Of a stretch of 43,907 nucleotides of DNA, positions 1 through 43,907 are shown piece by piece. Where the stretch lies: assembly GCF_018678075.1 (NCBI RefSeq), contig NZ_JAHHIR010000021.1, forward strand, positions 1-43,907, given 5' to 3'. The stretch's first letter is position 1. Each line of letters opens with the position of its first letter. The notes beneath the pieces are model-generated. The model was not told the DNA's origin. It was given only the letters and a program-made list of their open reading frames with translations, and ran no database searches. The translations under genes and the position numbers were made by a program. The DNA is from Epibacterium ulvae (GTDB lineage: Bacteria; Pseudomonadota; Alphaproteobacteria; Rhodobacterales; Rhodobacteraceae).

Positions 1-428
1 GAGATTGCCACCCGGTGAGTATGTCGGCTCAGATAGGTGAGGACGGCCACCGGGCCGCCGAAGGGCGGTTTGGAATACACCACCCATTCGGATTTGCGGA
101 ACGGGGTGAGCCATGTTGCGAAGGCGTCCGCCTGTGCCAAATCTTTCAGGTCCCCATAGAAAGCCAGTTCTCCAGCTCGGTGCAGCGCCACCAGCCCATC
201 CAGAAACAGGCGGCGGAACAGGCGGCGGAACAGGCGCGACAACACGCGCACATGCAAGAAGAACCCGGGCTTGCTGGCGACCCATCTTGTGCCGTCGGGT
301 GACAGGCCGCCGCCGGGGACGCTCATATGGATGTGCGGATGATGGGTCAGCGCCGATCCCCAGGTGTGCAACACGCTGGTCAAGCCCACCTTCGCCCCTA
401 TGCGCTTGGGGTCGGCTGCAACATGCCC
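1..428 (-). pseudogene. IS91-family transposase remnant, 5' truncated, runs off the left edge
   Basis: On the minus strand one open frame reads from about AADPKRIGAKVGL through LHTWGSALTHHPHIHMSVPG and KPPFGGPVAV to SRHTHRVAIS at the window edge. These are the conserved blocks of the IS91-type transposase, a rolling-circle HUH-like enzyme; the HPHIHM block is its metal-binding His motif. The N-terminal zinc-finger part is missing: similarity stops near 428-465, where the frame meets the truncated chemoreceptor on the other strand. The C-terminal part lies outside the window. With its 5' end lost it cannot make a full enzyme. It differs clearly in sequence from the IS91 piece at the right edge, so the two are separate elements. 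Confidence 0.85.
205..236. repeat. 12-bp in-frame tandem duplication inside the IS91 remnant
   Basis: AACAGGCGGCGG occurs at 205-216 and again at 217-228, followed by a partial third copy to 236. On the coding (minus) strand this gives RRLFRRLFRRLF, where the right-edge IS91 copy reads a single FRRLFLEGL. The duplication keeps the frame. Confidence 0.8.
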
Positions 429-449
429 CGCATTGGCCTGTCGGTACGC

Positions 450-2200
450 GGGGCCATATCGTCAAAGGTGATTATGTTCAGAAAAAAGCGGTGGCGTTTT
501 ACACCACGCTTATTCACGACCTCCTCGCCGTGTCTCATCACATTGAAAAAGGCGAAACCCGCGGCTCCATCCAGGTTATTCTGGAAATCAGAACGCTGAT
601 CGCCGCTGCAAAGGAAAAAGCCGGGCTTGAACGGGCGGCGGGCGCTGCTGGCCTGTCTTCCGAATTCCAGCTTCCCTTGCACAATCGGTTTATCGGGTTA
701 ACCGGTGGCCAACAGGGGCTATTGGACGAGGCACAGATCCTCCTGCACGAAATGCACATGGAAGACAGAATTTACGCGTCAGAACATTTCAAAGCCATTG
801 AGGCGGCGCGCCAAACCATCGAGAACGGGTTTGAAACAGGTGAATACAAGGGCCTGACCGCGCCCGAGTGGTTCAAAATTTCGACGGCGTGGATCGACCA
901 TTTGCGCAGCGTCGAAATCAATCTCGATACGCAAATTACCGCGATGTCTGACTCAATCTATGCAAAGGCCAATCAGAGGCTGCAAAAATTTCTGTGGATT
1001 TGCATTGGCACCATGGCCTTTATGGGGCTCTTCGCACTTTTCATTTTTGAACGTATGATCGCGCGGATCAAATCTCTGACAACCGTTGTGCATGAGTTCG
1101 CCCAAGGCAAATTCGACGTTTTTGTTCCGGGCATAAATCGCAAAGACGAGCTGAGCAAAATGGCCAAAGCGATCTATCACTTCAAACAAGAAACCCTGGC
1201 CATGCGTCGGGCAGCAGAAGAGTTAAAAGCCTCTGACGAAGCGGATTTGAACGCCAAACATGGCCGCGTTGTGGAACTGGTGACAGAAGGGCTTGCCGCA
1301 CTGGCAAAAGCAGATCTGACCAGCCACTTTGACGCACCATTGGACGGCCAATACGATGAGATCCGATGTGATTTCAATACGGCATCGGGACGTCTGCGTA
1401 CCGTTCTGGCGTCAATTGCGGAAACGGTTTCGGACCTGGATCATGCCTCGGCCGCCATGAAGGCCTCCGCTCTGGATCTTGCGTCCAGAACCAATGAACA
1501 GGTCGAGACCATTCGCGACACAACAGAACGCGTCGACTCTCTCTCCACCGAGGTTGAAAACTTCGGCAAAGAAATCGTCTCGGCCGCCGGGCTCGCAGGT
1601 GCCGCACGCGAACGCGCCAACACCTCCGCCGAAGTCATGCGAGAAGCGGTTGAAGCCATGAGCCGCATTCAGACCTCGTCCGAACAGATCGGGCAAATTA
1701 TCTCAATGATCGAGGATATTTCCTTCCAGACCAACCTCTTGGCGCTCAACGCAGGCGTCGAAGCTGCCCGCGCCGGGGATGCAGGTCGCGGATTTGCCGT
1801 GGTCGCCTCGGAAGTGCGCGCCCTGGCACAACGCGCGAGTAATGCGGCCATGGAGATCAAGCAGCTTGTAGATGAAAGCGGAACCCATGTGAATTCGGGC
1901 GTGCAGCTGGTTGACCGCACTGGGGCGGCCTTGGAAGAAATTTCTACCGAAATCACCCGAATGGACGATGTTCTGACCCGGATATCTGAGGCATCGCAGG
2001 ACCAGATCAGCAGCCTGCACGACCTCACCTCCTCCATGAAGGTGATCAACAACCTCGCCGGGCAAAACACCTCGATGGCGATGGACACACAATCCGCATC
2101 CGGAGACATCGCAACCCAGTCGAGCCGCCTGGCGGACCTTATACGCGACTTCAAACTGCAGAAGGGGCACGAAGCCGCGCGCCCAGGCCGTGCGGCCTAA
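450..2200 (+). pseudogene. Methyl-accepting chemotaxis protein with NIT-like sensor, 5' truncated by IS91
   Basis: The frame encodes the back half of a helical NIT-type (nitrate/nitrite-sensing) domain (from FYTTLIHDLLAVSHHI through ERAAGAAG, about nt 495-650). A transmembrane helix follows at about nt 985-1060 (FLWICIGTMAFMGLFALFIF), then a HAMP linker (to about 1200), a second HAMP-like stretch (about 1265-1400) and the signalling hairpin with tip [18 protein letters not shown] (about nt 1724-1777). The first membrane helix, the start codon and the front of the NIT domain are absent. The only upstream in-frame ATG, at 113, lies in antisense IS91 sequence, and no plausible start or ribosome site precedes the receptor part. 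I infer inactivation by the IS91 junction near 440-465. Expression from a promoter in the IS would give only a truncated receptor. Confidence 0.8.
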
Positions 2201-2308
2201 ACCAACGCTACAACAGCTCTGCCGGCACTTGCCATACAGGTGGCCGCAACCGTTTTTTGAGCCTAATGTGACGAGGCCTCTGTCGCATCAGGACTTGATT
2301 TCGGACAT

Positions 2309-2334
2309 TGTTATCGCTACCGGTATCGCTATCA
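2309..2334. promoter_or_regulatory. Candidate operator upstream of gap
   Basis: The site starts TGTTATCGCTACCGGTA and contains TATCGCTA twice, at 2312-2319 and 2324-2331, around a central ACCGGT; the ten-base half sites match in inverted sense at 8 of 10 positions. Its first 13 bases match the site upstream of zwf (28146-28158) at 12 positions. The form resembles LacI-family operators. It ends about 50 bases before the gap start codon. The regulator is not in the window. Confidence 0.5.
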
Positions 2335-2382
2335 TTCCGCATGACACTAAATTCATCCCGGAAATTCCCGGAGGAGGCCCAC

Positions 2383-3387
2383 ATGACCCTGAAAATCGCA
2401 ATCAATGGTTTTGGCCGCATCGGCCGTAACGTGCTGCGCGCCATTCTGGAAAATGATGTTCAAGACATCGAAGTTGTCGCCATCAACGACCTGTCTCCGC
2501 CCGAGACATTGGCGCATCTGCTGAAATTCGACAGCATCCACGGCCGTTTGGGCCAGGATGTCACCGTTGACGGTGAGACTATGAAAGTCGGCAGCCAGTC
2601 CATCCGCCTGACCGCGATCCGCAACCCGGAAGAACTGCCGTGGAGCGATGTGGACATCGCGTATGAATGCACCGGTCTGTTCACCGCGCGTGACAAAGCG
2701 GCGCTGCATTTGAAAAACGGCTCCAAGCGTGTGCTGATTTCTGCCCCCGGCAAAGAAAGCGACCGCACCGTTGTCTTTGGCGTCAACCACCAAGACCTGA
2801 CTGCAGATGACGTGATCGTATCCAACGCTTCTTGCACCACGAACTGCTTGGCACCGCTGGCAAAAGTTCTGGACGATACCTTTGGTATCAAGACCGGCTA
2901 CATGACCACAATCCACGCCTATACCGGCGATCAGCCGACGCATGACACCACGCACAAAGATCTGTATCGCGCGCGTGCGGCAGCAATGTCGATGATCCCG
3001 ACCTCCACCGGTGCCGCCCGTGCGATTTCGGAAGTCCTGCCCCACCTCAAAGGTCGTCTGGAAGGCTCCGCGATCCGCGTTCCAACCTCGAATGTGTCGC
3101 TGGTTGATCTGACATTTGTTCCGGAAAAAGAAGCGTCCAAAGAGGCGATTGATGCAGCTGTCAAAGCAGCAGCCGAGGGCAAGCTCAAAGGGATCTTGGC
3201 CTTTAGCGACGAGCCACTGGTGTCGATCGACTTCAATCACGACATCCATTCGTCGACATATGCCGCCGCGCAAACTTCGGTCACCTCAGAAGGACTGGTT
3301 CGTATTGTAAGCTGGTACGACAACGAATGGGGCTTCTCGAACCGTATGCTGGACACCGGCCGGGCCATGGGCGCGCTGATCGCTTAA
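2383..3387 (+). CDS. gap: Type I glyceraldehyde-3-phosphate dehydrogenase
   Basis: Cytosolic glycolytic/gluconeogenic enzyme interconverting glyceraldehyde 3-phosphate and 1,3-bisphosphoglycerate with NAD. The 334-residue length is normal. The N-terminal Rossmann motif INGFGRIGRNVLR, the acidic residue in AIND (D36) typical of NAD-specific forms, the active-site block SNASCTTNCLAP with Cys151, and the C-terminal WYDNEWGFSNRM are all present. I chose the ATG at 2383 because GGAGGA sits at 2370-2375; a longer in-frame start at 2308 would overlap the candidate operator and adds no family-like sequence. The gene is followed at once by a strong intrinsic terminator, so it is probably monocistronic. 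With zwf-edd-eda 25 kb away it supplies the lower half of Entner-Doudoroff glycolysis. Confidence 0.97.
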   Translation: MTLKIAINGFGRIGRNVLRAILENDVQDIEVVAINDLSPPETLAHLLKFDSIHGRLGQDVTVDGETMKVGSQSIRLTAIRNPEELPWSDVDIAYECTGLFTARDKAALHLKNGSKRVLISAPGKESDRTVVFGVNHQDLTADDVIVSNASCTTNCLAPLAKVLDDTFGIKTGYMTTIHAYTGDQPTHDTTHKDLYRARAAAMSMIPTSTGAARAISEVLPHLKGRLEGSAIRVPTSNVSLVDLTFVPEKEASKEAIDAAVKAAAEGKLKGILAFSDEPLVSIDFNHDIHSSTYAAAQTSVTSEGLVRIVSWYDNEWGFSNRMLDTGRAMGALIA

Positions 3388-3410
3388 GCTCAATCCTAGT
3401 GTTGAATGAC

Positions 3411-3441
3411 AAAAGGGCCCCGCAGTTGCGGGGCCCTTTTT
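3411..3441 (+). terminator. Intrinsic terminator of gap
   Basis: Long GC-rich hairpin: the arm GGGCCCCGC pairs with GCGGGGCCC around the loop AGTT, flanked by an A run before and a T run after. The A/T flanks let it work in both directions, so it may also end the convergent methyltransferase transcript arriving from the minus strand. Confidence 0.93.
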
Positions 3442-3468
3442 CAATGGACCGTTTCAATGGACTGTGCG

Positions 3469-5013
3469 TTAAAAAAGAACGCCAAGTTTCTTCAGGATCG
3501 GCAGCCGCGTAACGGCGAACTCTTCCGCCTGTACACGAAGCTCAGCTAGGTTTTCTTCTGGGGTCTCCAATTGACGACCATCCTTCAGCACGCGTTGTCC
3601 CTGCGGTGCCAAGATCATCCACGCGAGCTCGGCCCATTGCTCTGGTGTTTCGCGCCCTTCGTGCATGGCCATCAAGAACAGCTGCTCGAACCGGTTCACT
3701 TGAATGCCACCACCGGTCACGGGTGACGCCAGAAAATGGATATCCTCACTGTCTTCTGCGCGTTTGCTCACCGCCTTGTTCATCGCATGACAGGCCGCTT
3801 CACGTTCGGCAGCGCCTTCCAACGGCAAACAAGGTGTGATATGGCTCGCGCCAACCAGCGTGGTTAAAAGATGTGTGATCTCGCCCCAGTTCATTTCGCC
3901 AAATACGCCCTGATCCAGCAAGTCTTTGACCGTTGCCGGGCCCTGCGACAAAGCCCGAAGAATTGGGGCACATTGATGCAGTTCCAGCGGAACCGAACCA
4001 AGCCGCCACTTGATCTCCGGAAGCTCACCGTTGAACGGACGCGTCAGCGCAAGTGCTGTATTGAACCACGCCCCTATAGCGCCGCGTTCGGTATGGGCGT
4101 TGTTGCCCCGGATAAAGATGTCGGTCCGGAATTGTTCGTTCACCAAGATATCACGCAGGCTTTCCCGCTGAACCGGATCAACTTCCTGTTCCAGCAAAGC
4201 GCTATGTTCCGGCTGCAGATTCAGATCATCCAAATGGTCGATCGGGTTGGCCGAGCCCATGAAGCTCAACTTCGCACTGGCCATATCCTCGGCCATATCG
4301 GCGAAGTGCATCGGCTGCCAACCCAACGACAGATATTCATGCGCGAGGTAGTTCTTGGACATCGACCGCATTTTCTTGAGCCGTTTTTCCAAGGCCGGGT
4401 TGTCGGTGAAGTACCGCGCACCGGTGTCCTGCAGGTTCTCGCAAAACTCGAATGCAGCTTCGATCCGGTCGGCAATGGAGCCCGTGCCGTTCTGAATGCG
4501 GTTCGCAAAGAGACGGCTAAGTGGCGTGGCTGCGGCCCATCCTGGCAAAGTGTTGTAGCTCACATAGACAAGCCCGCCTGGCTTCAACCGTTTCGCGATG
4601 AAATCCAGAACCAACCGTTGGTTTTCGTTGGAAATCCAAGTGTAAACACCGTGCAGCGAGATGACATCAAACCGTTCGGGCAGGGATGGCTCGGTGTGGA
4701 ATTCATCGAATGATTGCTCGTAAAGATGTAGGTTTTCCAGCCCCGCATCCTGGGCCAATTGAGTGGCGCCAACGATATGTGACGGATTGAAATCCATCGC
4801 GTAAAACTGAATATGTGGGTTTGCAGCCGCAAGAAGGTTGGCGGCCGTCCCAAACCCGCAACCCAACTCACAATAAGTAATGTCTTTCCCGCCCAGGCCG
4901 TGTCGCATGCCTTGTGATGTGGCGCAAAAGGCCAGCAAGGATGGTGTCAGCTCGCGTTGAAAGTCATAGGTGTAGTCGAGATCGGAGGAGTAACCTGCGG
5001 TCCAATCGTTCAT
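3469..5013 (-). CDS. SAM-dependent methyltransferase with C-terminal regulatory domain
   Basis: A 514-residue class I methyltransferase. The SAM-binding glycine motif YCELGCGFG lies at about residues 48-55, followed by an acidic strand end (YAMDFNPSHI) and the post-motif DVISLHGVYTWIS. The long C-terminal half, from about residue 230, resembles the 'methyltransferase regulatory domain' seen in large bacterial proteins of this type, whose substrates are mostly unknown. I prefer the ATG at 5013 (MNDWTAGY), which has AGG a short distance upstream; ATG 5028 and TTG 5058 are in-frame alternatives without a better ribosome site. It stands alone, convergent with gap, so context gives no substrate. 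Confidence 0.85.
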   Translation of the reverse strand: MNDWTAGYSSDLDYTYDFQRELTPSLLAFCATSQGMRHGLGGKDITYCELGCGFGTAANLLAAANPHIQFYAMDFNPSHIVGATQLAQDAGLENLHLYEQSFDEFHTEPSLPERFDVISLHGVYTWISNENQRLVLDFIAKRLKPGGLVYVSYNTLPGWAAATPLSRLFANRIQNGTGSIADRIEAAFEFCENLQDTGARYFTDNPALEKRLKKMRSMSKNYLAHEYLSLGWQPMHFADMAEDMASAKLSFMGSANPIDHLDDLNLQPEHSALLEQEVDPVQRESLRDILVNEQFRTDIFIRGNNAHTERGAIGAWFNTALALTRPFNGELPEIKWRLGSVPLELHQCAPILRALSQGPATVKDLLDQGVFGEMNWGEITHLLTTLVGASHITPCLPLEGAAEREAACHAMNKAVSKRAEDSEDIHFLASPVTGGGIQVNRFEQLFLMAMHEGRETPEQWAELAWMILAPQGQRVLKDGRQLETPEENLAELRVQAEEFAVTRLPILKKLGVLF

Positions 5014-5376
5014 GTTCAATACCTGCATAATTGGATGTTTGTTTGAGGCGATAGGCAATTGAATCAGATACGATCAAGCCGTCAGGAATAACGCCCTGAC
5101 AACCCAGTTCTACCGAACTCTTTGTGTGGTGTTCATTTGCCTTCATCATGCAGCGGTTTTAAGAAAAATTTCTGGATTAATTCTTAAGAACGGTGACCGA
5201 TTTCCCCATATTCGGTGAGTTTAATGTGATTTGGCTACATTAACGTTTACAAAGGGTCTTCTGGCCAGCGGATGATTGTGGACAGGTACCAAAGGCAGGC
5301 TAGATCAAACTCCATTACATCCAACGTGGCAGTGACGGTCTCACCCACGTTGATTTGTACCTTGGAGGAAAAATTC
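5014..5376. other. Intergenic region between divergent genes
   Basis: About 360 bases lie between the methyltransferase (minus) and the chalcone-isomerase-like gene (plus). They must hold both promoters. The stretch is more AT-rich than its surroundings around 5150-5250. The open frames in it are short and lack ribosome sites. I see no clear operator or RNA structure. Confidence 0.6.
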
Positions 5377-5871
5377 ATGTTCAAACTCGCAATACTATTG
5401 GTTTTCGTATTTTTCTCAACCGCTCTGGCCGACGTTGGGCTACCGAACGCCAAACCCTTGGGCAGCGCCTCTTTTCGCTGGCTTGGTGTCACGTTCTATG
5501 ACGCCACTCTGTACACCCAGCAAGCCAGTCAGTTCAGCTGGCAAAAACCGATGGCGTTGGAGCTGAGGTATCGCAAGGGCGTCAGCGGGCAGAAACTGGC
5601 GGGATCCGCGGCCATTGAAATCAAACGGTTAGAGGGCACGCCCGCTGACTACTCCCAGTTTGTCGGCAAGTTGCAAAGATGTTTCCGCAACGTGGAAAAG
5701 GGCGATCGATACGTCGCGCTCTCGTCTTCTCCGAACACGCTGCAACTGTCGCTCAACGGTCGGCAAACCTGCACGGTCAATCATCCCAATGCGCGGCAAC
5801 GGTTTTTTGGTATTTGGCTGTCGCCCAACAGTCGTATGCCCGGCCTGTCGCGCCGGTTAAGAGGCGAATAG
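5377..5871 (+). CDS. Exported chalcone isomerase-like protein
   Basis: 164 residues with a clear Sec signal peptide (MFKLAILLVFVFFSTALA, cleavage likely before DVG), so the mature protein should be periplasmic. The mature part fits the bacterial chalcone-isomerase-like family: GSASFRWLGVTFYDATLYT near the start, then ALELRYRKGVSGQKLAGSA and a C-terminal FFGIWLSPNS. In this family the fold is that of plant chalcone isomerase, but the bacterial members have no established role; fatty-acid-binding relatives exist. The ATG at 5377 follows GGAGGA at 5364-5369. The longer upstream frame (from 5272) has no signal peptide at its start and is rejected. It precedes the histidine kinase by 78 bases on the same strand. 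Confidence 0.82.
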   Translation: MFKLAILLVFVFFSTALADVGLPNAKPLGSASFRWLGVTFYDATLYTQQASQFSWQKPMALELRYRKGVSGQKLAGSAAIEIKRLEGTPADYSQFVGKLQRCFRNVEKGDRYVALSSSPNTLQLSLNGRQTCTVNHPNARQRFFGIWLSPNSRMPGLSRRLRGE

Positions 5872-5949
5872 AACCGAAACTTCCCTCGCTGTACCCGGCG
5901 TCCGTTCTGTGCAAAAATCGGCGAAAGTCTTGACCACGGGATCTGTTCT

Positions 5950-7920
5950 TTGCGCTCAGTCCGCTTACGCTTGCTCCTTCTGGCTTTGTTGCCGCTCAGT
6001 GTTCTGATCCCGCTCCTTCTGGTGCTGGCAATGGCGCGCTGGAATGCGGATTATGATGACGTGTTGATCGCTAAAGTCGAAAGCGATCTGAAAATCGCAG
6101 GACAATATCTGGAGCATCTGAAAGCCGGCTCTGGAAACGCACTGCAAAGCCTCGCTGAATCCGAGACGTTAAACGAGGTCCTGAACGGACCGGACAGCGC
6201 GCGACACCAGTTTCTGGTGCAGCGGCAAGACAGTTTGAAGCTCGACTTCCTCTATTATCTGCCAGATGAGGCCCTGGACGAGCACCACCTCAAATGGCCC
6301 ATCATCCAAGCCGCAGCCGATGGGGAGACGCGGTTTGCCATCGACATCTTTGCCGCCGAGGATCTGGAGACGCTCTCCCCACAGCTTGCCGAACAAGCGC
6401 GCCTTCCCTTGATCAAAACCGAAGCAGCCGTTCCCACCACGCGCAAGATCGAGGACCGCGGAATGGTGATACATTCCGCCGCACCCGTGCAATTGAACGG
6501 CCATTCCGGCGTGTTAGTCGGCGGTATGTTGTTGAACCGTAACCTTGATTTCATCGATACGATCAATGCGCTTGTCTATCAGGACCACAGCTCCGGTTCA
6601 GGACGGCAGGGCACCGCGACGCTGTTCCTGGACGATACGCGGGTTTCGACCAATGTGCGCCTGTTTGAAGATGTCCGCGCCCTTGGCACGCGTGTGTCTG
6701 CGGCCGTACGTCACGAGGTTCTGGTGCAGGGGCAAACCTGGCTAAACCGGGCCTTTGTGGTCAACGACTGGTACGTCTCGGGGTATTTACCGTTGACCGA
6801 CAGCTTTGGCGCGCGAGTGGGTATGCTTTATGTTGGTTTCCTCGAAGCGCCCTATTCCGCTACCAAACGTGAAGCTTACTGGAGCATCATCGTTGTTTTC
6901 ATCGTGGTGATGGCGATTTCTGCGCCAGTGTTTCTGTGGTTGGCCAAGGGGATTTTTGCACCGCTTGAACGGATGACCAAAACCATGCGCCGGGTGGAAC
7001 AGGGCAATCTGGCGGCCCGGATCGGACTGGTTTCCAACAAGGATGAGATCGGACAGGTCGCCCAACACTTGGATATGTTGCTGGATCAGGTGCAAGAACG
7101 CGACCGACATCTGCGGGAATGGGCGAATGAGCTGAACACCCGTGTTGAGAAACGCACGGAACAATTGAGCGACGCAAACGCCAAGCTGGAAGAGACGTAT
7201 AGACAACTGGTGATGAGCGAAAAGCTCGCCTCCATTGGGGAAATCACCGCCGGTGTCGCGCATGAGATCAACAATCCCGTTGCGGTGATCCAGGGGAATG
7301 TGGACGTGATCCGGATGATGCTAGAGGAGAAAGCAGCCCCGGTTGAGACCGAATTGAGCCTGATCGACAACCAGGTCATGCGGATCAGCGCCATTGTCGA
7401 CAAGCTGTTGCAATTTGCGCGCCCGTCCGAATTCGGGAACTTTGCAGAAAGCTTGGATGTTGTACCCGTCATCGAAGACTGCCTGGTGCTGGTTGCACAT
7501 AAAATCGCCCACCAAGAGATCGCAGTCCACAAAGACCTCTCCCCTGTACCCGACGTGCGCATCGACCCCGGAGAGTTGCAGCAGGTCATGATCAATCTGA
7601 TCATCAACTCCGCCCAGGCCATGAAAGGCAAAGGCGCGCTGACTTTGACCCTGCGCCCATCCATGCGAAACGAAACGCAAGGCGTGGAAATCACAGTGGC
7701 GGATACGGGGCCTGGAATTCCAGCCGAGCAATTGAACGCGGTGTTTGATCCGTTTTTCACCACCAAACGCGGTAGCGGCACCGGGCTTGGCCTGTCTATC
7801 AGCCAATCGCTGATCCAACGCGCCGGCGGGATCATTCAGGCCCGCAATCAGGACACAGGCGGGGCCGCCTTCATCATCTGGCTGCCCTCGGCATTGGCGA
7901 TGGATGTCGCGGCGCAATAG
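5950..7920 (+). CDS. Membrane sensor histidine kinase with periplasmic cache domain
   Basis: 656 residues. TM1 is at about residues 5-27. A periplasmic double-cache-like sensor follows (features such as TATLFLDDTRVSTNVRLFED and WYVSGYLPL), then TM2 at about 314-335, HAMP, a coiled coil (LREWANELNTRVEKRTEQL), and the dimerisation box GVAHEINNPVAVIQG with the phospho-acceptor His438. The ATPase has its N box (NLIINSAQAM), DTGPGIP and GSGTGLGLSI. All catalytic boxes are intact. The start is TTG at 5950; no in-frame ATG or GTG lies close upstream and the first membrane helix begins at once. Its stop is six bases from the stop of the convergent NtrC-type regulator, so the two are the likely cognate pair. 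The ligand is unknown; position beside the formate dehydrogenase run suggests a linked signal. Confidence 0.93.
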   Translation: MRSVRLRLLLLALLPLSVLIPLLLVLAMARWNADYDDVLIAKVESDLKIAGQYLEHLKAGSGNALQSLAESETLNEVLNGPDSARHQFLVQRQDSLKLDFLYYLPDEALDEHHLKWPIIQAAADGETRFAIDIFAAEDLETLSPQLAEQARLPLIKTEAAVPTTRKIEDRGMVIHSAAPVQLNGHSGVLVGGMLLNRNLDFIDTINALVYQDHSSGSGRQGTATLFLDDTRVSTNVRLFEDVRALGTRVSAAVRHEVLVQGQTWLNRAFVVNDWYVSGYLPLTDSFGARVGMLYVGFLEAPYSATKREAYWSIIVVFIVVMAISAPVFLWLAKGIFAPLERMTKTMRRVEQGNLAARIGLVSNKDEIGQVAQHLDMLLDQVQERDRHLREWANELNTRVEKRTEQLSDANAKLEETYRQLVMSEKLASIGEITAGVAHEINNPVAVIQGNVDVIRMMLEEKAAPVETELSLIDNQVMRISAIVDKLLQFARPSEFGNFAESLDVVPVIEDCLVLVAHKIAHQEIAVHKDLSPVPDVRIDPGELQQVMINLIINSAQAMKGKGALTLTLRPSMRNETQGVEITVADTGPGIPAEQLNAVFDPFFTTKRGSGTGLGLSISQSLIQRAGGIIQARNQDTGGAAFIIWLPSALAMDVAAQ

Positions 7921-7926
7921 GCGCGG

Positions 7927-9276
7927 TCATAGGCTCCACGACGCGCATTTACGATCAATGGTTTTACGAGAGACGCCAAGGCGACGCGCGGCTTCTGCCC
8001 GGTTGCCATCACAGGCGTCGAGCACATGCATGATGTGGCGCTGTGTCACCAGATCCAGAGATTCCATCGCGGCCTGTCCGGTTATCCCACCGTGGCCTGC
8101 GAACTCCTCGGGGAACTCACCCAGGATCATCGAACGTTCGATCAGGTTGCGCAACTCCCGCACGTTTCCCGGCCAATCATAGCGGCTGAACTTCAACAGC
8201 GTGTCTTCGTTCAGCTCCAGCGTAGGCATCCCCAAAGTGGTCGAAAACTGCTCCATAAACAGCGCGGCGAGTTCGACGATGTCTTCGACGCGATCTTTCA
8301 GCGGCGGCATTTCAATGTTCACGACATTGATCCGGTGATACAGATCGGCGCGAAAACGTCCCTCCTGTACTGCCTGTTCCAGATCGGCATTGGTCGCAAA
8401 CAGAAACCGCAAGTTCAGCGGGATGTCACGTTCCGCCCCCAACGGACGTACGCGCTGATCTTCAAGCACCCGCAACAACGCCGCCTGAACCTGATCAGGC
8501 ATCTGCGCAATCTCATCCAGGAACAACGTGCCACCATCCGCATGTAGAAACAGCCCGCCTTGGGTACGGTCCTGCGCGTCGGTCTGGCCAAACAGCTCTT
8601 GTGCGATACGATCAGAGGGAATGGTGGCGCAGTTGATCGCCACAAACGGCTTCTCGGCACGTTCTGACATGGAATGCAGGGTCCGTGCGGCGATTTCCTT
8701 GCCCGTGCCACTCGCCCCAGTGAACAAAACCGGCGTAGGCAATGGCGCCAGACGGTGCAGCATATCGCGTGCTTTGGTGATCGCTGCGGATTTTCCCAGC
8801 AACCGGCCGCGTGTAGCCCCGCCTTCAATAGAAAGCTCGTGTTTCAACAGGTAGTTTTCACGCCGCAAGTATTTCCGGTCCAGCGCGCGCGCCACCGAAT
8901 TCAGGATCTGATTGGCGCGAAATGGCTTCAGGACAAAATCCGCAACCCCTGTACGCAAGGCTTGAATGGCGGTCTCCAGATCAGCATAGGCGGTCACCAG
9001 GATGGTATCGGCAAACAGCCCCACTTTGCGCTGTTCCTGCACCCATTCCAGCCCCGTCTTTCCCGGCATGATATTGTCCAGAACCACCAGATCAAAATGG
9101 CTCTGGTCCAGGATCGCGGTGGCTTCATCAGCCGAGGCCGCCTGCTCCACTCGTTTACACCGTGGCTCCAGGATTTTGGTCATGAAGTTGCGCATGCCGG
9201 GTTCGTCATCGATCACCAGGATCGACGCACCGCTCAGACTGTCGCCGTATTCATCACGCCCCGCCGTATTCAGCAT
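7927..9276 (-). CDS. NtrC-family response regulator lacking the GAFTGA loop
   Basis: 449 residues: receiver domain with acidic pair D23/D24, phospho-acceptor D67, T95 and K117; AAA+ domain with Walker A GASGTGKE (187-194), Walker B GGTLFLDE (about 249-256) and RFRADLYHR; C-terminal Fis-type helix-turn-helix (NRAEAARRLGVSRKTIDRK). The sigma-54 contact loop GAFTGA, expected just after ELFG at residue 230, is missing: the sequence goes directly QTDAQDRTQGGLF. Regulators of this family without GAFTGA generally do not activate sigma-54; Rhodobacter capsulatus NtrC, which works with the housekeeping sigma factor, is the known precedent. The ATG at 9276 shares one base with the stop of the 44-residue gene upstream (TGATG), so translation is probably coupled. 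It is the last gene in line behind formate dehydrogenase. Confidence 0.92.
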   Translation of the reverse strand: MLNTAGRDEYGDSLSGASILVIDDEPGMRNFMTKILEPRCKRVEQAASADEATAILDQSHFDLVVLDNIMPGKTGLEWVQEQRKVGLFADTILVTAYADLETAIQALRTGVADFVLKPFRANQILNSVARALDRKYLRRENYLLKHELSIEGGATRGRLLGKSAAITKARDMLHRLAPLPTPVLFTGASGTGKEIAARTLHSMSERAEKPFVAINCATIPSDRIAQELFGQTDAQDRTQGGLFLHADGGTLFLDEIAQMPDQVQAALLRVLEDQRVRPLGAERDIPLNLRFLFATNADLEQAVQEGRFRADLYHRINVVNIEMPPLKDRVEDIVELAALFMEQFSTTLGMPTLELNEDTLLKFSRYDWPGNVRELRNLIERSMILGEFPEEFAGHGGITGQAAMESLDLVTQRHIMHVLDACDGNRAEAARRLGVSRKTIDRKCASWSL

Positions 9277-9410
9277 CAATCCCCGTCACCCAGTCTCACG
9301 GATGGTCCCGATTGGCGGTCCGCCGCAGCAAAGCCTATGTCATCCAATACGAAATCCGCAGCCACTGCGATTACAAAGATCGCCGCAAATCCAGCAAACA
9401 TCACTTTCAT
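9276..9410 (-). CDS. Small single-pass membrane peptide, coupled to the response regulator
   Basis: 44 residues starting MKVMFAGFAAIFVIAVAADF, one hydrophobic helix and then a polar tail ending SVRLGDGD. A ribosome site (GGCGGGA) stands a few bases before the ATG. Its stop overlaps the start of the regulator as TGATG, and it follows formate dehydrogenase gamma by 80 bases on the same strand. Short proteins of this shape near respiratory genes feel familiar from roseobacter genomes, but I cannot name a family. Could be a small subunit, a membrane regulator, or merely a leader that couples translation of the regulator. Confidence 0.65.
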   Translation of the reverse strand: MKVMFAGFAAIFVIAVAADFVLDDIGFAAADRQSGPSVRLGDGD

Positions 9411-9490
9411 TTCTGATCCCGCCTATATGGCTCTGTTCAATGTGTTATCAGCTGCGCGCAGGCTCTGTACAGAAGAACACCGCGCACAGA

Positions 9491-10678
9491 TCACTCTGCC
9501 GGGGTTTGCGCCGGGGCCTTGGCCTTTTCTTCCTCAAGCCAGATCGAGTGGTGCTGGTGGGCCCAGGCCTCATCCACTTCACCGCTGCCCATCGCATCAT
9601 AAGCGCCTTCCATGCCAACCGAGCCGATGTAAATATGCGCGATCACAATCGCCATCAAAACAAAGGCCATGATGGCGTGCCAGGCTTGGGCCAACTGCAT
9701 CTCTTCCTGCGCGGCCAGTTCGGTGGGTAAAACACCAAAGCCAACCATTTCCGGAATGCCAGTGGTGTTGAGAAAGGCAAATGTTTTAGCAAACAGCGGC
9801 AGTTCATAGGGGAACAGCAGTGACACACCCGACAGCGAAATCGAGCCGCCAAACAAGATCACCGACCAAAATATCACCTTTTGCCCGGCATTGAATTTTT
9901 TGGCCGGCGGGTGGTTCTTGCCGATAATACCGCCGAATTGTTTGATCCAGATTATGTCGCCCCGGTTTGGAACATTGTGTCCCACCCACATCACCAGCAC
10001 CATGAACAACGCTAGGACAAAGGCCCAGGACACGCTGTTGTGGATCCATTTGCCTCCGATCAACAGGATCGAATTAGCCTCATGCCCCAGCAGTGGAATG
10101 ATCCCAACACGGCCAAATAGGGTCAACAGGCCAGTGATGCCCAACAGGATGAACGAACCCGCCAGCATCCAATGAGCAAACCGTTCGATCGCTTTGAACC
10201 GGGTTACGGTCCGGCCCGTGCTTTCGCCGTCAACACCAATGCGACCCCGCAGCAGGTAGAACAGAATCAACGCGCCAATGGTTCCCAAAAGCAGCCACCC
10301 GCCATAGGTCCGCAACGGCCCCTCGCGGAATGTCAGCCAGGCCATGCCGCCGTCCTGAACCAATGTCGCCGCCACGTCGCCGCCGGCTGACACCCGGATA
10401 TTTGCGCTGTCATAGCGCAGCGCGCGCCACAGGTCAGGATCAGAGGTCCCGCCCAATGTGCCAAGCGGTTCGGTGGTTGGCTTGGCCGCCCCTGGGGCAC
10501 CGGTGTTGTCGCGACGGAACCCATCGTCGATCGTCATCTGGTTCTGGCGCGCCAGAATGTCAGACAGCGTCTGTGCGCCGCCTGTTGCCGCGCGGTCCGG
10601 CGTGGTTTGCGCCACGGCAGGCAGAGCCACCACAGAGATCAGCGCCGACCATAGAATTGCAAAAGCAATGCGCAGCAT
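9491..10678 (-). CDS. Formate dehydrogenase gamma subunit (cytochrome b, membrane anchor)
   Basis: 395 residues. It passes electrons from the iron-sulfur subunit to membrane quinone through b hemes. An N-terminal signal peptide (ends PAVAQ) and a periplasmic region of about 100 residues precede a first hydrophobic helix (GGWLLLGTIGALILFYLL). The cytochrome b561-like core with four helices follows; FKAIERFAHWMLAGSFILLG, GGKWIHNSVSWAF and AWHAIMAFVLMAIVIAHIYI carry the likely haem histidines. Start: ATG 10678, seven bases after AAGGAG; GTG 10684 is too close to that site. The C-terminal tail WLEEEKAKAPAQTPAE is polar. The gene lies 95 bases after the beta subunit gene in the same direction. Confidence 0.93.
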   Translation of the reverse strand: MLRIAFAILWSALISVVALPAVAQTTPDRAATGGAQTLSDILARQNQMTIDDGFRRDNTGAPGAAKPTTEPLGTLGGTSDPDLWRALRYDSANIRVSAGGDVAATLVQDGGMAWLTFREGPLRTYGGWLLLGTIGALILFYLLRGRIGVDGESTGRTVTRFKAIERFAHWMLAGSFILLGITGLLTLFGRVGIIPLLGHEANSILLIGGKWIHNSVSWAFVLALFMVLVMWVGHNVPNRGDIIWIKQFGGIIGKNHPPAKKFNAGQKVIFWSVILFGGSISLSGVSLLFPYELPLFAKTFAFLNTTGIPEMVGFGVLPTELAAQEEMQLAQAWHAIMAFVLMAIVIAHIYIGSVGMEGAYDAMGSGEVDEAWAHQHHSIWLEEEKAKAPAQTPAE

Positions 10679-10773
10679 CGGCACACTCCTTTGATATAGC
10701 TAAGTTACAACATTTCACGGTGCGAAACGGCCCAGCAGAACCGGGCCATTCCATGTGTCTGATCAGCGACGGA

Positions 10774-11367
10774 TCACCCGCCCTTTTGTTCGTAAGCGGT
10801 GCCCCAGCCCCATGCGCCAGAGCCAAAGCCGCGCGCCACAACGCGTTCGCGGTAGACGGCTGACACGATGTCGCCATCGCCCGCCAGCAGCGCCTTGGTG
10901 GAACACATCTCGGCACAGATCGGCAGTTTGCCTTCGGCAATCCGGTTGCGGCCATATTTCTGGAACTCGGCGGTTGAGTTATTTTCCTCAGGCCCACCAG
11001 CACAGAAGGTGCATTTGTCCATCTTGCCCCGGCTGCCAAAATTGCCCGCCTGCGGATACTGCGGCGCACCAAAGGGGCACGCGTAGAAACAGTAGCCACA
11101 GCCAATGCACAGGTCTTTGGAATGCAGGACGACGCCCTCTTCGGATTGATAGAAACAATCCACCGGGCAGACCGCCATGCAGGGCGCATCCGAACAATGC
11201 ATACAGGCGACCGAGATCGACCGTTCACCGGGTTCACCATCGTTCAAGGTGACAACCCGGCGCCGGTTGATGCCCCAAGGCACTTCATGTTCGTTCTTAC
11301 AGGCGGTGACACAGGCGTTGCATTCAATGCAGCGTTCGGCATCACACAGGAACTTTGCTCTTGCCAT
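10774..11367 (-). CDS. fdh3B: Formate dehydrogenase beta subunit, four-cluster ferredoxin (FDH3 type)
   Basis: 197 residues carrying the four cysteine groups of this electron-transfer subunit: CIECNACVTACKNEHEVPWG, CMHCSDAPCMAVCPVDC, CIGCGYCFYACPFGAP, and the split group CTFC...CAEMC. It links the catalytic alpha subunit to the cytochrome b subunit. No signal peptide is visible, as expected for a subunit exported in complex with the Tat-targeted alpha subunit. It begins 12 bases after the alpha gene stop, so they are co-transcribed. The family name FDH3 is from memory of how these short beta subunits are labelled; the fold and role are secure. Confidence 0.94.
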   Translation of the reverse strand: MARAKFLCDAERCIECNACVTACKNEHEVPWGINRRRVVTLNDGEPGERSISVACMHCSDAPCMAVCPVDCFYQSEEGVVLHSKDLCIGCGYCFYACPFGAPQYPQAGNFGSRGKMDKCTFCAGGPEENNSTAEFQKYGRNRIAEGKLPICAEMCSTKALLAGDGDIVSAVYRERVVARGFGSGAWGWGTAYEQKGG

Positions 11368-11379
11368 AACGGTCTCTCC

Positions 11380-14274
11380 TTAAGCTGCGCTGATTTTGCA
11401 GAGCGTGCATTTGGTCTCTTGCATCTGCGTGACCGAGTCATACCCGTAGGTCTGCACGGTATTGGTGCTTTCGCCCAAGACATAGGGATCAGCACCTTCG
11501 GGGTATTTATGACGCAGATCTTCGCCCTGGAAATGACCGCCAAAGTGGAACGGCATAAAGGCGACGCCTTCGCCGACACGGGGCGTGACCATCGCCATCA
11601 CCTTGACCTTGCCGCCTTCGGGACCTTCGACCCAGACCTGTTTGCCGTCGCGCACACCCAGATTGTTGGCGTCACGGGGGTTGATCTCGACAAACATGTC
11701 CTGCTGCAGCTCGGCCAACCATGGGTTGGACCGGGTTTCTTCACCGCCGCCTTCGTATTCGACCAAACGACCCGAGGTCAGGATGATCGGATAATCTTTA
11801 GCCACGTCCTTTTTCTGGATCGAGGCATAAAGCGTCGGCAGACGGTAGTCGTGGCGGTCTTCATAGGTCGGATAATCCGCCACCAGGTCACGACGGTTGG
11901 TATAAAGCGGTTCGCGGTGGATCGGCACCGGATCCGGGAAAGTCCAGACAACCGCGCGCGCCTTGGCATTCCCAAAGGGCGCACATTCGTGTTTGATCGC
12001 GACCCGCTGGATGCCGCCGGACAGGTCAGTTTTCCAGTTGGTTGCAGGCCCCGCAACCGCATCAATGGCCGCACGTTCATCCGTCGTCAGATCGCCATCC
12101 CAACCCAGATCCATCAGCATCTGCATGGTAAACTCAGGATAGCCATCCTGGATTTCAGAGTTCTTGGAATAAACCCCTTCGGCCAGCAGGTTGTCACCGT
12201 CACGTTCCACGCCAAACCGCGCCCGGAAGGTCAAGCCCCCCTCGGAGACCGGCATCGACATGTCATAAAGGTTCGGCGTGCCCGGATGGTTCATCTCGGG
12301 CGTGCCCCAACACGGCCACGGCATGCCATAGTAATCGCCATCGGCAGGGCCACCAATGGCCTTGAGTGTGGTTTTATCAAACGTGTGCTGGTTCGCCATA
12401 TGCAGTTTGATCCGCTCTGGCGACTGACCGGTGTAACCAACCGTCCACATGCCCGCATTGAACTCGCGGGTGATGCTTTCGATGTTTGGCGTTTCCGCGT
12501 CTTCCATTTCGATATTGCGGAACAGACGATCACCAAAGCCGAATTTGTTGGCGAACTTCGCGATGATGACGTGATCCGGCTTGGATTCAAACAGCGGTTC
12601 TACCACCTGGTCACGCCATTGGATCGACCGGTTCGAGGCGGTGACCGAACCGCGCGTCTCAAACTGGGTTGAGGCCGGCAGGAGGTAAACGCCATCGGTG
12701 CGATCTTGCAGAACGGCTGTCACGGTTGGATAGGGATCGACCACCACCAGCAGGTCCAGCTTCTCCATCGCAGTTTTCATTTCCGGTTGCCGGGTCTGCG
12801 AGTTCGGCGCGTGCCCCCAAAGAACCATGGCCCGGACGTTGTTGGGTTGTTCGATGTTGGCCTTGTCTTCCAGAACCCCATCGATCCAACGGCTAACCGG
12901 GATCCCTTTGAGGTTTTGCATCGACTTTTCTTTGCCGTCGGCACCGGTGATGGATCCAAACTGAGCAGACAGCCAATCGGTGTCTTCACCCCAAACACGA
13001 CCCCAATGCGCCCATGCGCCACCGCTCAAGCCATAATAACCCGGCAGAGTGTGGGACAAAACGCCAAGGTCGGTTGCGCCCTGAACGTTGTCGTGGCCAC
13101 GGAAAATATTGGTGCCGCCACCGGCAGTGCCCATGTTGCCAAGCGCAAGTTGCAGCACACAATAGGCACGGGTGTTGTTGTTGCCAGTGGTGTGCTGGGT
13201 GCCACCCATACACCAGATCACGGTGCCAGGGCGGTTGTTCGCCAACGTATGGGCCACACGACGGAGTTGCTCACCGGGGGTGCCGGTCACGCGTTCAACC
13301 TCTTCGGGGTTCCATTTCTTCACCTCAGTGCGGATCTGGTCCATGCCCCAAACACGGGTGCGGATGAACTCTTTGTCTTCCCAACCGTTTTCAAAGATGT
13401 GCCACAAAAGACCCCAAACCAACGCAACATCGGTACCAGGACGGAACCGAACGTATTCATCCGCATGGGCCGCAGTCCGGGTGAAACGTGGATCACATAC
13501 GATCAGCGGCGCGTTGTTTTCCTCTTTTGCTTTCAACACGTGTTGCAACGAAACCGGATGCGCCTCGGCAGGGTTGCCACCGATGATAAAGATCGCGCGC
13601 GACTTGTGGATATCGTTGTAGCTGTTTGTCATGGCGCCGTAGCCCCATGTGTTTGCCACACCCGCTACAGTCGTCGAGTGACAGATACGCGCCTGGTGGT
13701 CGACGTTATTGGTGCCCCAATAGGCCGCGAATTTTCGGAACAGATAGGCCTGCTCGTTGCTGTGCTTGGCGGACCCCAGCCAATAAACACTGTCCGACCC
13801 GCTTTCTTCGCGGATCTGCATCATCTGGTCGCCAACCTCGTCGATGGCCTGCTCCCAGGAAATACGCTTCCATTCGCCACCCTCTTTTTTCATCGGGTAT
13901 TTCAGGCGACGTTCGCCGTGAGCGTGTTCACGCACCGACGCACCCTTGGCGCAATGGGCGCCCAGGTTAAACGGGCTGTCCCAACCGGGTTCTTGCCCGA
14001 TCCAAACGCCGCCCTGCACTTCGGCGACAACTGTACACCCCACCGAACAGTGGGTGCAGACGGATTTGATTGTCTCAACTGCGCCCGCAGCTGCGGTGGC
14101 CGCATTGGCCTGGGTCACGCTGCCGCCGGTGGCGCTGATTGCGGCCAAACCACCAATGGCCAGGCCGGATCCACGCAGGAACGCGCGGCGGTCAACGGAT
14201 GTTTCCGCAACCTTGGACAGGATACTTGTCCGCTGGGGGCGTCTCGCTACCCCGTTGGTCTTTTTCCTAAGCAT
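11380..14274 (-). CDS. fdhA: Formate dehydrogenase alpha subunit (Mo/W-bis-MGD), Cys type
   Basis: 964 residues; oxidises formate to CO2. The N-terminus has a Tat signal (DRRAFLRGSG with a hydrophobic stretch), so the active site is periplasmic. A [4Fe-4S] site follows: Cys73, Cys76, Cys80 and Cys108. The metal-binding residue is Cys198 next to His199 (VDHQARICHSTT); in Fdh-N relatives this position is often selenocysteine. The molybdopterin dinucleotide-binding C-terminal domain is complete (for example VEGPEGGKVKVMAMV and GESTNTVQTYGYDS). The ATG at 14274 follows GGGAGG. The sequence alone does not tell molybdenum from tungsten; the tungstate importer 7.4 kb away makes tungsten a real possibility. 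Confidence 0.96.
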   Translation of the reverse strand: MLRKKTNGVARRPQRTSILSKVAETSVDRRAFLRGSGLAIGGLAAISATGGSVTQANAATAAAGAVETIKSVCTHCSVGCTVVAEVQGGVWIGQEPGWDSPFNLGAHCAKGASVREHAHGERRLKYPMKKEGGEWKRISWEQAIDEVGDQMMQIREESGSDSVYWLGSAKHSNEQAYLFRKFAAYWGTNNVDHQARICHSTTVAGVANTWGYGAMTNSYNDIHKSRAIFIIGGNPAEAHPVSLQHVLKAKEENNAPLIVCDPRFTRTAAHADEYVRFRPGTDVALVWGLLWHIFENGWEDKEFIRTRVWGMDQIRTEVKKWNPEEVERVTGTPGEQLRRVAHTLANNRPGTVIWCMGGTQHTTGNNNTRAYCVLQLALGNMGTAGGGTNIFRGHDNVQGATDLGVLSHTLPGYYGLSGGAWAHWGRVWGEDTDWLSAQFGSITGADGKEKSMQNLKGIPVSRWIDGVLEDKANIEQPNNVRAMVLWGHAPNSQTRQPEMKTAMEKLDLLVVVDPYPTVTAVLQDRTDGVYLLPASTQFETRGSVTASNRSIQWRDQVVEPLFESKPDHVIIAKFANKFGFGDRLFRNIEMEDAETPNIESITREFNAGMWTVGYTGQSPERIKLHMANQHTFDKTTLKAIGGPADGDYYGMPWPCWGTPEMNHPGTPNLYDMSMPVSEGGLTFRARFGVERDGDNLLAEGVYSKNSEIQDGYPEFTMQMLMDLGWDGDLTTDERAAIDAVAGPATNWKTDLSGGIQRVAIKHECAPFGNAKARAVVWTFPDPVPIHREPLYTNRRDLVADYPTYEDRHDYRLPTLYASIQKKDVAKDYPIILTSGRLVEYEGGGEETRSNPWLAELQQDMFVEINPRDANNLGVRDGKQVWVEGPEGGKVKVMAMVTPRVGEGVAFMPFHFGGHFQGEDLRHKYPEGADPYVLGESTNTVQTYGYDSVTQMQETKCTLCKISAA

Positions 14275-14396
14275 TTAAACCTCCCTTGCTGTTCCGTTCA
14301 GGAACGCGCTCGGTAATTGTGTAGAGCCACGGGACGGTCGGGCGTTTCGCAACCAGTTGCCAGCGGCGGGATCAGATCAAACCATCCAGTTCAAAA

Positions 14397-14591
14397 TCAG
14401 AACCGAATGCTTTCGTAATAGGCGCGGGTATGCGCGGTATCCTGCATCTTGTTCGATGACAGGTCCGGCTCTGCGGCCGCTTGGGCGTCAGTGCCGGTTG
14501 TGGCCACGGCAAGTGCCGCCGCCGGGGCGGTGGTGGCCGCTAACTTCAAGAAGTTGCGGCGGGATTTTCCGCCATCCTCTGTCTTGCTCAT
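14397..14591 (-). CDS. Small Tat-signal protein of formate dehydrogenase regions
   Basis: 64 residues: MSKTEDGGKSRRNFLKLAAT is a twin-arginine signal, followed by an Ala-rich hydrophobic stretch and a short mature part ending AHTRAYYESIRF. It matches in size, signal and position the family described as 'formate dehydrogenase region TAT target', whose function is unknown. The ATG at 14591 has GGAGGAGG ahead of it; the longer frame from 14633 puts an extra basic stretch before the ribosome site and is rejected. It is placed directly before the alpha subunit gene, 122 bases away. Confidence 0.88.
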   Translation of the reverse strand: MSKTEDGGKSRRNFLKLAATTAPAAALAVATTGTDAQAAAEPDLSSNKMQDTAHTRAYYESIRF

Positions 14592-14670
14592 CAAAGTGAA
14601 CCTCCTCCTGTTAGTATTCGGGTCACGTTCCAATAGGACCGCCCCATTCGGGCCATCCCAGTTTTGCGCA

Positions 14671-15297
14671 TCACTGCACGCTCATCCGAAAGCCCTCGGC
14701 CTCGATCTCCATGAACACCCGGCCCACATGGGCAACCGAGGCATAAAAGACCGAGGTTTTGGCACCCTCGAGATCGCTAAAGAAATGCCCGACCCAAGGG
14801 CCGACATGCTTGTTAAAGAACTGTTTTTGATCGTGCAGATCCGCCGGCGCTCCAAAACGGCCGATGATCAACGCGCCCATCATCTCCATGAGCGAGGCGA
14901 TGTTATCCTCGGGCTCATAGACAGTCTCAGCCCGTGTCATGCCCCGTGCAGCCATATCCTGACGCAGCGCGGCCAGCGGTTTTTCATTGAGAAATCCGGT
15001 CAGATAATAGCTCGCATAAGGCAGCAATTCGCCTCGCCCCAGACCGATGAACAGCTTGTTGAACTCCCTCTCGACACCGGCTGGTTTGGTCTGTTTGGCC
15101 ACTTTGGCCAAGGACATGACCGCCTGCCCCAACGCGCTGCCGTCGCCTGTCAGGGCGGCGGTTTGCTCCAATACTATCTGCTGGGGTGGGCGCGCCAACA
15201 ACAGGCCGAGGAAATTGTAAAGATCCGCGCGCAGGCGATCCTCTTCGGGAACGGTCCGGGTTTCAGCCACGGCTGTCATTTCCTTCTCCATCATCAT
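14671..15297 (-). CDS. TorD/DmsD-family chaperone for formate dehydrogenase
   Basis: 208 residues, all-helical, with the family pattern: RADLYNFLGLLLARPP near the start, then FNKLFIGLGRGELLPYASYYLTGF and EPEDNIASLMEMMGAL. Such cytoplasmic chaperones hold the Tat-targeted molybdoenzyme until its cofactor is inserted. The start overlaps the stop of the DUF3306 gene (ATGA at 15294-15297); three ATG codons in a row make the exact start uncertain by two residues, and M at 15279 is another option. Gene order places it immediately before the Tat-signal peptide and alpha subunit. Confidence 0.9.
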   Translation of the reverse strand: MMMEKEMTAVAETRTVPEEDRLRADLYNFLGLLLARPPQQIVLEQTAALTGDGSALGQAVMSLAKVAKQTKPAGVEREFNKLFIGLGRGELLPYASYYLTGFLNEKPLAALRQDMAARGMTRAETVYEPEDNIASLMEMMGALIIGRFGAPADLHDQKQFFNKHVGPWVGHFFSDLEGAKTSVFYASVAHVGRVFMEIEAEGFRMSVQ

Positions 15298-15887
15298 GCC
15301 TGGGTGCTCTCGTGAAAATGGAACCGCATCCGCCCTATCGGGACCGGCTGCGGCTCTTCTTCGGGGTACATGTTCGGTGCGGTATCCGCCTCACCCAAGG
15401 GCTGTGTTTCGACCCAAACAGGAGGCTCCGCTTCGGTCTGCGGTTCGTCCTCAAGGTCGTCATCCGGCAAAACCAGCTCTGTTGGATTGGTCGCCTCCTC
15501 GACCTGACGCGCCAGTTCTTCCACATGGACGGTCATGCCCTTGCCAACCTGATAAGCGGTCTCCATCCCTTCAACCAAAAGGGTCGCGTCGGTAAAGTCC
15601 TCGCCGTAATCAACCAACCCATCCACATTGGCGAGGATAGGGTTCACCCGCCACAGACGGCGCAGGGCGCGGGTGCGAATGCGCGAGGGGACCGCCTTGG
15701 ACCAGAAAATCTTGAAATCATCTCCTTCGCCCAATGTCTCGGGGTCGGGCAGCTCCAGCTGTTCCAAAATCTCCGCATCGCTCAGATCCGAGTCCACCAC
15801 AGCCTGTTCTGGCGGTGCTACCGCTGCCGATTCAACCTTGGCCTCCGCTTCCACAGCAGCCTTGCGACGGGCCCAGACATCGCTCAT
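15294..15887 (-). CDS. DUF3306 protein of the formate dehydrogenase cluster
   Basis: 197 residues, strongly acidic, opening MSDVWARRKAAVEAEAKVES and with the central core FKIFWSKAVPSRIRTRALRRL, VNPILANVDGLVDYGEDFTD, which I associate with DUF3306. The C-terminal third is Glu/Pro-rich and probably disordered. There is no signal or membrane segment, so it should be cytoplasmic. Its start overlaps the preceding DUF3305 gene and its stop overlaps the TorD-like gene, both by ATGA, meaning tight co-translation. The family occurs with DUF3305 beside formate dehydrogenases; its role (maturation is the natural guess) is not known. Confidence 0.85.
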   Translation of the reverse strand: MSDVWARRKAAVEAEAKVESAAVAPPEQAVVDSDLSDAEILEQLELPDPETLGEGDDFKIFWSKAVPSRIRTRALRRLWRVNPILANVDGLVDYGEDFTDATLLVEGMETAYQVGKGMTVHVEELARQVEEATNPTELVLPDDDLEDEPQTEAEPPVWVETQPLGEADTAPNMYPEEEPQPVPIGRMRFHFHESTQA

Positions 15888-16471
15888 TGCAGGCGCTCCT
15901 TCCGGATTTGCCCCGGCGCGCGATAGACATCGGCGACCTGCTTGATCCGCACGTCACCAATGCCATCTTCGGCGGCGCCCACCGTGCGTTTGTCCCGGCG
16001 GCGCTTCTTGAACTCTTCCTGCTTGAAATGGGCATCGGCAAAGCGCTGAACCCAAGCGACCAGCCCCTCGGGCATGGCGATCTTCTCCACCAATTCCTCG
16101 CCACTGTCGGCATAATCCTGCGCTTCAAACGGAGAGGCGGTGACCAGCGCGACTTCCAGCGGAGGATCATTGCGCGCCTCGTCCCGCAACACGACATAGA
16201 CGCAGGGCGGCGCGGCGGTCAGCCCCTGTTTGTAGGCCTCCGCATCGGCGCGGTGCAGCTCCAGCGGCACCGTGGCTGCGTGGTATTCGCAGGCTTCGCC
16301 TTCCTCACGCAGCAGCTGCCAATTGGCGGGGCCAGCACCGGGAAGCACCGCAACCGCTTTCCACGACCACTTGGCCCAACGCGTCACCCCAGGCCTGCGC
16401 CGGATGACAACGCCTAGGGGCATCACTTCAGTTTTTTCAAAATCACGCGACACGCTGCGGCTCTCTCCCAT
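15884..16471 (-). CDS. DUF3305 protein, first gene of the formate dehydrogenase run
   Basis: 195 residues from ATG 16471. The recognisable core begins MPLGVVIRRRPGVTRW and runs through AVLPGAGPANWQLLREEG and PCVYVVLR; the C-terminal part is basic (FKKRRRDKRTVG). I associate it with DUF3305, the usual partner of DUF3306. No signal or membrane helix. The frame stays open upstream to 16678 with another ATG at 16546 (MSKKHSTRKN); neither start has a strong ribosome site, so up to 25 more basic residues are possible. It ends in an ATGA overlap with DUF3306. As the first gene it defines the operon promoter, within 16472-16792. Confidence 0.82.
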   Translation of the reverse strand: MGESRSVSRDFEKTEVMPLGVVIRRRPGVTRWAKWSWKAVAVLPGAGPANWQLLREEGEACEYHAATVPLELHRADAEAYKQGLTAAPPCVYVVLRDEARNDPPLEVALVTASPFEAQDYADSGEELVEKIAMPEGLVAWVQRFADAHFKQEEFKKRRRDKRTVGAAEDGIGDVRIKQVADVYRAPGQIRKERLQ

Positions 16472-16792
16472 ATTCGTCGCTGATCTTGCCGCAGCGGGTG
16501 GTTTGGTCTGAACAGCGTTTTTGCGCGTCGAGTGCTTTTTCGACATTTCCGGACAATTTGGGCAGGTCTGAATACCGTCGCATGCAGGGGTGGACGAAAT
16601 GTCCATCTCGACTGTTTTTATCGGGCATTTGAATAGGCGAAATTTTCGCGAATCACTTGGCCATTTCGACGCCCTCACCCGCCCAGTTCGCGGCTTGAAA
16701 ACGGTTTACGTCGCCACAGAATCAGGTGTAGCAAGCTGGGTAAGCCCGGGCAATTTTGCGCAGGTTTTCACTCCGTCGATCGAGAGGACAAA
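16472..16792. promoter_or_regulatory. Divergent control region of the two formate dehydrogenase gene runs
   Basis: About 320 bases between DUF3305 (minus) and the polyferredoxin (plus). Two small inverted repeats stand out: TGGACGAAATGTCCA at 16591-16605 (five-base arms, perfect) and GCGAAATTTTCGC at 16637-16649 (GCGAA/TTCGC arms). Either could bind the adjacent NtrC-type regulator or another factor; no link is shown. I looked for a sigma-54 type GG...GC promoter and saw no convincing one, which fits a regulator without GAFTGA. Confidence 0.45.
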
Positions 16793-18742
16793 ATGAATAA
16801 GCCATTGATTTTATGTGACTGTTCCGGAACCAACCCGATCAACGCGGACCGTCTCGCGGCCACCACCAACCGCCCTTGCTCGAAACTGCATACCGCCCTT
16901 TGCACCCACGAAGTTGAGGTCGCAGCCGCCGCTATAGCACAGGGTGAGGCCACAATTTGCTGCACCCAAGAAGGGCGATTTTTCAGCGAGCTTGCTGCCG
17001 AATTAGGCGCCCCAGAACCCGAATTTCTGGACCTGCGTGACCGGGCTGGGTGGACCGCAGATACGGGTGATTTGATACCCAAAATGTCCGCACTGGTCGC
17101 CGAAACTGCCCTGACTGTCCCGGCGGCCAAGACGTTGGATGTCCATTCACACGGGCTTTGCCTGATCATCGGACCTGCAAAAACCGCCCTTCCGGTGGCT
17201 GAAAAGCTGCAGGATGCCTTGGGGGTAACTGTACTTTTAACAGATCAAGACGACCAGCCCGTGCACCGCGGATATGACGTGATCCGGGGAAACCTGCGCT
17301 GCGCAGCCGGCGCGCTTGGGCAGTTTCAGGTCCATATTGATGCCCTGCAACAACTCGACATCACCGGCCGCAACTGGGCCTGGACAGCGCCGCGTGACGG
17401 CGGCCAGTCGGACTGTGACATCATTTTGGACCTGACCGGCGGCACACCGATGTTTCCTGCACCGGAAAAGCGCGAAGGCTATCTGCGGCCCGATCCCAAA
17501 GATCCCATTGCCGTCTCAGACGCGGTTTTCGCCGCCAGCCAGCTGGTCGGAACCTTCGAAAAACCGCTCTATATCCGGACTGAAGCGCTGTTGTGCGCCC
17601 ATTCCCGTGCCAGCCAGTCGGGTTGCACGCGCTGCCTGGATGTCTGCCCCACCGGGGCCATCACCTCACAAGGAGATCACGTCAGCATCGATCCGATGAT
17701 CTGCGCCGGCTGCGGATCCTGTGCTTCGCTCTGCCCATCTGGCGCGCTCACCTATGATGCGCCGCCCACCGACAGCCTGTTTGTACGCGTGCAAACCCTG
17801 GCCCGCACATTTGTTGCGGCAGGGGGCACCGCACCGCGCCTTTTGGTGGTCAATGAACACGGCACAGAGATGATCGCCCTGGCCGCCCGTTTTGGCCAAG
17901 GGCTGCCCGCAAATGCCATCCCGCTCGAGGTTGAGGCGCTGAACAGCTTTGGCCATGCCGAAATCCTCGCCGCGCTGGCCGCCGGGTTTGCCAAGGTCGA
18001 CATCCTGCTATCGCCCAGTGTTGAGCGCGACGTACAGCAGCGAGAACTGGATTTGGCAACCGCGATTTCTGGGCCAAACACAGCCTCCTTGCTCGATCTG
18101 TCCGACCCGGACGCGCTCTCGGATGAGCTGTTTGCGGCGACAACACCGGCTGCAATCAAAACGCCCATCCGCCCCATCGGCACCCGCCGTCAGATCACCC
18201 GCCAAGCGGCCAAGGCCCTTGCCCCGAACACCGAACACCTGCCCCTGCCAGACGCCGCGCCATATGGTGCCGTTTTGGTGGACACCGATGCCTGTACGCT
18301 ATGCCTGTCCTGTGTCTCCCTCTGCCCCTCTGGTGCCTTGGGCGACAACGAGGACAAGCCGCAACTCAGGTTCCAGGAAGACGCCTGCCTGCAATGCGGC
18401 ATCTGCGCCAATACATGTCCCGAGCAAGCCATCACCTATGAACCCCGGCTGAACCTGACGGATAGCGCGTTGTCACAAGTGGTCCTGCACGAAGAGGACC
18501 CCTTTGAGTGCGTCGAATGTGGCAAACCCTTTGGCGTGAAATCCACCATCGACAAGATCACCGAAAAGCTGGCCGGAAAACACGCCATGTTCGCCAACAG
18601 CCAGACGGCAAAGATGATCCAGATGTGCGATGACTGCCGGGTGGCCGCGCAATTTCACCAGCACAGTGCCCCAATGACCGGAGCAGCACGGCCCAAAGTG
18701 CGCACCACCGATGACTACCTCAGCAAGCGACGCGATCACTGA
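16793..18742 (+). CDS. Multi-cluster 4Fe-4S ferredoxin-like protein of the formate dehydrogenase locus
   Basis: 649 residues. Four ferredoxin motifs are visible: CTRCLDVCPTGAI (about residue 277), CAGCGSCASLCPSGAL (about 304), CTLCLSCVSLCPSGAL (about 501) and CLQCGICANTCPEQAI (about 532). Further cysteines are at the N-terminus (CDCSGTN, CCTQEG) and at CVECGKPFG (about 573) and CDDC (about 612), the latter pairs perhaps binding another cluster or zinc. No signal peptide, so it is probably a cytoplasmic electron carrier or maturation factor; partner unknown. The ATG at 16793 follows GAGAGGA. Transcribed away from the dehydrogenase run, it heads a second run with mrp and two small genes. Confidence 0.88.
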   Translation: MNKPLILCDCSGTNPINADRLAATTNRPCSKLHTALCTHEVEVAAAAIAQGEATICCTQEGRFFSELAAELGAPEPEFLDLRDRAGWTADTGDLIPKMSALVAETALTVPAAKTLDVHSHGLCLIIGPAKTALPVAEKLQDALGVTVLLTDQDDQPVHRGYDVIRGNLRCAAGALGQFQVHIDALQQLDITGRNWAWTAPRDGGQSDCDIILDLTGGTPMFPAPEKREGYLRPDPKDPIAVSDAVFAASQLVGTFEKPLYIRTEALLCAHSRASQSGCTRCLDVCPTGAITSQGDHVSIDPMICAGCGSCASLCPSGALTYDAPPTDSLFVRVQTLARTFVAAGGTAPRLLVVNEHGTEMIALAARFGQGLPANAIPLEVEALNSFGHAEILAALAAGFAKVDILLSPSVERDVQQRELDLATAISGPNTASLLDLSDPDALSDELFAATTPAAIKTPIRPIGTRRQITRQAAKALAPNTEHLPLPDAAPYGAVLVDTDACTLCLSCVSLCPSGALGDNEDKPQLRFQEDACLQCGICANTCPEQAITYEPRLNLTDSALSQVVLHEEDPFECVECGKPFGVKSTIDKITEKLAGKHAMFANSQTAKMIQMCDDCRVAAQFHQHSAPMTGAARPKVRTTDDYLSKRRDH

Positions 18743-18865
18743 TGCAGTCAATTTCACATGATGCGGTCCGCGCTGGTCGTGGTCCATTTGGGCGCTCTCT
18801 GGTAAAGCACCAAAAACCAATTTGCGCGCGCCTCGCAGCGCCGCCACCACAAGGAGCAGCACCGC

Positions 18866-19930
18866 GTGTCCCTCACCCGTGAAACCGTTCTCGAGACGCT
18901 CAGAACCATTGCCGATCCCGCCTCGGGCCAAGATGTCGTATCCGCCGGCGTTGTCCGCGCCTTGACTGTGGACGGCGACAGTGTCCGTTTTGTGTTGGAA
19001 ATCGACCCGGCGCGCGCTGAAGCCTACGAACCCCTGCGCGCCGAGGCTGAAGCCAAGGTAAAAGCACTGGCCGGTGTGACCAAAGTCTCTGCCATGATGA
19101 CCGCCCACAGCCAAAAGGCACCACCGGACCTCAAACCCGCGCGCCCGGCCGAGCAAAAGGGGCCGCAACAAATCCCCGGTGTGAAAAAGATCATCGCGGT
19201 CGCTTCGGGCAAAGGCGGGGTTGGCAAATCTACCGTTTCCGCAAATCTCGCCTGTGCGTTGGCGCAAGCCGGTAAAAGCGTTGGACTGCTGGACGCGGAT
19301 GTCTATGGCCCCTCGCAACCGCGCATGCTGGGCGTCTCGGGCCGCCCCGCCAGCCCAGATGGCAAAACCATCCTGCCGCTGCGCAATCACGGGGTCACCA
19401 TGATGTCTATCGGTCTGATGACAAACGATGATCAGGCGGTTGTCTGGCGCGGGCCGATGCTGATGGGGGCTTTGCAACAGATGATGATGCAGGTCCAGTG
19501 GGGCGCTTTGGATGTGCTGATCGTGGACCTGCCGCCCGGCACCGGCGACGTTCAAATGACCCTCAGCCAAAAGGCGCATGTCGACGGGGCCATCGTGGTC
19601 TCTACCCCGCAGGATGTCGCGCTGATCGATGCCCGCAAAGGTATTGATATGTTTCACAAATTGAACGTGCCGATCCTGGGTATGATTGAAAATATGTCGA
19701 CCCATATCTGCTCCAACTGTGGCCACGAGGAACACGTCTTTGGCCACGGCGGCGTCGCGAATGAGGCCGCAAAGCTCGGCGTGCCCCTTTTGGCGGAAGT
19801 GCCGCTGCATCTGGACGTCCGTCTGGCAGCCGATGGAGGCGCGCCGATTGTGGTGTCCAAACCCGACAGCCCGCAGGCGCAGGTGTTCCAATCAATCGCC
19901 GCTGATCTGATCGAGAAAGAACACATATGA
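18866..19930 (+). CDS. apbC: Mrp/ApbC family P-loop iron-sulfur carrier
   Basis: 354 residues, cytoplasmic. An N-terminal DUF59-like domain (about 1-85) is followed by the NTPase domain with the deviant Walker A GKGGVGKST, LLDADVYGPSQPRML, LIVDLPPGTGDVQ and the C-terminal CSNC pair (MSTHICSNCGHEE) used to bind a bridging cluster. Family members carry and deliver [4Fe-4S] clusters; here the iron-sulfur-rich formate dehydrogenase and polyferredoxin are obvious recipients, though the protein may serve the whole cell. The start is GTG at 18866, nine bases after AAGGAG. It overlaps the next gene by ATGA. Confidence 0.94.
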   Translation: MSLTRETVLETLRTIADPASGQDVVSAGVVRALTVDGDSVRFVLEIDPARAEAYEPLRAEAEAKVKALAGVTKVSAMMTAHSQKAPPDLKPARPAEQKGPQQIPGVKKIIAVASGKGGVGKSTVSANLACALAQAGKSVGLLDADVYGPSQPRMLGVSGRPASPDGKTILPLRNHGVTMMSIGLMTNDDQAVVWRGPMLMGALQQMMMQVQWGALDVLIVDLPPGTGDVQMTLSQKAHVDGAIVVSTPQDVALIDARKGIDMFHKLNVPILGMIENMSTHICSNCGHEEHVFGHGGVANEAAKLGVPLLAEVPLHLDVRLAADGGAPIVVSKPDSPQAQVFQSIAADLIEKEHI

Positions 19931-20631
19931 CCACCCCGACCTTCCCGCCATTGATGTCCGGTCATGCCCTGAGCGGGCAGGACGACCCCTTTGAGGTCGC
20001 GCGCCAAAAGGCGGTGCTGGGCTGTGAGGCCGGATTGGTGACTTATAACTTTGGTGCGGATCACATGGCAGCAGCACTGGTGCTTGCGCCCGAGGTGCCT
20101 TTGACCCAGGCGATAGCCATGCTGCCTGCCTGCGGCGTTGGCTTTCAAAACGCCATGGGCGCACTTGCCCCGCCCGAGGTCGCGATTCATTTCGAATGGG
20201 GCGGGGCAATCCGCATCAACGGCGCCCGCTGTGGTCAATTGCGTACAGCAGCCGGCAGCCCGGTGGTGGATCAGATCCCCGAATGGCTTGTGGTTGGCTT
20301 TGAGCTGCGCCTTTGGCCTTCGGATGCGGAAACCGGCCTGACCCCGGATGAAACTGCCCTCTTTGCCGAAGGCTGCGCCGATATATCAGCCCCCGCCCTG
20401 TTGGAAGCCTGGGCGCGCCATACTCTGCATTGGATTTGCCGCTGGGAAGAAAAAGACGGTGCTAAATCGCTGCACGGTGAGTGGCGCGGGCTGCTTCACA
20501 ATTTGGGTGAGACCACGACCCAGGGCGTGTGTTCCGGGACGTTCCTTGGCGTGGATGAACATTTCGGGATGCTGCTGCGCGACGGCGAACAGACCCATCT
20601 TCTACCCCTTACCGATCTGCTGGAGGAATAG
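19927..20631 (+). CDS. Biotin/lipoate ligase-fold protein (DUF4444-like)
   Basis: 234 residues. The N-terminal two thirds follow the biotin/lipoate protein ligase fold (ACGVGFQNAMGALAPPEVAI, then EWGGAIRINGARCGQLR). The last 60 residues form a small domain (LHGEWRGLLHNLGETTTQG...GTFLGVDEHFGMLL) like the one called DUF4444. In true ligases the strand equivalent to INGARCGQ carries the catalytic lysine (usual pattern N-G-x-K-x-G-G); here an arginine stands there, so it may not be a normal ligase. It overlaps apbC by ATGA and is followed three bases later by the DUF6505-like gene. Role unknown; the conserved company suggests cofactor or cluster assembly for formate dehydrogenase. Confidence 0.75.
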   Translation: MTTPTFPPLMSGHALSGQDDPFEVARQKAVLGCEAGLVTYNFGADHMAAALVLAPEVPLTQAIAMLPACGVGFQNAMGALAPPEVAIHFEWGGAIRINGARCGQLRTAAGSPVVDQIPEWLVVGFELRLWPSDAETGLTPDETALFAEGCADISAPALLEAWARHTLHWICRWEEKDGAKSLHGEWRGLLHNLGETTTQGVCSGTFLGVDEHFGMLLRDGEQTHLLPLTDLLEE

Positions 20632-20634
20632 ACC

Positions 20635-21114
20635 ATGCTTTTGGCCCGTGCCATTCACTTTGACGAAAGCGACATGAATGTCTTTGCAAACCCAGCGCGC
20701 ACCGGCGAATGGTGTATCTCGGGCGGGTTTGAGTTCTCCAACTGGTCAGATGGTGATCTGATCGGCAAGCAACGTCAGGCTTTTGCCAACGGTTGGATGG
20801 GGGTGGAGACCGCCGGGAGGGTGACATTTGTCGCCGTCACGCAGATCGAACCCCAAGAGTTGGAGCAGGTCACAGACCTTCTGGCGCAGCATTTCTTGAC
20901 ATATTATGGCGCGCCAGACCGCGCCGCTGCGCGTCCGGTCGCACAAGAAGAGCTGTCACACATGGTAGAACTTTGCGCAGATCACCCAGCCAATACGCTG
21001 CTGACCGTGGCACGTGAACTGACGGACGCCGGAGTGAAAGAAAGCTACCGTGCAATCGAAGCACAATCGGCTGGACTGAAACAATTCGCGATCCACGCAA
21101 ACCCAGACAGCTAA
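20635..21114 (+). CDS. DUF6505-like conserved protein, end of the formate dehydrogenase locus
   Basis: 159 residues, no signal or membrane segment. Opens MLLARAIHFDESDMNVFANP and contains EWCISGGFEFSNW and GWMGVETAGRVTFVAVT, an alpha/beta pattern. I associate it with DUF6505 from gene order and general look; this is not secure. It begins three bases after the ligase-fold gene. The stop at 21112-21114 lies within a few bases of the IS3 remnant, so the natural C-terminus could have been altered by that insertion. Confidence 0.65.
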   Translation: MLLARAIHFDESDMNVFANPARTGEWCISGGFEFSNWSDGDLIGKQRQAFANGWMGVETAGRVTFVAVTQIEPQELEQVTDLLAQHFLTYYGAPDRAAARPVAQEELSHMVELCADHPANTLLTVARELTDAGVKESYRAIEAQSAGLKQFAIHANPDS

Positions 21115-21116
21115 TA

Positions 21117-21497
21117 CGAACCGCGGCAGGCAGTACCGCTCGCACGACTACCAAAAGATCCTGCAACAGCACGGGTTCCCAGCGTCGATGAGCGACAAAG
21201 GAGAATGTTACGAGTTTAAGCTGGTCCGCGCCAGCGGATTGGATGATCCGGGGGGATCATTCAAAGGCGCAAAACTCTGCTGTCGAGACCTTATTCAAGA
21301 CCATCAAAGCCGAGCTGATCTGGCGAGGTCATGGGAAACACGGTGGCAGGCTGAGATGGCCATCTTCGAATGCATCAACGGCTTCTACAATCCGCGACGC
21401 CGACACTCAGCATTGGGCTGGAAAAGCCCCGTCGTTTTCGAACGGAAAGTGGTTCAAACGAGCACTTGGGGCGGCACTAAAACGCGACAGGTCCAGT
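21117..21497 (+). pseudogene. IS3-family transposase (OrfB) remnant, interrupted and frameshifted
   Basis: Translation shows the last third of an IS3-type DDE integrase: NRGRQYRSHDYQKILQQHGF, then SMSDKGECY, SAVETLFKTIKAELIWR, and after a frame change RSWETRWQAEMAIFE and FYNPRRRHSALGWKSPVVF. Two lesions are visible: about 60 foreign bases (21213-21272) split the CYDNSAVET motif, and one base is lost near 21326 within the WRQSW region. The 5' two thirds are gone, joined directly to the DUF6505-like gene. A likely right terminal repeat (GGCGGCACTAAAACGCGACA, then GGTCCA) ends near 21497. Not functional. Confidence 0.85.
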
Positions 21498-21675
21498 TGG
21501 GCCAAGCGCCGCGCTGTCACGCAGGTGGCGCGGGCTCGCACCTCCGCACTGTCGTCCAAAGATCAGCCCGCGCCGGGCCAAGGCCCAGCGCTATGCCCAA
21601 CTGCTCGCTGCAATCTATTGATTGCGCACAGAGTGGGCGGGAGACCCACGTCGACCGTCACACGCTACAGAACGA
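21498..21675. other. Unassigned stretch between IS3 remnant and tupA
   Basis: 178 bases with several open frames but no ribosome site. One plus-strand frame ends AKAQRYAQLLAAIY and a stop, which looks like the C-terminal tail of some protein, perhaps from another mobile element. It must also hold the 3' end of the tupBCA transcript; I see no clear terminator hairpin. Confidence 0.4.
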
Positions 21676-22479
21676 TTAGCGTTTGGCGTTGAACACAAAG
21701 AGCGTCTCACCATTGATCTGGTAGTCGTCGATCAGACCTTTGGCTTTGTCTGAAATCAACCAATTTTCCAACTGGTCTACCAAGCTGGTTTTGACATGAC
21801 TGTGTCGCTCGGCATTCACCGGAACATAGGCGTATTGATTGAACAAATCCGGATCGCCAGCGTATAGCAAAGCCAGATCCCCTGTGTTCCCGAAATTCAG
21901 CCAGCTTGCACGATCCGCCATGATGTACGCATCCAAAGCCGCCGCCGTATTCAGCGCCGCTCCCATGCCTGCACCCACGGCGCGGTACCATCTGCCAAAG
22001 CGTTCGGGGTCCAGCCCGGCATCCTCCCACAGGCTCAACTCTTTCTTATGTGTGCCACTGTCGTCACCTCGGCTGACAAACACGGCTTCCGCATTGGCAA
22101 TCTTGCTCAATGCGTCCTGAGCGTTTTGTGCGGTCTTCACCCCAGCTACGTCCGTTTTGGGACCGACAAAGACAAAATCATTGTACATGATCTCACGACG
22201 GTGGGTTCCATGACCGCTGGCGAGGAAACTCACCTCAGCCGCTCGAGAATGCACCAGAATGGCATCCACATCGCCGGCCTCTCCCAATCGGATGGCCTGC
22301 CCGGTGCCCACCACCAAAAGCTGCACCTCAAACCCAAGGTCGCGCTTGATCTCGGGCAAAAGGATCTCAGCCAGGCCAGAATTGTGGAACGACGTTGTGA
22401 CCGCCAGTTTCATCGCCTCGGCCCAAGCAGGCGTATGCAGCGTGAGCGCGACGACTACGCTCAAAAGCAAATGTTTCAT
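21676..22479 (-). CDS. tupA: Tungstate ABC transporter, periplasmic binding protein
   Basis: 267 residues with a signal peptide (ends HTPAWA). The mature protein has the TupA features: TTSFHNSGL near the N-terminus, VVGTGQAIRLGEAGDVDAIL, VHSRAAE and IMYNDFVFVGP, then FVSRGDDSGTHKKE. These residues bind the oxyanion in characterised TupA proteins, which prefer tungstate strongly over molybdate. The start overlaps the tupC stop (ATGA). It is the third gene of the tupB-tupC-tupA run. Tungsten in this organism would most plausibly serve the adjacent formate dehydrogenase. Confidence 0.9.
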   Translation of the reverse strand: MKHLLLSVVVALTLHTPAWAEAMKLAVTTSFHNSGLAEILLPEIKRDLGFEVQLLVVGTGQAIRLGEAGDVDAILVHSRAAEVSFLASGHGTHRREIMYNDFVFVGPKTDVAGVKTAQNAQDALSKIANAEAVFVSRGDDSGTHKKELSLWEDAGLDPERFGRWYRAVGAGMGAALNTAAALDAYIMADRASWLNFGNTGDLALLYAGDPDLFNQYAYVPVNAERHSHVKTSLVDQLENWLISDKAKGLIDDYQINGETLFVFNAKR

Positions 22480-23186
22480 TCGATTATGTCTCCTCGCAAG
22501 AACGCGCGTCCCTCATCTGTGTTTGGCCCCGCAAAAAACGCAGCAGCTGGTTGGTGTTCCTGGATCTGACCCCGAGCGACCAGAATGATTTCAGTGGCCA
22601 GTCGCGTGGCCTGCCCCAGGTTATGCGTCGACATCACCAGCCGGGTGCCATCGGCCGCCGCCTCTTGCAGCAACGCCTCGATCTCACGCGTGGCGCGTCC
22701 GTCGAGCGACGCACAGGGTTCATCCAGAAACAGCACTTCGGGCTTGCGGATCAGAGCGCGGGCCAGCGCTAGTTTTTGCCGCTCCCCCCCCGACAGAACA
22801 GTGGCAGAGCGTTCCGCGGCGGCGCTCAGACCAATACGCTCCACCCAATCCATGGCGCGCGCGCGGGCCTCACCACGCGAGACTCCGATCAACCGCAGTG
22901 GATAGGCAACATTGTCTAACACAGAACGGCGCATCATCACCGGTTGCTGAAACACAAAAGCCTGACGCTCCTGCGCCTCTGCCATCGGGCAATTCCACGT
23001 CACGGACCCGCCATTCAGGCGCACAATCCCATGCAGCATTTTCAACAGCGAGGTTTTGCCCGCCCCGTTGGGACCGATAACAGCAGTGATCCCCTGCCCT
23101 TCGAGCCGCAGATCCACGGGGCCGATCAAAACCTTGCCCCGACGGCGTAAGGTGGCCCCTTTGGCGATCAATGGCAGCAATGTCAT
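22476..23186 (-). CDS. tupC: Tungstate ABC transporter, ATP-binding protein
   Basis: 236 residues with a full ABC ATPase set: Walker A GPNGAGKTS, Q-loop FVFQQPVMM, signature LSGGERQKLALARAL, Walker B VLFLDEPCASLD and the switch histidine in STHNL. It energises TupB at the inner membrane face. I chose the ATG at 23186, which overlaps the tupB stop as TGATG; GTG 23189 and TTG 23192 just before it are less likely. Assignment to tungstate rests on the neighbouring TupA and TupB. Confidence 0.9.
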   Translation of the reverse strand: MTLLPLIAKGATLRRRGKVLIGPVDLRLEGQGITAVIGPNGAGKTSLLKMLHGIVRLNGGSVTWNCPMAEAQERQAFVFQQPVMMRRSVLDNVAYPLRLIGVSRGEARARAMDWVERIGLSAAAERSATVLSGGERQKLALARALIRKPEVLFLDEPCASLDGRATREIEALLQEAAADGTRLVMSTHNLGQATRLATEIILVARGQIQEHQPAAAFFAGPNTDEGRAFLRGDIIE

Positions 23187-23890
23187 CACCAACGCCCCGT
23201 CCGTTCGGTCTGCCCCAACCAGTGGATGCAGAGGTTTACCGCCACCGCCAGCCCGATCAACACAAAGCCGAGTCCAAGCGCCAGCGCAAAGGCGCCCTTG
23301 CCGGTTTCCAGCGCAATCGCCGTGGTCAGGACGCGGGTGTGATGGTCGATATTGCCGCCCACCACCATGATCGCTCCCACTTCACCGATGGCGCGGCCAA
23401 ACCCGGCCAAAGCCGCCGTCAGCAAGGCGCGACGCCCATCCCACAACAGTGTTTTGATCCGCTGCGCCTGGGTAGTATGAAGTGAGATCAGCAGATCGTG
23501 GTAGTCGCTCCACAACTCCCGCAAGGATTGATGCGCGATAGAGGCGATCAGCGGCACGATAATAATCACCTGCGCGATGATCATGGCCGTGGGGGTAAAC
23601 AACAGCCCAAAAACCCCGAACGGCCCGGACCGCGACAACAGGATATAGACCACCAGCCCCACCACCACCGGCGGCAGGCCCATCAATGCGTTCAAAACGG
23701 CGATGGTGGCCCGGCGCAGTCGAAACCGGCGCACCGCCAGCACAGCGGCCAGAGGCAAGGCAATCAGCGAAGCCACCACCAGTGCCGTGAGCGTCACCCG
23801 CAGGGAGCGCAGGGTAATCTCCACCAGATCGCTATCCAGCGTCACCACCAGCCAAAAGGCCTGTGCTATCCCCTCCCACAGCTCCGACAT
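23186..23890 (-). CDS. tupB: Tungstate ABC transporter, permease
   Basis: 234 residues with about five or six membrane helices, beginning with LRVTLTALVVASLIALPLAA after a short N-terminus. The ATPase-contact (EAA-like) loop reads ALLTAALAGFGRAIGEVGAI, followed by VVGGNIDHHTRVLTTAI, typical of tungstate/molybdate permeases. It is the first gene of the run and so carries the promoter, somewhere in 23891-24088; GGGGAGAA precedes the ATG. I saw no molybdenum- or tungsten-cofactor riboswitch in that leader. Confidence 0.9.
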   Translation of the reverse strand: MSELWEGIAQAFWLVVTLDSDLVEITLRSLRVTLTALVVASLIALPLAAVLAVRRFRLRRATIAVLNALMGLPPVVVGLVVYILLSRSGPFGVFGLLFTPTAMIIAQVIIIVPLIASIAHQSLRELWSDYHDLLISLHTTQAQRIKTLLWDGRRALLTAALAGFGRAIGEVGAIMVVGGNIDHHTRVLTTAIALETGKGAFALALGLGFVLIGLAVAVNLCIHWLGQTERTGRW

Positions 23891-24088
23891 CGCGGCCGTA
23901 TTCTCCCCTTAGCGTATCTCAAATCGTTGATCACGCGTTCAGTTTAGCTGCAAACCACACAGGCCGATGTCGCAAAAGCGAAAAAATACAGTCTGATACC
24001 GTAATGGACAAATTGTCTGCGTTGTTTTTGGAACCGCGCGCGTGTTGGGGCAATCTGTCCAAGCCCGGCTTATAGGTTTGGCGTCACA

Positions 24089-25633
24089 TCATTCAAACCA
24101 CTTGGCCCAGCCATCCAGGTAATAGCTAACAAGGGCATGGGACTGCAGGCGGTTGACCTCAACCTCGACCGGGCCGGTGTCTTTGGAGAACGCTCTCGCC
24201 TGCTCCCAGACCTCATCCGACAGGAACCGCAAGCCCGCTGGCCAATCCAACGCACGTTGCGCCGGTTCATACGGCGCGGCCAGCACGAACCCCCATTCGC
24301 CAAAACTCGGCACATAGGCATGATAGGGCAAGGTCCACAAACCGCTGCCGACTTTGACCGGATTGCGAGCAGCCTCCAGCGTCGCGGCCACCGACCAAAA
24401 TGCCTCGCGCGCATAAAAGGGCGATCCGGCCTGCGTCGCAAGCAATCCTTGCGGGCTCAACCGTTCCAGCAGAAGATTATAAAACGCGCGACTGTAGAGT
24501 TTGGAGAGCGCCAGGTTCTTTGGATCCGGCAGATCGATCAGGATTACATCGTATTGCGCGGTGCTGTGCTCGACAAATTGCCAGGCATCTTGGTTTTCAA
24601 TTGTTACACGTGGATCACGCAAGGCATTGCCGTTCAAGGCGGCCAAATCATCGTGGGTTTGAAAGATCTCTGTGACGCGCGGATCCAGATCCACCAGCGT
24701 GATCTGTTCGACGTCTGGCCAGCGCAGCACCTCACGCGCGGCCATACCATCGCCACCGCCCAGGATCAGAATATCCGCACGCCGACTGGCCTGTGCCATG
24801 GCCGGATGCACCAGCATTTCGTGGTAGCGATACTCGTCGAAACTATCGAATTGGATGGAGTGATCCAGAAACAGCCGCGTGCGGTCGCGAAATCGGGTCA
24901 CGGTGATCTGCTGATAGGGTGTCGTCTCGCTCAGGATGATGTCGTCCTCATAGAGCGCGGCTTCGGCCACGGTCACCAGACGTTCGGACTGCACCAGCCC
25001 AGCGCCGGTTAGGATCAGCGCAAATGCCCAGACCCCCCATTGGCTGCGCTGCGCATCTGCACGAAACATCCACAACGACAGACCGGCCACACATAGGTTC
25101 AACCCGCCAAAGACCAGGCTGGCCGACATAAGCCCCAGCTGTGGCACGATCAACAGCGGAAAAGCCACCGAGGCCGCCAGCGCACCCACATAATCCACAC
25201 TGAGGACGTTTTCAAAGCGGAACTCGGGCACACCGATTTCCTTGAGAACCCGCGCGATCAAGGGGATCTCCATGCCCGACAAAATGCCCACGGCGATCAA
25301 CAGGCCAAACAGCGGCAGCTCCACCGCGCCGGTCCAGGCGTAGGCAAAAAACACCACCGGTGCGAGGAACCCGCCCAGAATACCCAGCAGGATCTGCGCC
25401 CAGATAAACCCGCCCAACGCCTGGCCGACAAAGCGGGACAGGTAGGCACCAACCCCCATCGCCGACAGAAAAACCCCGATCACCAAGGAGAACTGGCGTA
25501 CGCTGTCGCCCAACAGGTAGCTCGAAAGCGTCGCTGCGATCAGTTCGTAAATAAGCCCGGCCACCGCCACCAGAAAGGTTGCGATCAACAGCCAGACTTC
25601 ACGCGTGCGCGCGCCCAATGGCGCGTCGCTCAT
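24089..25633 (-). CDS. speE: Membrane-anchored polyamine aminopropyltransferase (spermidine synthase family)
   Basis: 514 residues. The first 215 form about seven membrane helices (for example LLIATFLVAVAGLIYELIAA). The soluble C-terminal domain is a spermidine-synthase fold: QQITVTRFRDRTRLFLDHSI, then QFDSFDEYRYHEMLVHPAMA, the nucleotide-binding GGGDG (292-296), VDLDPRV and the catalytic-site IDLPDPKN. Such enzymes transfer aminopropyl from decarboxylated SAM to an amine; the membrane fusion suggests a membrane-associated acceptor or export. No SAM decarboxylase is in the window. Its start overlaps the DUF350 gene stop (ATGA), ending a five-gene run. The same pairing with DUF350 and DUF4178 is, as I recall, found in mycobacteria (Rv2597-Rv2601). 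Confidence 0.88.
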   Translation of the reverse strand: MSDAPLGARTREVWLLIATFLVAVAGLIYELIAATLSSYLLGDSVRQFSLVIGVFLSAMGVGAYLSRFVGQALGGFIWAQILLGILGGFLAPVVFFAYAWTGAVELPLFGLLIAVGILSGMEIPLIARVLKEIGVPEFRFENVLSVDYVGALAASVAFPLLIVPQLGLMSASLVFGGLNLCVAGLSLWMFRADAQRSQWGVWAFALILTGAGLVQSERLVTVAEAALYEDDIILSETTPYQQITVTRFRDRTRLFLDHSIQFDSFDEYRYHEMLVHPAMAQASRRADILILGGGDGMAAREVLRWPDVEQITLVDLDPRVTEIFQTHDDLAALNGNALRDPRVTIENQDAWQFVEHSTAQYDVILIDLPDPKNLALSKLYSRAFYNLLLERLSPQGLLATQAGSPFYAREAFWSVAATLEAARNPVKVGSGLWTLPYHAYVPSFGEWGFVLAAPYEPAQRALDWPAGLRFLSDEVWEQARAFSKDTGPVEVEVNRLQSHALVSYYLDGWAKWFE

Positions 25634-25854
25634 GACAGGATCACGGCCGCGATAATGATGGAAATCGACACGAACAGCAGCCCGATCAGAATGGCGAGCG
25701 CGACGTTCTGGTCTTTTTCAATCTCTTTCAGGATCGGAAAGGGCGTCATCCAGTCAATCACCTTCCAGACCATAAACATCAGCACCACGCCGATGAGGGT
25801 GTAAAAGAACGTGCTGACGACCTCAGCCAGTTGGATCGCGGAAAATAGGTCCAT
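25630..25854 (-). CDS. DUF350 small membrane protein
   Basis: 74 residues, two membrane helices (about 12-33 and 50-72) joined by an acidic/basic loop containing DWMTPFPILKEIEKDQN. The second helix is VALAILIGLLFVSISIIIAA. The charged FPILKEIEKDQNVALAI pattern is characteristic of DUF350 (the YjfL family of E. coli), whose function is unknown. It lies 11 bases after the 52-residue gene and overlaps the aminopropyltransferase start by ATGA. Confidence 0.85.
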   Translation of the reverse strand: MDLFSAIQLAEVVSTFFYTLIGVVLMFMVWKVIDWMTPFPILKEIEKDQNVALAILIGLLFVSISIIIAAVILS

Positions 25855-25865
25855 AAGGTCCCCCG

Positions 25866-26024
25866 TTATTTGACGTTGCCACCGAAACCGCGACCACCGC
25901 TGGCGGCCCGGATCGAGTTTGAGATATCCCGGCTTTCACCGCCAATCCCGTTGTAAGAAAGGTAACTGGCCCCGGCGACGATGGCGCAGGACATGACCAG
26001 AAAAATGATGCGAAACAGGTTCAT
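25866..26024 (-). CDS. 52-residue single-pass membrane peptide in the DUF350 operon
   Basis: MNLFRIIFLVMSCAIVAGAS forms one membrane helix or uncleaved signal anchor; the rest is a short exported-looking tail, polar and Gly-rich (ending GGRGFGGNVK). The ATG follows three bases after the stop of the large DUF4178 gene, and its own stop is 11 bases before the DUF350 start, so the spacing fits a genuine operon member. There is a Cys at position 13 but no convincing lipobox. I do not recognise a family. Confidence 0.72.
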   Translation of the reverse strand: MNLFRIIFLVMSCAIVAGASYLSYNGIGGESRDISNSIRAASGGRGFGGNVK

Positions 26025-26027
26025 GGC

Positions 26028-27326
26028 TTAATCGTCATCCTCATCCACCCAATCGCTGCCACGCCAGCGCGCCGCATTATGTCGACGTGCGCGCAACCAC
26101 GGCAAGCCCGCCATCAGACCAAAGACAACGGTGGCAAAGATCATCCACCGGATCACTTTGCGCCCCGCATCGACCGAGACGGAGAGTTGGTTCCATTGGT
26201 TGGGTCGCGCCGCGCCGGATGCGGTCCAGTCGCCCTCGGCGTCGACATCGATGAAAAGCGTGTAGTCGCCATCCAAAGGTGCGCGGAATGTGGCATTGGC
26301 GCGGTTGCTGCCCTCGCTCCAATTCCCGTCAGCGTCGCGTCCCGCATATCGTTCAACCGCGCGCACCGTGCTGAACAGCACTTCGTCTTCCGGGTCGTTC
26401 ACTTCCAGTTCCAGCTCGGACCAGGTGTTGATGCCATTGCCCGCCAGACGCAATTGCACCAGCTCGCCGGCTGTGATCCCCTCTAGCACCTGTTCAAAGG
26501 GCAGATCTGCGCGCGACAGTGAGACCCGACCTAGGACATCGCGGCCAGACTGGCCTGCGAATAACCCGGCCAAGATCAGACATAGAACCGCAAAAATCGC
26601 GCTTGCCTTGATCTGGAACCCCGCATTGGGTCCTGCGTTGAAGGGCTGCAGCGGATGCACCCGCGCGGGGGAGAAACCGGGATCCATACCAAAACCCTGC
26701 TTCACCTCATCCGCGCTCAGATAGGTGGTCTGCTCAACCTCACGTTCGCGACCTGTGGCGGAAAAGGACAGCATCCGTGTCTCCCCTAGGACCGAAACGG
26801 TTGAGGTCTTGTCCGATTTGCGCGGCTGCCACGAGAACTCCCCCTCGGCATAGCGGATCTCACTGGTGCTGGTCTCATAGTATTTGAACTGCTCGCCCTT
26901 GTCGCGCAGAGTTGGACGGTGGTTGGCCCGCGCGACCCGGTGTTCGGACATCCACAAGGGTCTGCGATAGCGACGGGTGAAGGTGCAATGCCCTTCCTCC
27001 AAGGTTAGCCAGGCGTAGCCATGTGTCGGCGAATAGAGCTGATGGTCGAGCCAGCCGTAGGTCTTGCCACCCCAATGTTCGACCTGTTCCAGCAGACCGA
27101 TCACCGTGTAGTCGACACCCTGGATCGTACCAGCTGTGCCAATGGGAAAGGGCGTTTTCGGGCGGGGCACGTCATTGAAACGCTTCAACGCGCGGTAATT
27201 CGCGGTCGCGTCCAGTTCCGTGCCGCAATAGGGGCAGATATGCGTGGTGACCCGGCCACCGCCCAAGACATCCAAGCCCGCGCCGCATGAGGTGCAGTTG
27301 ATCGCATTGACAGAGGTCAAGGTCAT
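26028..27326 (-). CDS. DUF4178 protein with zinc ribbon and two membrane helices
   Basis: 432 residues. An N-terminal zinc ribbon (CTSCG at about 12-16, CPYCG at about 32-36) precedes a DUF4178 domain (about 60-200; for example PIGTAGTIQGVDYTVIGLL and WLDHQLYSPTHGYAWL). Then come TM1 (about 245-263), an exported beta-rich region of about 120 residues (SELELEVNDPEDEVLFS, GDYTLFIDVDAEGDW) and TM2 (about 388-408) with a basic/acidic tail. The cysteine ribbon and DUF4178 should be cytoplasmic. Its start overlaps the stop of the smaller DUF4178 gene (ATGA). Function unknown; it may be a membrane scaffold for the other products of the run. Confidence 0.83.
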   Translation of the reverse strand: MTLTSVNAINCTSCGAGLDVLGGGRVTTHICPYCGTELDATANYRALKRFNDVPRPKTPFPIGTAGTIQGVDYTVIGLLEQVEHWGGKTYGWLDHQLYSPTHGYAWLTLEEGHCTFTRRYRRPLWMSEHRVARANHRPTLRDKGEQFKYYETSTSEIRYAEGEFSWQPRKSDKTSTVSVLGETRMLSFSATGREREVEQTTYLSADEVKQGFGMDPGFSPARVHPLQPFNAGPNAGFQIKASAIFAVLCLILAGLFAGQSGRDVLGRVSLSRADLPFEQVLEGITAGELVQLRLAGNGINTWSELELEVNDPEDEVLFSTVRAVERYAGRDADGNWSEGSNRANATFRAPLDGDYTLFIDVDAEGDWTASGAARPNQWNQLSVSVDAGRKVIRWMIFATVVFGLMAGLPWLRARRHNAARWRGSDWVDEDDD

Positions 27327-27940
27327 GACAGCACCTCAACCTCAAACGGGTCAAACCAGCGGCCGACAAACCAGGCGTATTGATCGCCGTCGATTTCGGC
27401 CGAGAGCAGATCGCCATTTTCGCCCTGCAAGTTCACATAACGATAGATTTCCCCCACATACAGCGGCTCATCAAAACTGCCGCGCAGGGCGATACATTCC
27501 CCTTTGCCGTCTTCGACCACCCGGTAGCCGCCGCCATCATATGAAATCACCTTGCCGAGTTTCAGATAGCCATCGTAGCGCGGCCATTTTGCGCGGCGGA
27601 CCTCTTCCTGCAGGATGATGTCGCCCTCATCCACGGAAATCCAGAGCGGCGCGCCCGCGCTGTTCAAGGCGCAAAACTCATCCCATGTCCCACGCCCATA
27701 GGAAAACCGCGCGTGGCCTACGATGTTATAGGTGTCACGGCCCATCCGCAGATGACTGCCCAACCCAAAAAGCATCGGCACATCATGCATCGCCCCCTGT
27801 TCGCCCGCCTGTTCGGCAGCCTGATCCGATAGGAAAAGAGACGTCCCGCAGGAGCTGCAGGTCACCATCTTGACGGTCTGAAAGGCGGGTGCGACGGAGC
27901 TGCCGCAATTGGGACACTGAAAATCGTGCATTTGATTCAT
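27323..27940 (-). CDS. DUF4178 protein with N-terminal zinc ribbon, soluble
   Basis: 205 residues from ATG 27940. Zinc ribbon CPNCG ... CSSCG in the first 40 residues, then a DUF4178 domain (GSHLRMGRDTYNIVGHARFS, FCALNSAGAPLWISVDEGD). No membrane segment. It shares architecture with the front part of the next gene, suggesting an ancient duplication. GTG 27958 is an alternative start that has a better-spaced AAGGCGAG, and ATG 27931 is also possible. First gene of the five-gene run; its promoter lies in 27941-28338, divergent from zwf. Confidence 0.8.
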   Translation of the reverse strand: MNQMHDFQCPNCGSSVAPAFQTVKMVTCSSCGTSLFLSDQAAEQAGEQGAMHDVPMLFGLGSHLRMGRDTYNIVGHARFSYGRGTWDEFCALNSAGAPLWISVDEGDIILQEEVRRAKWPRYDGYLKLGKVISYDGGGYRVVEDGKGECIALRGSFDEPLYVGEIYRYVNLQGENGDLLSAEIDGDQYAWFVGRWFDPFEVEVLS

Positions 27941-28049
27941 AAATCTCTGTTGCTTCACACATAAACACTCGCCTTATGAAAACAAAGCACAACTGCGCCC
28001 CCGAACCACCAAAGCGTTGCACAAGCACCGCGCGCCACACGCGCAACGC

Positions 28050-28064
28050 GTTTCGCAGCGAAAC
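28050..28064. promoter_or_regulatory. Perfect palindrome GTTTCGC-A-GCGAAAC, candidate operator
   Basis: The 15 bases GTTTCGCAGCGAAAC are an exact inverted repeat with a single central base. It is about 110 bases from the DUF4178 start and 275 from zwf, so it is better placed for the former. No U run follows it on either strand, so it is not a standard terminator. Binding protein unknown. Confidence 0.45.
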
Positions 28065-28145
28065 CCATGCGCCCCGTTGTCGACGGGTGACCACACTGTG
28101 TACAGGGCGCAAAACCACATCACATTTACGGGTTACTTTTATTTC

Positions 28146-28159
28146 TGTTAGCGCTACCA
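28146..28159. promoter_or_regulatory. LacI-type candidate operator upstream of zwf
   Basis: TGTTAGCGCTACCA has arms that match in inverted sense at 6 of 7 positions around a central CG, the usual form of LacI-family sites. Twelve of its first 13 bases equal the site upstream of gap (2309-2321). It lies 180 bases before the zwf ATG. Confidence 0.5.
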
Positions 28160-28338
28160 ATACAGCAACGGATCCGAAACTGATTCGCGGTAGGGGGGAA
28201 ACAACTTTGTCACGTTTCCCACGTCCCATGCTATGTTGGCCCTAACGGGTCGGCATCAGGACGCGACTGGAGCGCGATCAGAATTGAGACTTGAGCAACC
28301 CCATTTGTTGCCGTTCGAGAAAGGCGAAAAGCTGAACC

Positions 28339-29790
28339 ATGGTATCACGCGTTATTCCTGTTGATCACTTCGACCTGGTGCTGTTTGGGGCAACCGGCGA
28401 TCTTGCCCGCCGCAAAATTCTGCCCAGCCTGTTCCATAGATTTATCATCGGTCAATTCGATGACAACTCTCGTGTCATTGGCGCATCGCGCAGTGCAATG
28501 ACCCAGGCCGAGTTCCGCGATCTGGTGTCCAAAGCATTGAAAGAATTCGCCCATCCAGAGGACGCGACGCCGGACAATATCGCAGCCTTTGTCGACATTC
28601 TGGACTATGTCGCGATCGACGCAAAAAGCGAACAGGGTTGGGCTGACCTGGCCAAACCCTTGCGCGACAATGTGGTGCGAGCCTTCTATCTGTCGGTGGC
28701 GCCCAGCCTGTTTGCCGATATCGCCGGCCGTTTGAAATCCACCGGGATTGCAACCAACGACAGCCGCGTGGTGGTTGAGAAACCCTTTGGCCACAATCTT
28801 GCGTCTGCACAGGCGTTGAACGCTGCCCTTAGCGCGCATTTCGAAGAGCATCAGATCTATCGCATCGACCACTATCTGGGCAAAGAGACGGTTCAGAACC
28901 TGATGGCGCTGCGCTTTGCGAACTCGTTGTTTGAACCGTTGTGGAACTCGTCCCAGATCGACCACGTTCAGATCACCGTCGCCGAAAGCATCGGCGTCGA
29001 AGGGCGCGGCGAGTACTACGATAAATCCGGTGCCATGCGTGACATGGTGCAGAACCATCTGATGCAGCTGCTATGTCTGACCGCGATGGAACCGCCCGCA
29101 CGGTTCACGCCCAATTCGGTGCGCAACGAAAAGCTGAAGGTGATCGAGGCGCTGAAGCCGGTCACTCAGGATGATATCGCCCGTGGCCAGTATCGCGCGC
29201 GTCAAGGAGGTGACAGCTACCGCGAACACGCAGGCGATCCCAGTAGCACCACCGAAAGCTTTGTTGCGATGAAGGTGGAAGTGGCGAACTGGCGTTGGGC
29301 CGGCACGCCGTTTTACCTGCGCACGGGCAAATGCCTACGCCAGCGCGCGTCCGAGATCGCGGTGTTCTTCCGCAATCCGCCGCATAATATCTTTGAAGGC
29401 GACGCGCCGGCAGAAGGCAACTGTCTGGTGATCCGCCTGCAGCCCGACGAAGGCATCACCCTGCACACCACGATCAAGGACCCCGGCCCCGGTGGCATGC
29501 GTCTGACCACGGCAAAACTGGATATGACCTTTGCCGACAGCCTGCCCGAAGCGGGACGCCCGCAGGATGCCTATGAACGGCTGATCATGGATGTCATCCG
29601 TGGCAACCAGACCCTGTTCATGCGCGGCGATGAGGTCGAGGCGGCCTGGGCCTGGGCGGATCCGATCATCGAAGGGTTCTCGGATAATGGAAAAGCACCG
29701 CAACCCTATGACCAAGGCGGCTCTGGCCCCGATGATTCACTGTTGCTGATGCACCGCGATGAACGTCGCTGGCGCGACATTGGCGCGTGA
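28339..29790 (+). CDS. zwf: Glucose-6-phosphate 1-dehydrogenase
   Basis: 483 residues. Converts glucose 6-phosphate to 6-phosphogluconolactone with NADP/NAD; cytosolic. The cofactor motif GATGDLARRKILPSLF is near the N-terminus (about residues 14-29), the substrate/active-site block RIDHYLGKE at residues 175-183 and the binding strand VVEKPFGHNLASAQ before it. The length is typical. The ATG at 28339 has AAAGGCG somewhat far upstream; no better start is seen. edd follows 49 bases later, with no pgl (lactonase) gene between, so lactone hydrolysis must be encoded elsewhere or be spontaneous. Confidence 0.96.
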   Translation: MVSRVIPVDHFDLVLFGATGDLARRKILPSLFHRFIIGQFDDNSRVIGASRSAMTQAEFRDLVSKALKEFAHPEDATPDNIAAFVDILDYVAIDAKSEQGWADLAKPLRDNVVRAFYLSVAPSLFADIAGRLKSTGIATNDSRVVVEKPFGHNLASAQALNAALSAHFEEHQIYRIDHYLGKETVQNLMALRFANSLFEPLWNSSQIDHVQITVAESIGVEGRGEYYDKSGAMRDMVQNHLMQLLCLTAMEPPARFTPNSVRNEKLKVIEALKPVTQDDIARGQYRARQGGDSYREHAGDPSSTTESFVAMKVEVANWRWAGTPFYLRTGKCLRQRASEIAVFFRNPPHNIFEGDAPAEGNCLVIRLQPDEGITLHTTIKDPGPGGMRLTTAKLDMTFADSLPEAGRPQDAYERLIMDVIRGNQTLFMRGDEVEAAWAWADPIIEGFSDNGKAPQPYDQGGSGPDDSLLLMHRDERRWRDIGA

Positions 29791-29839
29791 TTATTAAAAT
29801 TTCAACCAATCGGTACCAAACATCTGAAAAGGCACCATC

Positions 29840-31648
29840 ATGACGTTGAACTCAACCGTACAAGCGGTGACCGACCGGATAATCGCCCGCAGCGAAACCA
29901 CCCGTAACGCCTATATGGACCGCATGCGTGCGGCCCAGAAAAAAGGCCCCGCCCGCGCCCACCTCAGCTGTTCCGGTCAGGCGCATGCCTATGCCGCAGC
30001 TGGTGAGGATCAGGACCATCTGGCGACGTCTTCCGCCGGGCATTTGGGCATTATCACCGCCTACAATGACATGCTGTCGGCGCACCAACCGTTTGAGGTC
30101 TATCCGCAACGGATCCGCGACGCAGTGCGCAAGATCGGCGGCACCGCGCAGGTGGCTGGCGGCGTTCCTGCCATGTGTGATGGGGTGACCCAGGGTGAAG
30201 CCGGGATGGAGCTGTCGCTGTTTTCACGCGATGTGATTGCCATGGCCACTGGGATTGCGATGTCGCACAACGTCTTTGACTCCTCGGTCTATCTGGGTGT
30301 CTGCGACAAGATCGTGCCTGGTCTTGTGATCGGCGCGCAGTCCTTTGGCCATGTGCCTGCGGTATTCTTGCCGGCCGGACCCATGACTTCGGGCATCTCC
30401 AATGATGAAAAAGCCAAGACGCGTCAGGCCTTTGCCAAGGGTGAGATCGGCCGCGATGAATTGCTGAAGTCCGAGATGGGATCCTATCACGGGCCGGGCA
30501 CTTGCACATTCTATGGCACGGCGAACACCAACCAGATGCTGATGGAGTTTATGGGGCTGCACCTGCCGGGTTCTTCCTTTGTCAATCCAGGCACCGAGCT
30601 GCGCGACGCCCTGACCGAAGAGGGCGCGCGCCGTGCGCTGTCTTTGTCGGCTCTTGGCAATAACTATACGCCGGTGTGTGACGTGCTGGACGAAAAAGCC
30701 TATGTGAACGGGATTGCCGGTCTGATGGCCACGGGCGGGTCCACCAACCTGTTGATCCACCTTGTTGCCATGGCGCGTGCGGGCGGAATCATTCTGGACT
30801 GGCAGGATTTCTCTGAACTGTCTGATGTGGTGCCCTTGCTGGCGCGGGTCTATCCAAACGGTCTGGCGGATGTGAACCATTTCCACGCCGCAGGCGGTCT
30901 GGGCTATATGATTGGTGAGCTGTTGAACTCTGGCTTCCTGCATCCCGACACCAAAACTGTCGCCGGTGAGGGCCTTGAGAATTACGTGATGGAGCCGTTC
31001 CTTGGCGAAGACGGGCTGACCTGGCGCAAAGGTTCTGGCAAGTCGCTGAACGATGCAATCCTGCGCCCGGCTGACAGCCCATTCCAGGCCACTGGCGGCT
31101 TGAAACGCCTGACTGGCAAACTGGGCACCGGCGTGATCAAGATCTCAGCCGTGGCAGAAGAGCATCAGGTGGTCGAAGCTCCAGTGCGCGTTTTCCACGA
31201 CCAGGACAAAGTCAAAGAGGCGTTCAAAGCGGGTGAATTCACCGGCGATGTGATCGTTGTGGTACGCTTCCAGGGCCCCAAGGCTAACGGTATGCCCGAA
31301 TTGCACTCCCTCACACCAATGTTGTCCATTTTGCAGGGCCAGGGAAAGAAAGTTGCGCTAGTGACCGATGGCCGGATGTCCGGTGCCTCAGGAAAGGTGC
31401 CAGCTGCCATACATGTCGTGCCCGAAGCACTGGACGGCGGCCCAATTGCCAAGCTACAAGACGGCGACATCGTGCGGCTTGATGCCCCAAGCGGTGCTCT
31501 TGAAATCCTGACGGAAGGTGTTGAGGATCGCCCTGTTGCGATCGACGATCTGTCTGCCAATGAGCACGGCACTGGACGTGATCTCTTCCAAGCTTTCCGC
31601 CGCAGTGTTGCCTCTGCGGACGAAGGTGCAAGCGTATTTGGAGTGTAA
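29840..31648 (+). CDS. edd: Phosphogluconate dehydratase
   Basis: 602 residues of the IlvD/Edd family; dehydrates 6-phosphogluconate to KDPG, the key Entner-Doudoroff step, using an iron-sulfur cluster. Family signatures seen: CDGVTQGEAGMELSLFSRDV (from Cys113), MGSYHGPGTCTFYGTANTNQ with a further cluster cysteine, MATGGSTNLLIHLVAMARA, and the C-terminal VTDGRMSGASGKVPAAIHV. AAAGGCACC precedes the ATG. Four bases separate its stop from eda, so both are translated together. Confidence 0.97.
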   Translation: MTLNSTVQAVTDRIIARSETTRNAYMDRMRAAQKKGPARAHLSCSGQAHAYAAAGEDQDHLATSSAGHLGIITAYNDMLSAHQPFEVYPQRIRDAVRKIGGTAQVAGGVPAMCDGVTQGEAGMELSLFSRDVIAMATGIAMSHNVFDSSVYLGVCDKIVPGLVIGAQSFGHVPAVFLPAGPMTSGISNDEKAKTRQAFAKGEIGRDELLKSEMGSYHGPGTCTFYGTANTNQMLMEFMGLHLPGSSFVNPGTELRDALTEEGARRALSLSALGNNYTPVCDVLDEKAYVNGIAGLMATGGSTNLLIHLVAMARAGGIILDWQDFSELSDVVPLLARVYPNGLADVNHFHAAGGLGYMIGELLNSGFLHPDTKTVAGEGLENYVMEPFLGEDGLTWRKGSGKSLNDAILRPADSPFQATGGLKRLTGKLGTGVIKISAVAEEHQVVEAPVRVFHDQDKVKEAFKAGEFTGDVIVVVRFQGPKANGMPELHSLTPMLSILQGQGKKVALVTDGRMSGASGKVPAAIHVVPEALDGGPIAKLQDGDIVRLDAPSGALEILTEGVEDRPVAIDDLSANEHGTGRDLFQAFRRSVASADEGASVFGV

Positions 31649-31651
31649 ATA

Positions 31652-32302
31652 ATGCCCATCACCCCCCAAGAGGCCAGCAAACAGGCCCGCGAATTGTGCA
31701 GCCTGGCCCCTATTGTGCCTGTCTTGGTTGTCGATGACGTCGCCAATGCAAAACCGCTGGCGCAAGCCCTGATCAAAGGTGGCTTGCCCGCGTTGGAGGT
31801 GACATTGCGCACCCCCGTCGCACTGGACGTGATCCGCGAAATGTCGCAAGTTGAAGGCGGCGTTGTTGGCGTTGGCTCGCTTGTGACCCCTGCCGATGTT
31901 GAAGCCGCTGTCGAAGCGGGTGCGACCTTTGGCGTGTCTCCGGGCGCGACACCGAAACTGCTGGACGCAGCCGAAGCCATCGGCCTTCCGATGCTGCCAG
32001 GCGTGGCCTCTGCTTCTGAGGCGATGGCGCTGCTGGAACGCGGCTATGACATGCTCAAGTTCTTCCCGGCCGAAGACGCAGGCGGCGCGCCTGCTCTCAA
32101 ATCCATCGGTGGCCCATTGGCACAGATCAGCTTCTGCCCAACCGGCGGTGTGAACCCTAAAAACGCCATGAGCTATTTGAGCCTGCCAAATGTGGTCTGT
32201 GCCGGCGGCAGCTGGGTTGCGCCTAAAGATCTGGTAGCTGCGGGTGACTGGGCGGCGATTGAAGCACTTGCCTCCGAGGCGAGTAAGTTTAACGCTGGTT
32301 AA
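31652..32302 (+). CDS. eda: KDPG aldolase
   Basis: 216 residues; splits 2-keto-3-deoxy-6-phosphogluconate into pyruvate and glyceraldehyde 3-phosphate. The Schiff-base lysine is K136 in MLKFFPAEDAGG; the catalytic glutamate lies in LPALEVTLRTP, and the phosphate-binding end CPTGGVNPKNAMSYL is present. Trimeric cytosolic class I aldolase by family. Last gene of zwf-edd-eda, followed 41 bases later by an intrinsic terminator. Confidence 0.97.
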   Translation: MPITPQEASKQARELCSLAPIVPVLVVDDVANAKPLAQALIKGGLPALEVTLRTPVALDVIREMSQVEGGVVGVGSLVTPADVEAAVEAGATFGVSPGATPKLLDAAEAIGLPMLPGVASASEAMALLERGYDMLKFFPAEDAGGAPALKSIGGPLAQISFCPTGGVNPKNAMSYLSLPNVVCAGGSWVAPKDLVAAGDWAAIEALASEASKFNAG

Positions 32303-32342
32303 GCGGATCGCTTCTAACACTGCAAACCGATGCATAGTTTCT

Positions 32343-32376
32343 AACCGGTCGAAGAAATTCGACCGGTTTTTATTTG
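32343..32376 (+). terminator. Intrinsic terminator of zwf-edd-eda
   Basis: AACCGGTCGAA pairs exactly with TTCGACCGGTT around the loop GAAA, followed by TTTATTTG. This closes the Entner-Doudoroff operon. Confidence 0.92.
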
Positions 32377-32517
32377 TTTTCTTCCTCGAAAAAATTGCAC
32401 TCCTTACAACTTAGACGGAATCTTTACGACTCCAAGGCACCTATTTCAGAAAACTACATATGTGAATGATCTCGCAGATGAGCGAGTTTGCATCTTAGAT
32501 CTGATTGGACGCGCCTG

Positions 32518-35166
32518 ATGAATGTAAAACTTTTCTCCCGGGACGGCTGGTTGATGCGTGCGATGGGCAGCATCGGAGCCAAGATTTTTCTGATCCTTTT
32601 TGCCATGGGGACGACGTCGGCCGTTGGTGGCCTGATGATCACCTCTGCCTTTGACAGGATTACTGTCAATGTCAGAAACCTCACCGAAAATGACCTACCG
32701 ACTCTGGCGCAAACATCTGACGTCAGCGAAGCGGTCAGTCAGGCGCAAAAGGCCCTGATCAACCTTTTGCTGGCTTCGGACGATGAAGAGCTTCAGATCG
32801 CCCATGCTGGCGAGGCCGATGCGTTGCATCACATCGAAGAAATTTTACCACAACTACAATCGGAAGAGACCCAGACGTTCCATGCGGAGCTGATGGACGT
32901 AAACAAAGCACTCAAAGCACTGGTCGAAAACCGCAGTCATGAATTTGTGGCCGCCGAGCAGATCGACGATCAAGTCACCGAATTGGCCAGAGCCACAATC
33001 GCCGCCCAAAGACAACTGACGCGCGCCGCACAGGATGCAAAAGTCCGGATGCGCACGAGCAGCCAGAAGATCGTGGGGTTCATGGATTCCTCGCTCAAAA
33101 ACATGGTCGAGCGTGAATTTGCAGCCATTCAGATCTTGATGCAGTTGCGCACGGATGTGGCCCTGTTGGCGGTGGATTCCTTGGAAATCGAGACTGCCCA
33201 GACCCCAGAAGAGCGCGCCGAGCGGATCAAGACTGCGCAGGAGTCGTTGGGACAGACAGTAGCAAGCCTGCAGGCTGTTCTGGACAATCCGGCCATTCGC
33301 GATGAATTGATAGAAACCCAGACTGCAGTCGCCGCTTGGGCCCAGTTGATCAAGCTCGTAGATCGCCCCCATGCGGAGCAGCTGCACGATGCGGAACTAC
33401 AACAGTACAAGGCCGATGCCGAGCTTGCAGGCCAAGTCGAACATATGATGATGATGCTGCAATTTGCATCGGAACACGTTGGTGCATCAAACTTGGAATC
33501 CACCAACGAATTGTTCGGCAACGAAGTGAACAAGCTGTTGCAATTGCTGAATATCAACAACCGTTTGGCCTTGTTCCGCTCCACCTCGCTTGAACTGGTG
33601 GTGATGGACAATCAGCAGGGCGCCATTTTGATCGGGAAACGTTTGCCGGGCCTGTACAAAGGCCTGTTGAAGGCGATTTCCAAGGCCGATGTCACCCTGC
33701 ACGCCGATGCACAGGAAAAGATCGATGCCTTGGTGGCCGAAGACGGCGGCATTTTGGATACCAAGATTTACTCGCTGAATGCACGTGACGCGGCTCGCGA
33801 TGCCTCCTTGGCGGCGGCCATTGCGATGACCGGAATTGCCGAAACCGCCACTAAGCTCAGCCAATCCAGCCGTGATGGGATCAGCAATATTGCCGGTGAA
33901 ATTTCAGGCGATGTGGGCAATGCGACGGATCGATTGAACACAATCATGATTGTCACAACGGCTGTGATCGTTTTGGGGATATTCTTTACGTTCCAATTCA
34001 TTCTGCGCCCGCTGGTCCGATTGAGCGAGACGACAGAACGTCTGGCAGGCGGTGATATGAGCCCCGTCAAAGGCTTCAACCGGGCGGGCACCGAAATCTC
34101 CCGCATTGCCCGTGCTTTGACGGTCTTCCGCGATGGGCTGGTGGAAAAGGACGAAACCGAGGAACGCGTAAAAACCGAGCGTGAGGCGCGACAGGCCCAA
34201 CAGACCTTGGCCGTAAATTCACTGGCCACCGGGCTGGAGCGGCTCTCCGAAGGGGATCTGACGGCGCGTGTCACCGAAGAGCTGGAAGGTGGCTACAAAA
34301 AGCTGCGCGATGACTTTAACGCGGCTGTGGAGCGGTTGGAACAATCGGTCCGTGTGGTGTCAAACAGCGGCCGATCCATCGTTGGCAACAGTTCTGACAT
34401 CTCGACCCTGGCGCAGGATCTGTCGCAGAAATCGGCCGAAACGGCGGACACGTTGGCCGAAACGGCATCGTCACTGAGCCGCTTGTCGGAATCGATTACT
34501 GGCACGGCCAAGGCCTCCAGCTCGGTCTCTGTCTCGGTTCAAGAGGCGCATACCACCGCGACCTCCAGCATCAAAGTGGTGGACGAGACCATCACAGCCA
34601 TGCGCGACCTGCAGACAAGCTCTGAAAAGATCGCCCAGATCATCGGCGTGATCGACGGCATTGCCCAACAGACCAACCTTCTGGCGCTGAATGCCGGGGT
34701 TGAGGCCGCGCGGGCCGGTTCAGTTGGCAAAGGTTTTGCGGTTGTCGCTTCGGAAGTGCGTCAACTGGCGAACAAATCCAAAGAAGCCGCGAACGAAATT
34801 TCCCATCTGGTTCGTGAAAGCAGCGAACAGGTCGAAATGGGCTCGGAACTGGTACAACGCACCGGTCAGGCGATGAGCGAGATTTCCGAGACCGTCTCGA
34901 ACGCGGCCAACCGGATGAGCGAAATCGCATCCGCGGCCGAGGAACAATCCGGTGATCTGCAATCGATCAACCACGCGATGATTGGTTTGGACAATACCAC
35001 TAAGACCAACGATCAACTGTTCCAGGGCGTGACCCAATCAAGCGTTGGCCTGTCCGAGGAAGCCCAGGCCATGCAGGAAGCGATCGACCGTTTCCGTGTC
35101 GGTAGCACCAACAGCGTGGTGCGCGAAGACGCCCAGGACCAAGCTTTCCTCAGCGCCATGAGTTAA
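32518..35166 (+). CDS. Methyl-accepting chemotaxis protein (intact)
   Basis: 882 residues. TM1 is at about 18-44; a long helical periplasmic sensor of about 430 residues follows (no named ligand domain recognised); TM2 is at about 474-495 ([17 protein letters not shown]), then HAMP to about 550, a second HAMP-like stretch ([20 protein letters not shown]) and the signalling hairpin with tip [18 protein letters not shown] (about 719-736). No CheR-tethering pentapeptide is seen at the C-terminus. ATG 32518 is preferred; TTG 32488 and ATG 32551 are in frame and none has a strong ribosome site. It shares the HAMP-plus-second-HAMP layout with the truncated receptor at 450-2200. Monocistronic by position. 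Confidence 0.92.
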
Positions 35167-35183
35167 CACTCAGGCGGGTTCGC

Positions 35184-35816
35184 TCAGGCTACGCCCTTCG
35201 CTTCCGGTAGCCCGCCAACTTCTGCCAGCAAGGCGGCGATTTGGTCGACCCCTTCGCCGTGGCGCTGGCTGGAAAACACAAATGGACGCCCTGCGCGCAT
35301 GCGTGTAGCGTCCCGCTCCATCACGTCGAGCGAGGCCCCGACGTGGGGCGCCAGATCGGTCTTGTTGATGATCAGGATGTCAGAGCGGGTGATTGCCGGG
35401 CCGCCTTTGCGGGGGATTTCTTCACCTGCGGCGACGTCGATCACGTAGAGCGTCACATCCGCCAATTCGGGGCTGAAGGTCGCAGACAGGTTGTCGCCGC
35501 CGCTTTCGATCAAGACCATATCGAGATCAGGATGGCGTTTCTGCATTTCAGCCACCGCCGCCAAATTGATCGAGGCATCCTCGCGGATCGCCGTATGCGG
35601 ACAGCCGCCTGTTTCCACCCCAATGACCCGATCCTGCGGCAGGATCTGCATCCGCATCAGCGCTTCGGCGTCTTCCTGGGTGTAGATGTCATTGGTGATG
35701 ACGCCGATGGAATGGGTTTTTGAAAAGTGCCGCGCCAAATTGGCGGTCAGCGTGGTCTTTCCCGCGCCCACTGGGCCGCCAATGCCCACGCGTAGGGGGC
35801 CGTTCATGCTGCTCAT
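35184..35816 (-). CDS. ureG: Urease accessory GTPase UreG
   Basis: 210 residues. SIMIBI GTPase that drives nickel delivery into urease. P-loop [11 protein letters not shown] at about 13-23, the metal-binding Cys-Pro-His motif in [36 protein letters not shown] and the guanine-specificity motif NKTDLAP are all intact. ATG 35816 overlaps the ureF stop by ATGA, with AAGGA upstream; the internal ATG 35807 is a lesser alternative. Last gene of the urease run; no terminator is evident before the convergent chemoreceptor stop 17 bases away. Confidence 0.97.
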
Positions 35817-36457
35817 GATCGGAAAATCCTTGAGTATTGGGTTTCGTGTTTCATCGCGGCAATATCGGACAGAAATCCCACCGATGCCAGCTGTTGCAGA
35901 TCCCCGTCCAGCCCTTGTTTGGCGGCCGCTTGGATTTGCGGAGCGAGCTGCATCAACAGGCGTTGCCCTTGGGTCTGTCCAACCGGCAACAGCCGTTGTG
36001 CAGACGCGATAAGATTTGAACAAAAGGCCTGTAAATAGAGGGTTGTGGCCGTCTCCAACGGCAGATCCTTGGCGGCAACCGCCGCGCCAAAAACCACCGG
36101 GTAGGCGCGCAGATCCAAAGTGATCTCCCAAACCTCGTCCAGGGTGCGCACAAAGGCCTCCCCCTGTTGGGTCATTTCAAAGAGACGTTCGCGAGACGGC
36201 TGAAACGCCAGGGCCTGCGCATCCAAAACCGCCCATTCCGCCGGAGTTTGAGCACGATAGGCTGCGGCAATAAACAACGCATCACTGCGGCCCGCTCCAA
36301 ATTCCAACAGATCGCTCAACCATATGTGCAAGCTCGCCGTATCTGTAATCCAGCCGGCCTCAACTGCGGCTTCGATGCCGTGAGAATAGGCAAAAGCACC
36401 AATTGGAAAGGCAGGCGACAGCCACTGCTGCAACAAAAGCGCCGCGTCAGTGGTCAT
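35813..36457 (-). CDS. ureF: Urease accessory protein UreF
   Basis: 214 residues, all-helical. Typical features: [20 protein letters not shown] at the start, then [17 protein letters not shown] and the conserved C-terminal region with [18 protein letters not shown]. UreF bridges UreD and UreG during nickel insertion. The ATG at 36457 overlaps the end of ureE by 11 bases; the longer open frame back to 36562 runs through the ureE His-rich tail and is rejected. Confidence 0.96.
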
Positions 36458-36935
36458 GGGCGTGCTCGTGCGCGGGTCCGTGGCCGTGATCATGAGAATG
36501 AGTGCGCCCGTGACCGTATGCGCCCCCTTCGGGCGTAAAGGGTGCCACCACCTCGGCGACATCTGCGCCCAACAGCGTCAGCAAATCGCGAATAACGTGG
36601 TCGTGTTGAATGAGCAGGCGATCTCCCTCGATCTGGCACGGTGTATGGCGGTTGCCAATGTGCCAGGCGATGCGTGTCAGGTCGGTTGCCCGGATTTCCA
36701 ACAATGACTCCGGTGCTGCAACAACTTGAACTTCGTCACCCGCCTGGGTGATCAGCACACCACCGTGATCCAGCGAGGTCGTCTGCGCCAGATCGACCAG
36801 AAGCCGTACATCGCGTTCAGTGGTGAGGACTTTGCGCCGCAAAAACCGCCCGGTATAGTCTAACACCACACGGTCAATTGCCGTCGCGTGACCATGGTCA
36901 CGATATGTCTGCGCAATCATCTGAGGAGCGGTCAT
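36447..36935 (-). CDS. ureE: Urease accessory nickel chaperone UreE
   Basis: 162 residues. N-terminal peptide-binding domain, then the metal-binding domain with WHIGNRHTPCQIEGDRLLIQ and a nickel-site histidine in LLIQHDHVIRDLL. The C-terminal tail is His-rich ([17 protein letters not shown]), a nickel store typical of many UreE proteins. The gene starts 28 bases after the DUF1127 gene and overlaps ureF. Confidence 0.95.
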   Translation of the reverse strand: MTAPQMIAQTYRDHGHATAIDRVVLDYTGRFLRRKVLTTERDVRLLVDLAQTTSLDHGGVLITQAGDEVQVVAAPESLLEIRATDLTRIAWHIGNRHTPCQIEGDRLLIQHDHVIRDLLTLLGADVAEVVAPFTPEGGAYGHGRTHSHDHGHGPAHEHAHDH

Positions 36936-36963
36936 ATCCCGCTCCCCAAGATGCGATCAGATC

Positions 36964-37182
36964 TTAGATGTAGAACTTGTCCGCAAACACGTGCTGCACG
37001 ATGTCTTCGCGCTTCAGGCCGCGTTTTGCCAGTTCTTCGTCGGACATTTCCATCAGCTTGCGCATCACTTGAACGCGTGCGTTGGATTCGCCCAGCTGGA
37101 CCAGAAATTTGCCCAGTGCTACGAAAGGCTTGAATACCGCTGTGATGTTCAGGCCGGTGTGTGTGGTTGTCAAAGTCGCCAT
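36964..37182 (-). CDS. DUF1127 small protein within the urease run
   Basis: 72 residues with the DUF1127 C-terminal core: VQVMRKLMEMSDEELAKRGLKREDIVQHVF. Proteins of this family are small, basic and often stress- or RNA-related in alphaproteobacteria; no enzymatic role is established. AGGAGA stands eight bases before the ATG, within the loop of an inverted repeat (37184-37211). A 138-base gap separates it from ureC, so it may have its own promoter while sitting inside the urease run. Confidence 0.88.
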   Translation of the reverse strand: MATLTTTHTGLNITAVFKPFVALGKFLVQLGESNARVQVMRKLMEMSDEELAKRGLKREDIVQHVFADKFYI

Positions 37183-37183
37183 T

Positions 37184-37211
37184 GGATATCTCTCCTAGTT
37201 CAGGGATATCC
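37184..37211 (-). promoter_or_regulatory. Leader hairpin with the DUF1127 ribosome site in its loop
   Basis: GGATATC at 37184-37190 and GATATCC at 37205-37211 form exact 7-base arms. In the minus-strand RNA the stem ends one base before the ATG, and AGGAGA lies in the 14-base loop. The stem is AT-rich and weak; it could modulate initiation by temperature or by a bound factor, or be incidental. Confidence 0.4.
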
Positions 37212-37320
37212 TCCCTATGAGAGACAACATAGCTGACCTTTTTTGCGTGAGGTAGGGGCTCTGCGGAATAGCCGCCATGCACTTGCTGCAATGCAGAAAA
37301 CACTTTGCTAACCTCCTGCG

Positions 37321-39030
37321 TTAAAATAAAAAATACCGTTGAGCCATCGGTAATTCGGTGGCTGGCTGGCAGGTCAAAAGCTCCCCATCGGCGCGGACCT
37401 CATAGGTCTCGGGATGGACCTCAACTTCGGGTGTGGCAGTGTTGAGCTTTAAATCGGACTTGCCGATTTGACGGGTGTGTTTCACCGCAACTGTCTGTTT
37501 TGCCAACCCTAATTTGTCACGCAACCCATCAGCCTGCGCCGCCTCAGACACAAAGATCACGGCAGAATGTTCGACCGAACGCCCATAGGCGCCCCACATC
37601 GGACGCGAATACACCGGCTGCGGCGTCGGGATCGAGGCATTGGGATCGCCCATCTGCGCACAAACAATGGTACCGGACATCAACACCATCTCGGGCTTCA
37701 CGCCAAAAAACGCTGGGTTCCACAAAACCAGGTCGGCGCGCTTGCCTTCCTCGATCGAGCCGATCTCATGGCTGATGCCATGGGCGATCGCTGGGTTGAT
37801 GGTGTATTTCGCCACATAGCGGCGCACCCGGAAATTGTCGTTTTCGCCACTCTCATCGCTGAGACGGCCGCGTTGTTTCTTCATCTTGTCGGCGGTCTGC
37901 CAGGTGCGGATAATCACTTCACCGACCCGGCCCATGGCCTGCGAATCCGAGGCGATGATCGAAAACGCGCCCATGTCATGCAAGATATCTTCGGCGGCAA
38001 TCGTTTCGCGCCGGATCCGGCTTTCGGCAAAGGCCACATCTTCGGGGATCGATTTGTCCAAGTGGTGACAGACCATCAACATGTCCAAATGCTCCTCGAC
38101 CGTGTTGACGGTAAAGGGGCGGGTTGGGTTGGTTGACGACGGCAGAACGAATTCCTCACCGCAGATTTTGATAATGTCGGGCGCGTGACCGCCGCCTGCC
38201 CCTTCGGTGTGAAAGGCGTGGATGGTACGCCCCTTCATGGCGGCAACGGTGTGTTCGACAAATCCGGACTCGTTCAAAGTATCCGTGTGGATCATCACCT
38301 GCACATCCATCGCATCGGCCACCCCAAGGCAGCAATCGATGGCCGCCGGCGTGGTGCCCCAGTCTTCGTGCAGTTTCAACGCACAGGCCCCGCCCTTGAT
38401 CTGCTCTTCCAACGCACCAGGAAGGGAGGCATTGCCCTTGCCCGCAAAGGCGAGGTTCATGGGGAACGCATCTGCGGCCTGCATCATACGACCAAGGTGC
38501 CACGCACCGGGGGTACAGGTTGTGGCCAATGTCCCATGGGCCGGCCCGGTGCCTCCGCCCAGCATGGTGGTCAGGCCGGAATGCAGCGCGTCCTCGATCT
38601 GTTGGGGACAGATATAATGGATATGGCTGTCAAATCCGCCCGCGGTCAGGATACGCCCTTCGCCCGCAATCGCCTCCGTCCCCGGTCCCACAATAATATC
38701 GACGCCCGGTTGGGTGTCGGGGTTACCGGCCTTGCCGATCTTGTGAATGCGCCCGTCTCTCAGGCCAACATCGGCTTTGTAGATCCCGGTATGATCCAGG
38801 ATCAGCGCGTTGGTAATGACCGTATCGACCGCGCCCTCAGCACGGGTGGTCTGCGCCTGCCCCATACCGTCGCGGATCACTTTACCGCCGCCAAACTTGA
38901 CCTCTTCCCCATAGGTGGTGAGGTCCTTTTCAACCTCGATCACCAGGTCAGTGTCAGCGAGACGCAGTTTGTCACCAGTGGTCGGACCAAACATGGCGGC
39001 GTAGTCGGAACGGGAGATTTTTGCGGGCAT
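37321..39030 (-). CDS. ureC: Urease alpha (catalytic) subunit
   Basis: 569 residues; hydrolyses urea to ammonia and carbamate at a di-nickel site, cytosolic. The nickel ligands and catalytic residues are in place: [13 protein letters not shown] (two His), the carbamylated K219 in [44 protein letters not shown], the flap Cys-His in MLMVCHHLD and the aspartate in [16 protein letters not shown]. Full length. AGGA precedes the ATG, which is seven bases after the stop of the lipoprotein gene. Confidence 0.98.
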
Positions 39031-39037
39031 TTTTTCC

Positions 39038-39448
39038 TCAGTTCAGCTGGTTCAGAGCAGCCTCTAAAGCGGCGCGATTGCTTTCATTCAGGGGCTTTTC
39101 AGCTTCGAGCACCCCAACGTTTGTTTCCTCGAAACTCCAACCTTCGGTGGTGAAAGATTGGAGCGGCGTATCTGGGCATTTTACTTGAAAAACATGCGGG
39201 CGATTGGGTTTCAGGCCAACTGTGTAACCCGAACACTTCACTCCGTCCGAACGCTTCAAGCGCAAATTACAACCGACTACACAAAGACCTTGGCGGCCCT
39301 GGAACAGCATGCGCCCGTTTTTATCAGACATTTCGAAAGTTGGTAATGTGCAAGCAGCTACACCAGAAGCGAAGCACAGAAAAATGACAACACGAAGCAT
39401 CCCTGCATTTCCGCTTTTTAGCGTCTGGGGACCCCTTGGCACTTGCAT
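39038..39448 (-). CDS. Predicted lipoprotein between ureB and ureC
   Basis: 136 residues from ATG 39448, which overlaps the ureB stop (TGATG) and has GGGAG seven bases upstream. A lipobox-like signal lies inside: [17 protein letters not shown], with Cys as the likely lipidation site. With the ATG at 39400 instead, this is a normal lipoprotein signal; from 39448 it gains a 16-residue basic N-region. The mature part is small with several cysteines ([33 protein letters not shown]) that could form disulphides. Not a known urease component. It could be a periplasmic binding factor, or an unrelated gene carried in the operon. Confidence 0.7.
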
Positions 39449-39753
39449 CACAGGTCTCCCATCACCTTTTGATTGAAGCCATAGATTTTGCGCGCGCCCG
39501 AGATCGGGATCAGCGTCACTTCGCGTGCCTGGCCGGGCTCAAACCGCACTGCCGTGCCGGCCGCGATATCCAGCCGCATGCCGTGGGCCGCCGCCCGGTC
39601 GAAATCAAGACCGGGGTTGGTTTCAGCAAAATGGTAGTGGCTGCCAACCTGCACCGGGCGATCCCCGGTATTGGCCACCATCAACGTCACGGCCTCCGCC
39701 CCGTCATTCAGGGTGATGTCACCGTCGGCTGGGAACAATTCACCTGGTATCAT
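39448..39753 (-). CDS. ureB: Urease beta subunit
   Basis: 101 residues, separate beta subunit. Conserved [16 protein letters not shown] at the start, [19 protein letters not shown] in the middle and the C-terminal [20 protein letters not shown]. The ATG at 39753 overlaps the stop of the small His-rich gene (ATGA). GTG 39765 is an unlikely earlier start. Confidence 0.97.
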
Positions 39754-39917
39754 TTGCGCCCCCACAGGTAGCTTGCGGCGATGGCTGCGATCCCTGCGGC
39801 GATGGCTGCCGCGATCCAGGTTTCTGCGCCATGCGGATGGATGTGGGCGCCACCATGGGCCAGGGCCGGACCTGCGGTCAGGGTTGCGGCAAATGCAAAT
39901 GCGTTCAGTCGTTTCAT
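39750..39917 (-). CDS. Small His-rich exported membrane peptide between ureA and ureB
   Basis: 55 residues: signal peptide [20 protein letters not shown], then [12 protein letters not shown] (four His in ten residues) and one C-terminal membrane helix ending SYLWGRK. The His cluster would face the periplasm and could bind nickel. AGGATG precedes the ATG at 39917; its stop overlaps the ureB start. Small HupE-like or PEP-CTERM-like tails come to mind, but I do not recognise a named family. Position suggests a nickel-handling role. Confidence 0.75.
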
Positions 39918-39973
39918 CGTATTACATCCTGTCAGAAAAGCCCGGACATCTGCGGTCCGTGGCCGCGTGATTG

Positions 39974-40276
39974 TTATCGAATTGGATTGTGAACGGTCAC
40001 CAGTTTGGTGCCATCGGGAAAGGTCGCCTCGACCTGGACTTCGTGGATCATGTCGGCCACGCCATCCATACATTGCTCGCGGGCCACCACCTCGGCGCCG
40101 GCCTGCATCATATCCGCCACCGAGCGCCCGTCGCGCGCGCCTTCGACCACAGCATCCGTGATCAGGGCAATCGCCTCCGGGTGGTTCAGCTTTACGCCAC
40201 GCGCCAACCGCTTGCGGGCCACTTCGGCGGCCATTGCCACCAAAAGCTTGTCTTTCTCACGCGGGGTCAGGTTCAT
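39974..40276 (-). CDS. ureA: Urease gamma subunit
   Basis: 100 residues, the normal length. [20 protein letters not shown] at the start, [20 protein letters not shown] and the C-terminal [20 protein letters not shown] are diagnostic. A separate gamma subunit with separate beta is the bacterial three-subunit layout. It lies 36 bases after ureD. Confidence 0.98.
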
Positions 40277-40312
40277 TGGTTTGTGCCTTTCACGTCAAAG
40301 CTCTCATTCTCT

Positions 40313-41173
40313 TCAAAGCCGCCAACTGCGTGGCAGCGTGTGTTCTGTTAACCGGTCCAGGATCGGCACCAGCGATTTTCGCAATTGAAATCCATCTGCG
40401 GCCACAATGCGCAGAACCAGCGTATTCTCTGCCAACAATGAAGCCCCAGCCGTGTCCGGCAGCATATCGCGGATCGGGTTCAAATGCCCCTCTGCTTCGG
40501 GTGCGACATACACAAGCGAGGCCATGGCGCAGCCGCCGTTGGCCACCGCAGGCCGGTCCAATTGCGCCTGAATATCGGGACCAAGGTCAAGCCCGTCGAC
40601 ATAGAGCGGCACCCCATCTCGGCGCAGGTCAATGCGATCCCACAGATGGGCCGCATGTACGGTTTCACCCATTGCGGTGCGGCCAAACACCAGCGGTTCC
40701 ACCATCAGAAAACGTGCATTGGCATGGAGATCAGCGACCAAGCGCCGCTTCAGCGCGGAGCCTTCGAAAATCAGGGTCTCCTGCGGCAACCACCGCAAAA
40801 ATGCGCCCTCTTCCACTGTCAGATGGGTTGCCAGTTGGCCAATCTGTCCCGGCAGCGCCCTGTACGCGCGTTCCGCCGCTTGGGTCGTTATGGTGAGCTG
40901 GCTGCCGGCACCAGCGGTCGCCTCAACCTCGAAACGGTCCCCGCCGGTGATACCGCCCGAGGTGTTCACCATTACCGCTTCCACGTCGCCACGCCCATGC
41001 GGAAACACCATCCGCAGCGACCCGGTTTGATAAAGGTCACGCAGAGCCGAACGCGTATCGCGCAGCTTGCTCGACACCCGCGCCTGTCCGATGGCACGCG
41101 GTGGCTGAGCAACGCCGGTCTCGGCATCCGGCAAAGTTATGGGGGCGCAAACGGTGATTTTCTTACCCGACAT
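40313..41173 (-). CDS. ureD: Urease accessory protein UreD
   Basis: 286 residues. Family features: GSLRMVFPHGRGDVEAVMVN, NTSGGITGGDRFEVE, AAERAYRAL and FLRWLPQETLIFEGSALKRR. UreD binds the urease apoenzyme and, with UreF and UreG, admits nickel. First gene of the urease run, so the promoter lies in 41174-41354. No urea ABC transporter (urt) or nickel transporter follows upstream in this window. Confidence 0.96.
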   Translation of the reverse strand: MSGKKITVCAPITLPDAETGVAQPPRAIGQARVSSKLRDTRSALRDLYQTGSLRMVFPHGRGDVEAVMVNTSGGITGGDRFEVEATAGAGSQLTITTQAAERAYRALPGQIGQLATHLTVEEGAFLRWLPQETLIFEGSALKRRLVADLHANARFLMVEPLVFGRTAMGETVHAAHLWDRIDLRRDGVPLYVDGLDLGPDIQAQLDRPAVANGGCAMASLVYVAPEAEGHLNPIRDMLPDTAGASLLAENTLVLRIVAADGFQLRKSLVPILDRLTEHTLPRSWRL

Positions 41174-41354
41174 TCAAATTAGAGTTCGGCGCAAGATGAT
41201 CATTTATTGAGCGACGTGACTATTTCAGGGTCTACAAACCTGCTGCAACATGCCGAAATCGCCCAAAGATCGGGCTAAAATACTGTGTCTGTATATTTTT
41301 TGTGCGAACTGTGTTTCGGCGGGGTTAATGCCCACCATCGCTCCCAACAGAACG

Positions 41355-42311
41355 CTATCCGCGATACGAGAGGCTTTTTGAGAAGCCGGAAATCAGGCTT
41401 GAAAGCTGCGGGTGATAGACGTGATCCGCCGCGCTCTCCGCCGCGTGCCAGGCGCGCATGCGACCATTGTCTGCCCATTCACCGTTGGACAGCTCTTCTT
41501 CAACCCGCATTGCATGCAATTGGACGTAACAAACCGCGCCCCATTTCGACACCGCATATCGCCCCAAGGCGTGATCGGACACCGGGCCGGATATGCCCGC
41601 TTCTTCCAGCGCCTCTTTTGCGGCACTGACCTGTGGTGACAGCCCCGGTTCGCAGATGCCTTTGGGCACCCCCCAACGTTGGCGCTTTTGCGAGGTGATC
41701 AGCAAGATACGCGCGCCTGTATCGGTCAATTGGTAAGGCACAACACCAGACTGCGTGTAGTAATAAGCCGGACGCGGTCGACGCTCGGCAGCACCGGGGA
41801 CCGGATAGGGGAAACTGTCCGGCAGATCGGTATCAGACAGCATCAGCTCCAGATCGGCATCGGCGACCCGCCCTGCCTGCGTGTCGAGCTCGATCGACAG
41901 TTTCGCCAAACGACCAAGGCCAAAATCACCCGCCACAGTGGAACCAACCAGGTGCAGCAACAGATCCTGTAAGGCAGCCGCATGGCCAAAATAAATGAGA
42001 TCATTGCGCATCAGATGCCGTGACAGAATATCCAACTGTTCGGGCAACCCCGGTCGATAGAGCCATTTGTTATACTGGATGCGCTGGACAGGCCTGTTGC
42101 AGGTCTTGGCTGCTTTTTCGGCGCTGATCCGGGTGCGCACCGCAGGTGATGCCAGAAATGGGCAATCAATGTCATGTTCCAGCAGGTAGGCGCCAAATTT
42201 CTGCGCCGCACGTTTTGCCGATCCGCGCAAAGGCCGCGCAAGGTCATCGCCATCCCAATCGCGTTCCGTTTTGCCGTGACAGATAAGTATCAAGGTTCGA
42301 TGGTGTCGCAT
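41355..42311 (-). CDS. SixA-like histidine phosphatase fused to a Nudix hydrolase domain
   Basis: 318 residues. The N-terminal half (about 1-150) is a SixA-type histidine phosphatase: LILICHGKTERDWDGDDLAR at the start and the second catalytic histidine in YFGHAAALQDLLLH. The canonical RHG/RHA motif reads CHG, the arginine being replaced by cysteine. The C-terminal half (about 175-310) is a Nudix domain: RWGVPKGICEPGLSP then AAKEALEEAGI; within the Nudix box the first Glu is Leu and the Arg is Lys, with EExGI intact. Mycobacterial MutT1 joins the same two domains in the opposite order. ATG 42311 follows GGAG. Substrate may be an inositol or nucleotide polyphosphate; not determinable here. Confidence 0.83.
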   Translation of the reverse strand: MRHHRTLILICHGKTERDWDGDDLARPLRGSAKRAAQKFGAYLLEHDIDCPFLASPAVRTRISAEKAAKTCNRPVQRIQYNKWLYRPGLPEQLDILSRHLMRNDLIYFGHAAALQDLLLHLVGSTVAGDFGLGRLAKLSIELDTQAGRVADADLELMLSDTDLPDSFPYPVPGAAERRPRPAYYYTQSGVVPYQLTDTGARILLITSQKRQRWGVPKGICEPGLSPQVSAAKEALEEAGISGPVSDHALGRYAVSKWGAVCYVQLHAMRVEEELSNGEWADNGRMRAWHAAESAADHVYHPQLSSLISGFSKSLSYRG

Positions 42312-42500
42312 CCTCCGCTCCTTTCCGACTGGCGTTACCATAGCAGAAAATGCGCGCGCGGTCAGGCCCCGGCGACATAGGCGAGATTTGTGGAGGCGCC
42401 CGATCTCTTCACATTAAGCCAACGACCGTTTTGAGCCTAAATTGCCCTTCACGCTTTGCTAGACTACAGTGCCGAGCAAAGCTGAATGGAGATCAGGATC

Positions 42501-43301
42501 ATGACACATGACGAGGTTATTGAGGTCATAACCAATGCTGTTTCTCAAGCCCCGAGCATCCGTGCCCTGTTCCTGAGTGGCAGCTACGGAAATGGCCTAG
42601 CAGACGAATACAGCGATATTGATTTCGTATTGGTTTCCGAGGACGGTGCATCTGATGCGGTCGCACACATTTGGCGCGAAGCCGTCGAGCTAACTGGTGA
42701 AATAGTCCTCTGGTGGGATCGAACAAACGTCCCGGTCTTGATTAACGCCATTACCGAAGACTGGACGCGCACCGATGTCACTATTCTAGACCCAGGTCAG
42801 ATGGTGCGACAGACGCAAAGTTCCCTCAAACCTCTATTCGACCACGACGATATTTATCAACAACTGCCTGAAAACACACCCAAACCTCGTCCTGACTTGG
42901 ACAAGTTTCGCAATGAAGTTGAGGAGTTCATTAGGATACTCGGATTGCTCTACCTTGCTGCAGGGCGCGAAGAATACATAAATGGTGTTTTAGGCGTTTA
43001 TCACCTCCGAAACAAACTTGTAGATTTGTTGATCGACGAAACAGATGCGCCCAATCGCGGTGGTATCTTGCATCTCAATCGATTGATTACGGATGAGCAG
43101 AAAGGCTTGCTAATGTCGATGCCACCGGCCGTTCCCAGTCGAGATGCAATGATCTCTGCTCAGTTGACTTATGCGAAAGCCTACCTGCCGCGTGCACGCA
43201 AGAAAGCCGAGCGATTAGGAATGGATTGGCCGGAACGTTTCGAGGCTGTGACCTGGGAACGGCTTGAAGAGACATTGTCCATCAAGAAACCCTACGATTA
43301 A
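42501..43301 (+). CDS. Nucleotidyltransferase of the aminoglycoside-adenylyltransferase type fold
   Basis: 266 residues. The N-terminal nucleotidyltransferase motif is clear: LFLSGSYGNGLADEYSDIDF (glycine/serine loop plus the paired acidic residues). A helical C-terminal domain follows (FIRILGLLYLAAGREEYING, LRNKLVDLLIDE), as in the AadE/ANT(6)-like group, though close function is not assured; antibiotic modification should not be assumed. ATG 42501 follows GGAGATCAGGATC; ATG 42486 lacks a ribosome site. Its base composition looks more AT-rich than that of its neighbours and it sits beside an IS91 remnant, which suggests acquisition by transfer. Confidence 0.75.
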   Translation: MTHDEVIEVITNAVSQAPSIRALFLSGSYGNGLADEYSDIDFVLVSEDGASDAVAHIWREAVELTGEIVLWWDRTNVPVLINAITEDWTRTDVTILDPGQMVRQTQSSLKPLFDHDDIYQQLPENTPKPRPDLDKFRNEVEEFIRILGLLYLAAGREEYINGVLGVYHLRNKLVDLLIDETDAPNRGGILHLNRLITDEQKGLLMSMPPAVPSRDAMISAQLTYAKAYLPRARKKAERLGMDWPERFEAVTWERLEETLSIKKPYD

Positions 43302-43659
43302 CACCACGCCCTTTCTAACCGCAGCTAAGTTTAAGTTTTTTTGTTTCAAGCCAGTGTGTTAGGTTTGGGCTTTGCGGTCTGGCGCGCGTTGACAAATCTG
43401 ACAAGGTTGAAGCCGCGAGATGCGTGCACTGTGCTATGTGGAAAGCACAGGCGTCTGCCTCTGGTTTATGCTGCGGTTTCGTCGAGTTTTCTGGATCCTA
43501 TCGCTCGGCCGCGCGGTCTTTGGCATTCTAGCGGACACTTTTGTAGATCTTAAGGCGTTGGTTTCTGTCCTCTCACGCCAGTAAACTGGGTTAAGCCAAT
43601 GCCTATCTCTGACCGGCACTTTGAGCGTCGGATGGAAGGACGGGCAGAAGATGTGCAGC
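43302..43659. other. Gene-poor stretch between nucleotidyltransferase and IS91 remnant
   Basis: About 360 bases. The right part, to roughly 43550, is likely the 3' terminal region of the IS91 element, downstream of its transposase stop. Open frames here are short and lack ribosome sites. I cannot place the exact IS end, because IS91 elements have no terminal inverted repeats. Confidence 0.45.
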
Positions 43660-43907
43660 TCATAATGCGGCCTGCTTTCTTGGTGGCGCTCGGGTTCGGG
43701 GCTTCTGTCCGCGCCCGAAGGTCCCAACGATGCGCATCGGTCCGCCAAAGGGTGGCTTGGCATATACGACCCAGTCGATCGTGCGCAGCAGAGCCAACCA
43801 TTCGGCGAATGGTGTTGGCTTCTGGCAATCCAGCAAGGTCGCCGAAGAACTTCAATTGCCCAGTGCGATGCAAAGCCGCGAGCCCTTCAAGAAACAAGCG
43901 CCGGAAC
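43660..43907 (-). pseudogene. IS91-family transposase remnant with internal deletion and frameshift, runs off the right edge
   Basis: On the minus strand FRRLFLEGLAALHRTGQLKF and GDLAGLPEANT lead, after one extra base near 43811, into FAEWLALLRTIDWVVYAKPP then FGGP, directly followed by MRIVGTFGRGQ and a stop at 43660. In intact IS91 transposases KPPFGGP lies mid-protein and CGGPM-RI near the C-terminus, so the region between the two GGP-like sites is deleted. Together with the frameshift this copy is dead. The 5' part is outside the window. Confidence 0.82.

Follow-up and report, generated by a model that had tools for sequence, protein, structure and literature searches.

Many bacteria have decarboxylated AdoMet together with a membrane-bound aminopropyltransferase whose product is not known. 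Fusions of this kind (MFS-SpdSyn, linked to AdoMetDC) were reportedly described by Li et al. in 2019 (Biochem J), who are said to have proposed an acceptor other than putrescine while naming none, and such a fusion reportedly failed to complement an E. coli speE deletion. Putrescine, the usual acceptor, is a four-carbon amine, as is the side chain of Lys, and aminopropyl- or aminobutyl-type extension of the Lys side-chain amine occurs in hypusine and in the Lys polyamine chains of diatom silaffins. To our knowledge, neither DUF350 nor DUF4178 has a known role. As described in sections of Ravi et al. 2024 (PMC11237479), a class of operons combines a 7TM-spermine synthase, DUF350, DUF4178 and a lipoprotein with PspA / CesT-Tir; on 'aminopropylation of other substrates' the same sections refer to Li et al. 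2019. The E. coli yjfIJKLMC and ygiBC systems encode peptide-spermidine ligases (Pederick et al. 2023, Biochemistry), and yjf does contain DUF350, as the original prediction had it. A passage of PMC10349129 describes the fungal NHMT, a 7TM protein with a SpdSyn-like domain that acts on secreted proteins at their N-terminal residue, and terms its 7TM sequence unique to filamentous fungi.

The window, by which we mean the whole 43,907-nt stretch of DNA analysed, contains at 24089-27940 a module of five genes, all on the minus strand by ORF inspection, with the following features.

27323-27940, minus strand: short zinc-ribbon DUF4178 protein, 205 aa from ATG (PF13785)
26028-27326, minus strand: long zinc-ribbon DUF4178 protein, 432 aa (PF13785 and hydropathy)
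25866-26024, minus strand: membrane peptide, proposed acceptor, 52 aa, one helix, Gly/Ser-rich tail ending ...GGNVK
25869-25871, minus strand: codon AAA of the C-terminal Lys, proposed aminopropylation site (from sequence; Lys last in 121/121 tails)
25630-25854, minus strand: short DUF350 two-helix membrane protein, 74 aa (PF03994)
24089-25633, minus strand: 7TM-aminopropyltransferase, 514 aa, with a membrane part (residues 1-216) and an aminopropyltransferase domain (about 221-492)

ORF calls, Pfam and NCBIfam bear out the five same-strand genes and the families originally assigned to them. The junctions are indeed short: in gene order, the first and last are overlaps of 4 bases and the two between them are gaps of 3 and then 11 bases, although the ATGA-type overlaps number two rather than the three first claimed. 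The short DUF4178 protein lengthens to 211 aa if its start is the GTG at 27958. Pfam DUF4178 (PF13785) scores 65.7 bits on the short protein and 53.2 bits on the long one (cut-off 25), and the CxxC...CxxC of the predicted zinc ribbons is visible in both; DUF350 (PF03994) reaches 47.4 bits (cut-off 26), and Spermine_synth 116.9 bits on the 7TM enzyme (cut-off 22.9). The 52-aa peptide matches no family in Pfam and NCBIfam profile searches. The core of the Ravi 2024 operon class (7TM-SpeE, DUF350 and DUF4178) is complete in the window; the lipoprotein is absent from the window operon, with the 52-aa membrane peptide in its place and both carriers Lys-terminated, and no CesT/Tir-PspA pair lies in the window between the TupA/TupB-like genes and zwf. 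By Pfam, none of the five module products is an ATP-grasp ligase or a DUF1190 partner of the yjf type.

The enzyme matches NF002956 (7TM polyamine aminopropyltransferase) over residues 9-512 with 631.8 bits against a cut-off of 472, and the SpeE equivalog TIGR00417 gives 129.5 bits, below its cut-off of 249.55. About seven membrane helices, as had been claimed, are backed by hydropathy and by an AlphaFold2 model (mean pLDDT 91). Across 51 enzyme sequences GGGDG and the catalytic DxPDP are invariant and YQ is also kept; the charged residues E122, R128 and D147, in or beside membrane segments, are invariant as well. By the GxG(D/E)G criterion, taken from a passage of PMC10349129, and by the catalytic DxxD of aminopropyltransferases, the site is of the aminopropyltransferase type, and transfer from decarboxylated AdoMet (dcAdoMet) is predicted; an NHMT-like methyltransferase is disfavoured because the acidic residue of GGGDG is retained. 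In an alignment (VIA-align) whose rows hold the catalytic domain only, this domain has its nearest kin among triamine/agmatine and thermospermine-type enzymes. Sequence alignment also shows a PSFG motif common to the 7TM enzyme and the Pyrobaculum enzyme.

The 52-aa peptide behaves as a gene under purifying selection. It is conserved in all five same-genus relatives with the module (40-96% identity), where the short DUF4178 protein also keeps the same gene order (48-81% identity); synonymous changes exceed replacement changes in three of four relatives, and third positions show an excess in all four. This conservation, with the synonymous excess, led us to reject a chance ORF. A protein search with the peptide alone returned four matches, the window's own among them, and the positional equivalents of the peptide in related modules end in Lys.

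A C-terminal Lys occurs on the tail protein in 121 of 121 counted loci (73 non-redundant tails), comprising the 48 discovery loci on which the pattern was first noticed and those on which it was afterwards tested (67/67 named-genome loci with DUF4178 in reach and 6/6 plasmid loci with an intact enzyme), the tails having been extracted with markers derived from earlier outputs. Thirteen of the 80 named-genome loci had no DUF4178 in reach and were set aside (L179, L203, L206, L212-L215, L217-L221 and L237). In L203, DUF350 sits at the extreme edge of its stretch. Fifteen plasmid records had one place covering at least 80% of the enzyme, from which six intact loci were fetched together with L264, a Rhodovulum plasmid with a SpeE fragment, no module and no tail. 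Among the 42 enzyme genomes, G223 was left out, its enzyme lying at a contig edge, and G401 contributed two loci. At tail positions -2 to -25, Lys makes up 1.2% of residues and Arg 10.3%, and Arg is never terminal; as background, 8,471 six-frame ORFs from the named set have Lys as their last residue in 3.8% of cases. Gly and Ser account for at least 30% of the last 20 residues in 102 of the 121 tails, the minimum being 10%. The carriers vary, the tail being borne by a small membrane peptide, a lipoprotein or the C-terminus of DUF4178. For G111 and G116, where the tail was absent at the locus, it was then found beside DUF350 on another contig, as predicted. Chance ORFs in other frames, occupying the peptide's place and not Lys-ended, are seen for instance at L136, L148, L153, L154, L163, L166 and L184.

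By sequence, the end of the tail follows the type of enzyme, with Lys accompanying the 7TM enzyme and Gly-Gly the peptide-spermidine ligase. In genomes without the 7TM enzyme, tail proteins adjoining DUF350 or its ligase end in Gly in 4/4 cases. E. coli YjfM and YgiB, which lie beside peptide-spermidine ligases, have Gly-Gly ends. Of 52 near-full-length YjfM relatives, 37 share this end and the remaining 15 have unrelated ones. Six loci (L265-L270) have DUF350 genes without a recognised tail protein; at L265 a 78-residue ORF with a Ser-rich end and a terminal Lys, about 1.8 kb from DUF350, was taken as chance. In L273, from a 76% complete genome, DUF350 is present and no tail was found, and L274 and L275, the SpeD regions of two enzyme genomes, hold none of the module's families.

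The 7TM enzyme was found in 42 of 378 Pseudomonadota genomes, and all 24 genomes with DUF4178 fall within those 42; the remaining 18 count as being without DUF4178 since PF13785 misses the DUF4178-like protein of L143, the single PspA-type operon scanned. Co-conservation beyond close relatives, a test set beforehand, was observed, the set recurring in Pseudomonadota, Acidobacteriota, Gemmatimonadota, a myxobacterium and Leptospiraceae. AdoMet decarboxylase is present in 39 of the 42 enzyme genomes, with none recognised in G096 (99% complete), G116 (100%) and G228 (71%). Within the window, the original prediction that no SAM decarboxylase is nearby proves right, but one is encoded on another contig of the genome (G000:C60:12467), and an enzyme lacking its donor was rejected on this account. 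Among 61 close genomes, SpeD occurs in exactly 25, those with soluble or 7TM SpeE. A grouping of the window genome's SpeD with operon-linked SpeDs was not supported; it nests, on a long branch, with the family's soluble-SpeE-linked SpeDs, and so looks inherited and kept after loss of soluble SpeE. The same genome has an operon (L095) of speA, carboxynorspermidine-synthase-like, nspC-like and agmatinase genes, in which the synthase (393.5 of 800 bits) and the decarboxylase (395.5 of 409.05) fall below their curated cut-offs, so that a carboxyspermidine-type route is itself only presumed. Where the 7TM enzyme occurs without a soluble SpeE, five of six genomes have the nspC-like decarboxylase, versus one of 19 genomes with soluble SpeE; two of six same-genus module genomes (G003 and G005) also have soluble SpeE. 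Ordinary spermidine supply is disfavoured as the main role because the genome has these carboxyspermidine-type route genes.

We think it somewhat probable, judging from the sequences, that the enzyme aminopropylates the C-terminal Lys of its own membrane-anchored tail, making a self-contained protein-modifying module; that the Lys tip is kept in related modules suggests the terminal residue, rather than a free polyamine, as the target. SpeD, encoded elsewhere in the genome, would supply decarboxylated AdoMet, from which the 7TM enzyme would transfer at least one aminopropyl group onto the side-chain amine of the peptide's C-terminal Lys. In favour of this count the constant Lys end, the varied carriers of the tail, the tails found as predicted for G111 and G116, the change of tail end with the enzyme, the frequent presence of AdoMet decarboxylase, the kept catalytic motifs and the NHMT precedent. 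DUF350 and the zinc-ribbon DUF4178 proteins may hold, present or sense the tail, DUF4178 being sometimes fused to it. By hydropathy, the long DUF4178 protein has two membrane helices with a domain between them and an acidic C-terminus; its four zinc-ribbon cysteines are invariant in a 23-row alignment, and where the Lys peptide is a separate protein, relatives nearly always keep the acidic end. Modification would yield a flexible membrane-anchored arm, tipped with polyamine, at the inner membrane's outer face. The catalytic domain is placed in the periplasm by charge bias alone, and most tails are likewise predicted to be periplasmic; at L145, hydropathy suggests two helices ahead of the tail, which would make it cytoplasmic and counts against the model. 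The need for dcAdoMet to reach the periplasm is a further difficulty, as are the three enzyme genomes with no recognised AdoMet decarboxylase and the tails that are poor in Gly and Ser. The original prediction, that an aminopropyl group goes to a membrane-linked target rather than into free spermidine, fits with the separate spermidine-route genes, though the peptide had not been seen as the likely target.

The enzyme might instead act on another acceptor, such as a lipid, a small amine (spermidine, for instance) or a metabolite, and the Lys tail might serve to sense or dock that product, or else anionic lipid. The kinship of the catalytic domain with triamine/agmatine and thermospermine-type enzymes, and the PSFG shared with the Pyrobaculum enzyme, would suit this, but a sensor of polycations hardly needs an invariant terminal Lys where Arg never stands, and the enzyme-dependent change from Lys to Gly would go unexplained; we regard it as unlikely. 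Braun's lipoprotein (Lpp) is bonded to peptidoglycan through its C-terminal Lys. Its attachment is performed by LD-transpeptidases, and the Lys of the tails could be a similar L,D-transpeptidase-made anchor, the enzyme acting elsewhere or tuning attachment. A flexible periplasmic Lys-ended tail does match the Lpp design, which counts against aminopropylation too; an anchor accounts neither for the Lys tail accompanying the 7TM enzyme nor for Gly-Gly beside peptide-spermidine ligases, and appears rather improbable.

Two further readings we hold to be very improbable. An ordinary membrane-bound spermidine synthase, merely localised by its neighbours, would agree with the NCBIfam family name and the kept catalytic residues, yet the carboxyspermidine-type route genes, the soluble SpeE also found in G003 and G005, and the reported failure of such a fusion to complement an E. 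coli speE deletion (Li et al. 2019) speak against it. A polyamine exporter or importer, in which the 7TM domain does the transport and the SpeE domain serves for sensing or as a loading enzyme, is equally hard to credit; invariant E122, R128 and D147 in or near membrane segments favour it, as does the term transporter-like used for the domain in sections of Ravi et al. 2024 (PMC11237479), but it leaves the Lys tails without explanation.

If the tail Lys is the acceptor, the question reduces to one measurement by mass spectrometry, in which each aminopropyl group would add 57.06 Da to a defined C-terminal peptide. More tentatively, and with the chances close to balanced, the aminopropylated tail may represent a widespread envelope modification. 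In several lineages the same operon encodes a twin-arginine-leader protein of flavin amine-oxidase-like type, which may oxidise the polyamine tip, perhaps to a reactive aldehyde. Ligase-type DUF350 systems would reach a similar tail by other chemistry, so that DUF350 would mark polyamine-tipped-tail machines generally. The bacterial envelope would then gain a Lys polyamine modification, a counterpart of the silaffin type; polyamine chemistry would be tied to the PspA, Band-7 and TelA envelope systems, and the retention of SpeD in organisms with another spermidine route would be explained.

Set against known systems, the tail Lys proposed here has its chemical likeness in silaffin and hypusine, which are eukaryotic and use other carriers. 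NHMT shares the order of seven helices followed by a SpdSyn-like domain, and gives a precedent for modifying a terminal residue of a secreted protein; it is, however, an N-terminal histidine methyltransferase without the acidic residue of GxG(D/E)G, which the bacterial 7TM family retains. The yjf operon has DUF350 with a PspA-family and a DUF2170 protein, and both yjf and ygiBC pair a tail protein with a polyamine enzyme, but these use an ATP-grasp ligase and Gly-Gly tails, whereas the window module uses an aminopropyltransferase and a Lys tail; the fetched stretch around ygiBC carries no DUF350 annotation. The Ravi 2024 class has the same 7TM enzyme, DUF350 and DUF4178, and its operon is similar to the lipoprotein type found here at L143 and elsewhere, while the operon in the window lacks PspA, CesT/Tir and a lipoprotein and instead encodes a tiny peptide along with two zinc-ribbon DUF4178 proteins; the sections of Ravi et al. 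2024 (PMC11237479) drawn on here make no mention of a C-terminal Lys. With the Li 2019 fusions the module has in common the enzyme family, DUF350 and the link to AdoMet decarboxylase. The operon class was already known and a non-putrescine acceptor reportedly already suspected, and what is new here is the tiny peptide, whose Lys end offers a concrete candidate for that acceptor.

The original prediction of five genes on one strand, with their particular domains, was borne out at 24089-27940 on the minus strand, where the run consists of:

Within 24089-27940, minus strand, gene 1: zinc-ribbon DUF4178 protein, 205 aa
Within 24089-27940, minus strand, gene 2: zinc-ribbon DUF4178 protein with two membrane helices, 432 aa
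Within 24089-27940, minus strand, gene 3: membrane peptide, 52 aa
Within 24089-27940, minus strand, gene 4: DUF350 protein, 74 aa
Within 24089-27940, minus strand, gene 5: 7TM-aminopropyltransferase, 514 aa

Successive genes are spaced by -4, +3, +11 and -4 bases. Upstream of the module lie zwf and edd, divergently oriented, and the module stands 198 bases before ABC-transporter genes of the TupA/TupB (tungstate) type, which score under the cut-offs of those equivalogs in profile searches. A remnant with a sub-threshold integrase core domain match (rve_2, 18.1 bits, cut-off 22) occupies 21188-21679, flanked by the transporter-like genes on one side and a DUF6505 gene on the other.

Conservation of these genes as a set is evident in the Pseudomonadota. 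The 7TM-aminopropyltransferase (7TM enzyme) scores over its cut-off in 42 of 378 genomes by profile search, and DUF4178 occurs in 24 of these 42 versus none of the 336 others (Fisher p 6e-27). Among 61 close genomes, comprising the window's own and 60 relatives, DUF4178 (PF13785) is present in exactly the seven that have a near-whole 7TM enzyme match; an eighth, G038, carries a divergent enzyme in a PspA-type operon and has no PF13785 match. The module is patchy inside the window's genus (6 of 18 genomes). G016, a same-genus genome that lacks it, has a 67-aa ORF in which 50 residues (G016:C58:118754-118903) match the final portion of the enzyme, a possible remnant of a lost module. An isolated catalytic-domain fragment of a relative, lacking the remaining module, lies on a Rhodovulum plasmid (L264, 6001-6708).

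At the 48 discovery loci, where a C-terminal lysine pattern was first noticed, the module genes are accompanied by exchangeable partners. Counts from called genes, which are lower bounds, give PspA in at least 20 of the 48, Band-7/SHOCT in 9, one CesT/Tir-type family in 14 and a second in 4, SpeD (AdoMet decarboxylase) in 10 and a flavin oxidoreductase in 8. On an Alteromonas mediterranea plasmid (L263, 5941-12599), the enzyme is followed by SpeD, TelA, DUF4178, a lipoprotein ending in ..GPSSGK, and DUF350, with TelA (toxic anion resistance protein) occupying the place of PspA or Band-7 in other operons. Three genomes from a single family have a class-III aminotransferase gene, identified by a Pfam match for L146, upstream of the module (L146, 1711-3081; L147; L150).

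Each of these systems includes a tail, a mostly Gly/Ser-rich C-terminal stretch borne by a small membrane peptide, a lipoprotein or a DUF4178 protein. On reading the neighbourhoods under a rule blind to the last residue, the small TM peptides downstream of DUF4178 end in Lys, as do 15 of 15 called proteins in the lipoprotein cluster from PspA-type operons and, at six loci without a separate peptide, the DUF4178 proteins themselves. Gly/Ser-rich ends occur in 40 of 634 called genes, 31 of which terminate in Lys. Two discovery loci initially lacked a tail because the enzyme is apart from its partners; the tail expected beside DUF350 on the other contig was found in both, so that 48 of 48 have one. 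A further 80 loci came from named genomes, and the 67 with DUF4178 in reach were counted. All 67 have a C-terminal Lys under rules blind to the last residue (taking either the C-terminus of DUF4178 or a small TM ORF following it, with a looser blind rule at nine loci), rules under which chance ORFs in other frames also appear. The tail is fused in 34 of the 67, chiefly in Burkholderiales, and separate in 33. Plasmid loci with an intact enzyme likewise have Lys-terminated tails (6 of 6). All tails combined, extracted with markers derived from the preceding results rather than by the blind rules, end in Lys in 121 of 121 cases, or 73 of 73 once tails more than 60% alike are removed. In these 121, the penultimate residue (-2) is His in 62, Gly in 47, Val in 10 and Ile in 2, positions -2 to -25 contain 1.2% Lys and 10.3% Arg, and Gly plus Ser in the last 20 residues has a median of 45%, reaching 30% or more in 102.

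From these genes, motifs and tails we infer both an aminopropyl transfer to the tail and its purpose. SpeD would supply dcAdoMet, and the 7TM enzyme would pass its aminopropyl group to the C-terminal Lys while DUF350 and DUF4178 hold the tail; the polyamine-tipped arm would then work on the surface of the membrane or envelope. This arm may in turn be acted on, in some lineages, by a flavin amine-oxidase-like protein (matching PF01593 in Novosphingobium, L261); six of eight such members have a twin arginine near the N-terminus, which by eye resembles a Tat leader. Li et al. in 2019 are said to have proposed a non-putrescine acceptor for a 7TM fusion enzyme. The operon class has already been described by Ravi et al. 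2024 (PMC11237479), who suggest that it senses polyamines or aminopropylates other substrates. No earlier proposal of a Lys-tipped tail as acceptor was found in searches of the open-access literature.

The PF02675 AdoMet decarboxylase is present in 31 of the 42 enzyme-bearing genomes versus 63 of the 336 others (p 1e-12), and the class-2 form (PF01536), searched within the 42, adds eight for a total of 39; neither was found in G096, G116 or G228. SpeD occurs in 25 of the 61 close genomes, and these are precisely the ones that have SpeE in a soluble or a 7TM form; G026 and G060 have weaker SpeE-like matches and no SpeD. The window's genome possesses SpeD, no match to soluble SpeE by profile search, and an operon (L095) encoding arginine decarboxylase and agmatinase, each over a curated cut-off, and carboxynorspermidine-synthase-like and nspC-like enzymes, both below theirs. 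Because of this combination, the 7TM enzyme seems to be the only one that its SpeD could supply, and free spermidine production is probably independent of SpeD. Six genomes have the 7TM enzyme but lack soluble SpeE, and five of them carry a full-length nspC-like match, the exception being G038 (81% complete); of 19 with soluble SpeE, one carries it (G013). The orphan SpeD of the window's genome (G000:C60:12467-12775; L001, L091) forms a long branch among soluble-SpeE-linked SpeDs, which may reflect fast change following partner loss.

The last tail residue follows enzyme type, Gly for ligase and Lys for aminopropyltransferase. The chemistry of the two types suggests a reason: a ligase requires a carboxyl, present at a Gly end, and an aminopropyltransferase requires an amine, present in Lys. 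In E. coli yjfL-yjfM-yjfC and ygiB-ygiC, a tail protein is paired with a ligase annotated 'peptide--spermidine ligase', and YjfM and YgiB have a C-terminal Gly-Gly. Near-full-length YjfM relatives end in GG in 37 of 52 cases; the 15 unrelated ends look like frame changes or mergers. At four loci from genomes without the 7TM enzyme (L271, L272, L276, L277), a tail protein adjoining DUF350 or its ligase ends in Gly in every case. Two of these are DUF350 operons (L271, 5223-9717; L272, 2841-5733) with Ser-rich tails ending ..SSSGFIG, and their neighbours, a 358/354-aa protein at both loci and a 465-aa one in L271, have no Pfam match; these neighbours may represent a third kind of enzyme acting on tails of this sort.
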